The notes beneath the pieces are model-generated. The model was not told the DNA's origin, made no database searches, and worked only from the letters and a program-made list of their open reading frames with translations. A stretch of 64,000 bases of DNA, taken from Halomarina pelagica. GTDB taxonomy: Archaea > Halobacteriota > Halobacteria > Halobacteriales > Haloarculaceae. The stretch lies in assembly GCF_024228315.1 (NCBI RefSeq), contig NZ_CP100454.1, positions 744,001 through 808,000 of the forward strand, read 5' to 3'. How positions within the stretch are numbered: the stretch's first letter is position 1; each line of letters begins with the position of its first letter. Shown here piece by piece: positions 1 through 64,000 of this stretch. The position numbers were made by a program, and so were the translations under genes.

Positions 1-943
1 CGTCGTAGGCGCGGCCGACCGCCATGTGTACGGTGTCGCCCATCTTCTCGTCGAAGAGCATGTTGTAGGTGAAGCGGTCGATCGCGCGGTTCATGCCGAT
101 GCCGAGTTCGCCGAGCCGCCGCGCCCCCTCGTCGGTGTTCAGGATCTCCTTCAGGACCTCCTCGTTCTTGTCGGCCCCGTGCTCGACCACCTCGCCGCCC
201 TCGAAGACGAGGCGCGCGCCGGTCACCTCACGGCCCTGCTGGTAGACCGGCTTGTCGAACAGGACCTCGCCCTCGACGCTGTCGGGGACGGGCGCGGTGA
301 ACACCTCCCCGCCGGGGAGGTTGTACTCGCCGTAGTCGTTCTGCGTGCGCATCCCGTCCACGCTCATGGAGAGGTCGGTCGTCTCGCCCGAGACGATCCG
401 CACCTCGCTCGCGGCGTCGAGGCGCTCGACCATGTTCGCCTGGAACTCCCGCTGGGCGTCCCAGTCCCGGTTGATGGCGTCCCAGACGAAGTTCTCGTAC
501 GCCGCCGTGCTCGTCTCGGCCAGTTGCGCCCCCGCGGGGGTGGGAAACTGCGTGAGACACCAGCGCTTGCCGAGGACGGTCTCCTGGACGGGCTGGTAGG
601 CGCGCGAGTGGGCGGCGTTCGTCTCGGTGGGCACGTCGCTCGTCTCGGTGGCGTTCTCCTTCGCCCGGACGCGAATCACGCGGTCCGCGCGCTCGTAGAG
701 CGCCTGCAGGTGCTCCGGCGTCCGCAGGTCGTCCTCGTCGACGGCGCGGAGGTACGCGCGCTCTGCCCGGTCGCTCTTCCCGAGGAAGACGGGCGTCGCG
801 CCGACGTCGCCGATGGCCTCGTGGAGCGCGACGACGAGGTCCTCCGCGACGGCGGGGGCGGCGACGACCACGAGGTCGCCCGGCTGTACGTCCGTCGAGT
901 GCGAAACGACGATCTCCGCGTGCTCCCTGATCCGTGGGTCCAT
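1..943 (-). CDS. Aminopeptidase, M29 family (partial, runs off left edge)
   Basis: Metal-dependent exopeptidase of the AmpS/PepS/aminopeptidase T type, which removes N-terminal residues from peptides in the cytosol. About 314 residues are visible; M29 proteins usually have 360-410, so the last part, with the final His/Asp metal ligands, lies outside the window. Family-typical stretches are LVFEGGEVV, RRLGELGIGMN and NMLFDEKMGDTVHMAVG. The start is the ATG at 943 (MDPRIREHAEIV). A TATA-like GGGGTATC at 968-975 lies 25-30 bases upstream, so the mRNA is probably leaderless. It is divergent from the threonine aldolase gene. Family assignment is firm; substrate range cannot be read from the sequence. 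Confidence 0.85.
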   Translation of the reverse strand, partial: MDPRIREHAEIVVSHSTDVQPGDLVVVAAPAVAEDLVVALHEAIGDVGATPVFLGKSDRAERAYLRAVDEDDLRTPEHLQALYERADRVIRVRAKENATETSDVPTETNAAHSRAYQPVQETVLGKRWCLTQFPTPAGAQLAETSTAAYENFVWDAINRDWDAQREFQANMVERLDAASEVRIVSGETTDLSMSVDGMRTQNDYGEYNLPGGEVFTAPVPDSVEGEVLFDKPVYQQGREVTGARLVFEGGEVVEHGADKNEEVLKEILNTDEGARRLGELGIGMNRAIDRFTYNMLFDEKMGDTVHMAVGRAYD

Positions 944-1032
944 GCGTCGACCTCCCGCCGCGTCGCCGATACCCCTTTCGGAGTCGCGGACGGACCACGG
1001 CGTATTTGACGCCGGGCGGGCTACGAGCGGCC

Positions 1033-2040
1033 ATGATCGACCTCCGAAGCGACACCGTCACCCGGCCGAGCGACGCGATGCGCGAGGCCGCCCGCGACGC
1101 CGAGGTGGGCGACGACGTCCACCGCGACGACCCCACGGTGGCCGAACTCGAGGCGCGCGCGGCCGACCTGCTGGGCAAGGAGGCGGCGCTCTACGTCCCC
1201 AGCGGCACCATGGGCAACCAGATCGCCGTCCGCGTCCACGCCGACCGCGGCGAGGAGCTGATCTGCGAGCGCGAGTGCCACGTCTACAAGTGGGAACTCG
1301 GGGGCGTCGCCCAGCTCTCGGGCGTCCAGCCCCGCCCGGTCGACGGCGGCGAGCGCGGCGCGCTCACCCCCGGGCAGATCGAGGAGGCGTACGTCGAGGC
1401 GAGCAGCCACCGGCCGGGGACGGGCCTCGTCGCGCTCGAGAACACCCACAACAGCAAGGGCGGCGTCGCGCTCGCGCCGGAGGTGCTCGACGCGGCGGCC
1501 GAGACCGCCCACGACCTCGGCGTCCCCCTCCACCTCGACGGCGCGCGCGTCGCCAACGCCGCCGTCGCACGCGGCGTCCCCCTCGATCGCGTGGTCCGCG
1601 AGGTGGACTCCGTGATGACCTGCCTCTCGAAGGGCCTCGGCGCGCCCGTCGGGTCGATGCTCGCGGGCGACGCCGAGTTCGTCGAGCACGCCCGCCGCGT
1701 GCGGAAGCTCTTCGGCGGCGGGATGCGCCAGGCGGGGATGATCGCCGCACCCGGCCTGCTCGCGCTCGAGAACGTCGACCGACTCGCCGAGGACCACGAG
1801 AACGCCCGGGCGCTCGCGGAAGGGCTCTCCGACCTCCCCGGCCTCGTCGTTCAGGACCCCGAGACGAACATCGTCCTCGTCGAGACCGAGGAGCCCGCGA
1901 GCGCGTTCCTCGACCGGATCGGCGAGGTCGGCGTCGCCGGCTCCGAGTTCGGCGAGCACACCGTCCGGTTCGTCACCCACTGGGACGTCTCGCGCGACGA
2001 CGTGGAGACCGCCGTCGAGCGCATCGCCGAGATCCGCTGA
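1033..2040 (+). CDS. ltaE: Low-specificity L-threonine aldolase
   Basis: PLP-dependent fold-type I enzyme that cleaves L-threonine or allo-threonine to glycine and acetaldehyde. At 335 residues it has the normal family length. It begins MIDLRSDTVTRPS, the family signature. The PLP lysine is K200 in MTCLSKGLGAPVGS, and the cofactor aspartate is in HLDGAR (about 168-172). The ENTHN segment at 136-140 is also typical. An in-frame start exists further upstream, but ATG 1033 gives the conserved N-terminus and sits about 28 bases after a TATTTGAC box, the usual leaderless spacing. It is monocistronic; the next gene is a small one on the other strand. Confidence 0.92.
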   Translation: MIDLRSDTVTRPSDAMREAARDAEVGDDVHRDDPTVAELEARAADLLGKEAALYVPSGTMGNQIAVRVHADRGEELICERECHVYKWELGGVAQLSGVQPRPVDGGERGALTPGQIEEAYVEASSHRPGTGLVALENTHNSKGGVALAPEVLDAAAETAHDLGVPLHLDGARVANAAVARGVPLDRVVREVDSVMTCLSKGLGAPVGSMLAGDAEFVEHARRVRKLFGGGMRQAGMIAAPGLLALENVDRLAEDHENARALAEGLSDLPGLVVQDPETNIVLVETEEPASAFLDRIGEVGVAGSEFGEHTVRFVTHWDVSRDDVETAVERIAEIR

Positions 2041-2131
2041 TCGGCGCACGCAGTGCGCCCGCTCGCGGCCCACACTCCCGTGCTCGCCGACTCCTCACGC
2101 CCGTCGACGTTCCGCGTTCCGCCACCGGCGC

Positions 2132-2260
2132 TCACCGCCGTCCGTCGTACCCCTCCCGGAACGCGAGCATCGTCCGGCGGAACATGAGGTAGAGCGCGAC
2201 GAGTATCGCGACGACGGTGCCGATGATGACGACGAGAACGGGGTCGAGACCGAAGACCAT
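2132..2260 (-). CDS. Small single-span membrane protein (42 aa), unknown function
   Basis: A 42-residue protein starting MVFGLDPVLVVIIGTV. Residues about 7-27 form one hydrophobic helix, followed by a basic/aromatic tail (LMFRRTMLAFREGYDGRR). It resembles the short haloarchaeal membrane proteins usually annotated only as domains of unknown function. Support comes from the strongly hydrophobic segment, clean start and stop, and a regulated-looking promoter upstream: a TATA-like ATATACC at 2334-2340, a palindrome at 2307-2324 over the predicted transcription start, and another at 2342-2357. The 5' leader would be about 50 bases. Its function is unknown. Confidence 0.6.
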   Translation of the reverse strand: MVFGLDPVLVVIIGTVVAILVALYLMFRRTMLAFREGYDGRR

Positions 2261-2306
2261 GCCTGACGTGACGGCTCGCCGAGCAAAGCCGTTTCGGGCC
2301 GGATCG

Positions 2307-2324
2307 CTCAAACGGTCGTTTGAG
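2307..2324. promoter_or_regulatory. Palindromic operator candidate over the transcription start of the 42-aa gene
   Basis: CTCAAACG-GT-CGTTTGAG is a perfect 8+8 palindrome. For the leftward small gene, the ATATACC box at 2334-2340 predicts transcription starting near 2310, inside this palindrome, which is where a repressor would block RNA polymerase. The regulator is not identified. Confidence 0.45.
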
Positions 2325-2341
2325 CCATCCGCGGGTATATG

Positions 2342-2357
2342 CTACGTGCTCACGTAG
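2342..2357. promoter_or_regulatory. Second palindrome directly upstream of the TATA box of the 42-aa gene
   Basis: CTACGTG-CT-CACGTAG is a perfect 7+7 palindrome immediately outside the leftward TATA-like box (2334-2340), in the position of the BRE or an activator site. Together with the site at 2307-2324 it brackets the core promoter. Confidence 0.4.
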
Positions 2358-2476
2358 TTGCTCCCGTCGCTTCGGCCCTCCCCGTCTCGACCGCCCTCCT
2401 TCTCGTTTCGACTCGGCAAGAGAGCTACCCGAACTCGGTGAGACCACACAACCACACATGTGCCATGCCAGGTGCG

Positions 2477-2506
2477 GCTTCAACCCCACAGGGGTTCGTC
2501 TGAACC
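2477..2506 (-). CRISPR. Solitary CRISPR-type repeat (no array)
   Basis: Read on the minus strand, these 30 bases begin GGTTCAGACGAACCCC and end TGTGGGGTTGAAGC. This matches the haloarchaeal subtype I-B repeat as I recall it from Haloferax volcanii (GTTTCAGACG...GATTGAAGC) at 27 of 30 positions. The differences are at repeat positions 2, 16 and 23. The internal hairpin AACCCC-TGT-GGGGTT is intact. No second repeat occurs at spacer distance (about 66 bases) on either side, and no cas genes are in the window. Confidence 0.65.
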
Positions 2507-2552
2507 GTTCTCCCGCACGCGGGACGGCGAGTCGAGCGCCGTCCGCCGTCGC

Positions 2553-3050
2553 TCACACCTCGAACTCGTCGATGGTGCTCCCGTCCGGTCTGACGAGTCG
2601 CCCCCGGAGGGGGTCGAGTTGGAGTTCCGCGTGCGCGGGTTCGTACCACCGCGGGTCCGCGTGGCTGCCGGGGTTCAGGACGGGGACGGACCCGAGGGAG
2701 TCGAACTCGGGTCGGTGGGAGTGGCCGACCACGACGAGGTCGGCGTTCTCCTGGCGACCGAGCATGGCGAGCGCCGTCTCCGTGTGCTCGTGCCCGTGGG
2801 CCATCGCGATGCGGACGCCGCCGAACTCGACCGTGCGGGTCCTCGGGAGGCGCTCGCGAACGGCGGGGGTGTCGTTGTTCCCGACGACGCCGACGAACGC
2901 GGCGCTCTCGGACTCGAAGGCGTCGAGCACGGATTCGGTGAGGAAGTCGCCGGCGTGACAGACGAGGTCGGCCTCCCGAACCGCCTCCAGGGCGCGCCCG
3001 TCGAGGCGGTGGCCCTCGCGACCGTGCGTATCGGAGATCACCGTGATCAT
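2553..3050 (-). CDS. YfcE/MJ0936-type metallophosphoesterase
   Basis: Calcineurin-like phosphoesterase of the short archaeal MJ0936/YfcE group, a cytosolic enzyme that hydrolyses phosphodiesters with two metal ions. At 165 residues it is typical for the group. All ligand motifs are visible: D7 and H9 in SDTHG, D35 in HAGDF, the GNND stretch at 57-60, H85 in AHGHEH, and H110/H112 in GHSHRPE. The start is ATG 3050 (MITVISDTHG); an in-frame GTG-like start four codons earlier adds nothing conserved. The gene is divergent from the CDF transporter. The natural substrate is unknown. Confidence 0.88.
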   Translation of the reverse strand: MITVISDTHGREGHRLDGRALEAVREADLVCHAGDFLTESVLDAFESESAAFVGVVGNNDTPAVRERLPRTRTVEFGGVRIAMAHGHEHTETALAMLGRQENADLVVVGHSHRPEFDSLGSVPVLNPGSHADPRWYEPAHAELQLDPLRGRLVRPDGSTIDEFEV

Positions 3051-3135
3051 GGATCCGATCACGACGCCGAGCCTCGAATCGCTGGCGGTCTCCCCGGCGG
3101 TAGCTCTTTGGCGGATGCTCGTCTGTCGGTAGGTA

Positions 3136-4077
3136 ATGGCCAGCAGTAAGTCCGTCGTCCTCGCCGCTCTCTTCGCGAACGCGGCGATCGCGGTCCTGAA
3201 GTTCGTCGGCTATCTCCTCACGCGCAGTCCCTCGATGCTCGCAGAGACCTATCACTCCATCTCCGACACCGGCAACCAGATCTTCCTCCTGTTCGGCATC
3301 CGCTACAGCGGCAAGGAGGCCAGCCGCGAACACCCGTTCGGGTACGGGAAGGCGCAGTTCTTCTACTCCTTTCTGGTCGCAGTCCTCCTCTTCGGCATCG
3401 CGGGGTGGGAGAGCGCCAGCCACGGGTACGAGGCGATCGTGCACCCCCACCCGATCAGCCCGGGGACGACGACGGTCGCGGGCGTCACGTTTCCGAACGT
3501 CTGGGTGAACTACGCCGTCCTGCTCAGCGCGATCGCCTTCGAGAGCTACGCGCTTCGAAAGGCGTTCCAGGGCCTCAGCGCGCAGATGCGCGAGCACGGC
3601 TGGTCGACCATCCGAGAGGCGTTCCGCAAGACCAGCGACGTGACGACGCTGACGGCGTTCACGGAGGACTCGATCGCCATCGGCGGTGCGGCGCTCGCGC
3701 TCGTCGGCATCTTCCTCTCGCGGTGGACCGGAAACCCCATCTACGACGCCGTAGCGTCCTTCCTCATCGGGCTCCTGTTGATGGGCTTCGCGCTCGCGCT
3801 CGCGTGGGAGAACAAGCGCCTGCTCATCGGCGAGAGCCTCCCGAGCGACGAGGAACAGGCCCTCAAGGGCATCGTCGCCCGATGGGACGGCGTCCGCCAC
3901 ATCGACGACTTCCGGACGGTGTTCTTCGGCCCCGAACGACTCGTCGTGACTGCCGACGTCAGCTTCGAGGACGGCCTGGAGACGGAGCAGATCGACGACC
4001 GCATCACCGCCATCGAACGCGCGCTCATCGAGCACGAACCGCAGATCCGGAAGGTGTACATCGAACCCGAGCGGTGA
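3136..4077 (+). CDS. Cation diffusion facilitator (CDF) metal efflux transporter
   Basis: Membrane proton/cation antiporter that exports divalent metals such as zinc, cobalt, manganese or iron. It has 313 residues with about six membrane helices and a cytoplasmic C-terminal domain after about residue 225. The first metal-site pair is visible as H40 and D44 in TYHSISDTGNQ, and the second helix pair includes FTEDSIAIGGA. The HPFGYGKAQFF loop between helices 2 and 3 is characteristic. The C-terminus (RLVVTADVSFEDGLE) is the usual ferredoxin-like dimer domain. It begins MASSKSVVLAALFAN. The stop lies just before repeat element 1. Metal specificity cannot be inferred safely. Confidence 0.9.
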   Translation: MASSKSVVLAALFANAAIAVLKFVGYLLTRSPSMLAETYHSISDTGNQIFLLFGIRYSGKEASREHPFGYGKAQFFYSFLVAVLLFGIAGWESASHGYEAIVHPHPISPGTTTVAGVTFPNVWVNYAVLLSAIAFESYALRKAFQGLSAQMREHGWSTIREAFRKTSDVTTLTAFTEDSIAIGGAALALVGIFLSRWTGNPIYDAVASFLIGLLLMGFALALAWENKRLLIGESLPSDEEQALKGIVARWDGVRHIDDFRTVFFGPERLVVTADVSFEDGLETEQIDDRITAIERALIEHEPQIRKVYIEPER

Positions 4078-4090
4078 ACGACCACCACCA

Positions 4091-4886
4091 CCACCTTTTG
4101 CTGCGCGGGGGTCCTTCGGACCCCCCGCTGGCAAAATCTGGACCAAAAGCCTGCGTCACCCCCTCGCTTCGCTCGGGGATTCCTTGGCCCGCTCGCTCGG
4201 CTTCGCCTCGCTCGCGGATATCGTGCCGGACGGTAGCGCGGAAGGTCAGGGGCCGCCGTCGCGACCGTTTCCACCATCGTGCTTCGATTCCCCCGCGACT
4301 GAGCGAACGCAGTGAGCGAAGGAGCGGACGGGTCGAACCCACCCTGTGAGCCGAGAGGACGTGGAAGCATGCCGGACTCACGGTGCTCGTCCGGCGGAGG
4401 AGGTGAGATGCGGTTTCTGTGGACGTTTCGAGACCGCACCTTCGGCGTACACAGCAGGGCACCTTGGCGAGCAGACGACGCCGCGGCGAGGGTGGTTCGC
4501 GGGGCGTGGCGTCGCGCAACCGCGAGCGCCCCGCGACGATTCTCACGTCACACGGACGCTGGTCCCCCTCTTGGATATAAAGATACGGACAGATCAAACG
4601 ATCCGACCGACTCGACCGCCACCGCCGACGCCAGCGCGACACCCGCGAGCGACCGAAGGGAGCGAGCGGGCCAAGGAACCCCCGAGCGCAGCGAGGGGGT
4701 GATGCCGGCTTTTGCTCCAGCTTTTACCAGCGAGGCGACTTCGCCGCCGAGCGTGGTTCGAGAGACGCCAGAGGCGTCTCTCGTCATCTCGGAGCAGCAA
4801 AGCTGCTCCGACGAGTCATCGGAAGACCGGAGGTCTTCCGAGATCTCGAAAGGCGCGGAGCGCCTTTCGGCGACAGCAAAAGGTGG
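4091..4886. repeat. Composite intergenic repeat element, copy 1, with 13-bp terminal inverted repeats
   Basis: The whole 849-base gap between the CDF gene and the helicase is filled by this element. The ends are exact inverted repeats, CCACCTTTTGCTG (4091-4103) and CAGCAAAAGGTGG (4874-4886). Each end carries a module A (reverse at 4091-4215, forward at 4636-4886) with the anchor TTTTG-TCCAG-TTTTGCCAG and a CCCCGAGCGCAGCGAGGGG palindrome. Between them, module B (about 4467-4608) holds two inverted repeats, 4498-4504 with 4529-4535 being CGCGGGG/CCCCGCG, and a TATA-like GATATAAAG at 4573-4581. No protein gene is credible inside. Related copies lie at 17.6, 33.4 and 35.8 kb. Confidence 0.7.
4760..4869 (+). 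repeat. Array of four perfect triloop hairpins
   Basis: Four consecutive perfect stems of 10 bp with 3-base loops: GAGAGACGCC-aga- (4760-4782), TCGGAGCAGC-aaa- (4789-4811), TCGGAAGACC-gga- (4819-4841) and CGAAAGGCGC-gga- (4847-4869). They fill the loop of module A in repeat copy 1, where other copies have a single hairpin. They end about 60 bases before the helicase start codon. All pairings were checked base by base. Confidence 0.75.
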
Positions 4887-4926
4887 GTGTGAGGATTTTT
4901 AACCGATCGCGGACAATCCGCTGACA

Positions 4927-7176
4927 GTGACCGAGGTGAGCGAGCCGGCGTACCTGCGCTTCTTCCCGTACGGCGAGCCGTACGACCACCAGCGCGAGGC
5001 CATGGCGACCATCTCGTCGGCGTTCGAGGACGGCCGGGACGTCCTCTTCGAGGGAGCCTGCGGGACCGGGAAGACCCTCGCGGCGCTGGTCCCGGCGCTC
5101 GAGCACGCCCGCCGGACGGGGAAGACGGTCGTCATCACGACGAACGTCCACCAGCAGACCCGGCAGTTCATCGAGGAGGCGCGCGCGATCACCCGCCAGG
5201 AGGCGATCCGCGCGGTCGTCTTCCGCGGGAAGGGGTCGATGTGCCACATCGACGTCGGCTACGAGGAGTGCCAGGCGCTCCGCGACACGACGCGCTCGCT
5301 GGTGGAGGCAGAGCGCGACCGAGACGATCTGGGCGACCGCGGCGACGAACTCCTGGCGGAGGCCCGGCGGGGCGAGTCTGGGGCAGCCGAGGGGCGACAG
5401 GCGGTGATGGACGAACTCGCCGCGCTCGACGACGAACTCGAGGAGCTGCGGGAGGCGGCCACCTGCGAGCACTACTACGAGAACCTCACCGGCGACACGG
5501 ACGAGTTCTACGGCTGGCTGTTCGAGGACGTGCGCACCCCGGAGGAGATCTACGAGCGCGCCGGACAGCTGGGATTCTGCGGCTACGAACTGCTGAAGGA
5601 GGGGATGGAGGGCGTCGACCTCGTGGTCTGCAACTACCACCACCTGCTCGATCCGACGATCAGAGAGCAGTTCTTCCGGTGGATCGGCCGCGATCCGGAG
5701 GACGTCATCGTCGTCTTCGACGAGGCGCACAACGTCGAGGACGCCGCGCGCGACCACGCGACCCGAACGCTCGCGGAGCCGACGCTCGACGGCGCGCTCG
5801 CGGAGCTGGAGGAGGTGACGGACCCGCGGGAGGCCGCCGCGCGGAACGTCGTCCGCGCGTTCCGGGAGGCGCTCGTCCGGACCTACGACGACGCGCTGGC
5901 GTTCGGCGAGCGCGAGTCGGTGGGCGACTCGTGGTACGACCTCTCGATCACGAACGAGCGGGGGCGCGACGACCTCACGCTCGCCTTCCTCGACGCCTAC
6001 ACCGGCCGGGGAATCCACGAGGACCTGGACGAGGCGCTCGAACTCGGCGCGGCGCTCGATCGGCGGTACCACGAGGCGTACAAGGAGGGCGAGACGCGTA
6101 CGAGAAAGGAGTGTCGCGTCCTCCAGGCCGCCACGTTCGTCGACGACTGGCTGCGCGACTCGGACCAGGAGGGTCAGTACCCGGTCGTCTCCGTCCGGCG
6201 CGACGGTGGCTCGGAGGAGGTGTACGGACGGGCGGAGCTGTACACCTGCATCCCGCGGCAGGTGACCGAGCCGCTGTTCGACGAACTCGCCGCGAGCGTG
6301 CTGATGAGCGCGACGCTCCGACCGTTCGACGTGCTGGGCGACGTGCTCGGGCTGGGTGGCGCGGACGGATCGGACGGACAGGGTTCGCGGAACGGCGGCG
6401 GAGGCGGGGGAAACGAGGGGGACGGCGGTCCCGTCACCATGGCCTACGGGGAGCAGTTCCCCGAGGAGCGCCGTCGCACCTACGCCGTGGACGTTCCCGC
6501 GCTGTTCGCCAGCCGGCGGGACGACCCCGCGACCCAGCGTGAGGTGACGGGCGCGCTGGAGGACGCGATCGAATTCACGCCGGGCAACGCGCTCCTGTTC
6601 TTCCCGAGCTATCGCGAGGCCGAGCGCTACCACGACCTGCTCTCGGTGGACGCGACGCTCTACCTCGACGAGCCGGGCACGCCGGTCGAGGACCTGCGCC
6701 GGCGGTTCGTCGAGGACGGTAACGGCGCGCTGCTCACCTCGCTCTGGGGGACGCTCGCGGAGGGGGTGAGCTTCGACGACGACGACGCCCGCACGGTCGT
6801 GGTCGTCGGGATCCCGTACCCGCACCTCGACGACCGGATGGAGGCGGTCCAGGACGCCTACGCGACGGCGTTCGCGGACGCTGGCCGCGAGGACCCGGGC
6901 TGGGAGTACGCCGTCGAGGTGCCCACCATCCGGAAGACCCGGCAGGCGCTCGGGCGGGTCGTCCGCTCGCCCGAGGACTTCGGCGTCCGGATCCTCCTGG
7001 ACGAGCGCTACACCCGCCGCGCGCGGCGGGAGATGCGCAAGTACAGCGTCCTGGAGGCGTTCCCGCCCGAGGAGCGCGTCGAGACCATCGACGTCGATCC
7101 CGGAAAGCTCCGCTTTGCCATGCTCAACTTCTACTCCGACATGGACGCGTGGGCGGGCGCACCTCCGAGGCCCTGA
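4927..7176 (+). CDS. Rad3/XPD-like Fe-S DNA helicase (superfamily 2)
   Basis: ATP-dependent 5'-3' DNA helicase of the XPD/DinG group, acting in DNA repair or R-loop/G4 removal. It has 749 residues. Walker A is GACGTGKT at 43-50 and Walker B is DEAH at 265-268. Four cysteines at about 106, 115, 180 and 218 are placed to bind the [4Fe-4S] cluster of this family. The C-terminal motifs are LTSLWGTLAEGVSF and QALGRVVRSPED. A low-complexity Gly/Asp insert lies at about 480-500. GTG 4927 gives the conserved start (MTEVSEPAYLRFFPYGEPYDH), and a TTTTTAAC box at about 4890 lies near 30 bases upstream. It sits immediately after repeat copy 1. A second helicase of this class lies at 42.7-44.4 kb. Confidence 0.9.
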   Translation: MTEVSEPAYLRFFPYGEPYDHQREAMATISSAFEDGRDVLFEGACGTGKTLAALVPALEHARRTGKTVVITTNVHQQTRQFIEEARAITRQEAIRAVVFRGKGSMCHIDVGYEECQALRDTTRSLVEAERDRDDLGDRGDELLAEARRGESGAAEGRQAVMDELAALDDELEELREAATCEHYYENLTGDTDEFYGWLFEDVRTPEEIYERAGQLGFCGYELLKEGMEGVDLVVCNYHHLLDPTIREQFFRWIGRDPEDVIVVFDEAHNVEDAARDHATRTLAEPTLDGALAELEEVTDPREAAARNVVRAFREALVRTYDDALAFGERESVGDSWYDLSITNERGRDDLTLAFLDAYTGRGIHEDLDEALELGAALDRRYHEAYKEGETRTRKECRVLQAATFVDDWLRDSDQEGQYPVVSVRRDGGSEEVYGRAELYTCIPRQVTEPLFDELAASVLMSATLRPFDVLGDVLGLGGADGSDGQGSRNGGGGGGNEGDGGPVTMAYGEQFPEERRRTYAVDVPALFASRRDDPATQREVTGALEDAIEFTPGNALLFFPSYREAERYHDLLSVDATLYLDEPGTPVEDLRRRFVEDGNGALLTSLWGTLAEGVSFDDDDARTVVVVGIPYPHLDDRMEAVQDAYATAFADAGREDPGWEYAVEVPTIRKTRQALGRVVRSPEDFGVRILLDERYTRRARREMRKYSVLEAFPPEERVETIDVDPGKLRFAMLNFYSDMDAWAGAPPRP

Positions 7177-7239
7177 CCGACCGCGCACGCGGCGCGCTTT
7201 CGTCCGCCGACCTCCGCATCCACACCGCCTCGCGGTTCA

Positions 7240-7728
7240 CTATCGGCCGAGGGGAATCGACTCGACCCGCTCGCGGTGGTCGCCGTCCCACAGCCAGAGT
7301 TCGTCGATCGTCCACTCGACGGGCGATACGTCCCGTTCGCGGAGCCGCGCGACCGCCCCCGGATCGCCGCCGCGACCGAGCGTGACGTGCGGGACGTAGT
7401 CCGCCCCCTCGATGCCGGCCACGGGGTCGAACGCCGCACAGAGCCGGTCGTGCAGGAGGCGCAGACCGGGGCTCTCGACCGCGAGATAGAGGATCGGGCC
7501 GGTGGGACCGTGGAAGGTTTCGAGGCCGTCGGTGCGGGCCGCACAGGCGGGGGCGTCGGAGAGCGCGCCCCGGCTCCGGGCGGCGACGCGGCGGTGGTCG
7601 CCCCCGCCGAGGCGCTTCACGACGAGCGTCGGGCGGTGACGGCGGCGGACGCCCGCGGGGAGGTCGCCTTGGAGGTCCGCGACGAGGGCGTCCGCGGCCG
7701 GCGAGGTCGGGGCGTTGAGGCTGTACAC
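7240..7728 (-). CDS. 2H phosphoesterase, 2'-5' RNA ligase-like
   Basis: A 162-residue protein of the 2H phosphoesterase superfamily (LigT/2'-5' RNA ligase-like), which handles 2',3'-cyclic or 2'-5'-linked phosphates. The second catalytic motif is clear: HVTLG with H114 and T116. The first is atypical: RHRPTLVVKRL has two residues instead of one between His31 and Thr34. GTG 7728 (MYSLNAPTSP) is the start; a TATATCC element near 7752-7758 predicts a leaderless transcript. The gene is divergent from the arginine cluster leader. A conventional member of the superfamily (thpR) is at 30.3 kb. The exact reaction is unknown. Confidence 0.7.
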   Translation of the reverse strand: MYSLNAPTSPAADALVADLQGDLPAGVRRRHRPTLVVKRLGGGDHRRVAARSRGALSDAPACAARTDGLETFHGPTGPILYLAVESPGLRLLHDRLCAAFDPVAGIEGADYVPHVTLGRGGDPGAVARLRERDVSPVEWTIDELWLWDGDHRERVESIPLGR

Positions 7729-7870
7729 CGTCTATTCCGTGATCCCCCGTTCGGATATACTGTCGGCTATCCCCCGGCGAAGCGAGCGGACGATCCCGAT
7801 GCGCCCCGTCTCGGATCGCGATTCCGTGCGTTTGCGTCGCAGACGCATATCGGCGGCGCTTGCCGTCCGG

Positions 7871-7910
7871 GTCAGGTTTATGTGGCCGGGGACGTACGGA
7901 CTCGATAATG
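7871..7910 (+). promoter_or_regulatory. Promoter of the arginine cluster leader (leaderless)
   Basis: GGTTTATGTGG at 7875-7885 is a TATA-like box. The ATG of the 28-codon Arg-rich frame begins at 7908, 25-30 bases downstream, the standard spacing for a haloarchaeal transcript that starts on its first codon. No similar box occurs just before argG at 8070, so argG is probably transcribed through the leader. Confidence 0.6.
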
Positions 7911-7994
7911 ACACGGACCCGCCTCGGCGCTGGTGGCCCCTTCGCCAGCGGCGGGTGCCGACTCGTTCTCGTGCGACCGCGACCGGGCCGTTAG
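7908..7994 (+). CDS. Putative Arg-rich leader peptide (28 aa) upstream of argG
   Basis: Frame starting MTRTRLGAGG and ending RPRPGR, with 6 Arg in 28 residues; three of the six codons are CGA and four lie in the last eleven codons. It begins at the predicted leaderless transcription start (TATA-like box 7875-7885) and ends 75 bases before argG. The stop codon TAG (7992-7994) overlaps the small hairpin GGGCC (7985-7989) / GGCCC (7994-7998). An upstream GGCCC at 7935-7939 could pair with the same GGGCC instead, so two exclusive structures are possible. This is the layout of an amino-acid attenuator; its function here is inference. Confidence 0.5.
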   Translation: MTRTRLGAGGPFASGGCRLVLVRPRPGR

Positions 7995-8069
7995 GCCCTA
8001 CTCTACTCACCCCCACCGTCCCGGTCCGCACCGCTTTCGAACACGACACACGCACGAGATTCAACCACG

Positions 8070-9311
8070 ATGACACAGAAGACGGTCGCGCTCGCCTTCT
8101 CCGGCGGGCTCGACACCACGGTCTGCGTACCGCTGCTGAAAGAGGAGTACGGCTACGACGACGTGATCGGCGTCACGGTCGACGTCGGCCAACCCGAAGA
8201 GGAGTTCGACGAAGCCGAGGAGACGGCCGAGGCGCTCGACCTGGAGCACTACGTCGTCGACGCGACGGCGGCGTTCGCCGACCTCTGTCTCCGCTCGGTC
8301 CGCGCCAACGCCGACTACCAGGGCTACCCCCTCGGGACGGCCCTCGCGCGCCCGGTCATCGCCGAGGCGATCCTGGAGGTCGCGGAGGAGCAGGGCTGCG
8401 ACGCCGTCGCCCACGGCTGCACGGGGAAGGGCAACGACCAGCTCCGCTTCGAGGCGGTCTGGCGCGACTCCGACCTGGAGGTGATCGCGCCGGTGCGCGA
8501 ACTCGGCCTCACCCGCGAGTGGGAGATCGAGTACGCCGCCGGGAAGGACCTGCCCGTCGAGGGCGGCAACGAGGGCGCGTGGAGCATCGACACGAACCTC
8601 TGGAGTCGCTCGGTCGAGGGCGACGACCTGGAAGATCCGAGTTACGTCCCGCCGGAGGACATCTACGAGTGGACCGAGACGCCCGGGAGCGCCGACCCCG
8701 AACTCGTCGAGATCGGGTTCGAGGACGGCTACGCGCGCTCGCTGAACGGCGAGGAACTCGACTCGGTGGCCCTCATCGAGCAGCTCAACGACCTTGCCGG
8801 CGCGCACGGCGTCGGCCGCACCGACCTGATGGAAGATCGCATGCTCGGGCTGAAGGTGCGCGAGAACTACGAGCACCCGGCGGCAACGGCCCTGCTGACC
8901 GCCCACGAGGCGCTCGAGGGGCTCGTCCTGACGCAGGAGGAGCGCGCGTTCAAGGAGCGGGTGGACCAGGAGTGGGGCGAGAAGGCCTACCAGGGGTTGC
9001 TCGCCGCGCCGCTCGTGACCGCCCTCGACGGGTTCGTCGACGCGACCCAGAAGCGCGTGACGGGCACCGTCACCCTGAAGCTGGAGGGCGGGCAGTGTCG
9101 CGCCGTCGCCCGCGAGAGCGACTACGCGGTCTACTCCGAGTCGGCGGCCTCGTTCAACACCGAGACGGTCGACGGCATCGCGCAGGCCGACGCGACGGGC
9201 GTGGCGAAGTACCACGGCTTCCAGGCTCGCCTCGCCAACTCCATCCTGGAGGGGACGGCCGTCGAGGGTGCCGAGGAGGCGCTGCTGACCGACGGCGGCG
9301 ACGGGGACTGA
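8070..9311 (+). CDS. argG: Argininosuccinate synthase
   Basis: Condenses citrulline and aspartate with ATP to argininosuccinate, the penultimate step of arginine synthesis, in the cytosol. It has 413 residues. The ATP-pyrophosphatase loop is AFSGGLDTTV near residues 9-18. GCTGKGNDQLRFE and the SYVPPEDIYEWTETP segment are typical. It starts at ATG 8070 after a 75-base gap from the Arg-rich leader frame. argH follows after 4 bases, so the two are surely cotranscribed. Regulation by arginine supply through the leader is likely but unproven. Confidence 0.96.
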   Translation: MTQKTVALAFSGGLDTTVCVPLLKEEYGYDDVIGVTVDVGQPEEEFDEAEETAEALDLEHYVVDATAAFADLCLRSVRANADYQGYPLGTALARPVIAEAILEVAEEQGCDAVAHGCTGKGNDQLRFEAVWRDSDLEVIAPVRELGLTREWEIEYAAGKDLPVEGGNEGAWSIDTNLWSRSVEGDDLEDPSYVPPEDIYEWTETPGSADPELVEIGFEDGYARSLNGEELDSVALIEQLNDLAGAHGVGRTDLMEDRMLGLKVRENYEHPAATALLTAHEALEGLVLTQEERAFKERVDQEWGEKAYQGLLAAPLVTALDGFVDATQKRVTGTVTLKLEGGQCRAVARESDYAVYSESAASFNTETVDGIAQADATGVAKYHGFQARLANSILEGTAVEGAEEALLTDGGDGD

Positions 9312-9315
9312 ACCG

Positions 9316-10836
9316 ATGACCGGCGAGGGCGACCAGGACGGGAGCGACGTCGTCCGCCGCGGCCGCTTCAGCGGCGGCCCCGCACGGGGCTTCCTCTCGT
9401 CGCTCGCGGCCGACGAGCGCATCTTCGCCGCCGACCTCGCGGTCGACCGCGCGCACGTCGTCATGCTCGCCGAGCGGGGGATCGTCGGGGACGACGAGGC
9501 CGGGCGGATCCTCACGGCGCTCAACATCGTCGAGGTGAACGGCCATGGGTCGCTCCCCGACGGCGAGGACGTCCACGCGGCCATCGAGACGGCCGTCATC
9601 GACGAGATCGGCCCCGTCGGCGGGAAGATGCACACCGCCCGTTCGCGCAACGACGAGGTGGCCGCGTGCATCCGCCACCGCCTGCGCGAGGACCTGCTCT
9701 CCGCCGTCGAGGCGACGCTCCTCCTGCGCGAGTCGCTCGTCGGGGTGGCCGAGGAGCACGTCGAAACCGTGATGCCCGGCTTCACGCACCTCCAGCCCGC
9801 CCAGCCGACGACCGTCGCCCACTGGGCGCTCTCCTACGAGCAGGCGCTCCGCCGGGACACCGCCCGCCTGCTCGACGCCTACGGGCGGGTGAACCGGTCG
9901 CCGCTCGGCGCGGCGGCGTTCGCGGGGACGACCTTCGACGTCGACCGCGAGCGCACGGCCGACCTCCTCGGCTTCGACGGGGTCATCGAGAACGCGATGG
10001 ACGCCGCCGCGGCCCGCGACTTCCTCGCGGAGTCGGCGGGCGCGCTCGCGGTGCTGGCGACGACCCTCTCCGGGCTGGCGGAGGACCTCGTCCTCTTCGC
10101 GAACAGGGGGTACGTCGACCTCTCGGACGACTACTCCTCGACCTCCTCGATCATGCCCCAGAAGAAGAACCCGGACACGCTCGAACTCGTCCGCGCCTGC
10201 GCGGGGGACGCGAGCGCCGGGCTCACCGGCCTGCTCACGACGCTGAAGGGGCTTCCGCGGGCGTACAACCGCGACCTCCAGCGCGCGACGCCCCACGCCT
10301 GGCGCGCCGTCGACGCCGCGACGGAGGCGACGGAGGTCGCGGCGGGCGCGGTGGCGACCGCGACGTGGCCCGAGGGGACGCTCGCGGCGGCCGCCGGCGA
10401 GGGCTTCTCGACGGCGACGGGCGTCGCCGACCTGCTCGCCCGGCACGGCCTGCCCTTCCGGACGGCCCACGAGATGGTGGCCGTCGCGGCGGAGCGCGCC
10501 GCGGAACGGACGGGCGGAGCCGCCGGGAGTCGCGCGGCGCAACGTGCCGGGGAGCGGGGTGCCGACGTCGCCGCCGTCGAGGCCGCCGCGGAGGAGGTGC
10601 TCGGCGAACCGCTCTCGACCTACGTCGATCCCGCCGCCGTCGAGGCGGCGCTCGACCCCGCGCGGAGCGTCGAGAGCCGCGACTCCGTCGGGGGACCCGC
10701 CCCCGAGGCGGTCGCCTCCCAGCTCGACGCCGCCGCGTCGGCGCTCGCGGCGGACGAGTCGACGCTCGCCGACCGTCGCGCGTCGCTCGAGGCGGCCGCG
10801 GACGAACTCGCCGCGGAGGTGTCGTCCTATGTGTGA
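9316..10836 (+). CDS. argH: Argininosuccinate lyase
   Basis: Splits argininosuccinate into arginine and fumarate, the last step of the pathway. It has 506 residues, slightly longer than the 450-470 of most bacteria, mainly from Ala/Gly-rich stretches near the C-terminus (about 395-420 and 450-480), common in halophiles. The fumarase/aspartase signature SSIMPQKKNPD is at about 278-288, and the N-terminal GRFSGGPARGF and KMHTARSRND are family motifs. The start is ATG 9316, 4 bases after the argG stop. A 255-base gap with a palindrome separates it from lysW. Confidence 0.95.
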   Translation: MTGEGDQDGSDVVRRGRFSGGPARGFLSSLAADERIFAADLAVDRAHVVMLAERGIVGDDEAGRILTALNIVEVNGHGSLPDGEDVHAAIETAVIDEIGPVGGKMHTARSRNDEVAACIRHRLREDLLSAVEATLLLRESLVGVAEEHVETVMPGFTHLQPAQPTTVAHWALSYEQALRRDTARLLDAYGRVNRSPLGAAAFAGTTFDVDRERTADLLGFDGVIENAMDAAAARDFLAESAGALAVLATTLSGLAEDLVLFANRGYVDLSDDYSSTSSIMPQKKNPDTLELVRACAGDASAGLTGLLTTLKGLPRAYNRDLQRATPHAWRAVDAATEATEVAAGAVATATWPEGTLAAAAGEGFSTATGVADLLARHGLPFRTAHEMVAVAAERAAERTGGAAGSRAAQRAGERGADVAAVEAAAEEVLGEPLSTYVDPAAVEAALDPARSVESRDSVGGPAPEAVASQLDAAASALAADESTLADRRASLEAAADELAAEVSSYV

Positions 10837-10968
10837 GCCGACGCTCCCGCCAGCGCGACCGCCGCACCGGGGGCGGTCGCTCCCGGCGCGACGCCCGGCA
10901 CCACCGCTCCCGGCACCGCGACCGCGACCGGTGCCGCCGTCCCCTCGGGGACGAGCACACACATACAA

Positions 10969-10987
10969 TTTGCGGAACTTCCGCAAA
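10969..10987. promoter_or_regulatory. Perfect palindrome upstream of lysW
   Basis: TTTGCGGAA-C-TTCCGCAAA is a perfect 9+9 palindrome in the argH-lysW gap, about 105 bases before the lysW start codon. No U-rich tract follows, so it is more likely a protein-binding site than a terminator. In Sulfolobus an Lrp-type regulator (LysM) acts upstream of lysW; whether a similar protein binds here is a guess. Confidence 0.5.
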
Positions 10988-11091
10988 CGCGTCAAACTCG
11001 CCTGAAACGCGCGTAGAGGGGTCTGCGACTATGTAAATTTTATGATAAGTTCGACGGATTTAAGTATCCCTGCGTGGGAGAGGGAAGTACA

Positions 11092-11256
11092 ATGGCAAGC
11101 TGTCCCGAGTGCGGGTCCGACGTGACCCTGTACGACGACATCGAAGTGGGAGAGATCATCGACTGCGACACCTGCGGTGCGGAACTCGAGGTCATCGAGG
11201 TCGACCCCGTGACGCTCGAGACCGCGCCCGAACTCGAAGAAGACTGGGGGGAGTGA
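11092..11256 (+). CDS. lysW: Amino-group carrier protein LysW/ArgW
   Basis: A 54-residue acidic carrier protein. The alpha-amino group of glutamate (and, in lysine-making relatives, aminoadipate) is attached to its C-terminal Glu, protecting and carrying intermediates of ornithine synthesis. It has a zinc ribbon with C4, C7, C25 and C28, and the hallmark C-terminus EEDWGE. ATG 11092 gives MASCPECGS; a TTTAAGTA box at about 11059-11066 lies near 28 bases upstream, so this starts its own near-leaderless transcript. argX follows after 55 bases. The presence of lysW and argX shows the LysW route rather than N-acetylation. Confidence 0.95.
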   Translation: MASCPECGSDVTLYDDIEVGEIIDCDTCGAELEVIEVDPVTLETAPELEEDWGE

Positions 11257-11311
11257 GGATGCGGAGGGTCGGCGCGGACGCGAACGGGCGGGCGGGCGTG
11301 GGGGTGGGTCG

Positions 11312-12178
11312 ATGAGGATCGGCGTGCTCTACTCCCGGATCCGGCGGGACGAGAAGCTCCTGCTCAACGAACTCCGCGAGCGCGACCACGAGGTCGAGAA
11401 GGTGGACGTGCGTTCCCAGCGCTTCGGCCTGCGCGAGCCGCCGGCGTCGCTCGCGGACTGCGATCTCGTCCTCGACCGGTGTCTCGCCACCAGCCGCAGC
11501 ATCTACGCGACGCAGTTCGTCGAGAGTTACGGGATCCCGGTGGTGAACGCCCCGGAGACGGCGACGATCTGCGCCGACAAGGTGCGTACCAGTCTCGCGC
11601 TCGCCGACGCGGGCGTTCCGACCCCCGAGACGGAAGTCGCGTTCACCGCCGACGCGGCGCTCGAGACCATCGAGTCGTTCGGCTACCCCTGCGTCCTCAA
11701 GCCCGTCGTCGGGTCGTGGGGTCGGCTGATGGCGAAGATCGACTCCCGGAGCGCGGCCGAGGCGATCCTCGAACACAAGGAGACGCTCGGCCACTACGAA
11801 CACAAGGTGTTCTACGTCCAGGAGTTCGTCGAGAAGCCCGACCGCGACCTCCGCGTGCTGGCCGTCGACGGCGAGCCGATCGCCGGGATGGCCCGCTCCT
11901 CCGACCACTGGCTGACCAACGCCGCGAAGGGTGCGACGACCGAGACGTTCGCGGTCGACGACGAGGTCCGCGACCTCGTCGCCCGCGCGAGCGAGGCCGT
12001 CGGCGGCGGCCTTCTCGGGGTGGACCTGATGGAGACCGCCTCGGGCTATACGATCCACGAGGTGAACCACACCGTCGAGTTCAAGGCGCTCACCGAGGCC
12101 ACCGACGTGGACGTGCCCGCCCGCGTCGCCGACTGGCTGGAGTCGAAGGCCGCGCGGGCGGCGGAGGTGTCCGCGTGA
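11312..12178 (+). CDS. argX: Glutamate--LysW ligase ArgX (ATP-grasp)
   Basis: ATP-grasp enzyme of the LysX/RimK family that joins glutamate to the C-terminal Glu of LysW. It has 288 residues and begins MRIGVLYSRIRRDEK. Family motifs include the VLKPVVGSWGRLMAKI ATP-binding segment, YVQEFVEKPDRDLRV, and IHEVNHTVEFK near the C-terminus. ATG 11312 is preceded by GTGGGTCG. Its stop overlaps the argC GTG by four bases (GTGA), implying translational coupling. Specificity for glutamate over aminoadipate is inferred from the gene company; only arginine genes are present. Confidence 0.93.
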   Translation: MRIGVLYSRIRRDEKLLLNELRERDHEVEKVDVRSQRFGLREPPASLADCDLVLDRCLATSRSIYATQFVESYGIPVVNAPETATICADKVRTSLALADAGVPTPETEVAFTADAALETIESFGYPCVLKPVVGSWGRLMAKIDSRSAAEAILEHKETLGHYEHKVFYVQEFVEKPDRDLRVLAVDGEPIAGMARSSDHWLTNAAKGATTETFAVDDEVRDLVARASEAVGGGLLGVDLMETASGYTIHEVNHTVEFKALTEATDVDVPARVADWLESKAARAAEVSA

Positions 12179-13272
12179 GCCGAACGACCGCGGCGGTCGT
12201 CGGCGCGTCCGGCTTCACCGGCGGGGAACTCCTCCGCCTGCTCGCCGGCCACCCCGAGTTCGAGGTGGTCCAGGCGACCAGCCGGAAGTACACCCGGAAG
12301 ACGATGGGTTACGCCCACCCGAACCTCCGGGAACTCGACCTGCGCTTCACCGACCCCGAGGACCTCGAGTCGGTGGACGTGCTGTTCGCGGCGACGCCCC
12401 ACGGCGTCTCGATGCAGCACGTGGACGCCTTTCGCGACGCCGCGGACACCGTGGTCGACCTGTCCGCGGACTTCCGCCTGCCCAGCGCCGACCTCTACGA
12501 CGAGTGGTACGACGGCCACGAGCGCCCCGAGCTGCTGGCGGAGGCGACCTACGCGCTCCCCGAGCTGAACCGCGAGGCGCTGCCCGGCGCGGACCTCATC
12601 GCCGCCGGGGGGTGTAACGCGACGGCGACCGTCCTCGGACTGCTCCCGCTCGTCGAGGCGGGGATGATCGACGGCGCGGTGCGCACCACCGCGAAGCGGT
12701 CGAGCGGGGAGGGGAGCGACCCGCGAGGCGGCGACCAGCGGATCGTCGTGGACGTGAAGGTCGGCTCCTCGGAGGGCGGCGCGGGCGGCGGCGAGGCCTC
12801 CAGCCACGCCGAGCGCTCGGGCGTCGTCCGCCCCTACGCGCCGACGGGCCACCGCCACGAGGCGGAGATCGAGGCGTACCTCGGCACGCGCGTGGCCTTC
12901 ACCGTCCACGCGGTGGACATGGTGCGCGGCGCGAGCGCGACCTGCCACGTCTTCCCGGACGACCCCGTCACCAAGGGCGACCTCTGGGGGGCGTACCGCG
13001 AGACCTACGAGGACGAGCCGTTCGTCCGGACGGTCGCCGGCGGCGGCGGGGTCTACCGCTACCCCGAGCCGAAGGCGGTCGCCGGAACCAACGTCGCCGA
13101 GGTGGGCTTCGAACTCGACCCGCGCAACGGTCGCGTGGTCGTCTTCTCGGCGATCGACAACATGATGAAGGGCTCCGCGGGGCAGGCCGTCCACGCGGCG
13201 AACGTCGCCCTCGGGTTCGAGGAGACCGCCGGACTGGAGTTCGCGGGGCTGCATCCCGTGGGGGCACCCTAG
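12175..13272 (+). CDS. argC: LysW-glutamyl-phosphate reductase ArgC
   Basis: NADPH-dependent reductase converting the LysW-linked gamma-glutamyl phosphate to the semialdehyde. It has 365 residues. The Rossmann motif GASGFTGGELL is at 10-20 and the catalytic Cys is C147 in AAGGCNAT. The start is GTG 12175, overlapping argX by 4 bases; the conserved N-terminus (SRTTAAVVGASG) supports it. Oddity: residues about 175-188 (RSSGEGSDPRGGDQ) look like a small hydrophilic insert before the conserved VVDVKVGSSEGG. A 254-base gap with a palindromic repeat separates it from argB. Confidence 0.93.
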   Translation: MSRTTAAVVGASGFTGGELLRLLAGHPEFEVVQATSRKYTRKTMGYAHPNLRELDLRFTDPEDLESVDVLFAATPHGVSMQHVDAFRDAADTVVDLSADFRLPSADLYDEWYDGHERPELLAEATYALPELNREALPGADLIAAGGCNATATVLGLLPLVEAGMIDGAVRTTAKRSSGEGSDPRGGDQRIVVDVKVGSSEGGAGGGEASSHAERSGVVRPYAPTGHRHEAEIEAYLGTRVAFTVHAVDMVRGASATCHVFPDDPVTKGDLWGAYRETYEDEPFVRTVAGGGGVYRYPEPKAVAGTNVAEVGFELDPRNGRVVVFSAIDNMMKGSAGQAVHAANVALGFEETAGLEFAGLHPVGAP

Positions 13273-13372
13273 ATGGACGTGATACTCCCCTCTCGTCAGT
13301 GCGGGTTATCGGGGATCGCGACGGAGACGGGAACCGCGACAGGAACGGAAACCACGACGGAGACTGTAACTC

Positions 13373-13489
13373 GGAAGCCCCCACGCGCTGGACTCGCGCA
13401 GACCACGCTGCGCTCCTCGCTCACTCCGTTCGCTTCGGTGCTTGCGGGTCCGTGCTTCGTCCAGCGCGCGGCCCCTTCCATTCCCGCCC
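13373..13489 (-). repeat. Intergenic palindromic repeat (second family), copy 1, inside the arg operon
   Basis: Lies in the argC-argB gap. Ends are GGAAGCCCCC (13373) and GGCCCCTTCCATTCCC. Inverted arms CGCGCTGGAC (13384-13393) and GTCCAGCGCG (13459-13468) are perfect. The interior holds CTTGCGG and GCGCTCCTCGCTCAC motifs. Read on the opposite strand it resembles the element at 39946-40050. It contains no gene. Sequences of this general form are common between haloarchaeal genes, but I cannot name the family. Confidence 0.6.
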
Positions 13490-13526
13490 TACGTGGCGGA
13501 TCGACCGATCGTCGGAGGTGGCTCGC

Positions 13527-14357
13527 GTGACGGTCGTCGTCAAGATCGGCGGCGCGCGCGCCGTCGATCCGAAGGGCGCGCTCGCCGACATCGCCTCGCT
13601 CGCGGCGGAGGGCGAGCGCGTCGTCGTCGTCCACGGCGGTTCGACGGCGGTGGACGACACGCTCGAGGCGATGGGCGAGGAACCGGAGTACGTCGAGACG
13701 CCCGCCGGGGTCGTCGGGCGGTTCACCGACGAGCGCACGATGGAGGTGTTCTCGATGGTGCTGCCCGGGAAGCTGAACACCGACCTCGTCGTCGGCCTGC
13801 AGAACGCGGGCGCGGACGCGGTCGGCCTCTCGGGCGTCGACGGCGGCCTCCTCACCGGCCCGCGCAAGGGGGCGATCCGCGTCGTCGAGGACGGCCGGAA
13901 GAAGATCCGCCGCGGGGACCACTCCGGGCGCATCGCGGAGGTGAACGGCGACCTGCTGGAGACGCTGCTCGACGGCGGGTACACGCCCGTCGTCACCGTC
14001 CCCATGCTGGCGAAGGACGGAGAGGAGTGGCTCGCGGTCAACTCCGACGCCGACCGCGCGGCGGCCGCGATCGCGGGCGCGCTCGGCGCGGACCTCGTCC
14101 TCCTGACGGACGTGCCGGGCGTCCTCGCCGACGTGGACGACCCCGACTCGGTCATCGAGCGCGTGGACTCGCCCGCGGCCTACGAGCGCCTCGACGAGGC
14201 CGCTGAGGGGTTCATGACGCGGAAGGTGATGGCCGCGACCGAGGCGCTCGAGGGCGGCGCGAGCAGCGTCGTCGTCGCCAGCGCGAACGCCGACGCGCCC
14301 GTCTCCGCCGCGCTCTCCGGGACGGGCACCACGATCACGCCGGAGGCTCTGACATGA
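13527..14357 (+). CDS. argB: LysW-glutamate kinase ArgB
   Basis: Amino-acid kinase that phosphorylates the gamma-carboxylate of LysW-bound glutamate. It has 276 residues. Motifs are VVVKIGGARAVDPKG at the N-terminus, VVVHGGSTAVDD for the substrate/ATP site, and VLLTDVPGVL. An upstream extension is in frame, but the GGAGGTG ribosome site at 13514-13520 lies six bases before GTG 13527, which fixes the start (MTVVVKIGG). argD overlaps its stop by 4 bases (ATGA). The repeat in front leaves open whether argB is transcribed by readthrough from lysW. Confidence 0.93.
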   Translation: MTVVVKIGGARAVDPKGALADIASLAAEGERVVVVHGGSTAVDDTLEAMGEEPEYVETPAGVVGRFTDERTMEVFSMVLPGKLNTDLVVGLQNAGADAVGLSGVDGGLLTGPRKGAIRVVEDGRKKIRRGDHSGRIAEVNGDLLETLLDGGYTPVVTVPMLAKDGEEWLAVNSDADRAAAAIAGALGADLVLLTDVPGVLADVDDPDSVIERVDSPAAYERLDEAAEGFMTRKVMAATEALEGGASSVVVASANADAPVSAALSGTGTTITPEALT

Positions 14358-15481
14358 CCGGATTCGTCTTCTCCGAGAAACCCATTCGCATCGCTCGCGG
14401 CGCGGGGCCCCACCTCTACGACGGGTCGGGCACGCGCTACCTCGACTTCGGCGCGTCCTACGCCGTGACGCCGACCGGCCACTGCCACCCGGACGTGGTG
14501 TCGGCCGCGACGGACCAGCTCGAGCGGCTGCTGTACGTCCAGGGGTCGTACCCGGTGGACGTGCGCGACGAGCTGTACGCGCGCCTCGCCGACTGCGCGC
14601 CGGGCGACCTCGATTACGCGTGGCTCTGCAACTCCGGCACCGAGGCCAACGAGGCGGCGCTGAAGTTCGCCCGCCACGCGACCGGCCGCTCGAAGATCGT
14701 CGCGACCACGGGGAGCTTCCACGGGCGCACGATGGGGTCGCTCGCCGCGACGTGGAAGGGGAAGTACAAGGCCGGATTCGAACCGCTCGCGGGCGACTTC
14801 GAGTTCGTCGAGTACGGCGACGCGGCGGCGGTGGCGGACGCGGTCGACGACGACACCGCCGCGGTCGTCCTCGAACCCGTCCAGGGCGAGGGCGGCGTCA
14901 ACCCCGCGCCCGACGGCTACCTGCGGGCGGTCCGGGAGGCCTGCGACGACCACGGCGCGGCGATGGTGCTCGACGAGATCCAGACCGGCCTCGGGCGCAC
15001 CGGGACGACGTGGGCCTGCGAGGCGCGCGACGTGGTGCCGGACGTGCTCACGACGGCGAAGGGCCTCGCCAGCGGCCTGCCCGTCGGTGCGACGCTCTGC
15101 CGCGAGTGGATCGCGACGGACGCGGGGGACCACGGCTCGACGTTCAGCGGCGGGCCCGTCGTCTGCGCGGCGGCCGTCGCCACGCTCGACGTGATCGAGG
15201 GCGAGGACCTCGCGGGGAACGCCGCCGCGATGGGCGACTACCTCACGGGCGAACTCGACGCCGCCGTGGGCGACGCCGTGCGCGACATCCGCGGCGAGGG
15301 CCTGATGCTGGGCGTCGAGGTGAAGCGCGGGGCGAACCGCCTGCTGCCGAAGCTGGCGATGGACCACCACGTGCTCGCGCTCCCGGCCGGGAGAACCGTC
15401 CTCCGACTGCTCCCGCCGCTGATCGTCGAGCGCGAGCACTGCGACGCGGTCGTGGACGCGATCGCGGAGGTGGTGGGATGA
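14354..15481 (+). CDS. argD: LysW-ornithine aminotransferase ArgD
   Basis: PLP-dependent class III aminotransferase that converts the LysW-linked semialdehyde to LysW-ornithine using glutamate. It has 375 residues, normal for ArgD/LysJ. The PLP lysine is K236 in LTTAKGLASG; other motifs are LCNSGTEANEAALKFAR, GSFHGRTMGSL and LDEIQTGLGRTG. The start is ATG 14354, overlapping the argB stop. argE begins 61 bases after its stop. The final Gly codon is followed directly by TGA. Confidence 0.94.
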   Translation: MTGFVFSEKPIRIARGAGPHLYDGSGTRYLDFGASYAVTPTGHCHPDVVSAATDQLERLLYVQGSYPVDVRDELYARLADCAPGDLDYAWLCNSGTEANEAALKFARHATGRSKIVATTGSFHGRTMGSLAATWKGKYKAGFEPLAGDFEFVEYGDAAAVADAVDDDTAAVVLEPVQGEGGVNPAPDGYLRAVREACDDHGAAMVLDEIQTGLGRTGTTWACEARDVVPDVLTTAKGLASGLPVGATLCREWIATDAGDHGSTFSGGPVVCAAAVATLDVIEGEDLAGNAAAMGDYLTGELDAAVGDAVRDIRGEGLMLGVEVKRGANRLLPKLAMDHHVLALPAGRTVLRLLPPLIVEREHCDAVVDAIAEVVG

Positions 15482-15542
15482 GGACGAACCCGTCGGTAGC
15501 GACGGACTCGCCCGCCCCCGTTCGCCGCCGGAGGTGGTTCGC

Positions 15543-16616
15543 GTGAGCGCGAGCGAGTCCGTGAGCGTCGGTCGGCAGGAGGCGCGCGACCTGCTCCGGA
15601 CGCTCGTCGCCACGCCGTCCGTGAGCGGTAACGAGCGCGCCTGCGCCGATCACCTCGTCGCCTTCTTCGAGCGCCACGGCCGGGAGGCGTGGACCGACGA
15701 GGTCGGCAACGTCCACGCGCCGGCGGACGACAGCGCGCTCCTCACGTCGCACATCGACACGGTCCCCGGCGAGATCCCCGTCGAGATCGCCCCCGGCGAG
15801 GAGCGCGGCGAACCCTCTCTCTGGGGTCGCGGGAGCGTGGACGCGAAGGGCCCGCTCGCGGCGATGGCGGTCGCGGCGGTCCGCGAGGGCGTGAGCTTCG
15901 TCGGCGTCGTGGAGGAGGAGCGCGAGTCGGCGGGCGCTCGCCACCTCATCGAGTCGGGCCGTGAGGAACCGGGCGCGGTGGTGAACGGCGAACCCTCCGG
16001 CTGGAACGGCATCACGCTCGGCTACCGCGGCCTGCTCTCGGGGACGTACGTCGCCACGAGCGAGTCGGGGCACTCCTCGCGCCCGGAGAACAACGCCATC
16101 CAGGACGCCTTCGACTGGTGGGGGCGCGTCACCGACGCCTTCGCCGAGGACGAGTGGACGCCCGTCTTCGAGCGCGTCACCCCCAAGCCCGTCGCCGTCG
16201 AGGGGGGCGTCAGCGACGACGGCCTCTCCGTGGAGGCGACGATGGAGGTGCAGTTCCGCGTCCCGCCCGCGTACTCCGTGGAGGAGGTGCGCGAGCGCGC
16301 CGACGGCGAGTTGAACGGCGGCACCGTCCGCTGGCACGACTTCGTCCCGCCGGTGATGATGAGCCCCCGGACGGAGGTCGCCCGCGCCTTCCGGGTCGCG
16401 ATCCGGGATCACGACGGCGACCCCCGCCTGCTGCGCAAGACCGGAACGAGCGACATGAACCTCTTCGCGCGGGTCTGGGACTGCCCTATGGTCACCTACG
16501 GCCCCGGGAACTCCGATCTCGATCACGCGCCGAACGAGCACCTCCCGCTCGCGGAGTTCGACCGCTCCGTCGAGGTGCTCTCCGACGTGGCGGCGACGCT
16601 CCGGGGTGGGTCGTGA
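15543..16616 (+). CDS. argE: LysW-ornithine hydrolase ArgE/LysK
   Basis: M20-family zinc peptidase that releases ornithine from LysW. It has 357 residues. Metal-site motifs are LLTSHIDTVPGE (His/Asp), GRGSVDAKGPLAAMA, and VGVVEEERESAGA with the catalytic Glu pair. The C-terminal GTSDMNLFARVWDCPMVTYGPG stretch is typical of LysK. GTG 15543 is chosen over the in-frame GTG at 15534 because GGAGGTG (15530-15536) is six bases before it, the same arrangement as at argB. The stop overlaps argF by one base (TGATG). Confidence 0.92.
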   Translation: MSASESVSVGRQEARDLLRTLVATPSVSGNERACADHLVAFFERHGREAWTDEVGNVHAPADDSALLTSHIDTVPGEIPVEIAPGEERGEPSLWGRGSVDAKGPLAAMAVAAVREGVSFVGVVEEERESAGARHLIESGREEPGAVVNGEPSGWNGITLGYRGLLSGTYVATSESGHSSRPENNAIQDAFDWWGRVTDAFAEDEWTPVFERVTPKPVAVEGGVSDDGLSVEATMEVQFRVPPAYSVEEVRERADGELNGGTVRWHDFVPPVMMSPRTEVARAFRVAIRDHDGDPRLLRKTGTSDMNLFARVWDCPMVTYGPGNSDLDHAPNEHLPLAEFDRSVEVLSDVAATLRGGS

Positions 16617-17515
16617 TGGTCCGGCACTTCCTCGACGTGGACGACCTGACGGCGGAGGAACTGCTGGCCGTCCTCGACCGCGCGGCGACGACGAAGGCGG
16701 CCCTCGCCGACGGCACGACGGAGCGGCCGCTCGCCGACCGGACGCTCGCGATGGTGTTCGAGAAGCCGAGCACGCGCACCCGCGTCTCCTTCGAGACGGG
16801 GATGACGCAGCTCGGCGGCCACGCGATGTTCCTCGGCCCGGAGGACATCCAGTTGGGACACGGCGAACCCCTCAGGGACACCGCGCGGGTGCTCTCGCGG
16901 TACGTCGACGTCGTCATGGCGCGGCTGTTCGACCACGCCGACCTGGAGGAACTCGCCGCTCACGCGACCGTCCCCGTCGTCAACGGCCTCACGGACGACG
17001 CCCACCCCTGCCAGACGCTCGCCGATCTCCTCACGATCCGGGAGGCGTTCGGCGGCTTCGACGTCGACGTGACCTGGGTCGGCGACGGGAACAACGTCGC
17101 CCAGTCGTTCGTCCTCGGCTGTGCGATGGCCGGGGTCGACCTCACCGTCGTCACGCCGGCGGGGTACGCGATCGACGACGACGTGCTCGACCGGGCGGGC
17201 GAGCTGGGGACGGCCCCGACGCTGGCGGACGACCCGGCCGACGCCGCGTCGGACGCCGACGTGGTCTACACCGACGTCTGGGTGAGCATGGGCCAGGAGG
17301 ACCAGCGCGCGGAGAAGCTAGCGGCCTTCGAGGGGTTCCAGGTGAACGAGGAGCTGCTCGCCGGGACGGACGCGCGGGTGATGCACTGCCTGCCCGCCCA
17401 CCGCGGCGAGGAGATAACCGACGGCGTGCTCGAGAGCGAGCGCGCGCTCGTCTGGGACCAGGCGGAGAACCGCATGCACGCTCAGAAGGCGCTGCTGGTG
17501 ACGCTGCTGGAGTGA
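16616..17515 (+). CDS. argF: Ornithine carbamoyltransferase
   Basis: Transfers the carbamoyl group to ornithine, giving citrulline, which feeds ArgG. It has 299 residues. The carbamoyl-phosphate motif STRTR is at 52-56, and the ornithine-binding HCLP is at 257-260. FDHADLEELAAHATVPVVNGL and DGNNVAQSFV are family segments. ATG 16616 shares one base with the argE stop; a GTG one codon earlier is also possible. It is the last gene of the arginine cluster and is followed by repeat copy 2. Haloarchaea can also run this enzyme in arginine fermentation, but the location argues for synthesis. Confidence 0.95.
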   Translation: MVRHFLDVDDLTAEELLAVLDRAATTKAALADGTTERPLADRTLAMVFEKPSTRTRVSFETGMTQLGGHAMFLGPEDIQLGHGEPLRDTARVLSRYVDVVMARLFDHADLEELAAHATVPVVNGLTDDAHPCQTLADLLTIREAFGGFDVDVTWVGDGNNVAQSFVLGCAMAGVDLTVVTPAGYAIDDDVLDRAGELGTAPTLADDPADAASDADVVYTDVWVSMGQEDQRAEKLAAFEGFQVNEELLAGTDARVMHCLPAHRGEEITDGVLESERALVWDQAENRMHAQKALLVTLLE

Positions 17516-17589
17516 TCGGACGAACCGACGCCCGGGACGGCGGACAGGTGACGCCGCGGGCGGTGTTCGCGGAGTTCGGCGTTGAGCAA

Positions 17590-18061
17590 CCGCGAGCGAG
17601 GCCGACGGCCAAGCGAGCGGACGCGCCGAATCCCCGAGCGCAGCGAGGGGATGAGATGCGGCGGTGGTCCAGGTTTTGCCAGGGAGCGAGCGCAGCGAGC
17701 GACCGCGGCAAAACGTGGGCGTGCAGGCGACGCCGCGGCGGGGGCGGGATCGCGGGACGTGGCGTCGCACAACCGCGAAGCGCCCCGCGACGGGAGTCAG
17801 CGCACGGGGACACTGGTTCCGTTTTCTGTTATAAAGATACGGCCCGAGTAAACGATCCGACAGCCCCGACCGGATCATCGGCATCAGCGCGCACCCGTGA
17901 GCGAGTGCAACGAGCGAGCGGACCGACGGAACCCCCGAGGAGCGCCGGAGGCGCGACGAGGGGGTGGAGGAGGGTTTTGATCCAGCTTTTGCCAGCGAGC
18001 CGCCAGCGACACGCTCCGCGGTCGCTGGCGAGCGAGCGCAGGAAAAGGTGGCGCTGCAAAA
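17590..18061 (+). repeat. Composite intergenic repeat element, copy 2
   Basis: Fills most of the 557-base gap after argF. Order A-B-A with both A modules forward: A at about 17590-17722, B at about 17715-17862, A at about 17890-18061. B matches copies 1 and 3, including GCGACGCC...GGCGTCGC, CGCGGGA (17751-17757) opposite CCCCGCG (17783-17789), and a TATA-like GTTATAAAG at 17828-17836. The right A loop carries a perfect 10-bp stem, CGCCAGCGAC (18001-18010) with GTCGCTGGCG (18021-18030). It ends next to the stop of the leftward membrane gene. No coding capacity is credible. Confidence 0.65.
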
Positions 18062-18072
18062 CGTGGTGGTTA

Positions 18073-18558
18073 CTAGTACCGCTTCGCCCACGGGTACAGC
18101 GCGCCGAGCACGATGCCGTAGACGAGGTGGGTGATCAGGCTCGCGCCGCTGAACGTCGGGACGGCCATGGGGACGCCGACCGCGCTGAGCCACGCGGGCA
18201 GGACGAAGCTCCCGGTGACGATCCAGAGGGCGACGCCGTAGGCCGCCCCGAGGAGCGCGCTCCGGGTGACGCTGTCGGTGTACTCGGTCAGCCCGCCGAA
18301 GCGGACGATCGCGGCGAAGACGAGGCCGAGCACCGCCCCGTGGGCGAGGTGAGCGGTCAGGCCGAACGCGCCGCCGGTCTGTCCGTAGAGCGCCGGGATC
18401 GCCTGTTCGAGCGCTCCCGGCATGAGGACGGCCATCGCGACCGCCATGGCGACCGCCGCGACGACGCCGTCGAGTACCGCGCCGATCCACGCTCCGGGCG
18501 GCGTCTCCATCGCGGGCGGTGTCTCTGCTGCCTCCGGGGTTCGAGTTGCGGAACTCAT
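18073..18558 (-). CDS. Four-helix membrane protein, paralogue 1 (DUF6789-like)
   Basis: A 161-residue integral membrane protein with an unstructured Ala/Pro/Thr N-terminus (about 1-22) and about four hydrophobic segments. Conserved features shared with its neighbour at 18673 are LxxHLxHGAVLGLVFAAI, GAAYGVALWIVTGSFVLPAWLSAVGVP and HLVYGIVLGALYPWAKRY. The pattern resembles DUF6789-type proteins, but the name is tentative. Upstream, the perfect inverted repeat GTGTCA-TACCC-TGACAC at 18613-18629 may be an operator. Function is unknown. The tandem arrangement implies a gene duplication. Confidence 0.7.
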   Translation of the reverse strand: MSSATRTPEAAETPPAMETPPGAWIGAVLDGVVAAVAMAVAMAVLMPGALEQAIPALYGQTGGAFGLTAHLAHGAVLGLVFAAIVRFGGLTEYTDSVTRSALLGAAYGVALWIVTGSFVLPAWLSAVGVPMAVPTFSGASLITHLVYGIVLGALYPWAKRY

Positions 18559-18612
18559 ACCCTAGAGGTCGGACGGCCGCGGGCATCGGCGTTCCTCGTT
18601 CTGGCGCGCGCC

Positions 18613-18629
18613 GTGTCATACCCTGACAC
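18613..18629. promoter_or_regulatory. Inverted repeat upstream of membrane paralogue 1
   Basis: GTGTCA-TACCC-TGACAC, a perfect 6+6 inverted repeat located 55-71 bases upstream of the ATG at 18558 and 44 bases after the stop of paralogue 2. It could be an operator of the first gene. Confidence 0.35.
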
Positions 18630-18672
18630 TGCCGGGTGACCCCGCCGGCCCCTCTCCCGGGATGTGGTCGGC

Positions 18673-19137
18673 CTACCGCGACAGGGAGGGGAACGTCCCG
18701 CCGAGGACCGCACCGTAGGCGACGTGACCGATCAGGCTTTTAACGTTCACGTTCGGGAGCGGTGGGTTCGCGGGGGAGCCGACGGCGCTCAACCACACGG
18801 GCATGACGAGCACCGCGAGCAGCGCCCAGACGACGACGCCGTAGGCGACCCCGAGCGCGAGCGATCGGCCGGTGGATCGGGCGACGCCGAGCGGTCCGGC
18901 GACGGCGGCGAAGACGAGGCCGAGCACCGCCCCGTGGACGAGGTGGACGACCCACCCCGCGAGCAGCCCCCGCAGTCCGTACATCGAGGGAATAGCGACC
19001 CCGATGGTGTCGGGCATCTGTATCGTGAGGAGCACGCCCATGACGGCCGCGGCGAGGAGTCCGGCGACGACGCCGGCGCGCCACTCAGTGTCGTTCGAGT
19101 GCTGTACTGTCGTTTCGGTCCGAACCTCCTGGTTCAT
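18673..19137 (-). CDS. Four-helix membrane protein, paralogue 2 (DUF6789-like)
   Basis: A 154-residue paralogue of the gene at 18073, starting MNQEVRTETTVQHSND. Shared landmarks are VVHLVHGAVLGLVFAAVAGPLG, GVAYGVVVWALLAVLVMPVWLSAVGSP and IGHVAYGAVLGGTFP. It has about four membrane spans. ATG 19137 sits about 28 bases after a CTTTTTACG box (19162-19170), so it is probably leaderless. An inverted repeat, GAGCGTG (19179-19185) with CACGCTC (19197-19203), lies directly upstream of that box. The two paralogues have separate promoter regions with different palindromes, so they may be regulated differently. Function is unknown. Confidence 0.7.
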   Translation of the reverse strand: MNQEVRTETTVQHSNDTEWRAGVVAGLLAAAVMGVLLTIQMPDTIGVAIPSMYGLRGLLAGWVVHLVHGAVLGLVFAAVAGPLGVARSTGRSLALGVAYGVVVWALLAVLVMPVWLSAVGSPANPPLPNVNVKSLIGHVAYGAVLGGTFPSLSR

Positions 19138-19178
19138 CGCACGCGGCGGTTCACGGAGCGCGTAAAAAGTCGGATCCC

Positions 19179-19203
19179 GAGCGTGTGTCGATGTGGCACG
19201 CTC
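19179..19203. promoter_or_regulatory. Inverted repeat upstream of membrane paralogue 2
   Basis: GAGCGTG and CACGCTC, perfect 7-base arms with an 11-base spacer, just outside the TATA-like CTTTTTACG box of the leftward gene starting at 19137. It sits in the position of an activator or BRE-overlapping regulator site. Confidence 0.3.
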
Positions 19204-19257
19204 GCACATCCGAGGCATCATTATACGGGGGCGTCTACCGTCCGTCGGTGACACGGA

Positions 19258-19494
19258 GTGAGTAGCGTGACTATCGCGGCCGGCGAGTGGACGGCAGACG
19301 AGGTACTGGAGGCCCTCTCGGCGGGAAAGCGGGTCGTCGTCGAGACGGAGTTCCTGGGGGAGGTTCACGAGGTGACCCTCAGGTGGGACGGCGAGACGTA
19401 CTACTGCGACACGCCGACGCGGCTGCACAAGCACGCGACGGCCGAGGAGATGCGGGGGTGCCTGCGGAAGATGGGGTACGCCGCCGACGCCTGA
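19258..19494 (+). CDS. Small haloarchaeal protein, unknown function (78 aa)
   Basis: Begins MSSVTIAAGEWTADEVLEALSAGKRVVVETEFLG and ends CLRKMGYAADA. It is a small soluble alpha/beta protein with no metal motif beyond two isolated cysteines. GTG 19258 is used; GTG 19267 is an alternative. A TTATACG box at 19221-19227 predicts transcription starting near 19250. It lies between the membrane paralogues and a winged-helix gene, all with their own promoters. I do not recognise the family. Confidence 0.6.
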   Translation: MSSVTIAAGEWTADEVLEALSAGKRVVVETEFLGEVHEVTLRWDGETYYCDTPTRLHKHATAEEMRGCLRKMGYAADA

Positions 19495-19572
19495 CTCGGC
19501 TCCTTCGGCCCGCGTCCCTCTCGACGAGCGCGATACGGCGGGATTTATCCGGCGTTCGACCCTAGGGGGCGC

Positions 19573-19965
19573 ATGGACGCCGAGCCGAGTCCGGACCGCT
19601 TTCGCGAGTTGATGCTCGACGAGGAACCCCAGTTCGCCGACGTCCTCTCGTGCGTCTTCGGGATCCAGCGCCACGAGAGCAACACCTACCTCGCCCTGCT
19701 CGACAACCCCGGCAGCACCGTCGCGGAACTCGCGGAGGTCGTCGACCGCGACCGCTCGAACGTCAACCGCTCGCTCTCGACGCTCCGCGAGAAGGGCCTC
19801 GCCGAGCGCCAGCGCCGCCTGCTCGACGGCGGCGGCCACGTCTATCAGTACACCGCGACGCCGCTTCCCGAGGCGAAGGAACTGCTCCACGAGACGCTCG
19901 ACGAGTGGGCGGCGTACGTCCACGACCGCATCGACGAGTACGGCGACGGGGCGACGGCGGAGTAG
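19573..19965 (+). CDS. Winged helix-turn-helix transcriptional regulator (TrmB/MarR-like)
   Basis: A 130-residue DNA-binding protein. Residues about 40-100 form a winged helix: NTYLALLDNPGSTVAELAEVVDRDRSNVNRSLSTLREKGLAERQRR, with the wing in GGGHVYQYTATPL. The C-terminal helix (KELLHETLDEWAAYVHDRI) should dimerise. It resembles the TrmB N-terminal domain without the sugar-binding part. ATG 19573 lies about 28 bases after GATTTATCC (19540-19548), so it is leaderless. It is next to the membrane paralogues, whose promoters carry inverted repeats, but a regulatory link is only a guess. Confidence 0.8.
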   Translation: MDAEPSPDRFRELMLDEEPQFADVLSCVFGIQRHESNTYLALLDNPGSTVAELAEVVDRDRSNVNRSLSTLREKGLAERQRRLLDGGGHVYQYTATPLPEAKELLHETLDEWAAYVHDRIDEYGDGATAE

Positions 19966-19985
19966 TCAGTAGTCAGTAGTCCCGC

Positions 19986-20996
19986 TCAGCGCCGCGCGCC
20001 GAACGCGAGCAGTCCGGGGTAGTCGGCGATGAGTCCGTCGACGCCGGCGGCGGCGAGTTCCTGGGCCTGGTACCAGGTGCCGAGCGTGTAGACGTTCACC
20101 TCGCGGCCCTCCTCGTGGGCGACGGCGAGCAGGTCCACGTCCTCCCACGGCCCCTCCGTGTAGTAGGGGTCGGCGAAAAAGGGCGTGTCGCGGATCATGT
20201 TGTACGGCGGGTGGACCGCCTCGGCGTCGTAGCGCCGGGCGATGTCGAGGCCGTCCTCGATGGAGTCCCACAGCAGCGGCGCGACGGGCACCTCGGGAGC
20301 CACCTCGCGGACCGTCGCGAGTGCCGCCTCGTAGAACGAGGAGACGAGGATCTCGTTGTCGTAGTCGGCGGCGATCGCCATCGCGCGCTCGGTGAGCGGC
20401 CGCCAGAGTTCCTTCTGCCGCGCCAGTTCGTCCTCGTCGAGCTTCTCGGCGAAGCGCACGTCGAACGAGCCGGGGTTCTTGAACTCGATGTTGACGCCGA
20501 CGCGGGTCGGGATGGCGTCCATCACGTCGGTCAGCAGGGGAACCGTCTCGCCGCTCCCGAGCACCTCGGCGTCGAGCACCTCCTCGGTGGGCGTCTCCCA
20601 GACGACGCCGTCGGCGTCGGTGAGGCCGCGCTCGCCACCGTCGCGCTCGCTCAGGCGGTCGTCGTGGAAGACGACGACGTCGCCGTCGGCGGTGGGCATG
20701 ATGTCGATCTCGATCATGTCCGCGCCCCGCCGCGCCGCCGCCGGACCGAGCCCGCCGCGAGCGGCGAGTTCGACCGCGCCGACCGTGTTCTCGGGGTACT
20801 GTCCGGCGAACCCGCGGTGGGCGACGATAGCCGGTTCCTCCTCGGATCGCTTCCGCGACTTCCGTCCCCGGTTGCGCTCCTCCTCCTCCTCCTTTTCCTC
20901 CTTCTCCGCGGTCGCAGTCCCGACACCGAGCGCCGCGCCCGCCGCCGTCGCTCCCGCGCCCTTCACGAACGTCCGTCGATCGAGACCGTCTCTCAT
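19986..20996 (-). CDS. Glycerophosphodiester phosphodiesterase, Tat-exported
   Basis: Hydrolyses glycerophosphodiesters to glycerol-3-phosphate and an alcohol. It has 336 residues. The N-terminus has a twin-arginine signal (DRRTFVKG, RR at 7-8, then an Ala/Gly hydrophobic stretch to about 30), so it is exported folded. A charged Glu/Arg linker fills 31-52. Catalytic GDPD residues are visible: H60 in AHRG, E69 in PENT, E96 and D98 in IEID, and H111 in FHDD. ATG 20996 is chosen since it puts RR in the correct place; an upstream in-frame start adds 26 residues with no signal-like character. Confidence 0.9.
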   Translation of the reverse strand: MRDGLDRRTFVKGAGATAAGAALGVGTATAEKEEKEEEEERNRGRKSRKRSEEEPAIVAHRGFAGQYPENTVGAVELAARGGLGPAAARRGADMIEIDIMPTADGDVVVFHDDRLSERDGGERGLTDADGVVWETPTEEVLDAEVLGSGETVPLLTDVMDAIPTRVGVNIEFKNPGSFDVRFAEKLDEDELARQKELWRPLTERAMAIAADYDNEILVSSFYEAALATVREVAPEVPVAPLLWDSIEDGLDIARRYDAEAVHPPYNMIRDTPFFADPYYTEGPWEDVDLLAVAHEEGREVNVYTLGTWYQAQELAAAGVDGLIADYPGLLAFGARR

Positions 20997-21168
20997 TGCG
21001 AGTGGAGGCGACCCGGCGGCGGTATTGTACGTTTCTATTTCTACTATTGTTATGTTGATTTTTCTCCCTCGCATCGGGTCGAATCAGTACGTCACAGCGT
21101 GCCTCGGGACACCGGCAGAACGCGCGTGGACCGCCACACGTTTGCCTCCCTGCGCCGACCCCTCGGCA

Positions 21169-22419
21169 ATGGCCACGCTGGAACTCTCGACGCGCGTCCC
21201 GGAGGCGGCCGACGACGGCGTCTGGCTCGCCTGCATCGAGTGCGGCGCGACGCTCGCCCCCTTCGACGACGTCGTCTACACCTGCCCCGAGTGCGACGGA
21301 CTGCTCGAGGTGCGCTACGACCGCTACCCCGCGTTCGAGGAGTTCTCCGGCCGCGGCGTCTGGCGCTACGCGGCCGCCCTCCCGTTCGAGTCGGGCGTCT
21401 CGCTCCCCGAGGGCGACACCCCGCTGCACGAGGTCCCCCGCCTGCGCGAGGACGTGGGCGTTCGGACCCTCCGGGTGAAGCACGAGGGGATGAACCCGAC
21501 CGGGAGCTTCAAGGATCGCGGGATGACCGTCGGCGTGCGGGTCGCCCGGGAGCTGGGCGTCGAGCGCCTCGCCTGCGCCTCGACGGGCAACACGAGCGCC
21601 GCGCTCGCCGCCTACGGCGCGCGCGCCGGGATGGAGACGCTCGTGCTCCTCCCGGCGGGGAAGGTCGCGGCCGGGAAGATCGCGCAGGCGAGCCTCCACG
21701 GCGCGCGCATCCTCGAGGTGGACGGCAACTTCGACGACTGCCTCGACGTCGTCCAGGCGCTCGCCGAGCGCGGGGAGGTCTACCTGCTCAACTCGCTCAA
21801 CCCCTTCCGCCTGGAGGGCCAGAAGACCATCTTCTTCGAACTCCTGGAGGAGTTCCACGCCGACGAGGGACGCTACCCCGACCGCGTCGTCCTCCCCGCC
21901 GGGAACGCGGGCAACACGGCGGCGCTCTACAAGGCGCTGCGCGAACTCGTCCACGCGGGGTCGCTCACCGACGACGACGTGCCGAAGATCACCGCCGTGC
22001 AGGCCGAGGGCTCTGCACCCCTGGTGGAGGCGATCGAGGAGGGCCGCGAGGCGGTCGAGCGCTGGGACGACGTGGAGACGCGCGCGACGGCCATCCGCAT
22101 CGGTTACCCCGTCAACGCGCCGAAGGCCCTGCCCGGCATCCGCGCCACGGGCGGGACCGCCGTCGCCGTGAGCGACGAGGCGATCACCGACGCCCAGCGC
22201 GACCTCGCCCGCGAGGGGGTGGGCGTCGAACCCGCCTCCGCCGCGAGCGTCGCCGGCCTCCGGACGCTCCGCGAGTCGGGCGTCGTCGACGCGGACGAGG
22301 ACGTGGTCTGTCTCACGACCGGCCACCTGCTGAAGGACCCCGACGCCGCCGCGGCCGCCGGGACGGAGCCCGAACCCGTGCCGAACGACGTCGACGCGGT
22401 GCTCGACCACCTCGGGTGA
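21169..22419 (+). CDS. thrC: Threonine synthase
   Basis: PLP enzyme converting O-phosphohomoserine to threonine. It has 416 residues. The N-terminal rubredoxin-like zinc knuckle has C22, C25, C39 and C42 (CIEC, CPEC). The PLP lysine is K115 in NPTGSFKDRGM. The phosphate-binding loop is LPAGNAGNTAAL, and ASTGNTSAALAAYGA is a further family motif. ATG 21169 gives MATLELSTRVPEAA. It is monocistronic. The 260 bases after it have no gene that I can support; they contain GGCTCTCC-GGAGAGC, a small palindrome near 22559. Confidence 0.94.
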   Translation: MATLELSTRVPEAADDGVWLACIECGATLAPFDDVVYTCPECDGLLEVRYDRYPAFEEFSGRGVWRYAAALPFESGVSLPEGDTPLHEVPRLREDVGVRTLRVKHEGMNPTGSFKDRGMTVGVRVARELGVERLACASTGNTSAALAAYGARAGMETLVLLPAGKVAAGKIAQASLHGARILEVDGNFDDCLDVVQALAERGEVYLLNSLNPFRLEGQKTIFFELLEEFHADEGRYPDRVVLPAGNAGNTAALYKALRELVHAGSLTDDDVPKITAVQAEGSAPLVEAIEEGREAVERWDDVETRATAIRIGYPVNAPKALPGIRATGGTAVAVSDEAITDAQRDLAREGVGVEPASAASVAGLRTLRESGVVDADEDVVCLTTGHLLKDPDAAAAAGTEPEPVPNDVDAVLDHLG

Positions 22420-22678
22420 CGACGGCGCTGGAGCGGGGCGACGACGGGCTGAGCGCGGCGGCGGAGGAAGAAGACGACGAGAGGGAGGACGACGGAACCG
22501 ACGGAGAGTAGCGACGGCGGACCGGACGTTCCGCCCCCTGGCGGGCTGAAAGGGCGAAGGCTCTCCGGAGAGCACGAGGACGTTCGCGGTATTGCTTACC
22601 GGCCTGCTGAACGCTGAGTCTCGTTCAACGGGGTGTCAAATGCAGCTACCGAGCCGGCGGGCGCACCCGTGACGCGAC

Positions 22679-24208
22679 TCAGTGATCCGCCTCGTGGGGG
22701 TTCACCTCCGTCCCGTACCGCTCGGCGTGGTCGGTGTACTCGATGAACCGCGGCGCGTCGGGGTCGAAGGGTCGCTCAAGCGCCTCGAACGCCCGCTTCT
22801 TGTCCCAGCTCTGTAGCTTGCCGATCGCGCTCCGGTCCTCCAAGTCGTGGTAGTCGAGGTCGCCTTTCGTCAGGTTCCACGCCTTCAGGCCGCGCTCGGT
22901 GCGGACGATGACGCTCGAGTACTCGTCGCTCGATCCCACGGAGCCCACGGTGAGGTCGGCGCAGTAGCCCGTGAAGTCGGCACACTCGCTGCACCCCTTG
23001 AGGGCGGCGTCGTGGAAGTTCTCCACGTCCTCAGAGAGGAGGAGGTCGCCGTCGCGGTCGTAGGCCATCATCTTCCCGTGGAGCACGTCGAGCTTGCCGA
23101 TCTCCTCGGGGGCGATGCCCCGGCGCTCAGAGAGCAGGTCCCCGATCAGCCGGTAGTAGTTGAAGTTCTTCGTGCACATCAGCGCGATCGTGTACTCGAC
23201 GGCGCGGACCATCGCCTCCTGGGAGCCGTACTCCCAGTCGAAGTCACGGAGGGCGCGGATGCCCTCGATCTCGCAGGGCGTCCCGACGAGCGCGAGCGAC
23301 AGCTCCTCGGGCGGCTTGTCGGGGAGCTTGTGCGCCCACCGGTCGAGCGACAGGTTGCCGAGCGCCATCGTCTGGTTGTAGAAGCTCCCCGCGTTGGCGA
23401 TCAGCTCCTCGGGCGTGGTGGCGAGGAACGCCTCGCCCTTCCACGGCTCGTCCTCGCTCTCGGCGGCGACGAGCGCGCCGTCGATCTCGCCGGCCTCGAG
23501 CAGGTGGCTCAGGACGCTCGTGACGACGCCGCCGTCCTGCGCGCCGCGCCGCCACGACTCCGTGACCCGGGCGGAGAACTCCGTGATGGGGTCGCCCGCG
23601 CCGGTCACGTTGTCCTCGCCGCCCGTGATGACCCACTGGCGCTCGTACCGCAGGCCGCCGCGCGGGCAGAAGTCCCAGCACAGCGAGCAGCCGGTGCACA
23701 TCTTCACGAGTTCGGGGAGGTCGTCGTCCCCGATACCGATCGAGTCGGAGGGGCACGCGGCGACGCACGTCCCGCACTGGATGCACCGCCCGGCGTCGAT
23801 CACGGCGTGGTCGAGTTCCATGAACCACGTCTTCTCGTCGGGCGTCTCGATGTCGTTCATCTCTCGGCGGATCGAGTACCCCGGCGTGTCGAGGTCGACG
23901 CCCTCCGGGAGGCCGACGCGCTCGGTCGGGTCGGAGCCGTCCTCCAGGTCCCGGCTCACCCCCGCCGCCGGGGGCGTGAACGCGACGTCGCCGAGTCGCC
24001 CCTCGGCGTCGACGTTCGCGGCCAGGGAGCCGCCGTCCGCGACGGCGCTGTCGTCTCTCTCGTCGCCGGCGGTCGCCCCGCCGCAGGTGCACCGCCCGTC
24101 CGCGCAGCCACCGCCGTCTCGATCCCCCGTCCCGGGGACGCGCGGTAACGGCTCGCCGCGACCGCCTGCGGTGGGAAGATCGTCCTCCGCGGGTTCCTCA
24201 CCCGTCAT
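22679..24208 (-). CDS. F420 hydrogenase/dehydrogenase beta-subunit (FrhB/FpoF) family protein with two [4Fe-4S] clusters
   Basis: A 509-residue flavin/F420-binding electron-transfer protein. The N-terminal 100 residues are acidic and variable, with a Cys-rich patch near 35-42. A 2x[4Fe-4S] ferredoxin domain follows (C142, C145, C148, C152 and C171, C174, C177, C181), and then the FrhB domain (about 220-490) with LVGTPCEIEGIRALRDF and GCSECADFTGYCADLTVG. This order matches the N-terminal half of methanogen F420-dependent sulfite reductase Fsr. Its ATG (24208) overlaps the end of the siroheme reductase gene by 11 bases, so the two are coupled. A role in oxidising F420H2 for the reductase is inference. 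Confidence 0.85.
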   Translation of the reverse strand: MTGEEPAEDDLPTAGGRGEPLPRVPGTGDRDGGGCADGRCTCGGATAGDERDDSAVADGGSLAANVDAEGRLGDVAFTPPAAGVSRDLEDGSDPTERVGLPEGVDLDTPGYSIRREMNDIETPDEKTWFMELDHAVIDAGRCIQCGTCVAACPSDSIGIGDDDLPELVKMCTGCSLCWDFCPRGGLRYERQWVITGGEDNVTGAGDPITEFSARVTESWRRGAQDGGVVTSVLSHLLEAGEIDGALVAAESEDEPWKGEAFLATTPEELIANAGSFYNQTMALGNLSLDRWAHKLPDKPPEELSLALVGTPCEIEGIRALRDFDWEYGSQEAMVRAVEYTIALMCTKNFNYYRLIGDLLSERRGIAPEEIGKLDVLHGKMMAYDRDGDLLLSEDVENFHDAALKGCSECADFTGYCADLTVGSVGSSDEYSSVIVRTERGLKAWNLTKGDLDYHDLEDRSAIGKLQSWDKKRAFEALERPFDPDAPRFIEYTDHAERYGTEVNPHEADH

Positions 24209-25901
24209 GGGCGACACCCCCCGCGACGGTCGCGTCGGCGCGGCGCATGACGGTCCGGAGGCGATCGTTCTCCACCCGCCGGCACCACTCGTAGAAGCGC
24301 TCGCCGTCGGCCCGCTCCTCGACGTAGACCGCGAAGAGCTGTTCGAGGGCGGGGATCACCGATCCGGCGGGGACCGCCGTCTCCACCCAGTCGACGAAGT
24401 CGTTGTCGAGGCCGAGGCTCCCCCCGAGCCCGAAGTCCACCCCCTCGACGATGGCGTCGCCCTCGGCGTTCGTGCTCCCCTCGCCCTCGACCTTCACCGT
24501 CTCGCCGCGGAAGCCGACGTCCGCGATCTGGGGCTGTGCGCACGACGCCGAGCAGCCGCTCAGGTGCATCCGAACCACGTCGAGGTCGTCCGGCGTCTCG
24601 ACGCGGTCGTCGAGCGCCCGCGCCCAGCGCTTGACGCGCTTCTTGGTCTCGATGACCCCGTAGTTGCAGAACTCGCTGCCCGTGCAGCCGACCGCGCCCC
24701 GCGAGAAGGGACCGGGATCGGGACGGTAGTCCGCCGCGAAGGGCTCCGCGAGGAGATCCTCGACCTCGCCCTCGGGGACGTGCGTGACGAGGAAGTTCTG
24801 GTCGGTCGCGAGCCGGATCGAGGTCTCCTCGGTGCCGTAGCGCCGGGCGGCGCGGGCGGCCTCGACGAACTCCTCGCCGCCCATCCGGCCCGCGACGACG
24901 TTGAACCCGACGTACCTCAGTCCCCCGTGCTTCTGGTCGTGGACCCCGACGTGGTCGCCGGTGTACCCCTCCGTGAGGTCCGTCCCGCGCTCGCGGAGGT
25001 CGACCGTACAGCGGTCGCGGACCGCCGCCTCGAACCGCTCGGGACCCAGCTGTTCGACCAGGTAGCGCATCCGGCAGACGCCCCGGTTGTGGCGATCGCC
25101 CAGTTCCTTGAACACCTGCGCGACCGCGCGGCAGAACTCGACTGCGTCCTCGGGGCGGACGAACACGTCGAGATCGGAGGCCATCCGCGGGCCGTCCGAG
25201 AGCCCGCCGCCGACGCGGGCGTGGAAGCCGTAGTATCGCTCCCCGTCGATCTCCTTCGCCGCGGGCGTCAGCCCCACGTCGTTGATCTGGGACTGCGCGC
25301 AGTCCTCGCGGCAGCCAGTGATCGTCAGCTTGAACTTCCGGGGGAGGTTCGCGTACTCCCGGTTCCCCGTGAAGAAGTCGGAGACCGCCTCGACGACCGG
25401 CTGGGCGTCGAACGCCTCGTGGTCGTCCAGCCCGGCCGCGGGGCAGCCGAGCACGTTGCGCGCGCCGTCGCCGCAGCCCTGGACCGTCGTCAGCCCGACC
25501 TCGTCGTAGCGGTCCCAGATCTCGGGGACGTCCTCCAGCCTGATCCAGTGCATCTGGACGTCCTGCCTCGTCGTGATGTCGAGGAACGCGTCGCCCCAGA
25601 GTTCGTTCTGCTCGGCACCGCCGTGCTCCTCGGGGGCCGTCGCGTACTCGGTGGCGACCCGCCCGATCACCTCGGCCTGCTCGGGCGTGAGGTAGCCCCC
25701 GGGCACCTTCGTCCGGAGCATGAAGTACCCCGACTGTCTCCCGTGGGTGTACATCCCCGCCCACTTCAGGCGTTCCCACTCGCCGGACCCGGCCCGCTCC
25801 TCGATCTCGTCGAAGGCGAGCCCCTCGGCGGCGTACTCACGCACGTCCTCGACGACGTCGAGCGGGTGCTTCTCCTGCTTCCACCGCTCAACCGTATTCA
25901 T
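24198..25901 (-). CDS. Ferredoxin-type nitrite/sulfite reductase (siroheme)
   Basis: Six-electron reductase with siroheme and [4Fe-4S], reducing nitrite to ammonia or sulfite to sulfide. It has 567 residues in two internal repeats. The cluster/siroheme cysteines are C406 and C412 (GCTGSEFC) and C450 and C454 (SGCSASC), the expected C-x5-C and C-x3-C pattern. A half-site pattern, TGCREDCAQSQ, is in the first repeat near 197-201. ATG 25901 is preceded by a GGGGGTGAT ribosome site. There is no nitrate reductase nearby; the partner gene is F420-linked. Nitrite and sulfite cannot be distinguished by eye. Confidence 0.88.
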   Translation of the reverse strand: MNTVERWKQEKHPLDVVEDVREYAAEGLAFDEIEERAGSGEWERLKWAGMYTHGRQSGYFMLRTKVPGGYLTPEQAEVIGRVATEYATAPEEHGGAEQNELWGDAFLDITTRQDVQMHWIRLEDVPEIWDRYDEVGLTTVQGCGDGARNVLGCPAAGLDDHEAFDAQPVVEAVSDFFTGNREYANLPRKFKLTITGCREDCAQSQINDVGLTPAAKEIDGERYYGFHARVGGGLSDGPRMASDLDVFVRPEDAVEFCRAVAQVFKELGDRHNRGVCRMRYLVEQLGPERFEAAVRDRCTVDLRERGTDLTEGYTGDHVGVHDQKHGGLRYVGFNVVAGRMGGEEFVEAARAARRYGTEETSIRLATDQNFLVTHVPEGEVEDLLAEPFAADYRPDPGPFSRGAVGCTGSEFCNYGVIETKKRVKRWARALDDRVETPDDLDVVRMHLSGCSASCAQPQIADVGFRGETVKVEGEGSTNAEGDAIVEGVDFGLGGSLGLDNDFVDWVETAVPAGSVIPALEQLFAVYVEERADGERFYEWCRRVENDRLRTVMRRADATVAGGVAHDG

Positions 25902-26307
25902 GGCGATCACCCCCCTCAGTCAGCGTCCGTCCGTGTCGAATCGCGCGCCGTCTGCGTTCCATGTGCCCACTGAACAAGGGATGGCGTTATACCCCGTCAT
26001 TCCGGCGAGGACTGACGTCGCTGGGCGATCTCGTCAAGTGTTACCGGAACACGTGTCACCCCGTCCTCCGGTGCGGGCATCGGTAACCGGAAGACCGCGA
26101 TCCGATTCGGGCGTACGCCCTCGCCGGGCGGTGTCACCGACTCGAACGACGCCCGGTGCGGTCAGAACCCCCGGACGGGGCGCGCATCGGCGTCGTTCGC
26201 GTCGAACCGGATACCGGTGAATGTCACCGGTTGGTGGGTGGAGGGGCAGGGTGGAAACGCCGGGGACGGCTGACGCGCGATACGCGGCCGTGCGCGCCGA
26301 CCCGGGG
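25902..26307. other. Regulatory-looking gap upstream of the siroheme reductase
   Basis: 406 bases with no supportable gene. A leftward TATA-like GTATAAC lies near 25986-25993. Inverted repeats GTGTT-accgg-AACAC (26038-26052) and ACCGGTGA-atg-TCACCGGT (26213-26231) are present, both perfect. ACCGG occurs repeatedly across 26040-26231. These may be regulator sites for the reductase unit or a hairpin downstream of ftsY, which ends at 26308. Confidence 0.4.
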
Positions 26308-27594
26308 CTACGCCTCGTCGGTCCCGAGCAGGCGGTCGACGATGCGCTCGGGGTCGAACCGTTCGAGGTCGTCGTAGCCCTGGCCGGTTCCCAGAAAGAG
26401 GATGGGCTTTCCGGTGACGTGGGCGATGGAGATGGCCGCGCCGCCCTGGGAGTCGGCGTCGGCCTTCGTGAGGATCGCGCCGTCGATGGCGGCCGCCTCG
26501 TTGAACTGGCGGGCGCGCTGGGTCGCGTCCTGGCCGGCGACCGCCTCGTCGACGAACAGCGTCATGTCGGGGTCGACGACGCGATCGATCTTCTCCAGTT
26601 GCGCCATCAGGTCGTTGGAGGTGTGCAGGCGGCCCGCCGTGTCCCCGAGCACCACGTCGACGTCGTGGGCCCGGGCGTACTCGACGGCGTCGTAGATGAC
26701 CGCCGCCGGGTCGCCGCCCTGCTCGTGGGAGATGAACTTCTTGTCGAGCGCCTCGGCGTGCTCGCGCAGTTGCTCGTTGGCCCCGGCGCGGTAGGTGTCG
26801 CCGTTGGCGAGCACCGTCGAGGTCCCGCGCTCCTCGAAGTACCGCGAGAGCTTGGCGATCGAGGTCGTCTTGCCGACGCCGTTGACGCCCGTGAAGATGA
26901 TGACCATCGGCTTGTCCGCCTCGGCGACGCGCCGGTCGAAGTCGAACTGCCCGACGCTGATGACGTCCACCAGCGCCTCGCGCAGCGCCATCTCGACGAC
27001 CTGTCCGGTGGACTGCACCTGCGCGCGGGTCGTCCCCTCGACCTCCTCGCGGATGTTCCGGAGGATCTCCTGGGCGACGCCCATCTCCACGTCGCTCGAC
27101 AGCAGCGCGAGTTCGAGGTCGTCGAGCGGTTCGTCGAGGTGCTCGGGACGGATGACGACGCCGCCGGTGGCGAACGCCTTCGCCCGCGCGCCGAAGCTCG
27201 CCTTGAATTCCTCCTCGTCCTCCCCCTCGGACTCCGAGCGCGACAGGCCGAGGCCGGAGGACGACTCCCCCTCGCCCTCGTCCGCGGCCTCGTCGGCGTC
27301 GGTCGCCGGTGGGGCGGCCGGTTCCGCGCCCGTCTCGGGCTGGGCGTCGGCGTCGGGTTCCGCCGGCGGGGCCGCCGGCTCGGCGGGCGTCGCGCCGTCT
27401 CCCGGTTCGACGTCGGACGCTCCGGACGCCTCCGCGTCGGCCGGGCGTTCCTCGGCCTCGGATTCGGGTTCGGGTTCGACCCCGCCGGTCCTCCCCGCCT
27501 CCCCCGCGGCGGCCTCCTCCTCGGCCGCTTCCTCCGCCGCCTCCTCGGCGTCCTCCCGGAACCGGTCGAGCTTCTTCCGCAGTCCGTCGAACAT
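26308..27594 (-). CDS. ftsY: Signal recognition particle receptor FtsY
   Basis: SRP-type GTPase that docks ribosome-nascent chain complexes at the membrane. It has 428 residues. The N-terminal 115 or so residues are highly acidic and low complexity, typical of halophile FtsY. The NG domain follows, with the G1 loop GVNGVGKTTSIAKL, DTAGRLHTS (G3), TKADADSQGG (G4) and a closing DLERFDPERIVDRLLG. The start is ATG 27594, three bases after the pfdA stop region, so it is the distal gene of the rpl39e-rpl31e-eif6-rpl18a-pfdA-ftsY run, a conserved archaeal arrangement. Confidence 0.95.
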   Translation of the reverse strand: MFDGLRKKLDRFREDAEEAAEEAAEEEAAAGEAGRTGGVEPEPESEAEERPADAEASGASDVEPGDGATPAEPAAPPAEPDADAQPETGAEPAAPPATDADEAADEGEGESSSGLGLSRSESEGEDEEEFKASFGARAKAFATGGVVIRPEHLDEPLDDLELALLSSDVEMGVAQEILRNIREEVEGTTRAQVQSTGQVVEMALREALVDVISVGQFDFDRRVAEADKPMVIIFTGVNGVGKTTSIAKLSRYFEERGTSTVLANGDTYRAGANEQLREHAEALDKKFISHEQGGDPAAVIYDAVEYARAHDVDVVLGDTAGRLHTSNDLMAQLEKIDRVVDPDMTLFVDEAVAGQDATQRARQFNEAAAIDGAILTKADADSQGGAAISIAHVTGKPILFLGTGQGYDDLERFDPERIVDRLLGTDEA

Positions 27595-27597
27595 CGC

Positions 27598-28068
27598 TTA
27601 CTCGTCGTCCCGATCGCCCTGTTGCTGTTGCTGCATCTGCTGTTGCATCTGCTGGAGCTGTTGCTGCTGCATCTGCTGGGCGCGCTGCTCGAGCTTATCG
27701 CCCTCCTCTTCGAGGTCCTCGATGTCCTGGCGGACCTCCTCGATGCGCTCGTCGAGCAGCTCCTTCTTGCGCTTCAGGCTGTCCTTCGCGCCGTCCTCGT
27801 CGCGTTCGGCCGCGAAGCCGCCGCCGAGACCGACGACGATGCGCTCCATGTCCTGCACCTCGGCGTGGACGTACGCGTCGCCGCCGAGGGGGACCTGCAC
27901 CGTGTCGCCGTCGTCGAGCGCCTCGATGGCCTCGACCGCCTCGTCGACCTCGGTCTTCTCGTCCTGGAACCCCTGGATCTCCTCGCGGAGCGCCTCGATC
28001 TCCTGGTCGATGAGCTGGAGCTGCTGTTGCAGTTCCTGCATCTGGCCGCCGCCGCCACCGACGCTCAT
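27598..28068 (-). CDS. pfdA: Prefoldin subunit alpha
   Basis: Subunit of the hexameric co-chaperone that delivers unfolded proteins to the thermosome. It has 156 residues: two long coiled-coil arms (about 8-55 and 95-150) joined by the beta-hairpin region VQVPLGGDAYVHAEVQD...RIVVGLGGGFAAER. The C-terminus is notably Gln-rich (QMQQQQLQQMQQQMQQQQQ at about 132-150), longer than I expect for the family. ATG 28068 overlaps the rpl18a stop by 4 bases. It is in the ribosomal/translocation operon. Confidence 0.93.
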   Translation of the reverse strand: MSVGGGGGQMQELQQQLQLIDQEIEALREEIQGFQDEKTEVDEAVEAIEALDDGDTVQVPLGGDAYVHAEVQDMERIVVGLGGGFAAERDEDGAKDSLKRKKELLDERIEEVRQDIEDLEEEGDKLEQRAQQMQQQQLQQMQQQMQQQQQGDRDDE

Positions 28069-28238
28069 CGGTCGACCCCCTCGATCTCGAGCTGCGTGCG
28101 CTTGAGGCCGTGTTTCGACCCGAACTCGGCGTACGTGTGCTCGACGGCGACGTCCTCGTTCGGCGCGTCGACCGTCTTCGAGAACTCCCGCCACCCGTCG
28201 CGGTTCTGGAACCGACCGGTCACCGTATACTGACTCAT
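28065..28238 (-). CDS. rpl18a: Ribosomal protein L18Ae/LX
   Basis: A 57-residue archaeal large-subunit ribosomal protein (LX/L20a). The sequence starts MSQYTVTGRFQNRDGWREFS and continues HTYAEFGSKHGLKRTQLEIEG, the family signature. ATG 28238 is preceded by GGTTCTCCT on the coding strand. Its stop overlaps the pfdA start (ATGA). It follows eif6 after 39 bases. It is too short for many gene finders but unmistakable by motif. Confidence 0.95.
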   Translation of the reverse strand: MSQYTVTGRFQNRDGWREFSKTVDAPNEDVAVEHTYAEFGSKHGLKRTQLEIEGVDR

Positions 28239-28277
28239 AGGAGAACCTGCGGGGGCGAGCGGGAAGAAAGTTCCCTT

Positions 28278-28943
28278 TCAATCGATGTAGCCGAGCGCGT
28301 CCTCGATGCGCCCCAGTTCCGGCCCGGTGGTCTCGCGGCCGACGACGTAGCCGTGGTCGTTGGCGACGAGCCCGGAGCCGACCAGCGGCGCGCCGTAGTT
28401 GATCGTCCCGATGTCTGCCGGCACGCCGAGGAGGTCCTCGAGGAAGTCGAGTTCGGCGTCGGTCGCCTTCGGATGGCAGAGGACCCCCGAGTTGGTGGCG
28501 ACGGCGGCCGTCCCGACGGTTCGGACGCCCGCGAGGTCGCCGCGCTCGACGGGCACGCCGAGGCCGTCGCGAACCGCCTCGACCGCTTCCTCCGAGAGGT
28601 CGGGGTGGACGTACGCGCCCGTGTCGTTCGCGAGGACGACGTTGCCGGCGGCGTTGATGCGCCCCGGGAGTTCCGTCACCTCGACGCCGGTCGCGTCCTC
28701 GATGGCGGTTCGTTCGGCCTCGTCGAGGCGGCTGCTGGCGAGGAGACCGTTGCCGTTGCCGGCGACGAGCGCGCCCACGGTCGAGGAACCGCCGACGGTC
28801 GTCGCGACGGCGGGCACGTCGAGTTCGTCCCCGAACTGCTCGACGAGGTCGTCGTCCGCGTCCCGCCTGATGAGCAGGCAATCGTCCGTCGCGCGGGCGA
28901 AGACGCCGACGTAGGCGGAGCCGGAGAGGGCCGTGCGAAGCAC
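28278..28943 (-). CDS. eif6: Translation initiation factor 6
   Basis: Ribosome anti-association factor that binds the 50S subunit near L14e/L24. It has 221 residues arranged as five repeats (pentein fold), for example [62 protein letters not shown] and [20 protein letters not shown]. It starts [16 protein letters not shown]. It lies two bases after rpl31e and before rpl18a, a conserved archaeal order. Confidence 0.95.
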
Positions 28944-28945
28944 CC

Positions 28946-29221
28946 TTATGCGGTCTCGGCTTCGACGACCGCCTCGCCCTCCTCCTCGAAGCGGGCGGCG
29001 CGGACGCGGAGTCTCCGCGGGGGTCGCTTTCGCCCGCGGGCCCAGACGGCCTCGTTGATCGAGGGGTCGAGGCGTACGTCGTCCTCGTCGACCTTGAAGT
29101 GCTTCGCGAGGTGCGCGCGGACGACGCTCATCGCCTTGCCGGCGCGCTTGTGCTTCGCCTCCGCGTGGACGTCGCGCAGGGGGACGGTCACCACCCGCTC
29201 CTCGAAGTCGCTCGCGCTCAT
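28946..29221 (-). CDS. rpl31e: Ribosomal protein L31e
   Basis: A 91-residue large-subunit protein near the tunnel exit. The motif [24 protein letters not shown] at the start and [26 protein letters not shown] in the second half are diagnostic. The C-terminus is acidic ([13 protein letters not shown]), as usual in halophiles. Its ATG overlaps the rpl39e stop by 4 bases; eif6 follows after two bases. Confidence 0.96.
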
Positions 29222-29370
29222 TCGTCCGTGTCCCCCCGCCGCCAGCTACGCCGCTTCGGGTTCATCATCACGTCGCGGTCCGTCTTCATGATGACCCACG
29301 CCGGGATGCGCCGGTTCTGCTTCTGGAGCTTGCCCAGCCGCTTCTTCTGCGCCTTCGATTTCTTGCCCAT
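29218..29370 (-). CDS. rpl39e: Ribosomal protein L39e
   Basis: A 50-residue basic protein lining the exit tunnel: [20 protein letters not shown], then [14 protein letters not shown] and [14 protein letters not shown] 29370 is chosen because upstream in-frame codons are not conserved, and a TATA-like ATTTTAAGCC lies about 28-30 bases upstream (29397-29406), making this the first gene of the operon. It overlaps rpl31e by 4 bases. Confidence 0.96.
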
Positions 29371-29456
29371 AGTACGCCCGAGTACCGTGCCGGGCTTAAA
29401 ATCGTTGTTCCTTCCGTCTCCCCGATCTCCCCGATCGGAAACGCCCTTCGAGCGCC

Positions 29457-30260
29457 TCACACGAACGCGAGCGGCACCATCAACAGGACGCCCGCGGCCA
29501 CTCCAACGACGAGTTCCGGAACCCCGCGTCGGGGGAGCGTCACGCCGACGTCGATCGCCTCGGGGATGAACTCAGAGAGCACCAGGTAGATCATCGCCCC
29601 GGCGGCGAAGCCGAAGCCCACGGGGAGAAACGCCTTCGCCAGCGTGACGAAGTAGAACGCGAGCACCGCGCCGATCGGCTGCGGGAGGCTGGAGAAGACC
29701 GCCCACCAGACCATCCGCCAGCGCGGGACGTCCATCGCCCGCAGGGGGATGGCGACGGCGAGCCCCTCCGGGACGTTGTGGATCGAGATGGCGACCGTCA
29801 TGAACACCGCGAGCAGGGGGACGGAGAACCCGAGCAGAGCGAGGGCGTCCGCCCCGCCGACGTTCAGGTCGGCGAACGAGACGCCGATGGCGACGCCCTC
29901 CGGGAAGCTGTGGACGGTGAGGACGCCCAGGATGAGCACGAGCTTCCGGAAGCTCGCCTCCTCGTACTGGTGGGGATCGACCTTCCGACCCTCGATGACC
30001 TCGTGGGCGACGACCACGAGGAGGACGCCCGCCGCGAGACCGACGGCGAGACTGAGGGGACCGCCGGCGGCCAGCCCCTCCGCGACGAGCCCGAACACCG
30101 ACGCCGAGAGCATAATACCCGACGCCAGTCCCCACAGCGCGACGTTCCACCGGTCCGACACCTCCTCGACGAGGAAGAAGGGGAGCGCGCCGAGGCCCGT
30201 CGCCAGCGCGGTGACGAGCCCGGCGACGAAGACGAGGGCGAAATCCGCGGACGAGGCCAT
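29457..30260 (-). CDS. ZIP family divalent metal transporter
   Basis: Membrane importer for zinc or related metals. It has 267 residues with about eight helices. Metal-site signatures are [10 protein letters not shown] in helix IV and [13 protein letters not shown] in helix V. The cytoplasmic loop contains [16 protein letters not shown], a possible metal-sensing segment. ATG 30260 ([14 protein letters not shown]) lies about 28 bases after a GTTTAAACG box (30283-30291), so it is leaderless. It is not part of the ribosomal operon next door, which starts at 29370. The window thus has both a metal exporter (CDF, 3.1 kb) and an importer. Confidence 0.9.
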
Positions 30261-30319
30261 GCGTGAGATACGGCTCCCGGGCGTTTAAACCTATCACCAT
30301 TCGGATATTTTTGGATCGC

Positions 30320-30877
30320 CTAAACCGACAGAGGGAACGCGGCGACCGTCTCGTACCGGGGCCCGTCGGGCGTGAGGGTGCTCTCGGTGAGGCGCACCTC
30401 GTCGATGCGCATCGCGCCCACGTCGGGGTCGCGTTCGTCGAGCACGCGCAGGACGCGCTCCTTCCCGCCGGCGTGATCCATCCGCGCGATCGTGGCATGC
30501 GGGGTGAAGTCGTGGCGTTCGGGGTCGAACCCCAGCGCGACGGTGCGCTCCTCGCACGCCTCGTGGAGGCGCGTCAGGTCCGTCGCCCCCTCGCGGACGC
30601 CGAGCCAGACGACGCTTACGTACGAGCGCGACGGGAAGACGCCGTAGCCGCCGACGTGCGCCTCGAACGGGGCGACGCCCGCCTCCTCGACGGCCGCTGC
30701 GAGCGCGTCCTCGACGGCGGGGACGCGCGACTCGGACACCTCCCCCAGGAACTTGAGCGTGACGTGGACCCCCTCGGGATCCGTGAGTCTGAGGCCGTCG
30801 ACGTCCGCGAACGGTTCCTGCGCCGCGCGGATCGCGTCGGCGAGCGGATCCAGGTCGACGCTGACGAACAGTCGCAT
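30320..30877 (-). CDS. thpR: RNA 2',3'-cyclic phosphodiesterase
   Basis: 2H phosphoesterase of the ThpR/LigT family that opens 2',3'-cyclic phosphates on RNA. It has 185 residues. Both catalytic motifs are canonical: H38-V-T40 in VHVTLKFLGEV and H127-A-T129 in PHATIARM. It begins MRLFVSVDLDP. ATG 30877 is about 27 bases from the palindromic TTAA box at 30903-30906 that also serves the divergent TPR gene. Compare the atypical 2H protein at 7.2 kb. Confidence 0.92.
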   Translation of the reverse strand: MRLFVSVDLDPLADAIRAAQEPFADVDGLRLTDPEGVHVTLKFLGEVSESRVPAVEDALAAAVEEAGVAPFEAHVGGYGVFPSRSYVSVVWLGVREGATDLTRLHEACEERTVALGFDPERHDFTPHATIARMDHAGGKERVLRVLDERDPDVGAMRIDEVRLTESTLTPDGPRYETVAAFPLSV

Positions 30878-30900
30878 GGTCGAGAGGGCGAGGGCGTAGC

Positions 30901-30908
30901 CCTTAACC
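30901..30908. promoter_or_regulatory. Symmetric shared core promoter of thpR and the TPR gene
   Basis: The sequence CCTTAACC has its TTAA core at 30903-30906. Its centre, 30904.5, is exactly 27.5 bases from the first base of both start codons (thpR at 30877 leftwards, TPR gene at 30932 rightwards). No other TATA-like box lies in the 54-base gap, so one element seems to position both leaderless transcripts. Confidence 0.5.
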
Positions 30909-30931
30909 ATGCCAGTCGCCAAGCCGGAGGC

Positions 30932-31660
30932 ATGACAGACGAGAGGGACGGCCATCGCTTCTCCGAGGGCCAGGGGTTCGGCGACTCCTTCGAGGGGTTC
31001 GACCTCGACCCGCCGGAACTCGAGGTCGATCCGAGCATGGTCGATCCGGTGGACTCCCGGGCGCTCGCCGACATCCTCGACCGGCGGCAGATCCCGAAGG
31101 GACAGGTGGACGTCGAGGCGCTCGTCGACGTGGGCATCTCCTACATGCAGATCAACCGCTTCGAGCAGGCGACCGATGCGCTCGAGCGGGCCGCGCGCCT
31201 CGCCGACGACCCTGCGCTCGAACAGGAGGCGTGGGTCAACAAGGGCGCGGCGCACGCCCAGCTCGAGGAGTACGACGACGCCATCGGCGCGTACCGCGAG
31301 GCGCTCTCGATCGACGACGACAGCGAGCACGCGGCCACCGCCGAGACGAACCTCGCCTACGCCCTCTGGGAGGACGGCCGCACGGAACAGGCGCTCGAGC
31401 ACGCCGAGCGCGCAGTCGAGATCGACCCGCGCTTCGGGCAGGCGTGGTACAACCGCGGCTTCTTCCTCTCCGAGCGCGGCCTCCACGAGGACGCGGTTCG
31501 CTGCTTCGACAACGCGACACGGCTGAACTTCCGCACGCCCGAACTCCTGGAGGAGAAGGCCGCCTCGCTCGAGCACCTCGGCGAGGACGAGGAGGCCGAA
31601 CGCCTCGCGGAGGAGGCCGACGAACTCCGACAGCGCGCCGAACAACGACTGGTAGAGTGA
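30932..31660 (+). CDS. Tetratricopeptide repeat protein
   Basis: A 242-residue soluble protein. After a 70-residue acidic N-terminus (DSRALADILDRRQIPKGQVDVEAL) come four to five TPR motifs between about 66 and 225: VDVGISYMQINRFEQATDALERAARL, WVNKGAAHAQLEEYDDAIGAYREALS, TNLAYALWEDGRTEQALEHAERAVE and WYNRGFFLSERGLHEDAVRCFDNAT. TPRs mediate protein-protein contacts; the partner is unknown. ATG 30932 is leaderless from the shared TTAA box. The DUF424 gene begins two bases after its stop, suggesting cotranscription. Confidence 0.85.
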   Translation: MTDERDGHRFSEGQGFGDSFEGFDLDPPELEVDPSMVDPVDSRALADILDRRQIPKGQVDVEALVDVGISYMQINRFEQATDALERAARLADDPALEQEAWVNKGAAHAQLEEYDDAIGAYREALSIDDDSEHAATAETNLAYALWEDGRTEQALEHAERAVEIDPRFGQAWYNRGFFLSERGLHEDAVRCFDNATRLNFRTPELLEEKAASLEHLGEDEEAERLAEEADELRQRAEQRLVE

Positions 31661-31661
31661 G

Positions 31662-31952
31662 ATGCTCCTGACCGAACGCGAAACCGAAGAGGGCCTGCTC
31701 GTCTCCGTCTGCGACCCCGACATCCTCGGTCGAACGTTCGAGAACGGCCACGTGTCGCTCACTGTCGAACCTGACTTCTACGACGGCGAGCGGGTCGAGG
31801 AGGAGCGCGTCGTGAGCGCGCTCGCCCGCGCCAGCGTCGCCAACATCGTCGGGACGCGCGCGGTCGCCCTCGCGATCGAACACGGCTTCGTCGACGAGGC
31901 AACCGTGCTGGAGATCGACGGCACCCGCCACGCGCAGCTACTCCGGTTCTGA
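31662..31952 (+). CDS. DUF424 family protein
   Basis: A 96-residue archaeal protein of unknown function. It starts MLLTERETEEGLLVSVCDPDILGRTFENG and includes the family-typical SVANIVGTRAVALAIEHGFVDEATVLEIDGTRHAQLLRF. DUF424 proteins are widespread in archaea and often sit near translation genes. It is coupled to the TPR gene (two-base spacing) and ends 88 bases before sufS. The family name is recalled from pattern, not searched. Confidence 0.8.
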   Translation: MLLTERETEEGLLVSVCDPDILGRTFENGHVSLTVEPDFYDGERVEEERVVSALARASVANIVGTRAVALAIEHGFVDEATVLEIDGTRHAQLLRF

Positions 31953-32040
31953 TCTCTCGATTCTGCCCCCGTCGAACGCGTCGTACCGGTCGCTGACCCA
32001 ACCGAAGGAGTGTTTTGTTCGCGCGTCCTTCACTCCGGTA

Positions 32041-33318
32041 ATGAGCACGCAAGAGATCGAGCCGCTCGACGTCGAGCGCATCCGGGAGGACTTCCCCATC
32101 CTCGCGCGGAGGGTCGGCGGCGACGTGACCGTCCCCGGCGAGGGACCGGGCGACGACACGCCGCTCGTCTACCTCGACAACGCCGCCACGAGCCAGACCC
32201 CCGAGCAGGTCGTCGAGGTCATCGCCGACTACTACCGGAGCTACAACGCCAACGTCCACCGCGGCATCCACAGCCTCAGCCAGGAGGCCAGCGTCGCCTA
32301 CGAGGAGGCCCACGACCGCGTCGCGGAGTTCGTCGGCGCGGACGGCCGCGAGGAGGTCGTCTTCACGAAGAACACCACCGAGGCGATGAACACCGTCGCC
32401 TACGCGTGGGGGCTCGCCGAACTCGGCCCCGGCGACGAGGTGATCCTCACGGAGATGGAGCACCACGCCTCGCTCGTCACGTGGCAGCAGATCGGGAAGA
32501 AGACCGGCGCGGACGTGCGGTACGTCCGGGTCGACGAGGAGGGCCGCCTCGACATGGACCACGCCCGCGAACTCGTGACTGACGACACGCGCATGGTCAG
32601 CGCCGTCCACGTCTCCAACACCCTCGGGACGGTCAACCCGATCGAGGAGCTGGCCGACCTCGCGCACGACCACGGCGCGCTGATCTTCGTCGACGGCGCG
32701 CAGTCGGTCCCTAACCGCCCCGTGGACGTGAAGCGACTTGACGCCGACTTCTTCGCCTTCTCCGGGCACAAGATGTGCGGTCCGACCGGCGTCGGCGTCC
32801 TCTACGGCAAGCGCCACCTGCTGGAGGAGATGCAGCCGTACCTCTACGGCGGCGAGATGATCCGCAAGGTCACCTACGAGGACGCGACCTGGGAGGACCT
32901 CCCGTGGAAGTTCGAGGCCGGCACGCCCGTCATCTGCCAGGGCATCGCGCTCGCGGCGGCCTGCGACTACCTGGACGACATCGGCTTGGAGCGCATCCAG
33001 GCCCACGAGGAGGGGCTGGCCGAGTACGCCTACGACCGCCTGACCGAGTACGACGACGTGGAGATCTACGGCCCGCCGGGCGACGACCGCGGCGGCCTCG
33101 TCGCGTTCAACCTCGACGGCGTCCACGCCCACGACCTCTCGAGCATCCTCAACGACTACGGCGTGGCGATCCGCGCGGGCGACCACTGCACCCAGCCGCT
33201 GCACGACACGCTCGGCGTGGCCGCCTCCGCCCGGGCGTCGTTCTACCTCTACAACACCAGGGAGGAGGTCGACACGCTGGTCGAGGCGGTGGACGCGGCG
33301 CGCGACCTCTTCGCGTAG
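32041..33318 (+). CDS. sufS: Cysteine desulfurase SufS
   Basis: PLP enzyme that takes sulfur from cysteine for iron-sulfur cluster assembly. It has 425 residues. The PLP lysine is K244 in FFAFSGHKMCGPTG, and the persulfide cysteine is C383 in RAGDHCTQPLH. VYLDNAATSQTP and SYNANVHRGIHSLSQEAS are class II (SufS/CsdA) motifs. The start is ATG 32041. The IscU-like scaffold gene lies 491 bases downstream; repeat copy 3 occupies the gap. Such pairs are usually adjacent in haloarchaea, so the repeat probably arrived later. Confidence 0.95.
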   Translation: MSTQEIEPLDVERIREDFPILARRVGGDVTVPGEGPGDDTPLVYLDNAATSQTPEQVVEVIADYYRSYNANVHRGIHSLSQEASVAYEEAHDRVAEFVGADGREEVVFTKNTTEAMNTVAYAWGLAELGPGDEVILTEMEHHASLVTWQQIGKKTGADVRYVRVDEEGRLDMDHARELVTDDTRMVSAVHVSNTLGTVNPIEELADLAHDHGALIFVDGAQSVPNRPVDVKRLDADFFAFSGHKMCGPTGVGVLYGKRHLLEEMQPYLYGGEMIRKVTYEDATWEDLPWKFEAGTPVICQGIALAAACDYLDDIGLERIQAHEEGLAEYAYDRLTEYDDVEIYGPPGDDRGGLVAFNLDGVHAHDLSSILNDYGVAIRAGDHCTQPLHDTLGVAASARASFYLYNTREEVDTLVEAVDAARDLFA

Positions 33319-33354
33319 CCGCCGTCCCACCCGCCACTCGCGTCGGCGCGCCGT

Positions 33355-33766
33355 ACCGCAAGCGACCAACGGGAGCGAGCGGGCCGAGGAGCGACCAGAG
33401 GGAGCGACGAGGCTTTTGGTCCAGCTTTTGCCAGGGAGCGAGCGAAGCGAGCGACCGCAGCAAAAGGTGGGCGAACAGGCGACGCCGCGGCAGAGTTCGC
33501 AGGGCGTGGCGTCGCGCAACCGCGGGCACCCTGCGACGAGAGTCAGCGCACGGGGGCCTCTGGTCCCGCTCTCAGTTATAAAAGTACGGACGGATCGAAC
33601 GATTCGAACGGTCGAGCACCACCGATAGTACCAGCGGAGCACCCGCGAGCGAGTGCAACGAGCGAGCGGACGCGCCGAACCCCCCGAGCGCAGCGAGGGG
33701 GTGAGGTGCGGTTTTGGTCCAGATTTTGCCAGCGGGCGGCGAAGCCGCCCGCACAGCAAAAGGTGG
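33355..33766 (+). repeat. Composite intergenic repeat element, copy 3
   Basis: Fills the sufS-iscU gap in A-B-A order, both A modules forward. A modules end in CAGCAAAAGGTGG at 33458-33470 and 33754-33766. B (about 33468-33608) has GCGACGCC/GGCGTCGC, the stem CGCAGGG (33498-33504) with CCCTGCG (33529-33535), and GTTATAAAA at 33575-33583. Compared with copy 1, this stem shows G-to-A on one side and C-to-T on the other, a compensatory change. The right A loop has a perfect 9-bp triloop stem, GCGGGCGGC-gaa- (33732-33752). It ends 44 bases before the scaffold gene. Confidence 0.7.
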
Positions 33767-33809
33767 GAGAGCAACCCTTTTCCCCCGCACTACCGTACCG
33801 ACGACAACA

Positions 33810-34226
33810 ATGGGACTCGGCTCGGACATGTACCGGCAGCAGATCCTCGATCACTACAAGAACCCGCGCAACCGCGGGACGATCGAGGACGCGACCTTCT
33901 CGCACGTCGGCGAGAACCCCTCCTGCGGCGACACCATCCGGATGGACGTGAAGCTGGCCGACGACGGGGAGACCATCGAGTATGTCGCGTTCACGGGCGA
34001 CGGCTGCGCCATCAGCCAGGCCAGCGCGTCGATGCTCACCCAACGGTTGCCGGGCACGACCCTCGACGAACTCGACGCGATGGACCGCGACGACGTCACC
34101 GACATGCTCGGCGTCGACATCAGCCCGATGCGTATCAAGTGCGCCGTGCTCGCGGAGAAGGTCGCCCAGGACGGCGCGAAGATCCACACCGGCGAGATCG
34201 AGATCGAGAAGACCCAGACTGAGTGA
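33810..34226 (+). CDS. Fe-S cluster scaffold, SufU/IscU type
   Basis: Scaffold protein on which clusters are built with sulfur from SufS. It has 138 residues. The three ligand cysteines are C39 (NPSCGD, with D41), C66 (DGCAISQASASM) and C111 (RIKCAVLAEK). The start is ATG 33810 (MGLGSDMYRQQILDHYKNPRN). No good TATA box is near; the TATA-like box of repeat module B at 33575 would give a 200-base leader. It is followed immediately by the left end of an IS1341-type element. Confidence 0.92.
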   Translation: MGLGSDMYRQQILDHYKNPRNRGTIEDATFSHVGENPSCGDTIRMDVKLADDGETIEYVAFTGDGCAISQASASMLTQRLPGTTLDELDAMDRDDVTDMLGVDISPMRIKCAVLAEKVAQDGAKIHTGEIEIEKTQTE

Positions 34227-34238
34227 CTTCTCCCCGCC

Positions 34239-35435
34239 TTAAACGGCGGGGCTTCCTGTTTCAACGACGCGCTTTGCAGACACAGGTGTATCCACAGGGA
34301 GCGCAGTCTCCGCAGGCGTTGATTCGGGACAGCCCGTCCCTATCTGGTCGAGAGCACGACCAAGAACCGTCCACGCCGCATTCGCATCCCTGTCCGCCTC
34401 GAAGCCGCACGACGGACAGGAGTGTTCACGCACCCACAACGGTTTGTCGGTCTCGACCCCACAGACCGCGCATTCTTTGGTCGTTCCTCTCGGATTCACG
34501 GCGACGAAGTGCGTGCCTTCGCGTTCACACTTGTATTCGAGCATCCGCAGGAATGTTCCCCATGCCGCACCCGCTCGGTTCCGCGAGTTGCCCGGTAGCT
34601 CGATTAAGCCCTTCGTGTTCAAGTCCTCGACCGCCACGAGGTCGTACTCCCGCGCGTAGTAGTTCGAGAGTTTGTGCAAGAAGTCGCGGCGTTTCCGTTT
34701 CAGGTCGGCGTACCGCCGGGCCACGACCATCCGCTGTTTCTCCCAGTTTGCAGAGCCGTGCTCTTTCCGCGAGAGGTCGCGCTGTGCGCGTTCCAAGCGG
34801 TCGCGCTCGGCGGAGAGGTCGAGTGACCCCACGGCGGTCCCCTCCGTGTCGTGCGCGTACTTGCAAATCCCCACGTCGATTCCCACGACGTCAGTGAGTG
34901 TCTCAGGCTTCTCGGGCGGATCGTCGGGTGTTTCGATGCCGAAGATGGCGAACCACTCGCCGGTCGGTTCTTTCTTCACCGTCACTTGCTTGAGGTTCGC
35001 ACCCTCCGGGATGTCCCGGTGCAGTCGGAGGGGTATCTCACCGATTTTTGAGAGTCGGAGCACAGGCCGGCCACTCGTGTTCTTGAGTTCGAAGCCAGAC
35101 TGTCGATACGTGAACGACCGGTACTCGGGTAGTGCTTTCCACTTCAGTCGACCGACCTTCCGCCCAGCATCTTTCGCGTCTTTCAGCCGTGAGAGGTTGT
35201 CGTACAACCGCTCAACGACGTTCTGAAGCGTGCGAGAATAGAGGTCGGAGAGTTCAGTCCACCACGTCTTGAGTGACGGGAGCTGATTGATTTCACCGTA
35301 CTTCGTCGTCCCGTCGATACGGTTGAGTCGGTGGAGGAAGTGGTTGTACACTTGCCGATACAGGTTGCGGTGTCGGTCCAACGTCTCTCGGTGAGTGTCG
35401 GACGGGTTGAGCCGGTACCGGTAGTTGTAGCGCAT
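34239..35435 (-). CDS. tnpB: RNA-guided endonuclease TnpB
   Basis: RuvC-like nuclease of the TnpB family, ancestor group of Cas12, guided by an RNA from the element's own end. It has 398 residues, intact. Catalytic residues are D187 (GIDVGI), E270 (VAVEDLN) and D350 (DRDANAAW). The zinc ribbon has C322, C325, C340 and C343. The N-terminal domain (RHRNLYRQVYNHFLHRLN) is typical. ATG 35435 follows the DUF2080 gene by three bases. The stop TAA lies in the loop of the end hairpin, consistent with the guide RNA overlapping the 3' end of the gene. Confidence 0.95.
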   Translation of the reverse strand: MRYNYRYRLNPSDTHRETLDRHRNLYRQVYNHFLHRLNRIDGTTKYGEINQLPSLKTWWTELSDLYSRTLQNVVERLYDNLSRLKDAKDAGRKVGRLKWKALPEYRSFTYRQSGFELKNTSGRPVLRLSKIGEIPLRLHRDIPEGANLKQVTVKKEPTGEWFAIFGIETPDDPPEKPETLTDVVGIDVGICKYAHDTEGTAVGSLDLSAERDRLERAQRDLSRKEHGSANWEKQRMVVARRYADLKRKRRDFLHKLSNYYAREYDLVAVEDLNTKGLIELPGNSRNRAGAAWGTFLRMLEYKCEREGTHFVAVNPRGTTKECAVCGVETDKPLWVREHSCPSCGFEADRDANAAWTVLGRALDQIGTGCPESTPAETALPVDTPVSAKRVVETGSPAV

Positions 35436-35438
35436 AGC

Positions 35439-35597
35439 CTACTCGTTGTTGGATGGATCGGGGTCCGAAACGCGGACGACTTTGACCTCAGCCCCGATCC
35501 ACCGCTTCGGAACGGTGATGTGGGCACCACCACTCCCGAAGGGCTTCACGGTTCGGTCGAGGATCTCTTCGGCATCGTCGGTTTCGTACCGATTCAT
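35439..35597 (-). CDS. DUF2080 family transposon-associated protein
   Basis: A 52-residue protein that regularly accompanies haloarchaeal IS1341-type tnpB genes: MNRYETDDAEEILDRTVKPFG, then HITVPKRWIGAEVKVVRVS. The HITVPKRWIG strand pattern resembles an AbrB/SpoVT-type DNA-binding half-barrel, so it may regulate the element. ATG 35597 is chosen as the conserved start. It is three bases upstream of tnpB, in one transcript. A palindrome at 35606-35622 lies directly upstream of its start. Confidence 0.85.
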   Translation of the reverse strand: MNRYETDDAEEILDRTVKPFGSGGAHITVPKRWIGAEVKVVRVSDPDPSNNE

Positions 35598-35605
35598 TGT
35601 CACCC

Positions 35606-35622
35606 TATATGGTAACCATATA
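35606..35622. promoter_or_regulatory. Palindromic promoter/operator of the DUF2080-tnpB unit
   Basis: TATATGGT-A-ACCATATA is a perfect 8+8 AT-rich palindrome 9-25 bases upstream of the DUF2080 start codon, followed by TAATTAAG. It can serve as TATA box and as a binding site for an AbrB-like DUF2080 protein. Low AT content elsewhere makes it stand out. Confidence 0.5.
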
Positions 35623-35795
35623 ATTAAGCTTACTGATAGCGTGGGCCTACGAGACGGTAGTCTCACGCGCAAGTAAGACGATGACGGCGTTGACGAGACG
35701 TGAATCGTCTCGTTCACACACCAGAAATCTCCGATTTCCGGGGACGCTGTATCCCCGCCCTAAAGGACGGGTTTTAGCGCCTGCAATCAGATAAT

Positions 35796-36190
35796 CACGA
35801 CCTTTTACTGCGGTCACTCGTGGGCGACACGCATTCGCGGTCGCCCGCTGGCTCCCTGGCAAAAGCTGGATCAAAACCGCGCCTCACCCCCTCAGTCGCT
35901 GCGCTCCTTCGAGGATTCGGCGCGCTCGCTCCGCTCGCTCAGTCACGGCGGGAATCGGAGTGCGACGACGAAAATCTCGCAGAGCGTCGGCCCCTGCTTT
36001 TCACCGTTATCACCAGCGCACTCACCGTGAGCGAGGCCGAAGGCCGAGCGAGCGGGCCAAGGAGCCTTCGAGGGCGCGAGCGCAGCGAGCGCCCGAGGAG
36101 GTAACGCAGGCTTTTGATCGAGCTTTTGCCAGGGAGCCACGGCCGACCGCGAAGCGTGTCGGCCGTCGGCGACCGCAGTAAAAGGTCGTG
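35796..36190. repeat. Composite intergenic repeat element, copy 4, with 20-bp terminal inverted repeats
   Basis: A 395-bp element between the IS and radA. Ends CACGACCTTTTACTGCGGTC (35796-35815) and GACCGCAGTAAAAGGTCGTG (36171-36190) are perfect inverse copies. Two A modules face each other (reverse to about 35945, forward from about 36026); there is no B core. Loop stems are GGGCGAC (35822-35828) / GTCGCCC (35840-35846) and ACGGCCGAC (36139-36147) / GTCGGCCGT (36158-36166). The right end stops two bases before the radA stop codon. It has the form of a miniature inverted-repeat element. Confidence 0.75.
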
Positions 36191-36191
36191 G

Positions 36192-37220
36192 TTACTCCGG
36201 TTTCAGCCCCGCGCCCTCGACGCGCATGACCGCCTCGCCGTCGGGGAGGTTGGGCGCGTCGACGAGCTTCACGATGCGCTTGTTGCCCTTCGACTTGCGG
36301 AGGTACATCCGGAAGGTGGACTTGTGGCCGAGGATGTTCCCGCCGATGGGCTTGGTCGGGTCGCCGAAGAAGGCGTCCGGGTTGGACTGCACCTGGTTCG
36401 TGACGAGCACGGCGGCGTTGTAGAGGTTGCCGACGCGGTCGATGTCGTGGAGGTGCTTGTTGAGCTTCTGCTGACGGGAGGCGAGCTGGCCGCGCCCGAC
36501 GTACTCCGCGCGGAAGTGCGCCGTGAGCGAGTCCACGCAGAGCAGCCGGACGGGGAACTCAGAGTCCTCGTGCTCCTTCGCGATCTCCTTCGCCTTCTCG
36601 GCGAGGAGGATCTGGTGGTTGGAGTTGAACGCCTTCGCGACGTGGATCTTGTCGAGGAACGACGCGATGAGTTCCTCCATCGCCGCCTCGTCGTCGGGCG
36701 ATCCCTCGATCTCGCGGTGGTCCATCGTCGCCTGGAGGAGTTCGTCGTCGAGCCCGCGGATCATCTCCTCGATGCGCTCCGGGCGGAACGTGTCCTCGGA
36801 GTCGATGAAGATGACGCTGCCGCCGAGCCCGCCGACCTCCTGGGGAAGCTGGACGTTGACCGAGAGCTGGTGGGTGATCTGGGACTTGCCGGCCCCGAAC
36901 TCGCCGTAGACCTCGGTGATCGACTGCGTCTCGACGCCGCCGCCGAGCATGTCGTCGATCTCGGGGACGAGCATCCGGAGCTTCCCGATGCGCTCGCGGC
37001 GCTCGAGCACCTGCGAACCCGTCTCGAACCCGCCGATGTCGGCGGCCTTGCGGGCGGCCTGGATGATGTCGTGGGCGGTGCTCTCGCCGACGTCCGCGGT
37101 GTTCGACAGTTCGCCGGGGGACGCGACCGCGATGGATTGGTACGAGTCGTAACCGTTCTCCTGCAGTTTCTCCGCGGTCGCCGGCCCGACGCCGGGGAGG
37201 TCTTCGAGGTCTGCTGCCAT
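36192..37220 (-). CDS. radA: DNA repair and recombination protein RadA
   Basis: Archaeal RecA/Rad51 recombinase that forms filaments on single-stranded DNA and performs strand exchange. It has 342 residues. The N-terminal helix-hairpin-helix domain is at about 5-60 ([19 protein letters not shown]) and Walker A is GEFGAGKSQ at 106-114. Walker B ([13 protein letters not shown]) and the [21 protein letters not shown] segment complete the core. There is no intein. ATG 37220 lies about 28 bases after GGTTTATACCC (37244-37254), so it is leaderless. Repeat copy 4 abuts its 3' end. Confidence 0.96.
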
Positions 37221-37339
37221 GGACGTGGCTTGCGCCGGTTCGGGTATAAACCCTCGTTAACAGGGGAGTGAAAGTGAAACCGACGGACGGCGAGGGAATG
37301 GACGATCAGGTAGTGGGGACAGTTATCCGGGAAGGAGAC

Positions 37340-37990
37340 TCACTCCCAGGGGTGGCGGCCGCGGTCGGGCCAGAGGGGGTACCAGTACTCCTTGTCCTCC
37401 TCGACCGTGAGTTCGCCGTCGAGGACGCTCTGGAGTTTGAACTCAGCACTCGAGTCACGTTCGTGGCCGGGCCGCGGGGCGAAGGGATAGTACGCGCCGC
37501 GGCGGAACGAGTAGATCCAGTAGACGGGCTTCCCGCCTTCGACGGTCGCACCGTCGCCGATCCGGCGGCCCTTCGGCCCGTCGCGCTTTTCGAAGGCGAA
37601 TAGCGCCGCGAGCAGGCGGTCCCCGAACCCCTCCTCGATGAACGTGTCGGCGGCGAAGTGGATGCTCGTCACGAGGTCCTCGAAGTCCGGATCTTCGAGG
37701 ACGACCCACTGGTAGCCGTGGGAGTCAGTCTCGAAGCGCGCCGTCGTCCCCGTCTCGACCTCGCCGGCCTCGAGGATGCGCTCGACCTCCCGCTCGGTCC
37801 GCTCGAAGTCGGTGCTGTCCACGCCCGCGAAGCAGAGCGCCGCCGCGCCGGCGGGGTCGTAGCCCAGGTCCGCCTCCATCGTCATGTAGGCGGTGCTCAT
37901 GCCGAAGAGGTCCTCGGGGCTGGCCGGACGGGTCGCGTCCGCCTCGGCGCTCATGCCGAGGGCCTGTCGGAGGGAGTCGAGGATGCCCAT
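37340..37990 (-). CDS. PspAB-like protein (PspA-associated)
   Basis: A 216-residue soluble protein beginning MGILDSLRQALGMSAEADATRPASPEDLFGMSTAYMTM. The middle has FERTEREVERILEAGE and GYQWVVLEDPDFEDLVTSIHFAADTFIEEGFGDRLLAALFAF; the end is WYPLWPDRGRHPWE. I associate this with the PspA-associated PspAB family of actinobacteria and haloarchaea, a membrane-stress partner. The nearby htpX (membrane protease, 1 kb away) fits that context. ATG 37990 lies about 26 bases after AGTATAAGCC (38011-38020). Family recognition is from memory of the pattern. Confidence 0.6.
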   Translation of the reverse strand: MGILDSLRQALGMSAEADATRPASPEDLFGMSTAYMTMEADLGYDPAGAAALCFAGVDSTDFERTEREVERILEAGEVETGTTARFETDSHGYQWVVLEDPDFEDLVTSIHFAADTFIEEGFGDRLLAALFAFEKRDGPKGRRIGDGATVEGGKPVYWIYSFRRGAYYPFAPRPGHERDSSAEFKLQSVLDGELTVEEDKEYWYPLWPDRGRHPWE

Positions 37991-38173
37991 GCCCCGGGTA
38001 CGGAGGCCGACGGCTTATACTGACGGCCGTGCGCGGTCGACGCGGTTCGACGTTCTGAGGGACCGGGCCGGTTCGCGGCGGCGCTAATCGTCAGTTCACG
38101 CGCTTGCGTGATCTACGACCCACCGAGTGACAACCGCCGGAAAGTACTTACCCTCCTACAATTGAGATAGATC

Positions 38174-38503
38174 ATGGTGAACGTAGCACACATTCGTCGC
38201 CGACTGGTCTCCCGTCCGGTCCTCCTCCTGTTCGGCGTGTTCGTCGTCACCTCCCTCCTCCCGGGTACGCTGGCGCTGCCGGCGTATCTCGTGGGTATGT
38301 TCCTGTACGACAGCGCGTTCGGGCTGGAAAACGTCGTGTACGCGCTCGTGGAGACGCTCGGCGTCCCGGAAGGGGGACAGTTCGCGTCCCTCCTCTGGGA
38401 GGCCGGCCTGATCGTCACCTACTACCTCGCCGCCGTCGCGCTGGTGTGGCTCTTCGACCGGTACCGACCTCGGTTCCGTCGGGGTAACGCGGTCGAGGCC
38501 TAG
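38174..38503 (+). CDS. Small membrane protein (109 aa), unknown function
   Basis: Starts MVNVAHIRRRLVSRPVLLLFGVFVVTSLLPG. Two to three hydrophobic helices are visible: about 15-50 and 80-95 (LIVTYYLAAVALVWLFDRYRPRF). The basic N-terminus suggests an inside orientation. A CTTACCC/ATTGAGATAG region lies upstream with no clear TATA box. It stands alone between the PspAB-like gene and htpX and might belong to the same membrane-stress neighbourhood, but there is no direct evidence. Confidence 0.6.
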   Translation: MVNVAHIRRRLVSRPVLLLFGVFVVTSLLPGTLALPAYLVGMFLYDSAFGLENVVYALVETLGVPEGGQFASLLWEAGLIVTYYLAAVALVWLFDRYRPRFRRGNAVEA

Positions 38504-38985
38504 TCCGTCTCACGCTCTCGGTCCACGAAACGGAGTGCGGCCGTGGGTACCGGGTCGTGATCGGAGGTCACGGTCTGAGAGCCTCGAAAACCTCTCCGGG
38601 ATGGCCTCCACGAAATCGGAGGTAGCGTCCCCACGTTCCCCACAGGTAGGCGGTTTGGGAACCCGACCGGAGAGAACGCTGCACGTCTTCTCCTACTGTC
38701 CATGGCCGCGAGCGCGTCCCGAGCGGTAGCGAGGGCGCGCGACCCGGGGGAAGGAAGGCGTACAGGGTGCGGTACGGTGCAGTGCGGTGCGGTGCTGTCT
38801 CCTGGCGTCTCCGTGAGCGAGCCGTCAGGCGAGTGAACGGGGGCGCAGGAGCCGCACCCTGTACGCCCGCCTTCTGGAGGGCTTGCGAGGTTCTCGAATC
38901 GTCCACGTCGCGTTTCTCGCCCCTGAAAACTGAAACCCCGAAAGATTCACCCCCGTCCCGACGGAACCGGAGACGTTCGACGCCC
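38504..38985. other. Gene-free gap with a long hairpin
   Basis: 482 bases with no supportable gene between the 109-aa membrane gene and htpX. Its main feature is a perfect 16-bp inverted repeat, GGCGTACAGGGTGCGG (38757-38772) with CCGCACCCTGTACGCC (38852-38867), enclosing 79 bases. The left half of the loop has short GGTGCGGT-like repeats and the right half GAGCGAGCC-type sequence. The rest is featureless GC-rich sequence. Confidence 0.5.
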
Positions 38986-39852
38986 TTACGCCTCGAGTTC
39001 GCGCTCCATCGCGCGGAGGCGCTCGACGCGCTTCTCGGTGCTCGGGTGCGTGCTGAACAGCCGCCCGACGATCCCGCTCTTGATGGGGATGATGAAGAAG
39101 GCGTTCATCTCCGCCTCCTCGCGCAGGTCGTTCTTCGGCACGCGGTCCATCTCGCCGGAGATCTTGAGCAGGGCGCTGGCGAGCGCGCTCGGCCTGCCCG
39201 TGATGATCGCCCCGCCGCGGTCGGCGGCGAACTCGCGGTAGCGCGAGAGCGTCCGGATCAGGAGGAACGAGACGATCCAGACGACCAGCGAGGCGACGAT
39301 GGCGACGACCACGCCGCCGTTGTTTCGGTCGCGCCCGCCGGTGAACAGCCAGCCCCACCGCACGACGAGGAACGCGAGCGTCGAGAGGAACGACGCGATC
39401 GTCATCACCATCACGTCGCGGTTCTTCACGTGCGCGAGTTCGTGCGCGAGCACGCCCTCCAACTCGTCGCGGTCGAGCGTCCGCATGATCCCGGTCGTGA
39501 CGCAGACCGCGGAGTTCTTCTGCGAGCGCCCGGTCGCGAAGGCGTTCGGCACGCGCGTGTCGGCGACCGCGACCTTCGGCTTCGGGAGGTCCGCCTGCTG
39601 GCTCAGCCGCCCGACCATCGCGTGAAGCTCGGGGTACTCGTCCTCGTCGACGACCTTCGCGCCCATGCTGTAGAGCGCGAGCCTGTCGCTGAAGAAGAAC
39701 TGTCCGAGCGAGAACAGTCCCATGACGATGACGACGCTCAGGATATTGAGGAACTGGGACAGCACCCCGATGAACACGATGTAGAGGGCGAAGAGCAGGA
39801 ACATCGTGAGCGCCATCCGCCCACGCAGTCCCCAGTCTGGTTTCCACTGCAT
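38986..39852 (-). CDS. htpX: Membrane metalloprotease HtpX
   Basis: M48-family zinc protease in the cytoplasmic membrane that degrades misfolded membrane proteins. It has 288 residues. The zinc motif HELAH is at 137-141, with a downstream Glu in REFAADRGGA. Two N-terminal helices (about 12-55) and two more near 148-200 anchor it. It starts MQWKPDWGLRGRMALTMFLL. ATG 39852 has a TATTTAATC box at about 39873-39881, giving leaderless spacing. The PspAB-like gene nearby is consistent with a membrane-quality-control cluster. Confidence 0.94.
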   Translation of the reverse strand: MQWKPDWGLRGRMALTMFLLFALYIVFIGVLSQFLNILSVVIVMGLFSLGQFFFSDRLALYSMGAKVVDEDEYPELHAMVGRLSQQADLPKPKVAVADTRVPNAFATGRSQKNSAVCVTTGIMRTLDRDELEGVLAHELAHVKNRDVMVMTIASFLSTLAFLVVRWGWLFTGGRDRNNGGVVVAIVASLVVWIVSFLLIRTLSRYREFAADRGGAIITGRPSALASALLKISGEMDRVPKNDLREEAEMNAFFIIPIKSGIVGRLFSTHPSTEKRVERLRAMERELEA

Positions 39853-39945
39853 ACCCCTACTATGCCGTCTGTGGATTAAATATCTCCTCCTCGTGGGAGA
39901 CCGGCGGTGTTCGGATACGCGACTGCCGGACGAGCGTCCACGAGG

Positions 39946-40050
39946 GGTGGGATTGAACGGGGCCGACCGCTCGGCGAGCGAGAACCCGCAAGCACGCCGG
40001 AGGCGCGCGCAGCGCGGTTCGCAGTCGGCGAGCGGGAGGGGGCGTTCGAG
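39946..40050 (+). repeat. Intergenic palindromic repeat (second family), copy 2
   Basis: Begins GGTGGGATTGAACGGGGCCG and holds CCGCTCGGCGAGCG, CCCGCAAGCAC, GGCGCGCGCAGCGCG and TCGGCGAGCGGGAGGGGG. Read in this direction it matches the opposite strand of the element at 13373-13489 in order and spacing of blocks (GGGA-TGAA-GGGGCCG, inverted arm, CCGCAAGCAC, GCAGCG, inverted arm, GGGGG). The arms differ in sequence between the copies but remain nearly self-complementary. The remainder of the 514-base gap 39853-40366 shows only promoter sequence. Confidence 0.5.
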
Positions 40051-40366
40051 GCGGTCACGTCGGGAACCCCGACTCGGTCCCTCCTATCTGAACGATGTCC
40101 ATGAACCTCGCCGTCGTACGGGCGAGGGACGAACGGGACGGCGACCGAGTTCGACCGACCGTTTCACTTTCACTCTCGTGTTTCCGGGACCGGATCGGGC
40201 CGCGTTCGGACGCGAATGGGGCGTTCAGCGCGCGTATCGCCCCCGACATCCGACGCCCCGTTCGTCCCCGGAATTCCGCCGCCCTCGGTCACTTTCGCCG
40301 CGTCGTTCAGTTTCACCCCGCCCGTGAATCCCGATTAATATCCCGAACGGCTTTTGTGAACTCAAC

Positions 40367-40621
40367 ATGCCCGCACTCGTAGCGCGTGCAGACGGGAGCA
40401 GCGAGGCCGACGCGATGGGTCGCGTGGTCATCGACCGCGCCGACCCGCTGGTCCGCTGGCGGTTCGTCTGCCCGAACGGCCACGTCGACTGGGACCCGAC
40501 GAACAACCACATCTGGTGCGCCGCCTGCGCGCAACTGCACGGCGTCCAGCCGGAGTACTGGGAGCTGTTCGACAAGAAGACCGGCGAGACGGTCCCCTGG
40601 GCGGCCGTCGAACTCCGGTAA
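40367..40621 (+). CDS. Small zinc-ribbon-like protein (84 aa)
   Basis: Begins MPALVARADGSSEADAMGRVV. Contains FVCPNGHVDWDPTNNHIWCAACAQLHG, where Cys/His followed by CxxC could bind one zinc ion. The C-terminus (YWELFDKKTGETVPWAAVELR) resembles short haloarchaeal proteins of unknown function. ATG 40367 lies about 28 bases after GATTAATATC (40333-40342), so it is leaderless. The next gene begins 31 bases after its stop. Function is not known to me. Confidence 0.7.
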   Translation: MPALVARADGSSEADAMGRVVIDRADPLVRWRFVCPNGHVDWDPTNNHIWCAACAQLHGVQPEYWELFDKKTGETVPWAAVELR

Positions 40622-40652
40622 CCGCGAGCCCGGGAACACGATCACCACTGCC

Positions 40653-41063
40653 ATGCCGACGACCTCAGAGCCGCGGCCCTCGACCGCGCGCGACGCCGAG
40701 CCGAACCGCCCGCCGACCGACGCCGAGAGGAGCGACGAAGCCGTCGCGAGCGACGGAAGCGACGGAAGCGACGGAAGCGACGGAAGCGAGGGGAACGGAC
40801 GGGAATCGTACCCCTCCCCCTGGACGCCGGTCCACCGGCTGCTCGCGGCGACGACGCTCCGGGCGCTGACGGTGCTGTTCGAGAGCGCCGTCCCGCTCGT
40901 GACGCTCGCCCTGCTCGTCGGCGTCGAGGCGCTGGTTACGGGGGGACCGCGCCTCTCCGTCTCGACGCCCGGCGGCGGGCTGTCGCTCCCGCTGACGGAG
41001 GCGCTCGTCGCCCTGGCGCTCCTCGAACTCGCCCGGCGGCTCTACGCGCTGAACGCACCTTGA
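40653..41063 (+). CDS. Two-helix membrane protein with Asp-Gly-Ser repeats (136 aa)
   Basis: The N-terminal 50 residues are disordered and acidic, including a (DGS)4-type run. At DNA level this is the 9-base unit GACGGAAGC repeated four times perfectly at 40752-40787, a site for slippage in frame. Two hydrophobic helices follow (about 66-95 and 110-130, ending LLELARRLYALNAP). It starts MPTTSEPRPSTARDAE. It is probably cotranscribed with the zinc-ribbon gene upstream. Function is unknown. Confidence 0.6.
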   Translation: MPTTSEPRPSTARDAEPNRPPTDAERSDEAVASDGSDGSDGSDGSEGNGRESYPSPWTPVHRLLAATTLRALTVLFESAVPLVTLALLVGVEALVTGGPRLSVSTPGGGLSLPLTEALVALALLELARRLYALNAP

Positions 41064-41136
41064 GGAGCGACACGCGCGATCGATCCGCCGCGGGAAACAC
41101 GCCGAACTTAAACGCGCGAGGGCGGTACTACCGCCA

Positions 41137-42252
41137 ATGAGTTCATCGGGCGAGTTCTGCCCGCGCTGCGGGAAGCCGGTCGAGTCGCGGGAGGGACCGC
41201 GGGTCGGCGACCCCCACGGCCGACGGGCGCACCTGTGCGACGCGTGTTACTTTGAGGACTTCGACCTCGTGGACGCCCCCGAGGAGCTGACGGTGCGCAT
41301 CTGTCCGCGCTGCGGTGCCGTCTACCGGGGCAACCGCTGGATCGACGTCGGCGCGGAGGACTACACCGACGTCGCGGTCGAGGAGGTGACCGAGGCGCTC
41401 TCGGTCCACGTCGACGCCGACGAGTTCACCTGGCTGGTCGACCCCGAACAGGTGGACCAGAACACGATCCTCATGCACTGTCACTTCTCCGGCGTCGTCC
41501 GCGAGACACCCGTGGAGGCCGACCGCGACGTGCGCGTCCGCTTCAGCCGCGAGACGTGTACCCGGTGCTCTCGCATCGCCGGCGACTACTACGCCTCGAT
41601 CGTCCAGGTGCGCGCCGAGGGGCGCACGCCCACCGACGCGGAGCGCGAGGGCGCAGTCGAGATCGCGGAGGAGTACGTCGAGAACCGGGACGCGAAGGGC
41701 GACCGCAACGCCTTCGTCTCCGAGGTGAAGGAGACTCGCGACGGCGTCGACGTCAAGCTCTCGACCACGCAGATGGGCCGCGCCGTCGCCCAGCGCGTCC
41801 GGCGGCGGTTCGGCGGGACGATCACCGACTCGCGGACGCTCGTCACCGAGGACAGCGACGGTAACGAGGTCTACCGCGTCACCTACGCGGTGCGCCTCCC
41901 GCCGTACCCCGCCGGGACGGTCATCGAACCCGAGGACGACGACCCGGTGCTCGTCCGCAGCGCCCACGGCAACCTGAAGGGCGACTACCTCACGACCGGC
42001 GCGCACTACGAGGCCGACAGCGAGGACGGGGTCGCCCCCGAGGCCCGCCGCCTGGGGAGCGTCGACGACGCGCGGGAGACGACCCTCGTCGCCGTCGAGG
42101 ACGAGCGCGCGGTGCAGGTGCTCGACCCCGACACCTTCGAGACGAAGACCATCGCCCGGCCGAGCTACCTCGATCCCGGCGCGGAGACGGTCCACGTCCT
42201 CAAGAGCCGGGCGGGACTGCACGTGCTGCCCGAGGACGCCGTCGAGGGGTAA
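41137..42252 (+). CDS. NMD3-related protein
   Basis: Archaeal homologue of the eukaryotic 60S export/assembly adaptor NMD3. It has 371 residues. The N-terminal zinc region has FCPRCGK, CDACY and ICPRCGAVYRGNRW, and a further CTRCSRIAGDYY motif is at about 146-157. The middle domain (GVDVKLSTTQMGRAVAQRVRRRFGGTITDSRTLVTE) and C-terminal VRSAHGNLKGDYL are typical. ATG 41137 lies about 28 bases after ACTTAAACG (41105-41113). Its archaeal role in ribosome biogenesis is inferred from homology. Confidence 0.88.
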   Translation: MSSSGEFCPRCGKPVESREGPRVGDPHGRRAHLCDACYFEDFDLVDAPEELTVRICPRCGAVYRGNRWIDVGAEDYTDVAVEEVTEALSVHVDADEFTWLVDPEQVDQNTILMHCHFSGVVRETPVEADRDVRVRFSRETCTRCSRIAGDYYASIVQVRAEGRTPTDAEREGAVEIAEEYVENRDAKGDRNAFVSEVKETRDGVDVKLSTTQMGRAVAQRVRRRFGGTITDSRTLVTEDSDGNEVYRVTYAVRLPPYPAGTVIEPEDDDPVLVRSAHGNLKGDYLTTGAHYEADSEDGVAPEARRLGSVDDARETTLVAVEDERAVQVLDPDTFETKTIARPSYLDPGAETVHVLKSRAGLHVLPEDAVEG

Positions 42253-42335
42253 CACTCTCGGTGCGTCGCGCCGCGCCGCAATCCGAGCGCACCACCGCCG
42301 AAACCCGTATCCCCGCTGACACTCTGTGGGGACCT

Positions 42336-42425
42336 ATGACCGCAAGGCAGTGGCTGGTGCTCCTGTTCGTCCTCCTCCTCGTCACCTCGACGGCGGCCTA
42401 CGGCATCGCGTCGGTGTTCCTCTAG
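42336..42425 (+). CDS. Putative 29-aa single-span membrane peptide
   Basis: Frame MTARQWLVLLFVLLLVTSTA continuing to SVFL. Almost the whole peptide after residue 5 is one hydrophobic helix, unusual for a chance frame in this acidic, GC-rich genome. It is 84 bases after the NMD3-like gene on the same strand. No strong TATA box was seen. The stop codon lies just before the first copy of the 18-bp duplication at 42433. Confidence 0.45.
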   Translation: MTARQWLVLLFVLLLVTSTAAYGIASVFL

Positions 42426-42432
42426 CGCCGCG

Positions 42433-42750
42433 CGTCGGAGAGCGGGTGGTATTCCGACGATCAGGGGCACGCCCACCGGACACCCGTCGGCACTCCTTCC
42501 AGCGTCCAGAATCGAACTGCGGTCGATTATCTAAATCTAGATTTTACTACTCACGATTTTACTATCGCCGGTCAGACGATCTCGTCCGTCGGACGCGAGG
42601 TTACGTGAAGGACCCATATCGCTCACGACGGGCGAAGGAGAGGTCCGAAGGTGCGCTCTACCGAAGTAACACGTGGAGGAGCGCGGGAGAGATCGAACGG
42701 AGCGCGATCGACCGTACTCGCTCACCGCCACACGTCGGAGAGCGGGTGGT
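42433..42750. repeat. 18-bp direct repeat flanking a 282-base segment at the helicase 3' end
   Basis: CGTCGGAGAGCGGGTGGT occurs at 42433-42450 and again at 42733-42750, exactly 300 bases apart. The second copy encodes the helicase C-terminus (DDHPLSDVWR); the first would encode HPLSDARR and then a stop in the same orientation, so it looks like a displaced original end. The segment between is less GC-rich, includes the palindrome AAATCTAGATTT (42533-42544), and contains no gene that I can support. This covers the gap 42426-42721. Confidence 0.55.
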
Positions 42751-44446
42751 CGTCGAGCGAGCGTGGGCGCGGCCGACGCCTGCTCGACGATCCGTCGCCC
42801 CCGCCGCCGCCGAGCGCCGCGCCGGGGTCGAACGCCGGGAGGTCCGGCTCGGTCATCCGGTCGACCTGCGCGGCGAACCAGTCGGGCATATCGCCCCTCG
42901 CGCGCTCGAAGAGGTCGAGCAGGCTGGAGTCGGCGAGGTAGGTCGCGCCGTGGTCGTCCGGAGCGCGCACGACCCGCCCGCAGGCCTGGATCACCGTCCG
43001 GAGCGCGGCGCGGTAGTACCACGCCCACTGCCCGTCCTCGAGTCGCCGGGCGACCCGGGAGTCGCGCGTGTTCGGATAGGGGGCCTTGCAGAGCACCTGC
43101 CAGCGACAGAGGTCGCCCTTCAGGTCGAGCGCCTCCTCCATCTTGACGGCGACGAACACGTCCGCCCCGTCGCTCCGCTTCCACGAGTCGAGCGCGGCGT
43201 CGCGGTTCGCCCGGTCGTGCGTCCGGACCCGGTCCGCGACGCCGAACTCGGAGAGGCGGGCGACGAGTCGCTCCGCGATGGCGTAGGAGTGGGCGTGGAT
43301 CAGCCCCTTCTCGTCGGGGTGTCGTCGCATGAGCCGGACGATCAGGCGGGCGATCCGCGGGAGCGTCTCGTCGCGGTGGTCGTAGGTCATCTTCCCCTGG
43401 GCCACGTCGTACAGCGGACGGTTCTCGACGGGGAAGGTGTGAGCCACGTCCACGAGCGCGACGCGGGCGGGATCGAGGCCGGAACTCCGGCAGAACGCCT
43501 CCTTGTCGAGGATCGTGGCCGAGAGGAGCGCGAACTTCTGTCCGCGGTCCCAGATAGTGTAGCGGAGGTACCGCTCGGGGTCCATCGGTTTGATCACCAC
43601 CCGCGACCCCTCGCCGTCGGGCTGATCGACCACCCACGTCGTCGCGCTCTCGGGGTCCCGGGCGTCCTCGACGAACCACCCCAGCTCGCGGACGAGTTCC
43701 GCGAGGCGGTCGCGCTCCCCGGCCTCCTCCGGGGTGAGTTCCTCCTTCCCGCGCAGCTCCGTCTGGCGGCGCGAGCACACCGTCTTCAGCCCCTCCGCGT
43801 ACCGGATCGCGTCCTCGGTATCGCTCACGGCGGGCGCGGGCTTCGCCTCCCACATCGGCACCGTGTCCGGGCCGAGTTCGATCGTCGCGTACATCTCCGC
43901 CCACTCCGCGAGGCCGTGGGCCTCGTCGATCACCACGACGTTCCGCTGGCCGAACACCTCCGACCCGGCCATCTGCATGAAGTACGCGAGCGTCATCGCC
44001 GCGATCGGCCGGTTGGCCGCGACGTCGCGGTCCGCGAAGTACGGACAGCGGTGTCGAACCGGGCAGTCGAACCCCCGCTCGCGGGCGCAGGGCGCGCGGT
44101 CGACGGGCGTCGTCGTCTCGCCCGGCAGGATGCAGGAGTAGTTTCCCTTTCCCCGGATCACCGCGAGGTCGGAGAGCAGGTCGTCGCCCGCCACGTCGTC
44201 GAGCTGTGACACCTGCGGCGTCGTGTAGTACGCGCCGATCGGCTCCTCGGGGCGGGCCTCGCCGGGGCGGCGGGCGCAGCCGGCGATGGCGCGCGCGAGC
44301 AGCGACTTGCCGCTCCCGGTCGGCGCGCGCACCAGCACCACGTCGTTGCCGGCCTCGAACGCGGCGCGGATGTCCCGCAACGCGCCCTCCTGCGCCCCGC
44401 GGTAGGAGGGCGCGGGGAACTCCTCGTCGATTCGCGCGGGGTTCAC
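42722..44446 (-). CDS. DinG/XPD-type Fe-S DNA helicase
   Basis: Superfamily 2 ATP-dependent DNA helicase, 574 residues. Walker A APTGSGKS is at 41-48 and DEAH at 174-177. Four cysteines at 105, 120, 128 and 134 (SCILPG, APCARE, FDCPV, HRCPYF) fit the [4Fe-4S] domain. Later motifs are FALLSATIL and IQACGRVVRAPDDHGATYL. The C-terminus has a Gly/Ser/Arg-rich tail ending SLDDHPLSDVWR. GTG 44446 is the start (MNPARIDEEFPAPSYRG). The tail end is duplicated 300 bases downstream. It is shorter than the helicase at 4.9 kb and diverged from it. Confidence 0.88.
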   Translation of the reverse strand: MNPARIDEEFPAPSYRGAQEGALRDIRAAFEAGNDVVLVRAPTGSGKSLLARAIAGCARRPGEARPEEPIGAYYTTPQVSQLDDVAGDDLLSDLAVIRGKGNYSCILPGETTTPVDRAPCARERGFDCPVRHRCPYFADRDVAANRPIAAMTLAYFMQMAGSEVFGQRNVVVIDEAHGLAEWAEMYATIELGPDTVPMWEAKPAPAVSDTEDAIRYAEGLKTVCSRRQTELRGKEELTPEEAGERDRLAELVRELGWFVEDARDPESATTWVVDQPDGEGSRVVIKPMDPERYLRYTIWDRGQKFALLSATILDKEAFCRSSGLDPARVALVDVAHTFPVENRPLYDVAQGKMTYDHRDETLPRIARLIVRLMRRHPDEKGLIHAHSYAIAERLVARLSEFGVADRVRTHDRANRDAALDSWKRSDGADVFVAVKMEEALDLKGDLCRWQVLCKAPYPNTRDSRVARRLEDGQWAWYYRAALRTVIQACGRVVRAPDDHGATYLADSSLLDLFERARGDMPDWFAAQVDRMTEPDLPAFDPGAALGGGGGDGSSSRRRPRPRSLDDHPLSDVWR

Positions 44447-44560
44447 ACTCGGGACAACGACGCCGTCGGGGTAAACTCACCGGTCGTCTGGACTCTCCGA
44501 CGATCGGGACTCACCGCCGACCGGACCCACCGATCACCGGGACTCACCGATCGTTGAAAC

Positions 44561-44767
44561 TCACCGATCGTCGAGCGCGGCGACGTCGTCCGCCGTCGGG
44601 TCGTCCGGGAGGCGCTCGATGCAGTCGAAACAGAGGAAGTACTCGGTGCCGTCCGCGAACTCGAGCGTCATCCCGCCGCTGGGCCCGCCCTCGAACGACC
44701 AGAGGTCCCCGATCCCGCCCGCGATCCGGACGCGCTCGCCGCACCCGTCGCACCGCTTTCTCGCCAT
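44561..44767 (-). CDS. Small zinc-binding protein (68 aa, DUF7561-like)
   Basis: Begins MARKRCDGCGERVRIAGGIGDLW, with CxxC at 6-9 and a second pair in YFLCFDCIERLPDD, giving a four-Cys zinc ribbon. The C-terminus is acidic (DPTADDVAALDDR). ATG 44767 is preceded by a CTATCC-type box about 25 bases away, read leftwards. It lies between the helicase and a divergent reductase gene. Function is unknown; such ribbons often bind nucleic acid or protein partners. Confidence 0.75.
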   Translation of the reverse strand: MARKRCDGCGERVRIAGGIGDLWSFEGGPSGGMTLEFADGTEYFLCFDCIERLPDDPTADDVAALDDR

Positions 44768-44869
44768 GTTCGGGGTTGGGGAACGAGCGGGATAGCCCTT
44801 CCGCGCGGCGGGTACCGTCCCCGGGGCGGTGACCCACGGTAATATGCGCCCGGCGCTCCTCTCTCCACC

Positions 44870-45826
44870 ATGCGCGTTCTCGTCACCGGCGCGACGGGGT
44901 TTATCGGCGGACGACTGGCCCCCGCCCTGCTCTCGGCAGGGAACTACGACGTTCGGGCGCTCGTTCGCGACGCGGAGCGGTACGACGCGCCGCCGGGCGT
45001 GACGGCGTTCGAGGGCGACCTGCTCGACCCGGGGAGCTTCGAGGCCGCGTTCGAGGGCGTCGACGCCGCCTACTACCTCGTCCACTCGATGCGATCGGGC
45101 GGCGAGTTCGAGGCGCGCGACCGACGGGCGGCGCGCAACTTCGTCCGCGCGGCGGACGTCGCGGGCGTCGGGCGGGTGATCTACCTCGGCGGCCTCGGCG
45201 AGGAGCGCGACCGCCTCTCCAAGCACCTCCGCTCGCGCCGCGAGGTGGAACACGTCCTCGGCGAGGGCGACTTCGACCTCACGACGCTCCGCGCGGCGAT
45301 CGTCGTCGGCGACGGGAGCACGAGCTTCGAACTGATCCGACAGCTCGTCGATCGCCTCCCCGTCATGGTGACGCCCGAGTGGGTGCGCACGCGCTGTCAA
45401 CCCATCGCCGTGGACGACGTGATCGCCTACCTCGTGGGCGTCCTCGACGCGCCCGAGACGGCCGGCGGGACGTTCGAGATCGGCGGCCCCGAGGTGCTCA
45501 CCTACCAGGAGATCATCGAGCGGACCGCCCGCATCGAGAAGGGCCGCGCGCCGGTGATCGTGCCGGTGCCGGTGCTCTCGCCGGAACTCTCGGCGTACTG
45601 GCTCCGCCTCGTCAGCGACCTCCCGCGGAGCGTCGCCCGGCCGCTCATCGAGGGGCTTCGCAACCCCGTCGTCGCGAACGACTCGCGGATCGAGTCGCTC
45701 GTTCCCGTCGAGCTGACGCCGTTCGACGCGGCCGTCCGGCGGGCGCTCGGGACCGACGAGGCGGGGGCGGACGAACCAGGAGTCGAGGGGGAGACGACCG
45801 ACGATCGATCGCACGGAGAGACGTAG
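44870..45826 (+). CDS. NAD(P)-binding SDR-like protein (NmrA/atypical SDR)
   Basis: A 318-residue Rossmann-fold protein. The nucleotide motif GATGFIGG is at 7-14; YLVHSM and YLGGLGEE follow. There is no Tyr-x3-Lys catalytic pair, as in atypical extended SDRs such as the NmrA/DUF2867 group. The last 25 residues are acidic and disordered. ATG 44870 lies about 28 bases after TAATATGCG (44840-44848), so it is leaderless. The membrane-protein gene starts directly after its stop, so the two are cotranscribed. Substrate is unknown. Confidence 0.82.
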   Translation: MRVLVTGATGFIGGRLAPALLSAGNYDVRALVRDAERYDAPPGVTAFEGDLLDPGSFEAAFEGVDAAYYLVHSMRSGGEFEARDRRAARNFVRAADVAGVGRVIYLGGLGEERDRLSKHLRSRREVEHVLGEGDFDLTTLRAAIVVGDGSTSFELIRQLVDRLPVMVTPEWVRTRCQPIAVDDVIAYLVGVLDAPETAGGTFEIGGPEVLTYQEIIERTARIEKGRAPVIVPVPVLSPELSAYWLRLVSDLPRSVARPLIEGLRNPVVANDSRIESLVPVELTPFDAAVRRALGTDEAGADEPGVEGETTDDRSHGET

Positions 45827-46552
45827 ATGGCGCGCGTCGAGTACGGCGAGACGTGGGTCTACGAGAGCATCGTCAGCGCGCTCCCGGGCATCGACGTCTC
45901 GCGGCGCGCCGCCATCGCCATCCAGCTCTGCGTCTTCGAGGGGGCGGTCCTCCTCGCCGCGTGGTACTACGACCTCTGGGCGGCGGCGCTCGCGGGGACG
46001 GCCGCCGTGTTCGTCGCGGCGCTCGGAAGCGCCGAGATGCTCCGCATCTCAGCCATGATACGCTCCGAACCGCTCCCGGAGGCCTACCGCCGGCTCCTGT
46101 TCGGATCGAGCATCGAAGTCGTCCTCGGCGTGCTGGCCTACGTCGCGCTGATCACGCAGCTGTTCGTCTTCGCTCCGCAGCGCGGCGGCGGGTCGCTGGT
46201 CGACGAACTGCTGGGTCCCGAACCGCCGGTGCTCGTCGCCTACGTCACGCTCCTCGTCCTCTGGGACGTCTGCTATCGCATCGGGACGGCGTGGTGGGCG
46301 AGCGTCGTCTCGCTGTGGCGCTCCGTGCGCTACCGCTTCGACTCGCGAACGGCAGGCGTCCTCAGACGGTCGGACCTCGAGATACTCGCGTTCGCCGCCG
46401 CGCAGCTCGTGCTCTACCCGTTCGTGTCCGGCCAGCCGGTGATCCAGGCGGTCATCCTCGGCCACGTCGCGGCCGTCTGGCTGGTGACCGGGCTGTCCGC
46501 GCTGCTGGTCACGGTCCGTTCGTACGACGAGCGAGAAATCGTCACGAAGTGA
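45827..46552 (+). CDS. Multi-span membrane protein (241 aa), haloarchaeal
   Basis: Starts MARVEYGETWVYESIVSALPGIDVSRRAAIA. Six or so hydrophobic helices are visible (about 28-50, 52-70, 90-112, 130-160, 185-205, 208-230). Charged loops include RSEPLPEAYRRLLFGSS and RSVRYRFDSRTAGVLRRSDLE. ATG 45827 abuts the stop of the SDR-like gene. Neither the family nor the function is known to me; the pair may act together at the membrane. Confidence 0.7.
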   Translation: MARVEYGETWVYESIVSALPGIDVSRRAAIAIQLCVFEGAVLLAAWYYDLWAAALAGTAAVFVAALGSAEMLRISAMIRSEPLPEAYRRLLFGSSIEVVLGVLAYVALITQLFVFAPQRGGGSLVDELLGPEPPVLVAYVTLLVLWDVCYRIGTAWWASVVSLWRSVRYRFDSRTAGVLRRSDLEILAFAAAQLVLYPFVSGQPVIQAVILGHVAAVWLVTGLSALLVTVRSYDEREIVTK

Positions 46553-46579
46553 GGTGGGGTCGCCGCGACCCGACGGCGA

Positions 46580-46753
46580 TCACTGCGACTTGATCCGCTT
46601 GAACTGATCGAGGAGCGCCTCGGCGGAATCGCCCGAGTCGAACGTCAGCTTCCCGTGGTACTGGGTCCGCTCGTCGTCGAAGTCCGTGTCGACGGCCGTG
46701 GCCTTCGCCTCTCGGCGCTCGTGCTCGTCCTCGTCATAGGCTCCCATTGACAT
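46580..46753 (-). CDS. DUF5786 family protein (57 aa)
   Basis: A short acidic haloarchaeal protein: MSMGAYDEDEHERREAKATA, then VDTDFDDERTQYHGKLTFDS and GDSAEALLDQFKRIKSQ. The pattern matches what I remember as DUF5786, a conserved family with no assigned role. ATG 46753 is flanked upstream by GGTACAGTATACC, a near-palindrome that may contain the promoter. It ends 27 bases after the convergent membrane-protein gene. Confidence 0.75.
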   Translation of the reverse strand: MSMGAYDEDEHERREAKATAVDTDFDDERTQYHGKLTFDSGDSAEALLDQFKRIKSQ

Positions 46754-46962
46754 GGTATACTGTACCTTACGAACTCCCGATTATCAATGTAACGGTGATC
46801 CGTCCGTATTGCCGTTAACTGTTAAGCCGAATTGTCCGGATCGCAAACCTGCTGCGGGACCGCCGACGCGGTTCGAGTCGCCGGGGAGATTGGGCCGTCC
46901 GGTCGTTCGGTCGTCCGGTCGCCGGTCGCAACGCATAACCGGGCGCGCGCGAAGTGTTACTC

Positions 46963-48006
46963 GTGGCAGGTCCCCTCCGATTTCGCCGGTCGAACGCACG
47001 TTGGACGGAGGATCGCGTCCGCCGCGACCTCCTCGCGCCGCTTGACGATTCGTTCGGCGCGTCGATCGGGACGGGGCGGTTCGCGTCCCCGAAGGGCTAC
47101 CGGGCGCGCCGCATCGACATGGACAACGGCGACGTCGCGCTGTTCGCGTGGCGTCGCGATTCCCGATCGGCGTACTGGCTGGGTAACACGACGACGCCCG
47201 AACCGCTCTGGCGCACCGACAAGTGCGACCTCGACGACGCGCCGTACGCCGTCTCGCGGTGGGTGCAACGCGAACTCCTCGCCGACCTCGAAGCGCAGTC
47301 CCCCGAACTCGCCGCTCGCTCGTACGTGAGCTGGTTCTTCCTCCCGGTCTTCTTCTCGAAGGACGGCCGGACGAGCACGCGACGGTTCTTCCTCGAACAC
47401 GCCGCGGGCTTCCCCGACGCCAACCCCCAGATCGCCCTCCGCTTCTACGACGATTTCCTGCGTTCGGGCGTGCTCGATCCGTACCGCGAGACGATGGCCG
47501 GCAAGCTCGGCACCAGCCCGCACGTCGATCACGTCCGGATGGACGCCGCGATGGGCGAGTTGAACGCCGCGAAGCTCCTCCACGACGCGGGCTACGAGTT
47601 CGTCCCCGAGATCGCGCTCGACAGCGGCCACGCGCTCGACTTCGCCGTCGGCGAGGGCGTGCGCGCGGTGCGCGCCGACGGCGGCGGCTACCGCACCTCC
47701 GACGCGCTCGTCGAGGTGACGCGCCCGCTGCCGCCCTCCCGCCGCACCGCCGACACGCCCGTCGCGGCGGTGCGCGCGACGGCCAACGCGAAGACCGACG
47801 ACCAGCTCGACGCCCACCCCGACGCCCTCCTGCTCGTCGACTGCTCGTCCTTCCACGACGACGACTGGAACGCGGTCCGCGCCGAACAGCCGCCCGTCAA
47901 GCACACCCCCGCGGTCGTCTACCGCATGCGCCCGAACGGCTCCGCCGAGGCGTACGCCCACGGCAGTCCGAGGATCGACCTCGGGGACGCCGTGCGGTGG
48001 GTCTGA
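46963..48006 (+). CDS. DUF5784 family protein (347 aa)
   Basis: Starts AGPLRFRRSNARWTEDRVRRDLL and contains RRIDMDNGDVALFAWRRD, WFFLPVFFSKDGRTSTRRFF and GYEFVPEIALDSGHALDFAV. The last part (LVEVTRPLPPSRR, DALLLVDCSSF) has the look of a nuclease-like alpha/beta domain, but no catalytic motif is certain. GTG 46963 is preferred to the in-frame GTG at 46954 because a CATAACC box (46934-46940) lies about 26 bases upstream. I recall the family as haloarchaeal DUF5784; function is unknown. Confidence 0.72.
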   Translation: MAGPLRFRRSNARWTEDRVRRDLLAPLDDSFGASIGTGRFASPKGYRARRIDMDNGDVALFAWRRDSRSAYWLGNTTTPEPLWRTDKCDLDDAPYAVSRWVQRELLADLEAQSPELAARSYVSWFFLPVFFSKDGRTSTRRFFLEHAAGFPDANPQIALRFYDDFLRSGVLDPYRETMAGKLGTSPHVDHVRMDAAMGELNAAKLLHDAGYEFVPEIALDSGHALDFAVGEGVRAVRADGGGYRTSDALVEVTRPLPPSRRTADTPVAAVRATANAKTDDQLDAHPDALLLVDCSSFHDDDWNAVRAEQPPVKHTPAVVYRMRPNGSAEAYAHGSPRIDLGDAVRWV

Positions 48007-48082
48007 GGCGGCGAGACGCGACGCTCTGCGAGTTCGCGGCGACGGGAACGCGACGCTCCTCACGTTCGTTCGTCGCAGCAGA

Positions 48083-48105
48083 GTGGGACCGCGCGGATTT
48101 GAACC
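48083..48105 (-). pseudogene. Duplicated 3' end of tRNA-Pro (tRNA remnant)
   Basis: The 23 bases GTGGGACCGCGCGGATTTGAACC are identical to 48200-48222, the T-arm and acceptor 3' end of the intact tRNA-Pro 117 bases away. The rest of the tRNA is missing. Between the two copies a second tRNA-like scrap, GATTCGAATCC (near 48142), is visible. This is the usual trace of integration at, or excision from, a tRNA gene. Confidence 0.65.
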
Positions 48106-48200
48106 ACGGTCGTTCCGCTCACTTCGTTCGCTTCACTCCCTGATTCGAATCCTCGCTCCGTCCGGTTCAGACCCTTCGCTGTCGCTCAGGGTCCTGAACG

Positions 48201-48273
48201 TGGGACCGCGCGGATTTGAACCGCGGTTACAGCGTCCCAAACGCTGAAGGATACCAAGCTACCCCACGGTCCC
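48201..48273 (-). tRNA. tRNA-Pro (anticodon TGG)
   Basis: A full cloverleaf can be drawn: acceptor GGGACCG with CGGTCCC, anticodon stem CAGCG with CGCTG around loop TTTGGGA (anticodon TGG), T stem CGCGG with CCGCG around TTCAAAT, and discriminator base A. CCA is not encoded, as expected in haloarchaea. It has no intron. The 3' end is duplicated at 48083-48105. Confidence 0.95.
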
Positions 48274-48296
48274 GCGTGTCCACAGAGGGCGAAGCA

Positions 48297-49004
48297 TCAC
48301 GAAAGTGTTTCGTTCTGGACGACCCCGCCGCGGGCGACCACCGTCCCGACCGCGACGAGGCCGAAGCCCACGACGACGCCGACGATCGCCTGCCCGGCGA
48401 TGACCGCGGCGACGACGACGAGGACCGCGGAGAGGAAGCACCCTCCCACGACGAGCCGTTCGGATCGCCGATCGAAGCGCTCGCCGCGCCGGTCGTGGTA
48501 GTCCGCGGTTCCGAGGAGCGCGAGGACCGCCCCGACCGCCCCCGCGAGACCGTCGCCGGTGCCGAGACCGACCGCGAGGGCGACCGCGGCGACGACCCCG
48601 CCGAGCGCGAGCGTCTGCGGGGGCGCGAGCGGATCGACCGACGCGCCGTACCGGACGTGGTAGGCCACCGTCGGGACGACGGCGAGCAGCCCCACGGCCA
48701 GGCCGGTCGCCGGCCGCCCGACGAGGAGGCCGACAATCGCGAGGAGCGCCGCGACGACGGCGCCCGCCGCCAGCACGGGGTTCGGGCGGAGGACGCTCGC
48801 GGGATCGTCGGAGAACGCGACCGCGTAGGCGGCGAAGGGGTAGAACAGCGCGAGCGCGAGCGCCGCCGCGGACAGGGGGTCGCCCTCCACGAGCGCGACG
48901 AACAGCCCCAGCGGCACCGCGAGGACGACGCCGACGGCGAGGGCGATCTCGGGGACGCGCCGGTCCGACGGGTTCGACGGATCCGGAGGACTCGGCCGGC
49001 TCAC
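48297..49004 (-). CDS. Multi-span membrane protein (235 aa), unknown function
   Basis: About seven hydrophobic helices fill the protein after a Ser/Pro-rich start (SRPSPPDPSNPSDRRVPE). The sequence is rich in Ala, Val, Gly and Leu (for example LAVGVVLAVPLGLFVALVEG and FLSAVLVVVAAVIAGQAIVGVVVG). GTG 49004 is chosen because a TTTTGG element at 49029-49035 (read leftwards) is 26-28 bases upstream; a TTG further out is less likely. It is divergent from the TRAM gene. There are no family-specific motifs. Confidence 0.65.
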   Translation of the reverse strand: MSRPSPPDPSNPSDRRVPEIALAVGVVLAVPLGLFVALVEGDPLSAAALALALFYPFAAYAVAFSDDPASVLRPNPVLAAGAVVAALLAIVGLLVGRPATGLAVGLLAVVPTVAYHVRYGASVDPLAPPQTLALGGVVAAVALAVGLGTGDGLAGAVGAVLALLGTADYHDRRGERFDRRSERLVVGGCFLSAVLVVVAAVIAGQAIVGVVVGFGLVAVGTVVARGGVVQNETLS

Positions 49005-49107
49005 ACCGCCCGAACGACGCCGACGCCCCAAAACGTTGCGGTGAGCGTCTCCGTGGCCGATTCGCCAAGGCGCAAGCGTTTAGAACGCACACCCTGTTTC
49101 CACACTC

Positions 49108-49584
49108 ATGCCCGACTGTCCACTCGCGGACCAGTGTCCCAAGTACTCGGAACGGATCTCCGGGATGGGATGTCAACACTACGGCGACCGCGGTGGGGCC
49201 GAGTGGTGCGATCACTACAGCATGCCCATCCGCGAACTGAAACAGCAACCCGTCCAGCCGGGCGAGGAGGTCGTCGTCGAAGTCACCGACATCCACCGGA
49301 GCGGGGCGGGCGTCGGGCGCACCGAGGACGGCTTCATCGTCCTCGTCGACGGCGTCCTCCCGGACGCCAGGGCGCGGGTGAAGGTCACGAAAGTCCGCTC
49401 GAACCACGCCATCGCGGACGAACTCGAGCGCCTCCCGCTGGCGGAGGACGAGGAGAGCGAGGAGGACGAGGGGGGCGAGAAGGACGACGGTTCCGGGGCG
49501 GGGAGTGCCGACGACGATCGATCCAGCCGCCGGCGTCCCCGCCGCGAGCGACTGGGCAGTCGCGACAACTTTTGGGGCGGATGA
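49108..49584 (+). CDS. TRAM-domain protein with Cys-rich N-terminus
   Basis: A 158-residue protein. The N-terminus (CPLADQCPKYSERISGMGCQHYGDRGGAEWCDHY) has five Cys plus His and may bind metal. The TRAM domain is at about 46-105 (GEEVVVEVTDIHRSGAGVGRTEDGFIVLVDGVLPDARARVKVTKVRSNHAIADEL), a small beta-barrel that binds RNA and acts as an archaeal cold-shock-like chaperone. The tail is acidic then basic. ATG 49108 follows TTTAGAACG (49079-49087) by about 27 bases. The Tfx gene overlaps its stop by 4 bases. Confidence 0.85.
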   Translation: MPDCPLADQCPKYSERISGMGCQHYGDRGGAEWCDHYSMPIRELKQQPVQPGEEVVVEVTDIHRSGAGVGRTEDGFIVLVDGVLPDARARVKVTKVRSNHAIADELERLPLAEDEESEEDEGGEKDDGSGAGSADDDRSSRRRPRRERLGSRDNFWGG

Positions 49585-50042
49585 CCGACCCCGCCGACGC
49601 CGCGACGATCCTCGAGCGCGTCGGTTTCGATCCCGAGCGGAGCGTTCTCACGCGCCGTCAGGCGGAAGTGCTGTGTCTCCGCGAGCGCGGGCTCCCGCAG
49701 GCGGAGATCGCCGAGTGGCTCGGCACCTCCCGGGCGAACGTCTCCAGCATCGAGGCGAGCGCCCGCGAGAACATCGCCAAGGCGGGCGAGACGGTCGCCT
49801 TCGCGGAGGCGCTCCGCGCGCCCGTACAGGTCGCGATCGAGTCGGGCACCGACCTCTACGACGTTCCCTCGCGCGTCTACTCCGCCTGCGACGAGGTGGG
49901 GGTGAAGGTGAGCTACGCCGCCCCCGAACTCATGAAACTCGTCTCCGACGCGGCGGGCGACGCCGTCCGGGGCCGGGAGGTGCGCCGGGACATCCTCGTC
50001 GGCGTCACCAGCGACGGGACGGTGCGCGTGCGGACTCCCTGA
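49581..50042 (+). CDS. Tfx family DNA-binding protein
   Basis: A 153-residue archaeal transcription regulator. The N-terminal helix-turn-helix is at about 22-65 (LTRRQAEVLCLRERGLPQAEIAEWLGTSRANVSSIEASARENI), sigma-70 region 4-like, and is followed by the Tfx C-terminal domain (about 75-150) with LYDVPSRVYSACDEVGVKVSY. The founding member regulates a formylmethanofuran dehydrogenase operon in a methanogen; the haloarchaeal target is unknown. ATG 49581 overlaps the TRAM stop (ATGA), implying coupling. Confidence 0.88.
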   Translation: MTDPADAATILERVGFDPERSVLTRRQAEVLCLRERGLPQAEIAEWLGTSRANVSSIEASARENIAKAGETVAFAEALRAPVQVAIESGTDLYDVPSRVYSACDEVGVKVSYAAPELMKLVSDAAGDAVRGREVRRDILVGVTSDGTVRVRTP

Positions 50043-50102
50043 GAGAGGGGGACGCTGGCGACGAGAGGGCAGCTATTTCTCGGGTCCGTGCGACGGCCCG
50101 TC

Positions 50103-50888
50103 ATGGACTTCGGACTCGACGGCGACAGCGCGCTCGTGACGGCCGGTAGTAGCGGCCTCGGGCTGGCGTGCGCGGAGGCGCTCGCCCGCGAGGGCGCGGA
50201 CGTGGCGGTCTGTGGCACCACGCCGGAGCACCTCGCGGAGGCGGAGGCGACGCTCTCCGACGCGGGCGACGGCGACGTGTTCGCGACGGAGGCCGACATC
50301 ACCGACCGCGAGCAGGTCGAGGCGTTCGTCGACGACACGGTCGAGCGGTTCGGCGGCCTCGATCACGTCGTCACGAGCGCGGGCGGCCCGCCGAGCGGGC
50401 CGTTCCTCGAGACGGACGACGGCGACTGGTACGACGCCTACGACCTGCTCGTGATGAGCGTCGTCTGGACCACTCGACGGGCCTACCCGCACCTCGCCGA
50501 CGGCGGCGGGACGATCGTGAACGTCACCTCGCGGAGCGTCGCGGAGGTGATCGACGGCCTCGTGCTCTCGAACTCGGTCCGGCGGGCGGTCATCGGTCTG
50601 ATGAAGACCCAGTCGCGGGAGTTCGCCCCCGACGTGCGCGTCAACGCGGTGCTCCCGGGAAGCCACGAGACCTCCCGGATCCGGGACCTCATCAAGCAGG
50701 GCGTCGAGCGCGGCGAGTTCGACGACTACGAGGAGGGGCTGGCGGAGTGGGGGTCGGGGATCCCGCTCGGCCGCATCGGCGACGCGCGCGAACTCGGCGA
50801 GGCGGTGGCCTACCTGTCGAGCGACCGCTCGAGCTACGTCACCGGCGTCGCGCTCCCGATCGACGGCGGATCGATGCGGAGCGCGTAG
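50103..50888 (+). CDS. SDR family oxidoreductase with altered active site
   Basis: A 261-residue classical-length short-chain dehydrogenase. The cofactor motif TAGSSGLG is at 13-20, NVTSRS (about 140-145) supplies the usual Ser, and VTGVALPIDGGS is near the C-terminus. The normal Tyr-x3-Lys is replaced: LSNSVRRAV at 155-163 occupies its place. Such LSNSxRR proteins form a known subgroup annotated as 3-oxoacyl-ACP reductase-like, and catalysis must differ. ATG 50103 follows CTATTTCTC by about 27 bases. Confidence 0.85.
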   Translation: MDFGLDGDSALVTAGSSGLGLACAEALAREGADVAVCGTTPEHLAEAEATLSDAGDGDVFATEADITDREQVEAFVDDTVERFGGLDHVVTSAGGPPSGPFLETDDGDWYDAYDLLVMSVVWTTRRAYPHLADGGGTIVNVTSRSVAEVIDGLVLSNSVRRAVIGLMKTQSREFAPDVRVNAVLPGSHETSRIRDLIKQGVERGEFDDYEEGLAEWGSGIPLGRIGDARELGEAVAYLSSDRSSYVTGVALPIDGGSMRSA

Positions 50889-50937
50889 GCGGATCGCCCC
50901 CGTTTGACGGGGCGCACGCACGACTGAGGATAATTTT

Positions 50938-50967
50938 CTAATATTTCGATCAGAAACGAACTGATAG
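50938..50967 (+). promoter_or_regulatory. glpR-pfkB promoter and operator candidate
   Basis: TAATATTT (50939-50946) is the TATA-like box, predicting a start near 50970. Directly after it, CGATCAG-aaacgaa-CTGATAG (50947-50967) is an inverted repeat with one mismatch, lying between TATA and start, where a repressor such as GlpR would act. The 9-mer CAGAAACGA inside (50951-50959) recurs in the ptfC promoter at 52749-52757. Confidence 0.5.
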
Positions 50968-51026
50968 ACGACGCAAACAGTTAACAACGTACCCGAATCA
51001 ATCACGCGTAGGATCCACGAGGTACC

Positions 51027-51794
51027 ATGTTACCAGCAGAGCGAAAGCGGAAGATCGTCGAACTGGTCTCGGACGCGGGCGGGCGGTCCGTGGAGGCGCT
51101 GGCCGAGGACCTGGAGTACTCGAAGGCGACCATCCGCCGGGACCTGCGAGAACTCGAGGACGAGAACCTGATCGAGCGGTCTCACGGCGGCGCGGTACCG
51201 GTCACCGCCGTCGGCCGCGAGCAGACCTACGGGCAGCGGGAGGTGCAGAACCTCGACGCGAAGCGCGCCATCGCCGCCCGCGCCGTGGAGGAACTCGCCG
51301 AGGGGCAGGTCGTCTTCTTCGACTCCGGCACGACGACGATGGAGGTCGCAAAGCGCGTGCCGAAGGACGGATCGCTGCTGGCGGTCACCAACTCGATTCA
51401 GCTCGCCTCGGAACTCGGCGGGGAGTACAGCGAGGTGAAGCTCACGGGCGGGACGCTCCGCCACCGCACGCGGGCGCTGGTCGGTCCCACCGCCGAGGCG
51501 TTCATGGAGCGGATGAGCTTCGACGTGCTCTTTCTCGGGACGAACGCCGTCACCGCCGAGTCCGGGCTGGCGACGCCCAACGAGGACGAGGCGCGGATGA
51601 AGGAGCTGATGGTCGAGAAGTCGGCCACGGTCGTCCTCGTCGCGGACAGCTCGAAGGTGGGCGAGCGGAGCTTCGTCCGGTTCGCCGACCCGGAGGACGT
51701 GGACGCGTTCGTCACCGACGACGGCATCGACCGGACCGCCCGCGAGTCGTTCGAGCGCGCCGGCGTCCGCGTGGCCGAGGTGACCGTCGAGTGA
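51027..51794 (+). CDS. glpR: DeoR/GlpR family transcriptional regulator
   Basis: A 255-residue DeoR-type regulator that binds DNA when sugar phosphate is absent. The N-terminal winged helix (about 3-58) has RKRKIVELVSDAGGRSVEALAEDLEYSKATIRRDLRELEDENLIERSHGGAVP. The effector domain carries FFDSGTTTMEVAKRV. In Haloferax volcanii the matching gene represses glucose and fructose metabolic genes. ATG 51027 has an upstream inverted repeat at 50947-50967. pfkB overlaps its stop by four bases (GTGA), so regulator and kinase are coupled. Confidence 0.92.
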   Translation: MLPAERKRKIVELVSDAGGRSVEALAEDLEYSKATIRRDLRELEDENLIERSHGGAVPVTAVGREQTYGQREVQNLDAKRAIAARAVEELAEGQVVFFDSGTTTMEVAKRVPKDGSLLAVTNSIQLASELGGEYSEVKLTGGTLRHRTRALVGPTAEAFMERMSFDVLFLGTNAVTAESGLATPNEDEARMKELMVEKSATVVLVADSSKVGERSFVRFADPEDVDAFVTDDGIDRTARESFERAGVRVAEVTVE

Positions 51795-52699
51795 TCCTCA
51801 CGGTCACGCTCAACCCGGCGCTCGATCACACCCTCCGCCTCGACGAACCGCTCGTCGAGGGAGCCGTCGCCCGCACCGACCGGGTACAGTTCGACCCCGG
51901 CGGCAAGGGCATCAACGTCTCGAAGTACCTCGCGTCGCTCGACGCTCCCACGGTCGCGACCGGGTTCCTCGGCGATCCCTTCGGCCGCCTCGTCCGCGAC
52001 CGCCTCCGCGAGGCCGGGATCGAGAGCGACTTCGCGACCATCGACGAGCCGACCCGCCTCAACACGACCGTCCTCGCGCCCGACGGCGAGTACAAGATCA
52101 ACCATCACGGCCCGCGGGTCGACTCGGCGGCCGTCGATCGCGTCCTCGACGCCGTCCGGCGTCACGAGCCGGAGACGGTGGTCGTCGCGGGGAGCCTCCC
52201 GCCCGGCCTCGCGCCCGACGCGATCGACCGGATCGCCCGCGCCGGCGACTGGGAGACCGCCGTGGACGTGGGCGGCGACGTCCTGCGCGACCTCGACGCC
52301 CCGTTCTCGCTCTGCAAACCCAACCGCGAGGAACTCGCGGCGGCCACCGACGCGCCCGTCGAAACCCTCGAGGAGTGTCTCGCCGCCGCCGAGGCGCTTC
52401 GCCAGGGGGGCTTCGACCGCGTCGTCGCCTCGCTCGGTCCGGACGGGGCGGCGCTGGTGACCGACGACGGTACCTTCCACGCGCCCGCCCTCGAGACGAC
52501 GGTGGTGGACACCGTCGGCGCGGGCGACGCCCTCCTCGCGGGCGTCCTCGCCGCCCTCGCGCGCGGCGAGTCGGGCGGTGCCGCCCTCCGCTTCGGGGTC
52601 GCCGTCGCCTCCCGCGTCGTCGCCGTCCCCGGAACGGGAGTCCCCGACTTCGGCGGCGTCCGCGCCGCGGTCGAGGAAGTCTCCGTCGCGACGTACTGA
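51791..52699 (+). CDS. pfkB: 1-phosphofructokinase
   Basis: PfkB/ribokinase-family kinase that phosphorylates fructose-1-phosphate from the PTS to fructose-1,6-bisphosphate. It has 302 residues. The N-terminal signature is GGKGINVSKYLASL, and the catalytic base and anion hole are in DTVGAGDALLAG. TLNPALDHT near the start is typical of FruK. GTG 51791 overlaps glpR. The gap to ptfC holds a separate promoter. Confidence 0.94.
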   Translation: MILTVTLNPALDHTLRLDEPLVEGAVARTDRVQFDPGGKGINVSKYLASLDAPTVATGFLGDPFGRLVRDRLREAGIESDFATIDEPTRLNTTVLAPDGEYKINHHGPRVDSAAVDRVLDAVRRHEPETVVVAGSLPPGLAPDAIDRIARAGDWETAVDVGGDVLRDLDAPFSLCKPNREELAAATDAPVETLEECLAAAEALRQGGFDRVVASLGPDGAALVTDDGTFHAPALETTVVDTVGAGDALLAGVLAALARGESGGAALRFGVAVASRVVAVPGTGVPDFGGVRAAVEEVSVATY

Positions 52700-52727
52700 C
52701 CGGGATCGAGGCGGTTTTCGCTTCGTA

Positions 52728-52778
52728 GTTTTATCAGGAACTAACGGACAGAAACGATCACATTCGAAAGCGTTTTTG
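52728..52778 (+). promoter_or_regulatory. ptfC promoter with candidate GlpR site
   Basis: TTTTATC (52728-52734) is the TATA-like box. CAGAAACGA (52749-52757) is shared with the glpR promoter, and TTCGAAA-gcgt-TTTTGAA (52763-52780) is an imperfect inverted repeat. It drives the five-gene PTS run separately from glpR-pfkB. Confidence 0.45.
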
Positions 52779-52813
52779 AACCGTTCGGTGAACAACCGTG
52801 AGGGTGCGAATCA

Positions 52814-54010
52814 ATGGCAACGCAAGACTCGGCCGAACGCGCGCTTCGCTCGCACGTCTCCTCCGTGAAGGAGGACGTGATGACCGGCGTGTCGTTCATG
52901 ATTCCGTTCGTCACCATCGGGGGTATCTTCCTGGCGCTTGGGTACGCGGTCGCGTCGCTCCCGCCGATCGAACTCCTCGGCGTCACCGTCTGGCCCGGCG
53001 GGACGACCGTCGAGAAGGTGTTCGAGGCGACGGGCACCCTCGAGTGGTTCCTGACGCAGATCGGCGGTGCCGGACTGACGTTCATGGTGCCGATCCTCGG
53101 CGCGTACATCGCGTACGCCATCGCCGACCGCCCGGGGCTCGCCCCGGGCTTTCTCCTCTCGTACGTCATCCAGCAGGGAGCGGTCCTCAAGGCGGCGGGC
53201 GACGTCATCGGGCTGAGCGGCGGGAACGCGGGTGCGGGCTACCTGGGCGCGCTCGTCGCCGGCCTGCTCGCCGGCTACGTCGCGCGGTGGTTCAAGCGCC
53301 GCTCGGTGCCGGAGGTCGTCAAACCGATGATGCCCGTGTTGATCGTGCCGGTGCTGACGATGGTCGTCCTCTCGCCGGTCGTCATCCTCTTTCTGGGGGT
53401 GCCCGTCGCCATCGCGAACGCGTGGCTGACCGACTTCCTTCGGACCGCCCAGGGGGGGCAGGCCGTCCTCGTCGGCGCGCTGCTCGGCGCGATGATGGCG
53501 TTCGACATGGGCGGGCCCGTCAACAAGGTCGCCTACGTGTTCGCCGTCGGCCTGCTCTCCGAACAGCTCTACGAGCCGATGGCGGCCGTGATGATCGCGG
53601 GGATGATCCCGCCGATCGGCATGGCGCTGTCGAACTTCGTCGCCCCGCAGAAGTACACGGCCGAGATGTACGAGAACGCGAAGAGCGCGGTCCCTCTCGG
53701 CCTCTCGTTCATCACCGAGGGGGCGATCCCCTACGCCGCGGCCGACCCGCTTCGGGTCATCCCGAGCATCGTGGTCGGGAGCGCCGTCGGGGCGGCCGCC
53801 TCGATGGCGCTCGACGTCACGATGCCCGCCCCGCACGGCGGTATCTTCGTCGTCGTGCTGTCGAACCGACCGCTCCTGTTCCTCGGGTGCATCGCGCTCG
53901 GGTCGCTCGTGACGGCGGCCGTCGCGACGGCCGTGAAACCCGACTTCGAGGTCACCGTCGCCGACCTCGAGGAGCGCGACGCGGACGCGAGCGCACAGGG
54001 GTCAGACTGA
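52814..54010 (+). CDS. ptfC: PTS fructose permease, EIIC
   Basis: Membrane channel of the fructose phosphotransferase system. It has 398 residues with about ten helices. Typical EIIC-Fru segments are GVSFMIPFVTIGGIFLALGYA, SGGNAGAGYLGALVAGLLAGY, MAFDMGGPVNKVAYVF and PHGGIFVVV. EIIB is not fused but encoded at the end of the cluster. ATG 52814 follows GTGCGAATCA. The set matches the order I recall for Haloferax volcanii ptfC-ptfA-ptfH-ptfI-ptfB. Confidence 0.95.
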   Translation: MATQDSAERALRSHVSSVKEDVMTGVSFMIPFVTIGGIFLALGYAVASLPPIELLGVTVWPGGTTVEKVFEATGTLEWFLTQIGGAGLTFMVPILGAYIAYAIADRPGLAPGFLLSYVIQQGAVLKAAGDVIGLSGGNAGAGYLGALVAGLLAGYVARWFKRRSVPEVVKPMMPVLIVPVLTMVVLSPVVILFLGVPVAIANAWLTDFLRTAQGGQAVLVGALLGAMMAFDMGGPVNKVAYVFAVGLLSEQLYEPMAAVMIAGMIPPIGMALSNFVAPQKYTAEMYENAKSAVPLGLSFITEGAIPYAAADPLRVIPSIVVGSAVGAAASMALDVTMPAPHGGIFVVVLSNRPLLFLGCIALGSLVTAAVATAVKPDFEVTVADLEERDADASAQGSD

Positions 54011-54040
54011 ACCTCTCCGGAGTAGACTATCCACCAGACA

Positions 54041-54520
54041 ATGACCGAGACCGAGATGGACCGAGACGACGTGACGCGGCTCGTACCGACCGAGGCGATC
54101 TCCCTCGACGAACCGCCCGAGGGGAAGGACGCCTGCATCGAGTTCCTGCTCGACCTCGCCGTCGAGGCGGGTCGGGTCGAGGACCGCGAGACGGCGCTCG
54201 ACGCGCTGCTCGCCCGCGAGGAGGAGACCACCACCGGCGTCGGGAAGGGCATCGCCATCCCGCACGCCCAGACCGACGCCGTGACCCGGCCGTCGGTCGC
54301 GTTCGCCCGCTCCGCGGCCGGCGTCGACTTCGACTCGATGGACGGGGAGCCGGCGCACCTGCTGTTCGCGATCCTGGCCCCCGCCGGTGGGAGCGACGAC
54401 CACCTCGCCATCCTGAGCGCGCTCTCGCGCTCGCTCATGCACGAGGAAGTGCGGGAGGGACTGTACGAGGCCGACTCGCCGGCGGACGTGCAGGCGGTGC
54501 TCGCGGAGGCGATGACCTGA
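54041..54520 (+). CDS. ptfA: PTS fructose EIIA
   Basis: Cytosolic phosphocarrier that passes phosphate from HPr to EIIB. It has 159 residues. The phosphorylated histidine is H75 in GVGKGIAIPHAQTD, and LLFAILAPAGGSDDHLAILSALSRSL is typical of EIIA-Fru. ATG 54041 lies 30 bases after ptfC. The HPr ATG overlaps its stop by one base (TGATG). Confidence 0.94.
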   Translation: MTETEMDRDDVTRLVPTEAISLDEPPEGKDACIEFLLDLAVEAGRVEDRETALDALLAREEETTTGVGKGIAIPHAQTDAVTRPSVAFARSAAGVDFDSMDGEPAHLLFAILAPAGGSDDHLAILSALSRSLMHEEVREGLYEADSPADVQAVLAEAMT

Positions 54521-54840
54521 TGGAGCGGGTCGTCGCCGTCGTGCCGGAGGCGGGCCTGCACGCCCGCCCCGCCGCGACGTTCGTCGAGACCGCGAACCGG
54601 TACGACGCCGAGATCACCGTCGCGCCCGCCGAGGACGGCGACCCCGTCGACGCCCGCAGCATGCTCGCCGTGACGAGCCTCGGGGTCGGACACGACGACC
54701 GGGTCCGGCTCGTCGCCGAGGGCGACGACGCCGAGGCCGCCCTCGACGCGCTCGAGGCCGTCCTCTCGACGCCGGAGGCGGGGGAGGACGGTGGAGACGG
54801 AGGGAACGGGGGGAACCGGGGGGACGGCGAGTCGGGATGA
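54520..54840 (+). CDS. ptfH: HPr phosphocarrier
   Basis: Phosphocarrier between EI and EIIA. It has 106 residues. The active histidine is H14 in EAGLHARPAATF; DARSMLAVTSLGVGHDDRV is the regulatory-Ser region. The C-terminus carries a Gly/Asp-rich tail (from about 90, EDGGDGGNGGNRGDGESG) beyond the usual 85-90 residues. It overlaps the EI start by four bases. Confidence 0.93.
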   Translation: MERVVAVVPEAGLHARPAATFVETANRYDAEITVAPAEDGDPVDARSMLAVTSLGVGHDDRVRLVAEGDDAEAALDALEAVLSTPEAGEDGGDGGNGGNRGDGESG

Positions 54841-56543
54841 CCCGCACGCTCGACGGAGTCGGCGCGACACCCCGGGCCGGGGTCGGCCGCGCGGTCTGGT
54901 ACCGCCCCGACGCGGACCTCGACCTGCCCGACCCGCCGGACCCGGCGGCCGTCGATCCGACGGCGGAGCGCGAGCGGTTCGAGCGCGCCCGCGACGAGGC
55001 ACGCGAGGCGCTGCGCGCCGAGCGCGACCGGGCCGCAGAGCGCGTCGGCGAGGAGGAGGCCGCCGTCTTCGACGCCCACGTGCAGTTCCTCGACGACCCG
55101 CAGATCGAGGCGGGCGTCGAGGGAGAGATCGACGACGGACTCCCCGCCGAGCACGCCGTCCGAGCGGCGTTCGCCGGCCCCATCGAGCAGTTCGAGGGGA
55201 TGGACGGCCGCATGGCCGAGCGCGCCGACGACCTCCGGGACGTCCGGGATCGGCTGCTCCGCCTCCTGCTCGGCGGCGAGGGGACGGACCTCGCCGCGCT
55301 CCCCGAGGGGTCGGTCGTCCTCGCCGAGCGGCTCACGCCGAGCGACACGGCCCGCCTCGATCCCGAGCGGGTCGCCGGCTTCGCCACCGTCACGGGCGGG
55401 CGGACCTCCCACGCGGCCATCTTCGCGCGGTCGCTCGCCCTCCCGGCGGTCGTCGGCGTCGGCGACGCGCTTCGAGGGATCGAGGAGGGGACCGAGGTCG
55501 TCGTCGACGGCGAGGCCGGCGAGGTCGTGACCGATCCGGACGCCGACCGTCGCGCCACGGCCGAGCGCGAAGACGCCGCCGAGGTGCGCGCCGGGGCGGT
55601 GACGACCGCCGACGGCGTCCCGATCGAGGTGGCCGCGAACGTCGGCCACCCGAGCGAACTGGCGGGGGCCGTCGACCGGGGCGCGGACGGGATCGGCCTC
55701 TTTCGCACGGAGTTCCTCTTTCTCGATCGCGAGGCCCCGCCCGACGAGAACGAGCAGTACGAGACCTACCGCGAGGCGCTCCGCGCCTTCCCCGACGGTC
55801 GGGTGATCGTCCGCACGCTCGACGTCGGCGGGGACAAGCCGATCCCCTACCTCGACCTGCCCGAGGAGGAGAACCCCTTCCTCGGCGAGCGGGGGATCCG
55901 CCGGTCGCTCGGGGCCGACGCCGACCTCTTCGAGACGCAACTGCGCGCGCTCCTCCGCGCGGCGGGCGACGCCGAGGGCGACCTCGCCGTGATGCTCCCC
56001 CTCGTCGCCACCGTCGAGGAGTTCGAGGCGGCCGCCGACCGAGTCGAGGCGGTCGCCGCGGACCTCGACGCGGAGGGGATCGAGCGCGGCTCCCCCGACC
56101 TCGGGGTGATGGTGGAGACGCCCGCCGCGGTCCTCCTCGCGTCCGAACTGGCCGAGCGCGCCGACTTCCTCTCGATCGGGACGAACGACCTCACCCAGTA
56201 CGTCAACGCCGCGGCGCGGGGCAACGAGCGGGTCGCGGACCTGCACGACCCGCGCCACCCGGCCGTCCTGCGGGCCGTCGCGCGCACCGTCGAGGCCGCC
56301 CGGGGGACCGACGCCTGGGTCGGGATGTGCGGCGAGATGGCCGGCGACCCCGACCTGACCGAACTGCTCGTCGGCCTCGGCCTCGACGAACTCAGCATGA
56401 GCGCCGTGACGATCCCCGCGGTCAAGGCGCGCGTCGAGCGGACGAACGCGGCTGACGCCCGCGAACTCGCGGAGCGCGCGCTCCGCGCGCACACGAAACG
56501 CGAAGTGATCGACCTGCTCTCTCAACAACCCGACCAGCCATGA
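54837..56543 (+). CDS. ptfI: PTS enzyme I
   Basis: PEP-protein phosphotransferase that starts the PTS cascade. It has 568 residues. The phosphohistidine is H192 in TGGRTSHAAIFARS; PEP-site motifs are GLFRTEFLF, RTLDVGGDKPIPYL, GTNDLTQY and VGMCGEMAGD. ATG 54837 overlaps ptfH. Its stop overlaps the ptfB start by 4 bases. EI needs PEP from lower glycolysis, so fructose uptake is tied to that pool. Confidence 0.96.
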   Translation: MTRTLDGVGATPRAGVGRAVWYRPDADLDLPDPPDPAAVDPTAERERFERARDEAREALRAERDRAAERVGEEEAAVFDAHVQFLDDPQIEAGVEGEIDDGLPAEHAVRAAFAGPIEQFEGMDGRMAERADDLRDVRDRLLRLLLGGEGTDLAALPEGSVVLAERLTPSDTARLDPERVAGFATVTGGRTSHAAIFARSLALPAVVGVGDALRGIEEGTEVVVDGEAGEVVTDPDADRRATAEREDAAEVRAGAVTTADGVPIEVAANVGHPSELAGAVDRGADGIGLFRTEFLFLDREAPPDENEQYETYREALRAFPDGRVIVRTLDVGGDKPIPYLDLPEEENPFLGERGIRRSLGADADLFETQLRALLRAAGDAEGDLAVMLPLVATVEEFEAAADRVEAVAADLDAEGIERGSPDLGVMVETPAAVLLASELAERADFLSIGTNDLTQYVNAAARGNERVADLHDPRHPAVLRAVARTVEAARGTDAWVGMCGEMAGDPDLTELLVGLGLDELSMSAVTIPAVKARVERTNAADARELAERALRAHTKREVIDLLSQQPDQP

Positions 56544-56992
56544 AACTCGTCGCAGTCACGTCCTGTCCGACCGGTATCGCACACAGCCAGATGGCCGCGG
56601 AGAACTTAGAGCAGACCGCCGCGCGGCTCGGCCACGAGATCCACGTCGAGATCCAGGGGGCCATGGGCGCGGAGAACGAACTCTCCGCGGAACGGATCGC
56701 GGACGCCGACGCGGCCATCATCGCCGCCGACACGGCCGTCAGCCGCGACCGATTCGAGAACCTCCCCCTCGTCAAGGCACCCGTCAAGGACGCGGTCAAC
56801 GACCCGGAGGACCTCATCGAGCGGGCCGAGGCGGCCGCGGAGGGCGGGCGCGCCCCCGACTCCGCGAACGCCGACGCGGTCACCACCGACGTGCAACCGG
56901 AGTCCGAGGTTGCGGAACCGCCCGAGTCCGAACGGATCGGCGGCGACCCGCGGAAGGGTCTGTTCGCCCGGCTCAGGCGGTTGCTGTCGTAG
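56540..56992 (+). CDS. ptfB: PTS fructose EIIB
   Basis: Phosphorylates fructose during transport through EIIC. It has 150 residues. The active cysteine is C9 in AVTSCPTGIAHSQMAAE, and the EIIB fold continues to about 100 (ADAAIIAADTAVSRDRF). The C-terminal 45 residues (TTDVQPESEVAEPPESERIGGDPRKGLFARLRRLL) are a linker plus a basic amphipathic end that could contact membrane or EIIC. ATG 56540 overlaps ptfI. It is the last gene of the operon. Confidence 0.93.
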   Translation: MKLVAVTSCPTGIAHSQMAAENLEQTAARLGHEIHVEIQGAMGAENELSAERIADADAAIIAADTAVSRDRFENLPLVKAPVKDAVNDPEDLIERAEAAAEGGRAPDSANADAVTTDVQPESEVAEPPESERIGGDPRKGLFARLRRLLS

Positions 56993-57057
56993 CGCTCGCT
57001 CGCCTCACTTCGGCCGCCCTCTCATATGGCACCCCGTCCAGTCGCGCCTCACTCCTC

Positions 57058-58056
57058 TCACTCCCCCCCGTCCTCCAGTCGCGCGACCACCTCGCGCACC
57101 CGCTGGGCGTCCTCGGTGGGCACGACGAGCACGCGGCCGTCGTAGGCCGCGACGGTGAGCCCCTCCACGCCGACGACGCTCACGTGGCTCCCCTCGTCGG
57201 TGGCGATCACGCAGTCCTCGGCGTCCAGCGTCAGGGCGTTCCCCGCGACGACGTTGCCCGCGGCGTCGGGGTCGCCGACGCGGGCGAGCGCGTCCCACGC
57301 GCCGAGGTCGTCCCACTCGACGTCCGCGGGGACGACCGCGGCGTTCGAACAGCCCTCGAGGATCGCGTAGTCGACGCTCACGGGCTCGACGAGGCGGAAC
57401 CCGCGCTCGGGCTGGCCGGCGTCGAGGCTCTCGACCAGCGGGGCGAGGTCGGAGCGCCGGGCTTCGCCGAGGAGCGCCTCGGGCGTCCACGCGAAGACCC
57501 CCGCGTTCCAGAGGAAGCCGTCGTAGACGTAGCGCTCCGCGGCGTCCGCGTCCGGCTTCTCGAAGAAGCCCGCCACGTCGAAGTAGTCGCCGCGGTCGGT
57601 CCCCGGTTTAATGTACCCGTAGCCGGTCGCCGGTCGGTCGGGTTCGACGCCCAGCGTGACGAGCTTCCCCGTCTCGCGCGCCGCGCGCAGGGCGCGCTCG
57701 GCGGGGTCCGCGAAGCCGTCCCCGACGCGGTGGTCGCTCGGGAGGTTGAGCAGGACGCACTCGCCCGCCTCCTCGCGGACGCGGTGGGCGGCGTAGACGA
57801 GCGCCGGGCCGGTGTCGCGCCCGGCGGGCTCGACCAGCACCTCCGCGTCGGGCGCGTGGTCGGGGACGAGGTCGGCGTACTCCGGCCTCGTGAGGACGTA
57901 CGTCGCGTCGGCGAGCGGTTCGACGCGCTCGACGGTGCGGGCGAGGAGGGAGCGCTCCCCGTCGAGCGCGAGGAACTGCTTGGGTCGCTCGCGGGAACTC
58001 GCCGGGTAGAGGCGCGTGCCGACGCCGCCCGCGAGGACGACGGCTATCGTGTCCAT
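57058..58056 (-). CDS. Mannose-1-phosphate guanylyltransferase-type nucleotidyltransferase
   Basis: Makes GDP-mannose or a related NDP-sugar for glycans. It has 332 residues. The N-terminus has LAGGVGTRLYPASSRERPKQF, the ManC signature. Further motifs are LLNLPSDHRVGD, GYGYIKPG, FFEKPDADAAERY, WNAGVFAW and VDYAILEGCSNAAVVP. There is no fused isomerase domain. ATG 58056 follows CTTTGTGATC by about 27 bases. It is convergent with ptfB; fructose-6-phosphate could feed its pathway, but no isomerase is nearby. Confidence 0.88.
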   Translation of the reverse strand: MDTIAVVLAGGVGTRLYPASSRERPKQFLALDGERSLLARTVERVEPLADATYVLTRPEYADLVPDHAPDAEVLVEPAGRDTGPALVYAAHRVREEAGECVLLNLPSDHRVGDGFADPAERALRAARETGKLVTLGVEPDRPATGYGYIKPGTDRGDYFDVAGFFEKPDADAAERYVYDGFLWNAGVFAWTPEALLGEARRSDLAPLVESLDAGQPERGFRLVEPVSVDYAILEGCSNAAVVPADVEWDDLGAWDALARVGDPDAAGNVVAGNALTLDAEDCVIATDEGSHVSVVGVEGLTVAAYDGRVLVVPTEDAQRVREVVARLEDGGE

Positions 58057-58131
58057 GTCCGGGGGGTTCGGCGGCGGATCACAAAGGTCACTCGGCGGGC
58101 GCGCACGCTTCGGACGGATCGCCGCCCGCCC

Positions 58132-58416
58132 TCACCACGTCTCGATGCGCCCGTCGCGGATGTCCTCGACGCACCCTCGACAGTCCTGGTGGTCCGCGTC
58201 GTAGCAGTCGGGCCGCAGGCCGGCGTCGAGTTCGACGCTCCGCTTCTCGGCGTACCGGCGGCAGACGATCCGGGCGTTGCCCTCCTCGTCGATCGGGAGG
58301 TCGGCCTCGCTCGCGGCCCGCGCCGCCCGGTAGGCCTCCTTCGCCTCGCCGTATTGCCGCCCGGCCGCCCGGAGCTTCGAGCGCAGGACGAACTCCAGTC
58401 GCCGCCTGTTGCTCAT
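58132..58416 (-). CDS. Haloarchaeal protein, DUF7091-like (94 aa)
   Basis: MSNRRRLEFVLRSKLRAAGRQYGEAKEAYRAARAAS is a long basic helix, followed by IDEEGNARIVCRRYAEKRSV and a Cys-rich end (PDCYDADHQDCRGCVEDI). Four cysteines could bind one zinc ion. ATG 58416 lies about 26 bases after ATTTTGTCA (58439-58447), which decides the start over an in-frame ATG 19 codons earlier. Function is unknown. Confidence 0.65.
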   Translation of the reverse strand: MSNRRRLEFVLRSKLRAAGRQYGEAKEAYRAARAASEADLPIDEEGNARIVCRRYAEKRSVELDAGLRPDCYDADHQDCRGCVEDIRDGRIETW

Positions 58417-58518
58417 GCGTGCGGATTCGTGCGCGGGTGACAAAATATCGTCGTCCGCGGGGGAATCCGCCACGGACGGGTTCGGTGGACGAGCGCGGAC
58501 GGGGTGTCCGTTCGCTCG

Positions 58519-58947
58519 TCACTCCTGCCGTTCGTGGAGCGGGTGCCGTTTAATCCACCGGAGCGTCGACGTCTCGACGTCCCGCAGCACGTCGTAGGCG
58601 TGATCCGCGTGTTCGTGCGGCGTCGGATCACCCGCGTCGGGTGGCGGGTGGACGTGGTCGCGCACGGGTCGACCGTCGAAGGTATGCCCGTCGTGGCGAT
58701 GCCAGGCGCGCGTCCACCCGCCCGTGACTCCACGAACGTCCTCGTGGTACACCACGGCGAACTCCCCCGGCTCGCGCCAGTCGATCTCGTAATAGGCGGC
58801 GGTCACGTCGAGCGGGTAGTACGCGAGGTCGAACGCGGCGCGGGGACGTACCATCCCAGTCCGCGTGTTGATCGGTAGCGACGTCCGTTCGACGTGGTCT
58901 GCTCCCTGTAATCGCCGTTTTAGATCGAGGAGAAGTCCGCGGTTCAC
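58519..58947 (-). CDS. Haloarchaeal hypothetical protein (142 aa)
   Basis: Begins with GTG (58947), NRGLLLDLKRRLQGADHVERTSL, then RAAFDLAYYPLDVTAAYYEIDWREPGEFAVVYHED and a His-rich end (HVHPPPDAGDPTPHEHADHAY). The FDLAYYP and AYYEIDW strands suggest a small beta-rich domain. It has no motif that I recognise and no partner gene. Convergence with neither neighbour and the absence of a clear TATA box keep the confidence moderate. Confidence 0.55.
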   Translation of the reverse strand: MNRGLLLDLKRRLQGADHVERTSLPINTRTGMVRPRAAFDLAYYPLDVTAAYYEIDWREPGEFAVVYHEDVRGVTGGWTRAWHRHDGHTFDGRPVRDHVHPPPDAGDPTPHEHADHAYDVLRDVETSTLRWIKRHPLHERQE

Positions 58948-59146
58948 GCGCCCACGGAGACGATGGGCGGCGCGGCGGTGGGGAGCCGTACGGCTACCTC
59001 GACGCGGTGTGACCGGCCGACCGAGACGCCCGCTATCGACCGAGTGAGGCGCTCCCGTTCACTTTCACTCCGCTAGCGCAGGTTTTTATACCATCAGGAA
59101 CCAAGCGACGTACGTCTCCCACTGAAAACACGCGGAGACGGCAACC

Positions 59147-60073
59147 ATGACGGAACTTCGACAACACGCCGAATCGATACAGGCGCAGTTCTCCGACCAA
59201 CTGGATATAACGGTAGAGGAGGTGCAGACCCGCCTCGAGACGCTGGTGAACGACTACAAGGTCCCCGCCGAGGAGGCCCGCCGCTCCATCGTGAGCAGCT
59301 ACCTCGACGAGGCCGGGATGGACCGCGATCAGCTCGGCGGCGGCGGCAACGACCTCGTGCAGGTCGCCGACGTCGACCAGGACGAGCAGTGGATCGACGT
59401 GCGCGCGAAGGTGGTCGACCTGTGGGAGCCCCGCAGCGACGCCATCTCGCAGGTGGGCCTGCTCGGCGACGAGTCGGGCACCATCAAGTTCGTCTCGTTC
59501 ACGACGAGCGACCTCCCCGAACTGGAGGAGGGCGCGGTCTACCGCCTCGGGAACGTCGTCACCGACGAGTACCAGGGCCGGTACTCGGTGAAGCTCAACC
59601 GGACGACGAGCATCGAGCGCCTCGAGGAGGACATCGAGGTGGGCGACGACGCGACCGAGGTCGAGGGCGCGCTGGTCGACATCCAGCGCGGCAGCGGCCT
59701 CATCAAGCGCTGTCCCGAGGAGGGGTGTACCCGCGTGCTCCAGAACGGTCGGTGTAGCGAACACGGCGAGGTCGAAGGCGAGTTCGATCTCCGCATCAAG
59801 GGCGTCCTCGACGACGGGACGGACGTCCACGAGGTCATCTTCAACCAGGAGATGACCGAGGAACTCACCGGCATCGCGCTGGAGGAGGCGAAGCAGATGG
59901 CGATGGACGCGCTCGACACGTCCGTCGTCGCCGACGAGATGAAGGCGGACGTGCTGGGGGTCTACTACCGCGTGCGCGGGCCGACGCTCGGCCGCTACGT
60001 CCTGGCGAACGAGTTCGAACGCCTCGGGCCGGTCGATCCCGAGGCGGCGCTCATCAAGGCGAGGTCGATGTAA
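59147..60073 (+). CDS. rpa: Replication protein A (single-stranded DNA-binding)
   Basis: Binds single-stranded DNA in replication and repair. It has 308 residues. An N-terminal helical part (about 1-60, QFSDQLDITVEEVQTRLETLVNDYKV) is followed by two OB folds (about 75-160 and 165-290). A zinc-finger-like set lies in the second (C189, C194, C203, H206; CPEEGCTRVL, GRCSEHG). ATG 59147 is preceded by TTTTTATACC at 59083-59092, giving a leader of about 30 bases. The partner gene begins immediately after the stop. Confidence 0.93.
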   Translation: MTELRQHAESIQAQFSDQLDITVEEVQTRLETLVNDYKVPAEEARRSIVSSYLDEAGMDRDQLGGGGNDLVQVADVDQDEQWIDVRAKVVDLWEPRSDAISQVGLLGDESGTIKFVSFTTSDLPELEEGAVYRLGNVVTDEYQGRYSVKLNRTTSIERLEEDIEVGDDATEVEGALVDIQRGSGLIKRCPEEGCTRVLQNGRCSEHGEVEGEFDLRIKGVLDDGTDVHEVIFNQEMTEELTGIALEEAKQMAMDALDTSVVADEMKADVLGVYYRVRGPTLGRYVLANEFERLGPVDPEAALIKARSM

Positions 60074-60688
60074 ATGTCCGGAGCACCCACCCGCGAGGTC
60101 GCCCGCCGCGTCTTCGCAACCGAGTTCAACGACGCAGTGTACACGTTCAAGGAGTCCGACGAGGAGCGCGCCCCGGTCTACGCGCTGCTTCCCACCGGCG
60201 AGCGCGCCAACCGCGTGTTCATCGTCGGCACCCTCACCGAGACGGAGGACGTCGGTAGCGACAGCGAGTACTGGCAGGGACGGGTCGTCGATCCGACGGG
60301 CACGTTCTTCATGTACGCCGGCCAGTACCAGCCCGACGCCGCGAGCCACCTCCGCGAGGCGGAACCGCCGGAGTACGTCGCCGTCGTCGGCAAGCCCCGC
60401 ACCTACGAGACGGACGAGGGCGAGGTCAACGTCTCCGTCCGTCCCGAGTCCATCACGACGGTGGGCGCGGACACCCGCGACCGCTGGGTCGTCGAGACCG
60501 CGACGCGCACCCTCGAGCGCGTCGGGGCGTTCGACGACGGCGGCGAGTACGCTGAGATGGTCCGCGAGCACTACGGCGAGGACGGCGAGTTCGACGTCGA
60601 GCGCTACCGCCGCGCGGCGCTGAGCGCGCTGGAGGACCTCGATTCGGACGGTGAGGAGTCGGAGGCGGAACCCGAAGCCTCCGTCTGA
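60074..60688 (+). CDS. RPA-associated protein
   Basis: OB-fold partner encoded directly after rpa in haloarchaea (RPAP, COG3390 type). It has 204 residues. Landmarks are TREVARRVFATEFNDAVYTFKESDEERAPVYALLPTGERANRVFIVGTLTE and VDPTGTFFMYAGQYQPDA. The tail is acidic. The ATG follows the rpa stop with no gap, so the proteins are made together. In Haloferax and Halobacterium, such pairs act as one complex in DNA repair. Confidence 0.92.
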   Translation: MSGAPTREVARRVFATEFNDAVYTFKESDEERAPVYALLPTGERANRVFIVGTLTETEDVGSDSEYWQGRVVDPTGTFFMYAGQYQPDAASHLREAEPPEYVAVVGKPRTYETDEGEVNVSVRPESITTVGADTRDRWVVETATRTLERVGAFDDGGEYAEMVREHYGEDGEFDVERYRRAALSALEDLDSDGEESEAEPEASV

Positions 60689-60760
60689 GCGGCGCGCACC
60701 GCCGTCTCGATCACTCCCCGAGCGCCGCGGCGAAGCACCTTCCGACCGTCGGTGTACCCT

Positions 60761-61357
60761 CTAGAGGTTCTCCCGCTTCCGATCGATCGCCATCGCTATC
60801 TCGGGGTCGTCGACGGGGCCGATGATCCACGCGAGCGGTATCGGCTTCCGTTGGGTCCCGAGGTCCAACTTCGCGCGTTCGCCGAACTCGCCGCTCGTCG
60901 GCCGACGCTCGTTCGACGGGACGTCGACGACGATTCCCTCGGTGATGTAGCCGTAGATCGAACTTCGCGGGCCGCCGGCGTAGTACGCGACCCGATCGCC
61001 CGGCCGCAGTTCGGCGGCGTCCACGCCCGGCTCCGGGCCGTCGATGGACCACTCTCGCCCTTCTGCCTCGGGCGAGAGGTCGGCGACGTGTTTCCCCCGT
61101 CGGCACTCGACTCTGGCGTAGACCTCGTACCTCGCGATCTTCGCCCTCGGGTGGTCGTTCCTCCACCCGTCGAGCGCCTCCTCGACCGCGTCCCTCGTCA
61201 CTTCCTGCCGCGACGCGGCGTCGATCGTCGTCTCGCCGACGTGCGTCTCCTCGCCATCCGTCCGGTACGTGACGGCGAGGACGTACCACTGGCGGGCGTC
61301 CGCCTCCGCGACCTGTTCGAACGAGAGGCGCTGGTCGCCGACCTCGATCTCACCCAT
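60761..61357 (-). CDS. Hypothetical protein (198 aa)
   Basis: Starts MGEIEVGDQRLSFEQVAEADARQWYVLAVTYRTDGEE. The first half has an EALDGWRNDHPRAKIARYEVYARVECRR segment; the second has GDRVAYYAGGPRSSIYGYITEGIVVDVPSNERR, reminiscent of a small beta-barrel of the EVE/PUA kind, though the assignment is weak. ATG 61357 is chosen over ATG 61372 because GGAGGGG (61363-61369, read leftwards) is a ribosome site just before it. It is divergent from nothing and convergent with the RPA partner gene. Function is unknown. Confidence 0.6.
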   Translation of the reverse strand: MGEIEVGDQRLSFEQVAEADARQWYVLAVTYRTDGEETHVGETTIDAASRQEVTRDAVEEALDGWRNDHPRAKIARYEVYARVECRRGKHVADLSPEAEGREWSIDGPEPGVDAAELRPGDRVAYYAGGPRSSIYGYITEGIVVDVPSNERRPTSGEFGERAKLDLGTQRKPIPLAWIIGPVDDPEIAMAIDRKRENL

Positions 61358-61465
61358 TGTGTTCCCCTCCATTCACGACAAAATGTGTGAACATATTACT
61401 CGAATAGAGAGGTGGGCGTACAAGTCTTCAACGGTTCTTCCCGACCGTCCGCGTCGATCAGCCGC

Positions 61466-63106
61466 TCACCCGTCGAGCGGTTCGCCGAGCGCTCCGGCGA
61501 TCACGTCGTCCAGCGCCCCGCTCGCGACGAGCGCGTCGCAGGCGGCGACGTCCGGCCGGAGCGGGCGGTCGTCGTCGAGCGGCGGGACGACCTCGCGGAC
61601 CGCCCGGTAGGTCGCGCCCGTCCCGACGCCGTGTTCGAGCGCGGGGTCGACGAACTCGGCGGCCTGCGCGCCGCACAGCAGTTCGATGCCGACGACGGTG
61701 CGGGCGGCGTCGAGCGCGCGACGGGCGGCGAACGCCGCCGTCGCGCTCATGCTGACGTGGTCCTCCTGGTTCCCGCTGACCGGCGTGTTGTCGGTCGACG
61801 CGCGGCCGATCGCGCGGCACTCCGCGACGTGCGCCGCGGCGGTGTACTGGGCGATCATCAGCCCCGACCTGAGCCCGCTCTCGGTCGTGAGAAACGGCGG
61901 GAGGTGCGGCTCCTGGACGTGCGGGTTGAGCGTCCGGTCGACGCGGCGCTCCGAGATGGCGGCGAGTTCGGTGAGCGCGCCCGTCACGTAGTCGAGCCGG
62001 AGCGCGAGCGGTTCGCCGTGGAAGTTACCCCCGGAGACGACGTCGGCGACGTCGGTGCCGCTGGTGCGCCGGTCCACGCGGCCCGCCGGGAAGACGAGCG
62101 GGTTGTCCGTCGCGCTGTTGAGTTCGACCTCGACCGCCCCGCGGAGGTGGGCGACGGCGTCGCGGACCGCGCCGTGGACCTGCGGCAGGCAGCGGATCGA
62201 GTAGGCGTCCTGCACGCGGTCGCAGTTGCGGTGGGACTCGACGATCTCGGAATCGGCACAGAGGCGCTTTACGTTCGCCGCGCTGACCGCCTGTCCGGCG
62301 TGCGGGCGGACCGCCTGAACGGCCGCCTCGGCGGCCGCCGTCGTCCCCATCGTCACCTCGGTCGTGAGCGCGCCCGCCGCGTCCGCCGCGCGACAGAGGC
62401 GTTCCGCGTCGTGGACGAGCAGCGCCGCGATCCCCACCGTCAGTTGCGTCCCGTTGATGAGCGCGAGGCCCTCCTTCGCGCGGAGCGTGAGCGGTTCGAG
62501 GCCGACCGCCGCGAGCGCCTCGTCGCCCGGCAGGCGCTCGCCGTCCACGTCGCCTCGTGGGTCCTCGCGCCGCTCCTCCCCGCTCGACCGTTCGGTCGGA
62601 CGCCGTTCGACCCGCGCCGCACCCTCCCCGAGGAGCACGAGCGACATCTCCGCCAGCGGGGCGAGGTCGCCGCTCGCGCCGAGGCTCCCCCGCGAGCGGA
62701 CGACCGGGTGGACGCGCTCGTTGACGAGCGTCACGAGGTGGTCGACGACGACCTCGCGGACGCCGGAGTAACCCTTCGCGAGCGCGTTGATCCGCGCGAG
62801 GGTCATCGCGCGGACCTCCTCCGTTGTCAGTTCGCGCCCCGCGCCCGAGGCGTGGCTCCGGACGAGGTTCGTCTGGAGGCGATCGATCTCCTCCGGTGGG
62901 ATGCGCTCGTCAACGAGGTCGCCGAAGCCGGTGTTGATGCCGTAGACGGCCTCGCCGCTCTCGATCACGCTCTCGACGCGCTCGCGGGACGCCCTGATCG
63001 CCTCGCGCGCCTCGTCGGCGACGACGACGCGGGCGTCACCCCGCGCGACCGCGACCACCTCCTCGGGGGTGAGCGACGCGCCGTCGAGTTCGACCTCACC
63101 GACCAC
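61466..63106 (-). CDS. hutH: Histidine ammonia-lyase
   Basis: Removes ammonia from histidine to give urocanate, the first step of histidine breakdown. It has 546 residues. The self-made MIO cofactor comes from A144-S145-G146 in GSLGASGDLAPLA. GINTGFGDL and TDNTPVSGNQEDHVS are conserved. A charged insert of about 30 residues (about 172-202, RRPTERSSGEERREDPRGD) is not in typical HutH. GTG 63106 overlaps the hutI stop by 11 bases, so it is coupled behind hutI. Confidence 0.94.
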   Translation of the reverse strand: MVGEVELDGASLTPEEVVAVARGDARVVVADEAREAIRASRERVESVIESGEAVYGINTGFGDLVDERIPPEEIDRLQTNLVRSHASGAGRELTTEEVRAMTLARINALAKGYSGVREVVVDHLVTLVNERVHPVVRSRGSLGASGDLAPLAEMSLVLLGEGAARVERRPTERSSGEERREDPRGDVDGERLPGDEALAAVGLEPLTLRAKEGLALINGTQLTVGIAALLVHDAERLCRAADAAGALTTEVTMGTTAAAEAAVQAVRPHAGQAVSAANVKRLCADSEIVESHRNCDRVQDAYSIRCLPQVHGAVRDAVAHLRGAVEVELNSATDNPLVFPAGRVDRRTSGTDVADVVSGGNFHGEPLALRLDYVTGALTELAAISERRVDRTLNPHVQEPHLPPFLTTESGLRSGLMIAQYTAAAHVAECRAIGRASTDNTPVSGNQEDHVSMSATAAFAARRALDAARTVVGIELLCGAQAAEFVDPALEHGVGTGATYRAVREVVPPLDDDRPLRPDVAACDALVASGALDDVIAGALGEPLDG

Positions 63107-64000
63107 GCGCCACCTCCCCGTCCTTCAGGACGGTCTCGACGGGGATCGTGTCGAAGACGTACGGCACGTGGACGTGCGAGGGGGCGTCCACGACCGCGAC
63201 GTCGGCGCGAGCGCCCTCGCGGAGCGTCCCGCGGTCGTCGCGGTTCAGCGCCCGCGCGCCGCCGTCGGTGGCCGCGGCGACCGCCTCGGCCGGGTCGAGC
63301 CCCATCCCGACGCAGGCCAGCGTGGTCGCGAACCCCATGCTCCGGGCGTAGCAGTTCGGGTTGAAGTCGGAGGCGACGGCGACCGTCGCGCCCGCCGCCA
63401 GGAACGGCGCGGGGTCCGCGTACGCCGCGCCGAGGCCGAAGGCGGTGCCGGGGAGGAAGACGGCCGTCACGCCCGCCTCGGCCAGCGCGCGGGCGTCCTC
63501 GCGGGTGGCGTGCAGGAGATGATCGGCGCTGGCCGCGCCGACCGACGCGGCCAGCTTCGTCCCGCCGAGGTGCGAGAGTTCCTCCGCGTGGACCTTCGGA
63601 GTCAGGTCGTGCTCGATGCCCGCCTCGAGCACGCGCCGGGACTGCTCGACCGAGAATACGCCCTCCTCGCAGAACACGTCGCAGAACTCGGCGATCCCCT
63701 GCTCGGCGACGGCGGGCACCTGCTCCTCGGCGACCTCGGCGGCGTACTCGTCCGCGTCGTACCCCTCGGGGACGGCGTGCGCGCCCATGAACGTCGGGAC
63801 GACGTCGACCGGGTGCTCGGCGTCCGCCCGCGCGATGGCTTCGAGCATGCGAAGCTCCGTCTCGGCGTCCAGCCCGTAGCCCGACTTCACCTCGACGGTC
63901 GTCGTCCCGTGGGCGAGCATCGCGTCGAGGTGGCCGAGGAGGTTCGCCAGTAACGCCTCGTCGCTCGCCTCGCGGACGGCCCGGACGGTGCGGAGGATGC
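63096..64000 (-). CDS. hutI: Imidazolonepropionase (partial, runs off right edge)
   Basis: Hydrolyses imidazolone-5-propionate in histidine breakdown. About 301 residues of the C-terminal part are visible, from ILRTVRAVREASDEALL to VLKDGEVARGR; the full enzyme has about 410. Metal and substrate motifs are TVEVKSGYGLD, FMGAHAVPEGYD, FCDVFCEEGVFS, KVHAEELSHLGG and VAVASDFNPNC. The reading frame is open to the window end. It precedes hutH with an 11-base overlap, so other hut genes are likely beyond the edge. Confidence 0.94.
   Translation of the reverse strand, partial: ILRTVRAVREASDEALLANLLGHLDAMLAHGTTTVEVKSGYGLDAETELRMLEAIARADAEHPVDVVPTFMGAHAVPEGYDADEYAAEVAEEQVPAVAEQGIAEFCDVFCEEGVFSVEQSRRVLEAGIEHDLTPKVHAEELSHLGGTKLAASVGAASADHLLHATREDARALAEAGVTAVFLPGTAFGLGAAYADPAPFLAAGATVAVASDFNPNCYARSMGFATTLACVGMGLDPAEAVAAATDGGARALNRDDRGTLREGARADVAVVDAPSHVHVPYVFDTIPVETVLKDGEVARGR

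Follow-up and report, generated by a model that had tools for sequence, protein, structure and literature searches.

Upstream of argG, the first gene of the arginine cluster, genomes from many families of Halobacteriales carry a short reading frame that closes with Arg codons and a stop codon held in a GC hairpin. This element is quite probably a ribosome-mediated attenuator, which would tie argG, and hence the arg cluster, to the supply of charged tRNA-Arg. What the computation shows is the reading frame and its choice of codons, the hairpins and the G-free tract, the place and spread of the element, and the parallel leaders at ilvB and valS. The initial annotation of the Halomarina pelagica sequence had proposed an arginine attenuator at this place; the conserved frame, the biased Arg codons, the hairpin over the stop codon and the ilvB and valS parallels bear this reading out, and the upstream antiterminator that formed part of it is not supported.

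The leader upstream of argG

In the window, the whole 64,000-nucleotide stretch of H. pelagica DNA that was analysed, the leader occupies the interval between a TATA-like box and argG (Table 1), and the cluster continues in the order argG, argH, lysW-like, argX, argC, argB. The features first described here hold on re-examination: six Arg codons in the frame, four of them within the last eleven codons; a TATA-like box at leaderless distance, a spacing that is conserved elsewhere; a stop codon overlapping a GGGCC/GGCCC hairpin; a further GGCCC at 7935-7939; and an argG start 75 bp past the leader stop. The frame is expected to be leaderless. Its Arg codons are, in order, CGG, CGC, CGA, CGA, CGA and CGT, and the codon CGA, used three times in the leader, is absent from the window's argG, argH and argX, which together have 78 Arg codons.

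Table 1. Features of the argG leader region in the H. pelagica window
Feature	Coordinates	Strand	Remarks
TATA-like box TTTATG	7877-7882	+	leader promoter; 31 bp 5' of leader ATG
Leader ORF, 28 codons, MTRTRLGAGGPFASGGCRLVLVRPRPGR and stop	7908-7994	+	ATG 7908-7910, TAG 7992-7994
Hairpin I (CGGACCCGCC... / ...GGCGGGTGCCG)	7914-7960	+	within leader; covariation, chimera test
Putative regulatory codons CGA CCG CGA (Arg23, Arg25)	7974-7982	+	immediately 5' of hairpin II
Hairpin II GGGCC-GTTA-GGCCC, putative terminator	7985-7998	+	encloses stop codon
G-free, pyrimidine-rich tract TACTCTACTCACCCCCACC	7999-8017	+	G counts after hairpin, 146 leaders
Remaining untranslated spacer up to argG	8018-8069	+	without second TATA box in H. 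pelagica
argG, argininosuccinate synthase	8070-9311	+	first arg cluster gene

A scoring scan of both strands of the window returns six comparable leader-like matches elsewhere, so the combination is too common in a lone window to convince, and a comparative test is needed. The sister species Halomarina halobia has a nearly identical leader upstream of an argG that is 94% identical (L149). Separately, an Arg-rich short frame, MRTNPSVATDSPAPVRRRRWFA, lies where two genes of the arg cluster meet (15478-15546); no conserved hairpin is seen there, and the frame is probably a chance occurrence.

Homologues of argG are present in 143 of the 146 genomes of the order. Upstream regions were read at 144 loci and at 80 named loci, with 223 regions entering detection, and the resulting locus counts represent non-independent events. 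A leader, comprising a short frame, terminal Arg codons and a stop codon in a GC hairpin, is detected in 202 of the 223 regions; four of the 202 picks are wrong and a few undetected regions show a leader by eye, which places the overall figure at about 200 of 223. The Arg-rich frame is kept upstream of argG in other Halobacteriales, the comparison that had been proposed as a check. Examples, each followed by its stop codon, are MATRSTCATFAPLRAAAVRPRRRAL in Haloferax, MTGTRGSGTFAVAGSRGSALVLVPRRRPGRP in Halorussus and MTQSAGLATAFASFVTGGAVSPRPRRPRPGL in Natrialba. The Haloferax leader is that of H. sulfurifontis and H. denitrificans, and a like one would be expected in H. volcanii. Clear absences are second argG copies and seven regions belonging to f2, f9 and f11, all deep families; the detector had falsely picked one of the seven. 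In most of these seven regions, the promoter lies directly at argG.

Dinucleotide shuffles of 146 regions (five each) score within the range of real leaders in 0.3-4% of cases, in a comparison for which the leader set is preselected; it is conservation, rather than rarity in a single window, that decides that the leader is real. When the genomes are searched with a sequence model, each yields a single strong site, the argG leader. Within the window's own genome no further Arg leader copy is convincing, the next match having an E value of 0.03. Weak model matches in other genomes fall mostly inside genes and were discarded; one among them is an argG leader, and another pointed to ilvB.

Codons, frame and hairpins

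The anatomy of the leader was described from 146 argG leaders that are at most 85% alike. Their median length is 30 codons, the TATA core precedes the ATG by 29-35 bp, most often by 31, as would be expected of a leaderless transcript, and an untranslated spacer of 68-190 nt separates leader and argG. The Arg codons cluster two to five codons 5' of hairpin II, where 62-92% of leaders carry them, with the maximum of 92% two codons before the hairpin. In this tail 78% of the Arg codons end in A (CGA or other). The figure is 4% for the remaining fourfold codons of the tail, 21% for Arg codons nearer the start of the frame and 2% for those in argG coding sequences. Arg density reaches 39% in the leader frame versus 19% and 8% in the other two frames.

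Hairpin II can fall in any of the three phases of the leader frame, so that the last residues vary (PGx, RAF, RGR, RPAL) and the codon is conserved, not the peptide; outside the Arg run the peptide shows no conservation. This bears on nascent-peptide arrest, in which an Arg-rich C-terminus would bind free arginine in the tunnel and stall the ribosome. C-termini of the form RRRPGxx are frequent, as such a mechanism would have it, but with residues that follow the hairpin phase, a constraint that falls on the CGA codon and other cognate codons at ilvB and valS, we consider it very unlikely. The fungal arginine attenuator peptide, a conserved peptide with arginine-dependent ribosome arrest, likewise belongs to a frame upstream of an arginine gene, whereas the haloarchaeal leader conserves codons and not an arrest peptide.

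Gaps come in multiples of three in 51 of 83 cases (61%) in the leader, compared with 2 of 37 (5%) in the spacer, as counted in strict alignments of close, non-independent pairs with a single gap. Substitutions in the leader have no codon-position bias, as expected if the peptide is mostly functionless. The conserved frame, the TATA-to-ATG spacing and the frame-keeping indels point to a translated short frame, and the Arg position, the CGA bias and the ilvB and valS parallels place cognate codons beside the hairpin, as in an attenuator. The surroundings of the hairpin are the best conserved part, which could also mark a DNA or RNA site bound by a protein, with incidental coding and no translated leader. 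That reading is the least probable of those weighed here, since it leaves aside both the indels and promoter spacing and the strictness with which codons match the gene that follows across three gene families.

Both hairpins covary. Native halves fold better than cross-genome chimeras for hairpin II (p 2e-13, kinship ignored) and for hairpin I (p 2e-11, kinship ignored), the latter possibly acting as a pause hairpin. Arm variants of hairpin II include GGGGTC/GACCCC, GGCCC/GGGCC and GACCCC/GGGGTC. RNAalifold returns no consensus structure on a mixed leader alignment because subgroups differ by one column in the position of the arms, and the chimera test was used instead. Hairpin II is short, with 5-7 bp and no U-tract behind it. 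G makes up 0-5% at every one of the 17 positions that follow it and about 20-33% beyond them (146 leaders).

In the initial annotation, the GGCCC at 7935-7939 was to capture the GGGCC at 7985-7989 when the ribosome stalls, as in a classical three-segment attenuator. The complementary pentamers are indeed present in the window. Over the 146 leaders, however, upstream pairing with the hairpin II arm stays at shuffle level (mean z +0.15, with 3% of leaders below -1.5), the pentamer is lost in H. halobia, where it reads GGCTC, and in the window it sits inside hairpin I. With no upstream segment competing for the hairpin arm, the proposed antiterminator is unsupported, and we give a three-segment switch very little probability. 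The stretch of Arg codons shows a modest tendency to pair with the spacer downstream (mean z -0.92), which is clear only in some families, including that of the window. Rfam covariance models for T-boxes and other leader elements give no match at the gathering threshold or at E values up to 5.

Parallel leaders at ilvB and valS

Expressed as a DNA pattern, hairpin and G-free tract match 47 times in 146 genomes, with one match in the reversed control, and a second hairpin pattern matches 23 times in 59 genomes, again with one in the reversed control. All matches of both patterns precede argG, ilvB or valS, and nothing else. At ilvB, 26 of 30 loci (L312-L341) have a leader, mostly ending in ...IIVG.. 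with the codons ATT ATT GTA, and the hairpin TGTAGGGGC/GCCCCTACA lies over the stop codon. The window's own genome has such an ilvB leader outside the window, MTRGAHVGSHPAASGAFDSILAIIVGAA and stop (L320/L406). Within ilvB genes, GTA makes up 0.5% of the Val codons and ATT 5% of the Ile codons. Leaders of archaeal-type valS (L308, L309, L310, L410-L412, L414, L418, L419, L421, L423, L462-L475) contain GTA as Val codon and have ends such as ...TVFVG..; none is found in family f4, and bacterial-type valS has no leader upstream.

The evidence for the argG, ilvB and valS leaders is all comparative. The matching of a rare cognate codon to the downstream gene in three families is the strongest single argument for tRNA sensing. 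The three probably make up a haloarchaeal attenuator class, at argG, ilvB and archaeal-type valS, in which the ribosome would stall at rare cognate codons (CGA, ATT/GTA and GTA, respectively) abutting the stop-codon hairpin and block it directly with no antiterminator, possibly with an FttA terminator. A related ilvB form may exist outside the order, in Archaeoglobaceae-like genomes.

In family f21, which is Archaeoglobaceae-like and lies outside the order, short frames rich in Ile, Val and Leu end 15-33 bp before ilvB (L424, L425, L426, L437, L438, L443, L446), with codon runs such as GTA GTA GTA and ATT ATT GTA GTA. At L446 a textbook terminator, AAAGGC-GTTCT-GCCTTTTTT, comes after the stop codon of the frame. 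The upstream regions of trpC contain no leader; trpC genes (L373, L384, L389, L393, L399) have in common a conserved stretch resembling GCAAGCCTTATGTACA that surrounds the TATA box and is likely a regulator site.

Proposed mechanism and known attenuators

What we infer from the sequence comparisons is that the ribosome stalls at the leader and transcription terminates there, and in which direction arginine supply acts. The conserved frame, the Arg codons, the hairpin, the single site per genome and the cognate parallels fit Arg-tRNA sensing by stalling. The transcript would begin at or beside the leader ATG, with a ribosome trailing RNA polymerase through the 28 codons. When arginine is plentiful, the ribosome would pass the CGA codons, finish translation at the stop codon, which lies in the hairpin loop, and leave; hairpin II would then fold with the polymerase on the G-free tract, and transcription would stop before argG. 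When charged tRNA-Arg (UCG) is scarce, the ribosome would halt 4-15 nt short of hairpin II, with a CGA codon in its A site. The 5' arm would then lie under the leading edge of the ribosome, hairpin II would not form and the polymerase would enter argG, a separate antiterminator being unnecessary. A ribosome footprint reaches about 12 nt downstream, and the last regulatory codon begins 4-6 nt 5' of hairpin II, so the 5' arm would be covered. The data are better explained by a stalled ribosome that blocks the hairpin directly than by an upstream antiterminator.

A terminating ribosome, too, covers the hairpin, and the switch must therefore depend on the timing of release. In Haloferax volcanii, RNA polymerase co-isolates ribosomal proteins (PMC8576121), and one hairpin terminates 59% of transcripts in vivo (PMC7237163). 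The intergenic terminators of this species have a T stretch (PMC7237163), which hairpin II, itself short, lacks, and this weakens the case for intrinsic termination.

The chief competing version of ribosome control assigns termination to aCPSF1/FttA, with the leader ribosome controlling factor-dependent premature termination before argG. Once the ribosome leaves, naked C/U-rich, G-poor RNA would let FttA load or cut and terminate transcription, whereas a ribosome stalled on CGA near the polymerase would exclude FttA; the chief role of the hairpin would be to pause the polymerase or to mark the site. That a coupled ribosome keeps FttA away has been put forward in the literature (PMC8116511; PMC11616081). 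The conserved G-free C/U-rich tract in place of a U-tract and the length of the untranslated spacer agree with this version, but a conserved, covarying hairpin over the stop codon points to a direct structural role, and we hold factor-dependent termination to be a possible but clearly less probable course than direct block of hairpin II.

With the bacterial trp, his and leu attenuators the leader shares a short frame, cognate codons near its end, a terminator-like hairpin and a biosynthetic operon, and the hairpin inside the haloarchaeal leader resembles their 1:2 pause hairpin. It differs in having no conserved antiterminator, in a stop codon inside the terminator-like hairpin, in a G-free C/U tract that replaces the U-tract and in a leaderless-type archaeal frame. 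Since the comparison lends no support to a mutually exclusive antiterminator, the argG leader is not a member of the trp type; it would work like a bacterial attenuator outside that type. The pyrBI attenuator of Escherichia coli works without an antiterminator, its terminator hairpin being blocked by the ribosome itself, and it senses UTP via polymerase pausing. The block of the hairpin by the ribosome is shared, while the signal proposed for the argG leader is charged tRNA. The closest layout found is that of actinobacterial ilvB leaders, in which runs of Ile, Val and Leu codons overlap a candidate terminator hairpin with no obvious antiterminator (PMC1262725). Those leaders differ in being bacterial and followed by poly-U, and no Arg or argG version is reported there; codon changes in Streptomyces coelicolor were without effect, as cited in the same work (PMC1262725).

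No earlier report of an archaeal amino-acid attenuator was found in the open-access literature, a body that leaves most subscription journals outside. According to a 2021 study, archaea had no known mechanism of transcription attenuation or antitermination (PMC8448881), and another of that year, on H. volcanii, describes archaeal transcription-translation coupling as nearly uncharted (PMC8576121). As a conserved element open to genetics in Haloferax and its relatives, the leader would provide direct evidence of a leading archaeal ribosome controlling RNA polymerase. It would also serve as a native assay of whether hairpin or FttA is the haloarchaeal terminator, and overlooked short leaderless frames would gain an assigned function.

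A second promoter accompanies part of the argG leaders. In 82 of 190 leader-bearing argG genes (about 43%; examples are L022, L037, L060 and L109), though not in the window's species, a second strong TATA box lies 30-36 bp before the ATG of argG itself. This suggests two promoters at such genes, one of which would bypass the leader and with it the attenuator.

Follow-up and report, generated by a model that had tools for sequence, protein, structure and literature searches.

A probable multi-copy pseudoknot RNA gene in Halobacteriales under a promoter common to leaderless pilus and DNA-processing genes

In the present study, a repeat of the Halomarina pelagica genome, termed module B in an earlier note, was found likely to be a multi-copy, minus-strand gene for a structured small noncoding RNA, placed under a control common with a set of pilus and nuclease genes. 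We give this reading a probability of about 0.72, in the absence of transcript data. The RNA family is apparently undescribed and, as inferred from sequence alone, probably regulatory; among the open-licence papers searched, no title or opening of an abstract describes it. The window, which is the whole stretch of 64,000 nucleotides that was analysed (contig NZ_CP100454.1, positions 744,001 to 808,000), contains three copies of the element by model search, at 4464-4590, 17716-17844 and 33468-33591. On the minus strand the order is a TATA box, a CGnGRCCA-like box, [A/G]TG, one codon, a stop, the pseudoknot and a conserved tail. After the stop come helix S2, a conserved GCGGGTGTG-like loop, helix S1, a variable loop and the tail CCTGTTCGCC, and the RNA would be about 80 nt in all. 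The features are as follows.

33468-33591, minus strand: copy 3, whole element with promoter, start-stop head, pseudoknot and tail (134 bits with model R1, 102.7 bits with model R2)
33576-33582, minus strand: copy 3, TATA box TTTATAA, first base 33582, with BRE-like bases just upstream
33561-33568, minus strand: copy 3, conserved CGGGACCA box between the TATA box and the start, common to leaderless protein genes
33543-33551, minus strand: copy 3, start-stop head GTG CGC TGA; the first base of the GTG, 33551, is the predicted transcription start
33527-33536, minus strand: copy 3, RNA 5' arm of helix S2 (the stem of the earlier note), supported by covariation
33508-33515, minus strand: copy 3, RNA 5' arm of helix S1, supported by covariation
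33497-33506, minus strand: copy 3, RNA 3' arm of helix S2, supported by covariation
33479-33486, minus strand: copy 3, RNA 3' arm of helix S1, supported by covariation
33468-33478, minus strand: copy 3, conserved tail CTGTTCGCCCA, from the alignment of diverse elements
4464-4590, minus strand: copy 1 element, TATA box from 4581 and GTG ACG TGA from 4551
4527-4536 and 4497-4506, minus strand: copy 1, arms of helix S2
4508-4515 and 4475-4482, minus strand: copy 1, arms of helix S1
17716-17844, minus strand: copy 2 element, TATA box from 17835 and GTG CGC TGA from 17805
17781-17790 and 17750-17759, minus strand: copy 2, arms of helix S2
17761-17768 and 17727-17734, minus strand: copy 2, arms of helix S1

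The earlier note had placed the third copy in a span of 33355-33766, which proved too wide: the element kept in other genera is 33468-33591, and the remainder consists of other repeats. These are GC-rich palindromic repeats ending ...GCAAAAGGTGGG (the flanking modules of the earlier note), at 33355-33467 and 33592-33766, with further ones around 4123-4198 and 4660-4735 and at 17665-17715. They border many Halomarina copies, occur also without the RNA element, and rarely stood next to the copies that were read from relatives. Copy 3 and its repeats lie between an aminotransferase class-V gene (cysteine-desulfurase-like) and a NifU-like gene (32041-34226). An IS605-type TnpB gene with Cas12f1-like TNB and OrfB domains (34239-35435, minus strand) directly follows the NifU-like gene; no RNA element was found at its end, the three copies being the sole model matches in the window. 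A TnpB omega-RNA or IS605 end was thus not borne out within the window, and the tnpB genes of other genomes were outside the scope. Elsewhere in the window, a single Rfam CRISPR-DR24 match (2477-2506, minus strand, 40.7 bits) is accompanied by no repeat array in 1-4200, and a tRNA-Val (cac) called by ARAGORN (30512-30602, minus strand) is absent from the Rfam search results and is probably false.

The fold was already visible in part in the sequence. The earlier note had reported stem arms CGCGGGG (4498-4504) and CCCCGCG (4529-4535) in copy 1 and CGCAGGG (33498-33504) and CCCTGCG (33529-33535) in copy 3, equally spaced, with a G-to-A change matched by C-to-T so that the stem is kept. All of this held, the spacing being 31 nt in both copies, and among 38 aligned copies of the own genome the pair in question (alignment columns 41 and 73) is G-C in 35, A-T in 3 and half-changed in none. 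This stem is only one helix of two. The second helix, S1 (GCGACGCC/GGCGTCGC), interleaves with S2, so that the arms run S1 5', S2 5', S1 3', S2 3' on the plus strand, and the structure is an H-type pseudoknot with helices of 9-10 and 7-8 pairs and no simple hairpin. Folding restricted to nested pairs gave S2 together with weak long-range end pairs; the latter showed no covariation and were dropped.

Both of the interleaved helices are backed by covariation, which establishes membership among H-type pseudoknots. The own-genome alignment (A1) took 38 of 41 blastn copies (L021:2179, L019 and L040 were left out, the 5' part being missing or unalignable), and here 10 of 18 pairs are changed on both sides, a value reached in 0 of 500 shuffles; slid versions of the helices gave 0-3. 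In the diverse alignment (A4), which kept 74 of 78 sequences without L134:6886, L156, L040 and L048, the figure rises to 17 of 18 pairs, with 222 double-changed cells against 57.0 (sd 6.5) in shuffles and a covariation score of 0.489, compared with 0.061-0.121 for slid helices. Conservation is poor at the outermost pair of both helices, left unpaired in 35 and 39 of these 74 sequences. Furthermore, when mutual information was ranked with no structure assumed in 118 non-redundant elements from other genomes, pairs of the two helices filled 10 of the top 12 places. The kinship of the sequences was left uncorrected in the wobble, shuffle and mutual-information tests, and no tree-aware test such as R-scape was included when covariation across the additional genomic copies, which the earlier note had proposed as a check, was run and found present. 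A fixed locus beside tfb (the TFIIB gene) gives a comparison of a different kind: six genomes carry five different S2 sequences there, every one of which pairs, with at most one mismatch per helix besides wobbles. Orthology at this locus rests on both flanks for the own copy (L046) with L069, L143, L176 and L193, and on the upstream flank only for L120.

The strand of the RNA was inferred from its wobble pairs. In the minus-strand reading of 111 placed elements (7 of 118 could not be placed), the internal pairs include 69 G.U and 16 A.C (binomial 5e-9, uncorrected for relatedness). Since RNA tolerates G.U, which a reading of the wrong strand turns into A.C, these counts favour a minus-strand RNA. 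The plus-strand reading of 68 elements outside the genus gives 8 G.T and 43 A.C; for the own copies alone the signal is weaker, with 7 G.T and 23 A.C, 14 of these 23 falling at one pair. A plus-strand RNA, which was our initial assumption and the basis of models R1 and A1, was overturned by the wobble counts together with the promoter. For the same reason the single mismatch that the earlier note had seen in copy 2 is recast: its plus-strand A.C reads as U.G on the minus strand, so copy 2 has no mismatch in the inferred RNA. The suggestion of the earlier note that the module works as folded nucleic acid, probably RNA, is supported by cross-genus covariation, the structure-free column ranking, the tfb-side locus and the excess of G.U.

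The elements have the layout of haloarchaeal leaderless transcription units. From the first base of the TATA box to the [A/G]TG there are 30-31 nt in 147 of the 151 elements in which both were found, and haloarchaeal promoter geometry puts the transcription start of leaderless units at that distance. The element qualifies as such a unit, with the reservation that the 5' end is predicted and has been inferred without transcript evidence. The start-stop head ([A/G]TG, one codon, stop) is present in 174 of 194 elements, a set that excludes identical, short or truncated cores as well as two chance matches from bacteria, and in 69 of 74 of the diverse alignment. At the stop position the 194 elements have TGA in 172, TAA in 15, TAG in 2 and other triplets in 5. 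In 12 of the 20 elements without the head, ATG or CTG stands directly before the stop, and 11 of these 12 belong to one genus; rows L069 and L143 of the alignment likewise lack the intervening codon. There was no excess of terminators: of 153 elements, 24 have TTTT in the 120 nt downstream, compared with 28 on the mirror side.

Two alternative readings place the element in the service of a neighbouring gene. Gene orientations are approximate, having been assigned with a crude ORF scorer; the next gene downstream was convergent in 130 of 191 copies and co-directional in 61, and outside the own genome the stop of the convergent gene lies at a median of 27 nt from the tail. According to the first alternative, the module is a plus-strand cis element that belongs to the convergent gene ending just beside it and serves as its 3'-UTR, terminator or processing signal. 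The frequency and closeness of such a gene speak for this reading. Against it stand the wobbles, which favour the minus strand, the conserved minus-strand TATA box, promoter box and start, the occurrence of the same promoter before protein genes, and the 61 copies that lack such a convergent gene, and we regard it as very unlikely. The second alternative is that the downstream gene uses the module as a 5' leader, an attenuator or a riboswitch-like region. It is favoured by the 61 co-directional copies and is also very unlikely, because the downstream gene is convergent in the other 130; co-directionality, which a riboswitch or mRNA leader would require, was met in those 61 only, by the same crude gene caller.

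The minus-strand promoter is not confined to the RNA genes. The strict pattern TTTAT-N9..12-CGnGRCCA-N6..9-[A/G]TG gave 40 distinct sites (43 rows) in the own genome and none when reversed. Of these sites 37 lie within elements and 3 before leaderless genes that begin at the [A/G]TG of the pattern, which encode a HerA-like ATPase, an archaeal type IV pilin and a DUF3006 protein; the DUF3006 gene is close to a gene for a metallo-beta-lactamase/lamin-tail protein. Of the 55 own elements, 37 match the pattern and 18 do not. Window copies 1 and 2 are among the latter, their promoter box deviating from it. In the order as a whole, the variant RTGNNNV, in which the third codon is barred from beginning with T, matched in 71 of 117 genomes. 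It gave 154 matches in total, compared with 12 when reversed; RNA elements still account for at least 12 of the 154 (11 in the own genome and one in G141). We read 90 of the 154 sites, 30 as returned and 60 picked non-randomly to spread over families. Thirteen sites with ORFs under 60 aa, one of them an RNA element, were left unscanned, and the proteins of the remaining 77 were scanned for families: DUF7382 (14), DUF7283 (7), PLD-domain nuclease (7), DUF6735 (6), Cas4-like (6 by Pfam, 9 by NCBIfam), T2SSE ATPase (5), NucS_N (3), pilin (2), HNH repeat (2) and HerA (2). NCBIfam names at E 0.001 include NucT (6), TadA-like ATPase (5) and ComGA (3). Several of the NCBIfam-based names may fall under the curated cut-off, as did the cas4 match in the single member whose score was compared (31.8 of 65 bits), and one PanB and one thioesterase are apparent chance members.

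These results show that the same promoter precedes leaderless type IV pilus and DNA-processing genes across the order. The label of a DNA-uptake regulon for this pilus and nuclease set is an inference that rests on family names. In G037, G075 and G136 there are promoter matches without an RNA match, within the limited number of candidates scored per genome, and on this ground the RNA is viewed as an accessory member, dispensable to the gene set. As further observations on this promoter, DUF6735 genes recur under it (the 6 of 77 are taken by eye as L272, L274, L275, L285, L286 and L333), and so do short leaderless ORFs of 48-55 aa, one set of which ends in MDNAYARATHAR[A/V] and the other in IRLWAR (L311, L314 and L315, and L266, L267 and L270).

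The element is widespread within one order. The own genome carries at least 55 strong copies (E 2e-10 or better), all on one of its seven contigs; the count is a lower bound, as only 150 of the 10,270 candidates were scored. Among 59 genomes sampled from relatives, the own included, 37 had matches, with up to 56 per genome. Across the order Halobacteriales, 177 of 293 sampled genomes (about 60%) and 54 of 87 genera had matches; only the best 12 candidates per genome were scored, so absences and counts are bounds. In the phylum sample, 28 of 294 genomes matched, all 28 within the same order, with at most the 12 best candidates scored per genome (59 in the relatives' sample). A pattern scan of named genomes returned 105 stretches, 88 haloarchaeal, with Haloarcula species among the named carriers, and 17 bacterial, and R1 scoring took 80 of these loci plus 18 others. 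None of the ten bacterial stretches given to R1 matched; R2 was given all 17 and scored two of them at 24-25 bits. Rfam 15 had no match at or above its gathering cut-off at the three window copies; when six element loci were searched with E values as high as 5 allowed, there were only two overlaps, both below threshold and in the opposite orientation, namely sR40 with 21.6 of 50 bits and DUF3800-XI with 17.7 of 37.8.

With such copy numbers, the module could instead be a MITE- or SINE-like repeat, selfish or mobile, that has captured a promoter and whose fold serves transposition with no host function. In its favour, the 55 own copies are mostly alike, many of them adjoin other repeats (modules A and C), and the matches per genome range from 0 to at least 12 and up to 56. 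Several findings stand against it. In the genus g64, each of the 15 genomes carries a pair of copies with E values of 1.4e-8 or better, from the best 150 candidates scored per genome, and the neighbours agree in the five loci read; the tfb-side copy has homologous flanks in several genera, and compensatory changes have occurred at this fixed locus; viral contigs gave 0 matches with one exact pattern, and a plasmid collection gave no match with one query. By eye only, no terminal inverted repeat of the kind expected of a MITE was visible in the aligned ends. We consider the mobile repeat unlikely. The two copies of genus g64 (L213-L239) are diverged paralogues, about 105-160 kb apart in ten genomes that have both on the same contig, near opposite contig ends in G311 and on different contigs in four genomes. 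In the loci that were read, one lies between HAD-like and zinc-ribbon-like genes, as judged by eye; the other lies beside a YcaO gene and often carries a different tail, CTGTCAGC.

The possibility was also considered that the element acts at the level of DNA, for instance as an uptake sequence or through a single-stranded fold used in import or recombination. This would agree with a promoter common with a DNA-uptake-like gene set and with the highly conserved terminal 12-mer, and a single-strand DNA fold could likewise give strand-biased wobbles. Our first count of the 12-mer was biased since the loci had been chosen by the same 12-mer, and an unbiased count lent no support. The 12-mer is not scattered outside the elements: of 9 matches across 736 kb, 3 are pieces of elements (one counted twice) and the other 6 represent one coding site in related loci. 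Such a signal would furthermore leave the element's own promoter and start-stop head unexplained, and it is very unlikely.

Returning to the reading as an RNA gene, several known systems offer partial parallels. The CiaR-controlled csRNAs of streptococci are several homologous sRNAs under one promoter type with a link to a DNA-uptake regulon. The haloarchaeal RNA resembles them in having several homologous small RNAs per genome, one promoter type and, by inference, a link to DNA-uptake-like genes, and differs in its archaeal promoter, pseudoknot, start-stop head and far larger copy number. What has been observed of this likeness is the promoter common with pilus ATPase, pilin and nuclease genes, with no expression or uptake data. 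In Haloferax volcanii, rancRNA_s194 is an intergenic RNA of 97 nt that is bound to the ribosome (PMC6104027). Our RNA would likewise be a haloarchaeal intergenic RNA of about 100 nt, and would share ribosome binding with s194 if the inferred engagement of ribosomes holds. For sRNA194, which we take to be the same RNA, homologues were reported in 0 other haloarchaeal genomes (PMC3956466, Table 5), in contrast to a pseudoknot family with matches in 177 of 293 genomes; identity of the two is disfavoured by this reported lack of conservation (PMC3956466), without a direct sequence comparison. H. volcanii also has untranslated ribosome-occupied sRNAs (PMC12482152), and the relevant sections of that paper mention no pseudoknot, multi-copy family or common promoter; here too no sequence comparison was made. 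Lambda bar minigenes and AUG-stop uORFs have a start codon followed by a stop at once or after one codon, as the present head has; the known ones lie within mRNAs, whereas here the arrangement heads a structured multi-copy RNA. ToxI, the RNA of type III toxin-antitoxin systems, is an H-type pseudoknot RNA that occurs in repeats. The haloarchaeal RNA is also a repeated H-type pseudoknot and differs in that its genes are dispersed and have their own promoters; no common neighbouring gene was noticed, although no dedicated search for toxin genes was made.

As to function, we lean slightly towards the view that the RNA is made together with the promoter-sharing gene set and that this set is probably for DNA uptake, both expression and uptake being inferred. 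By a similarly narrow margin, it may act in trans as a regulator amplified by gene dosage, and not as the leader of a neighbouring gene, which is again an inference. The leading idea for the mechanism is an engagement of ribosomes, which we hold only tentatively and with more doubt than conviction, as it is inferred with no expression or ribosome-association data. Ribosomes would load on the 5'-terminal start codon of the RNA, as they would on the leaderless mRNAs of the gene set, and would meet a stop one codon later with the pseudoknot near their leading edge. The RNA may then stay bound to initiating ribosomes or compete for them, and translation of the co-expressed leaderless mRNAs would be damped. 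Against this idea, the head, loop and tail showed no complementarity to 16S or 23S rRNA above chance, and the start-stop head supports it only indirectly. A bolder reading, unlikely as a whole, is that the promoter of a DNA-uptake regulon has been duplicated dozens of times before a decoy RNA that mimics the 5' end of leaderless mRNAs by its start, single codon and stop. The decoy family would capture initiating ribosomes, with the pseudoknot against their leading edge, and translation of leaderless mRNAs might be shut down or timed during DNA uptake, tuned by the number of gene copies.

Overall, about 60% of the genomes sampled from the order carry a probable structured RNA family that has apparently been overlooked. 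To archaeal RNA biology it offers a pseudoknot backed by covariation and a case in which start-stop translation at a leaderless 5' end can be tested. In addition, the promoter yields a candidate set of haloarchaeal genes that may serve DNA uptake.
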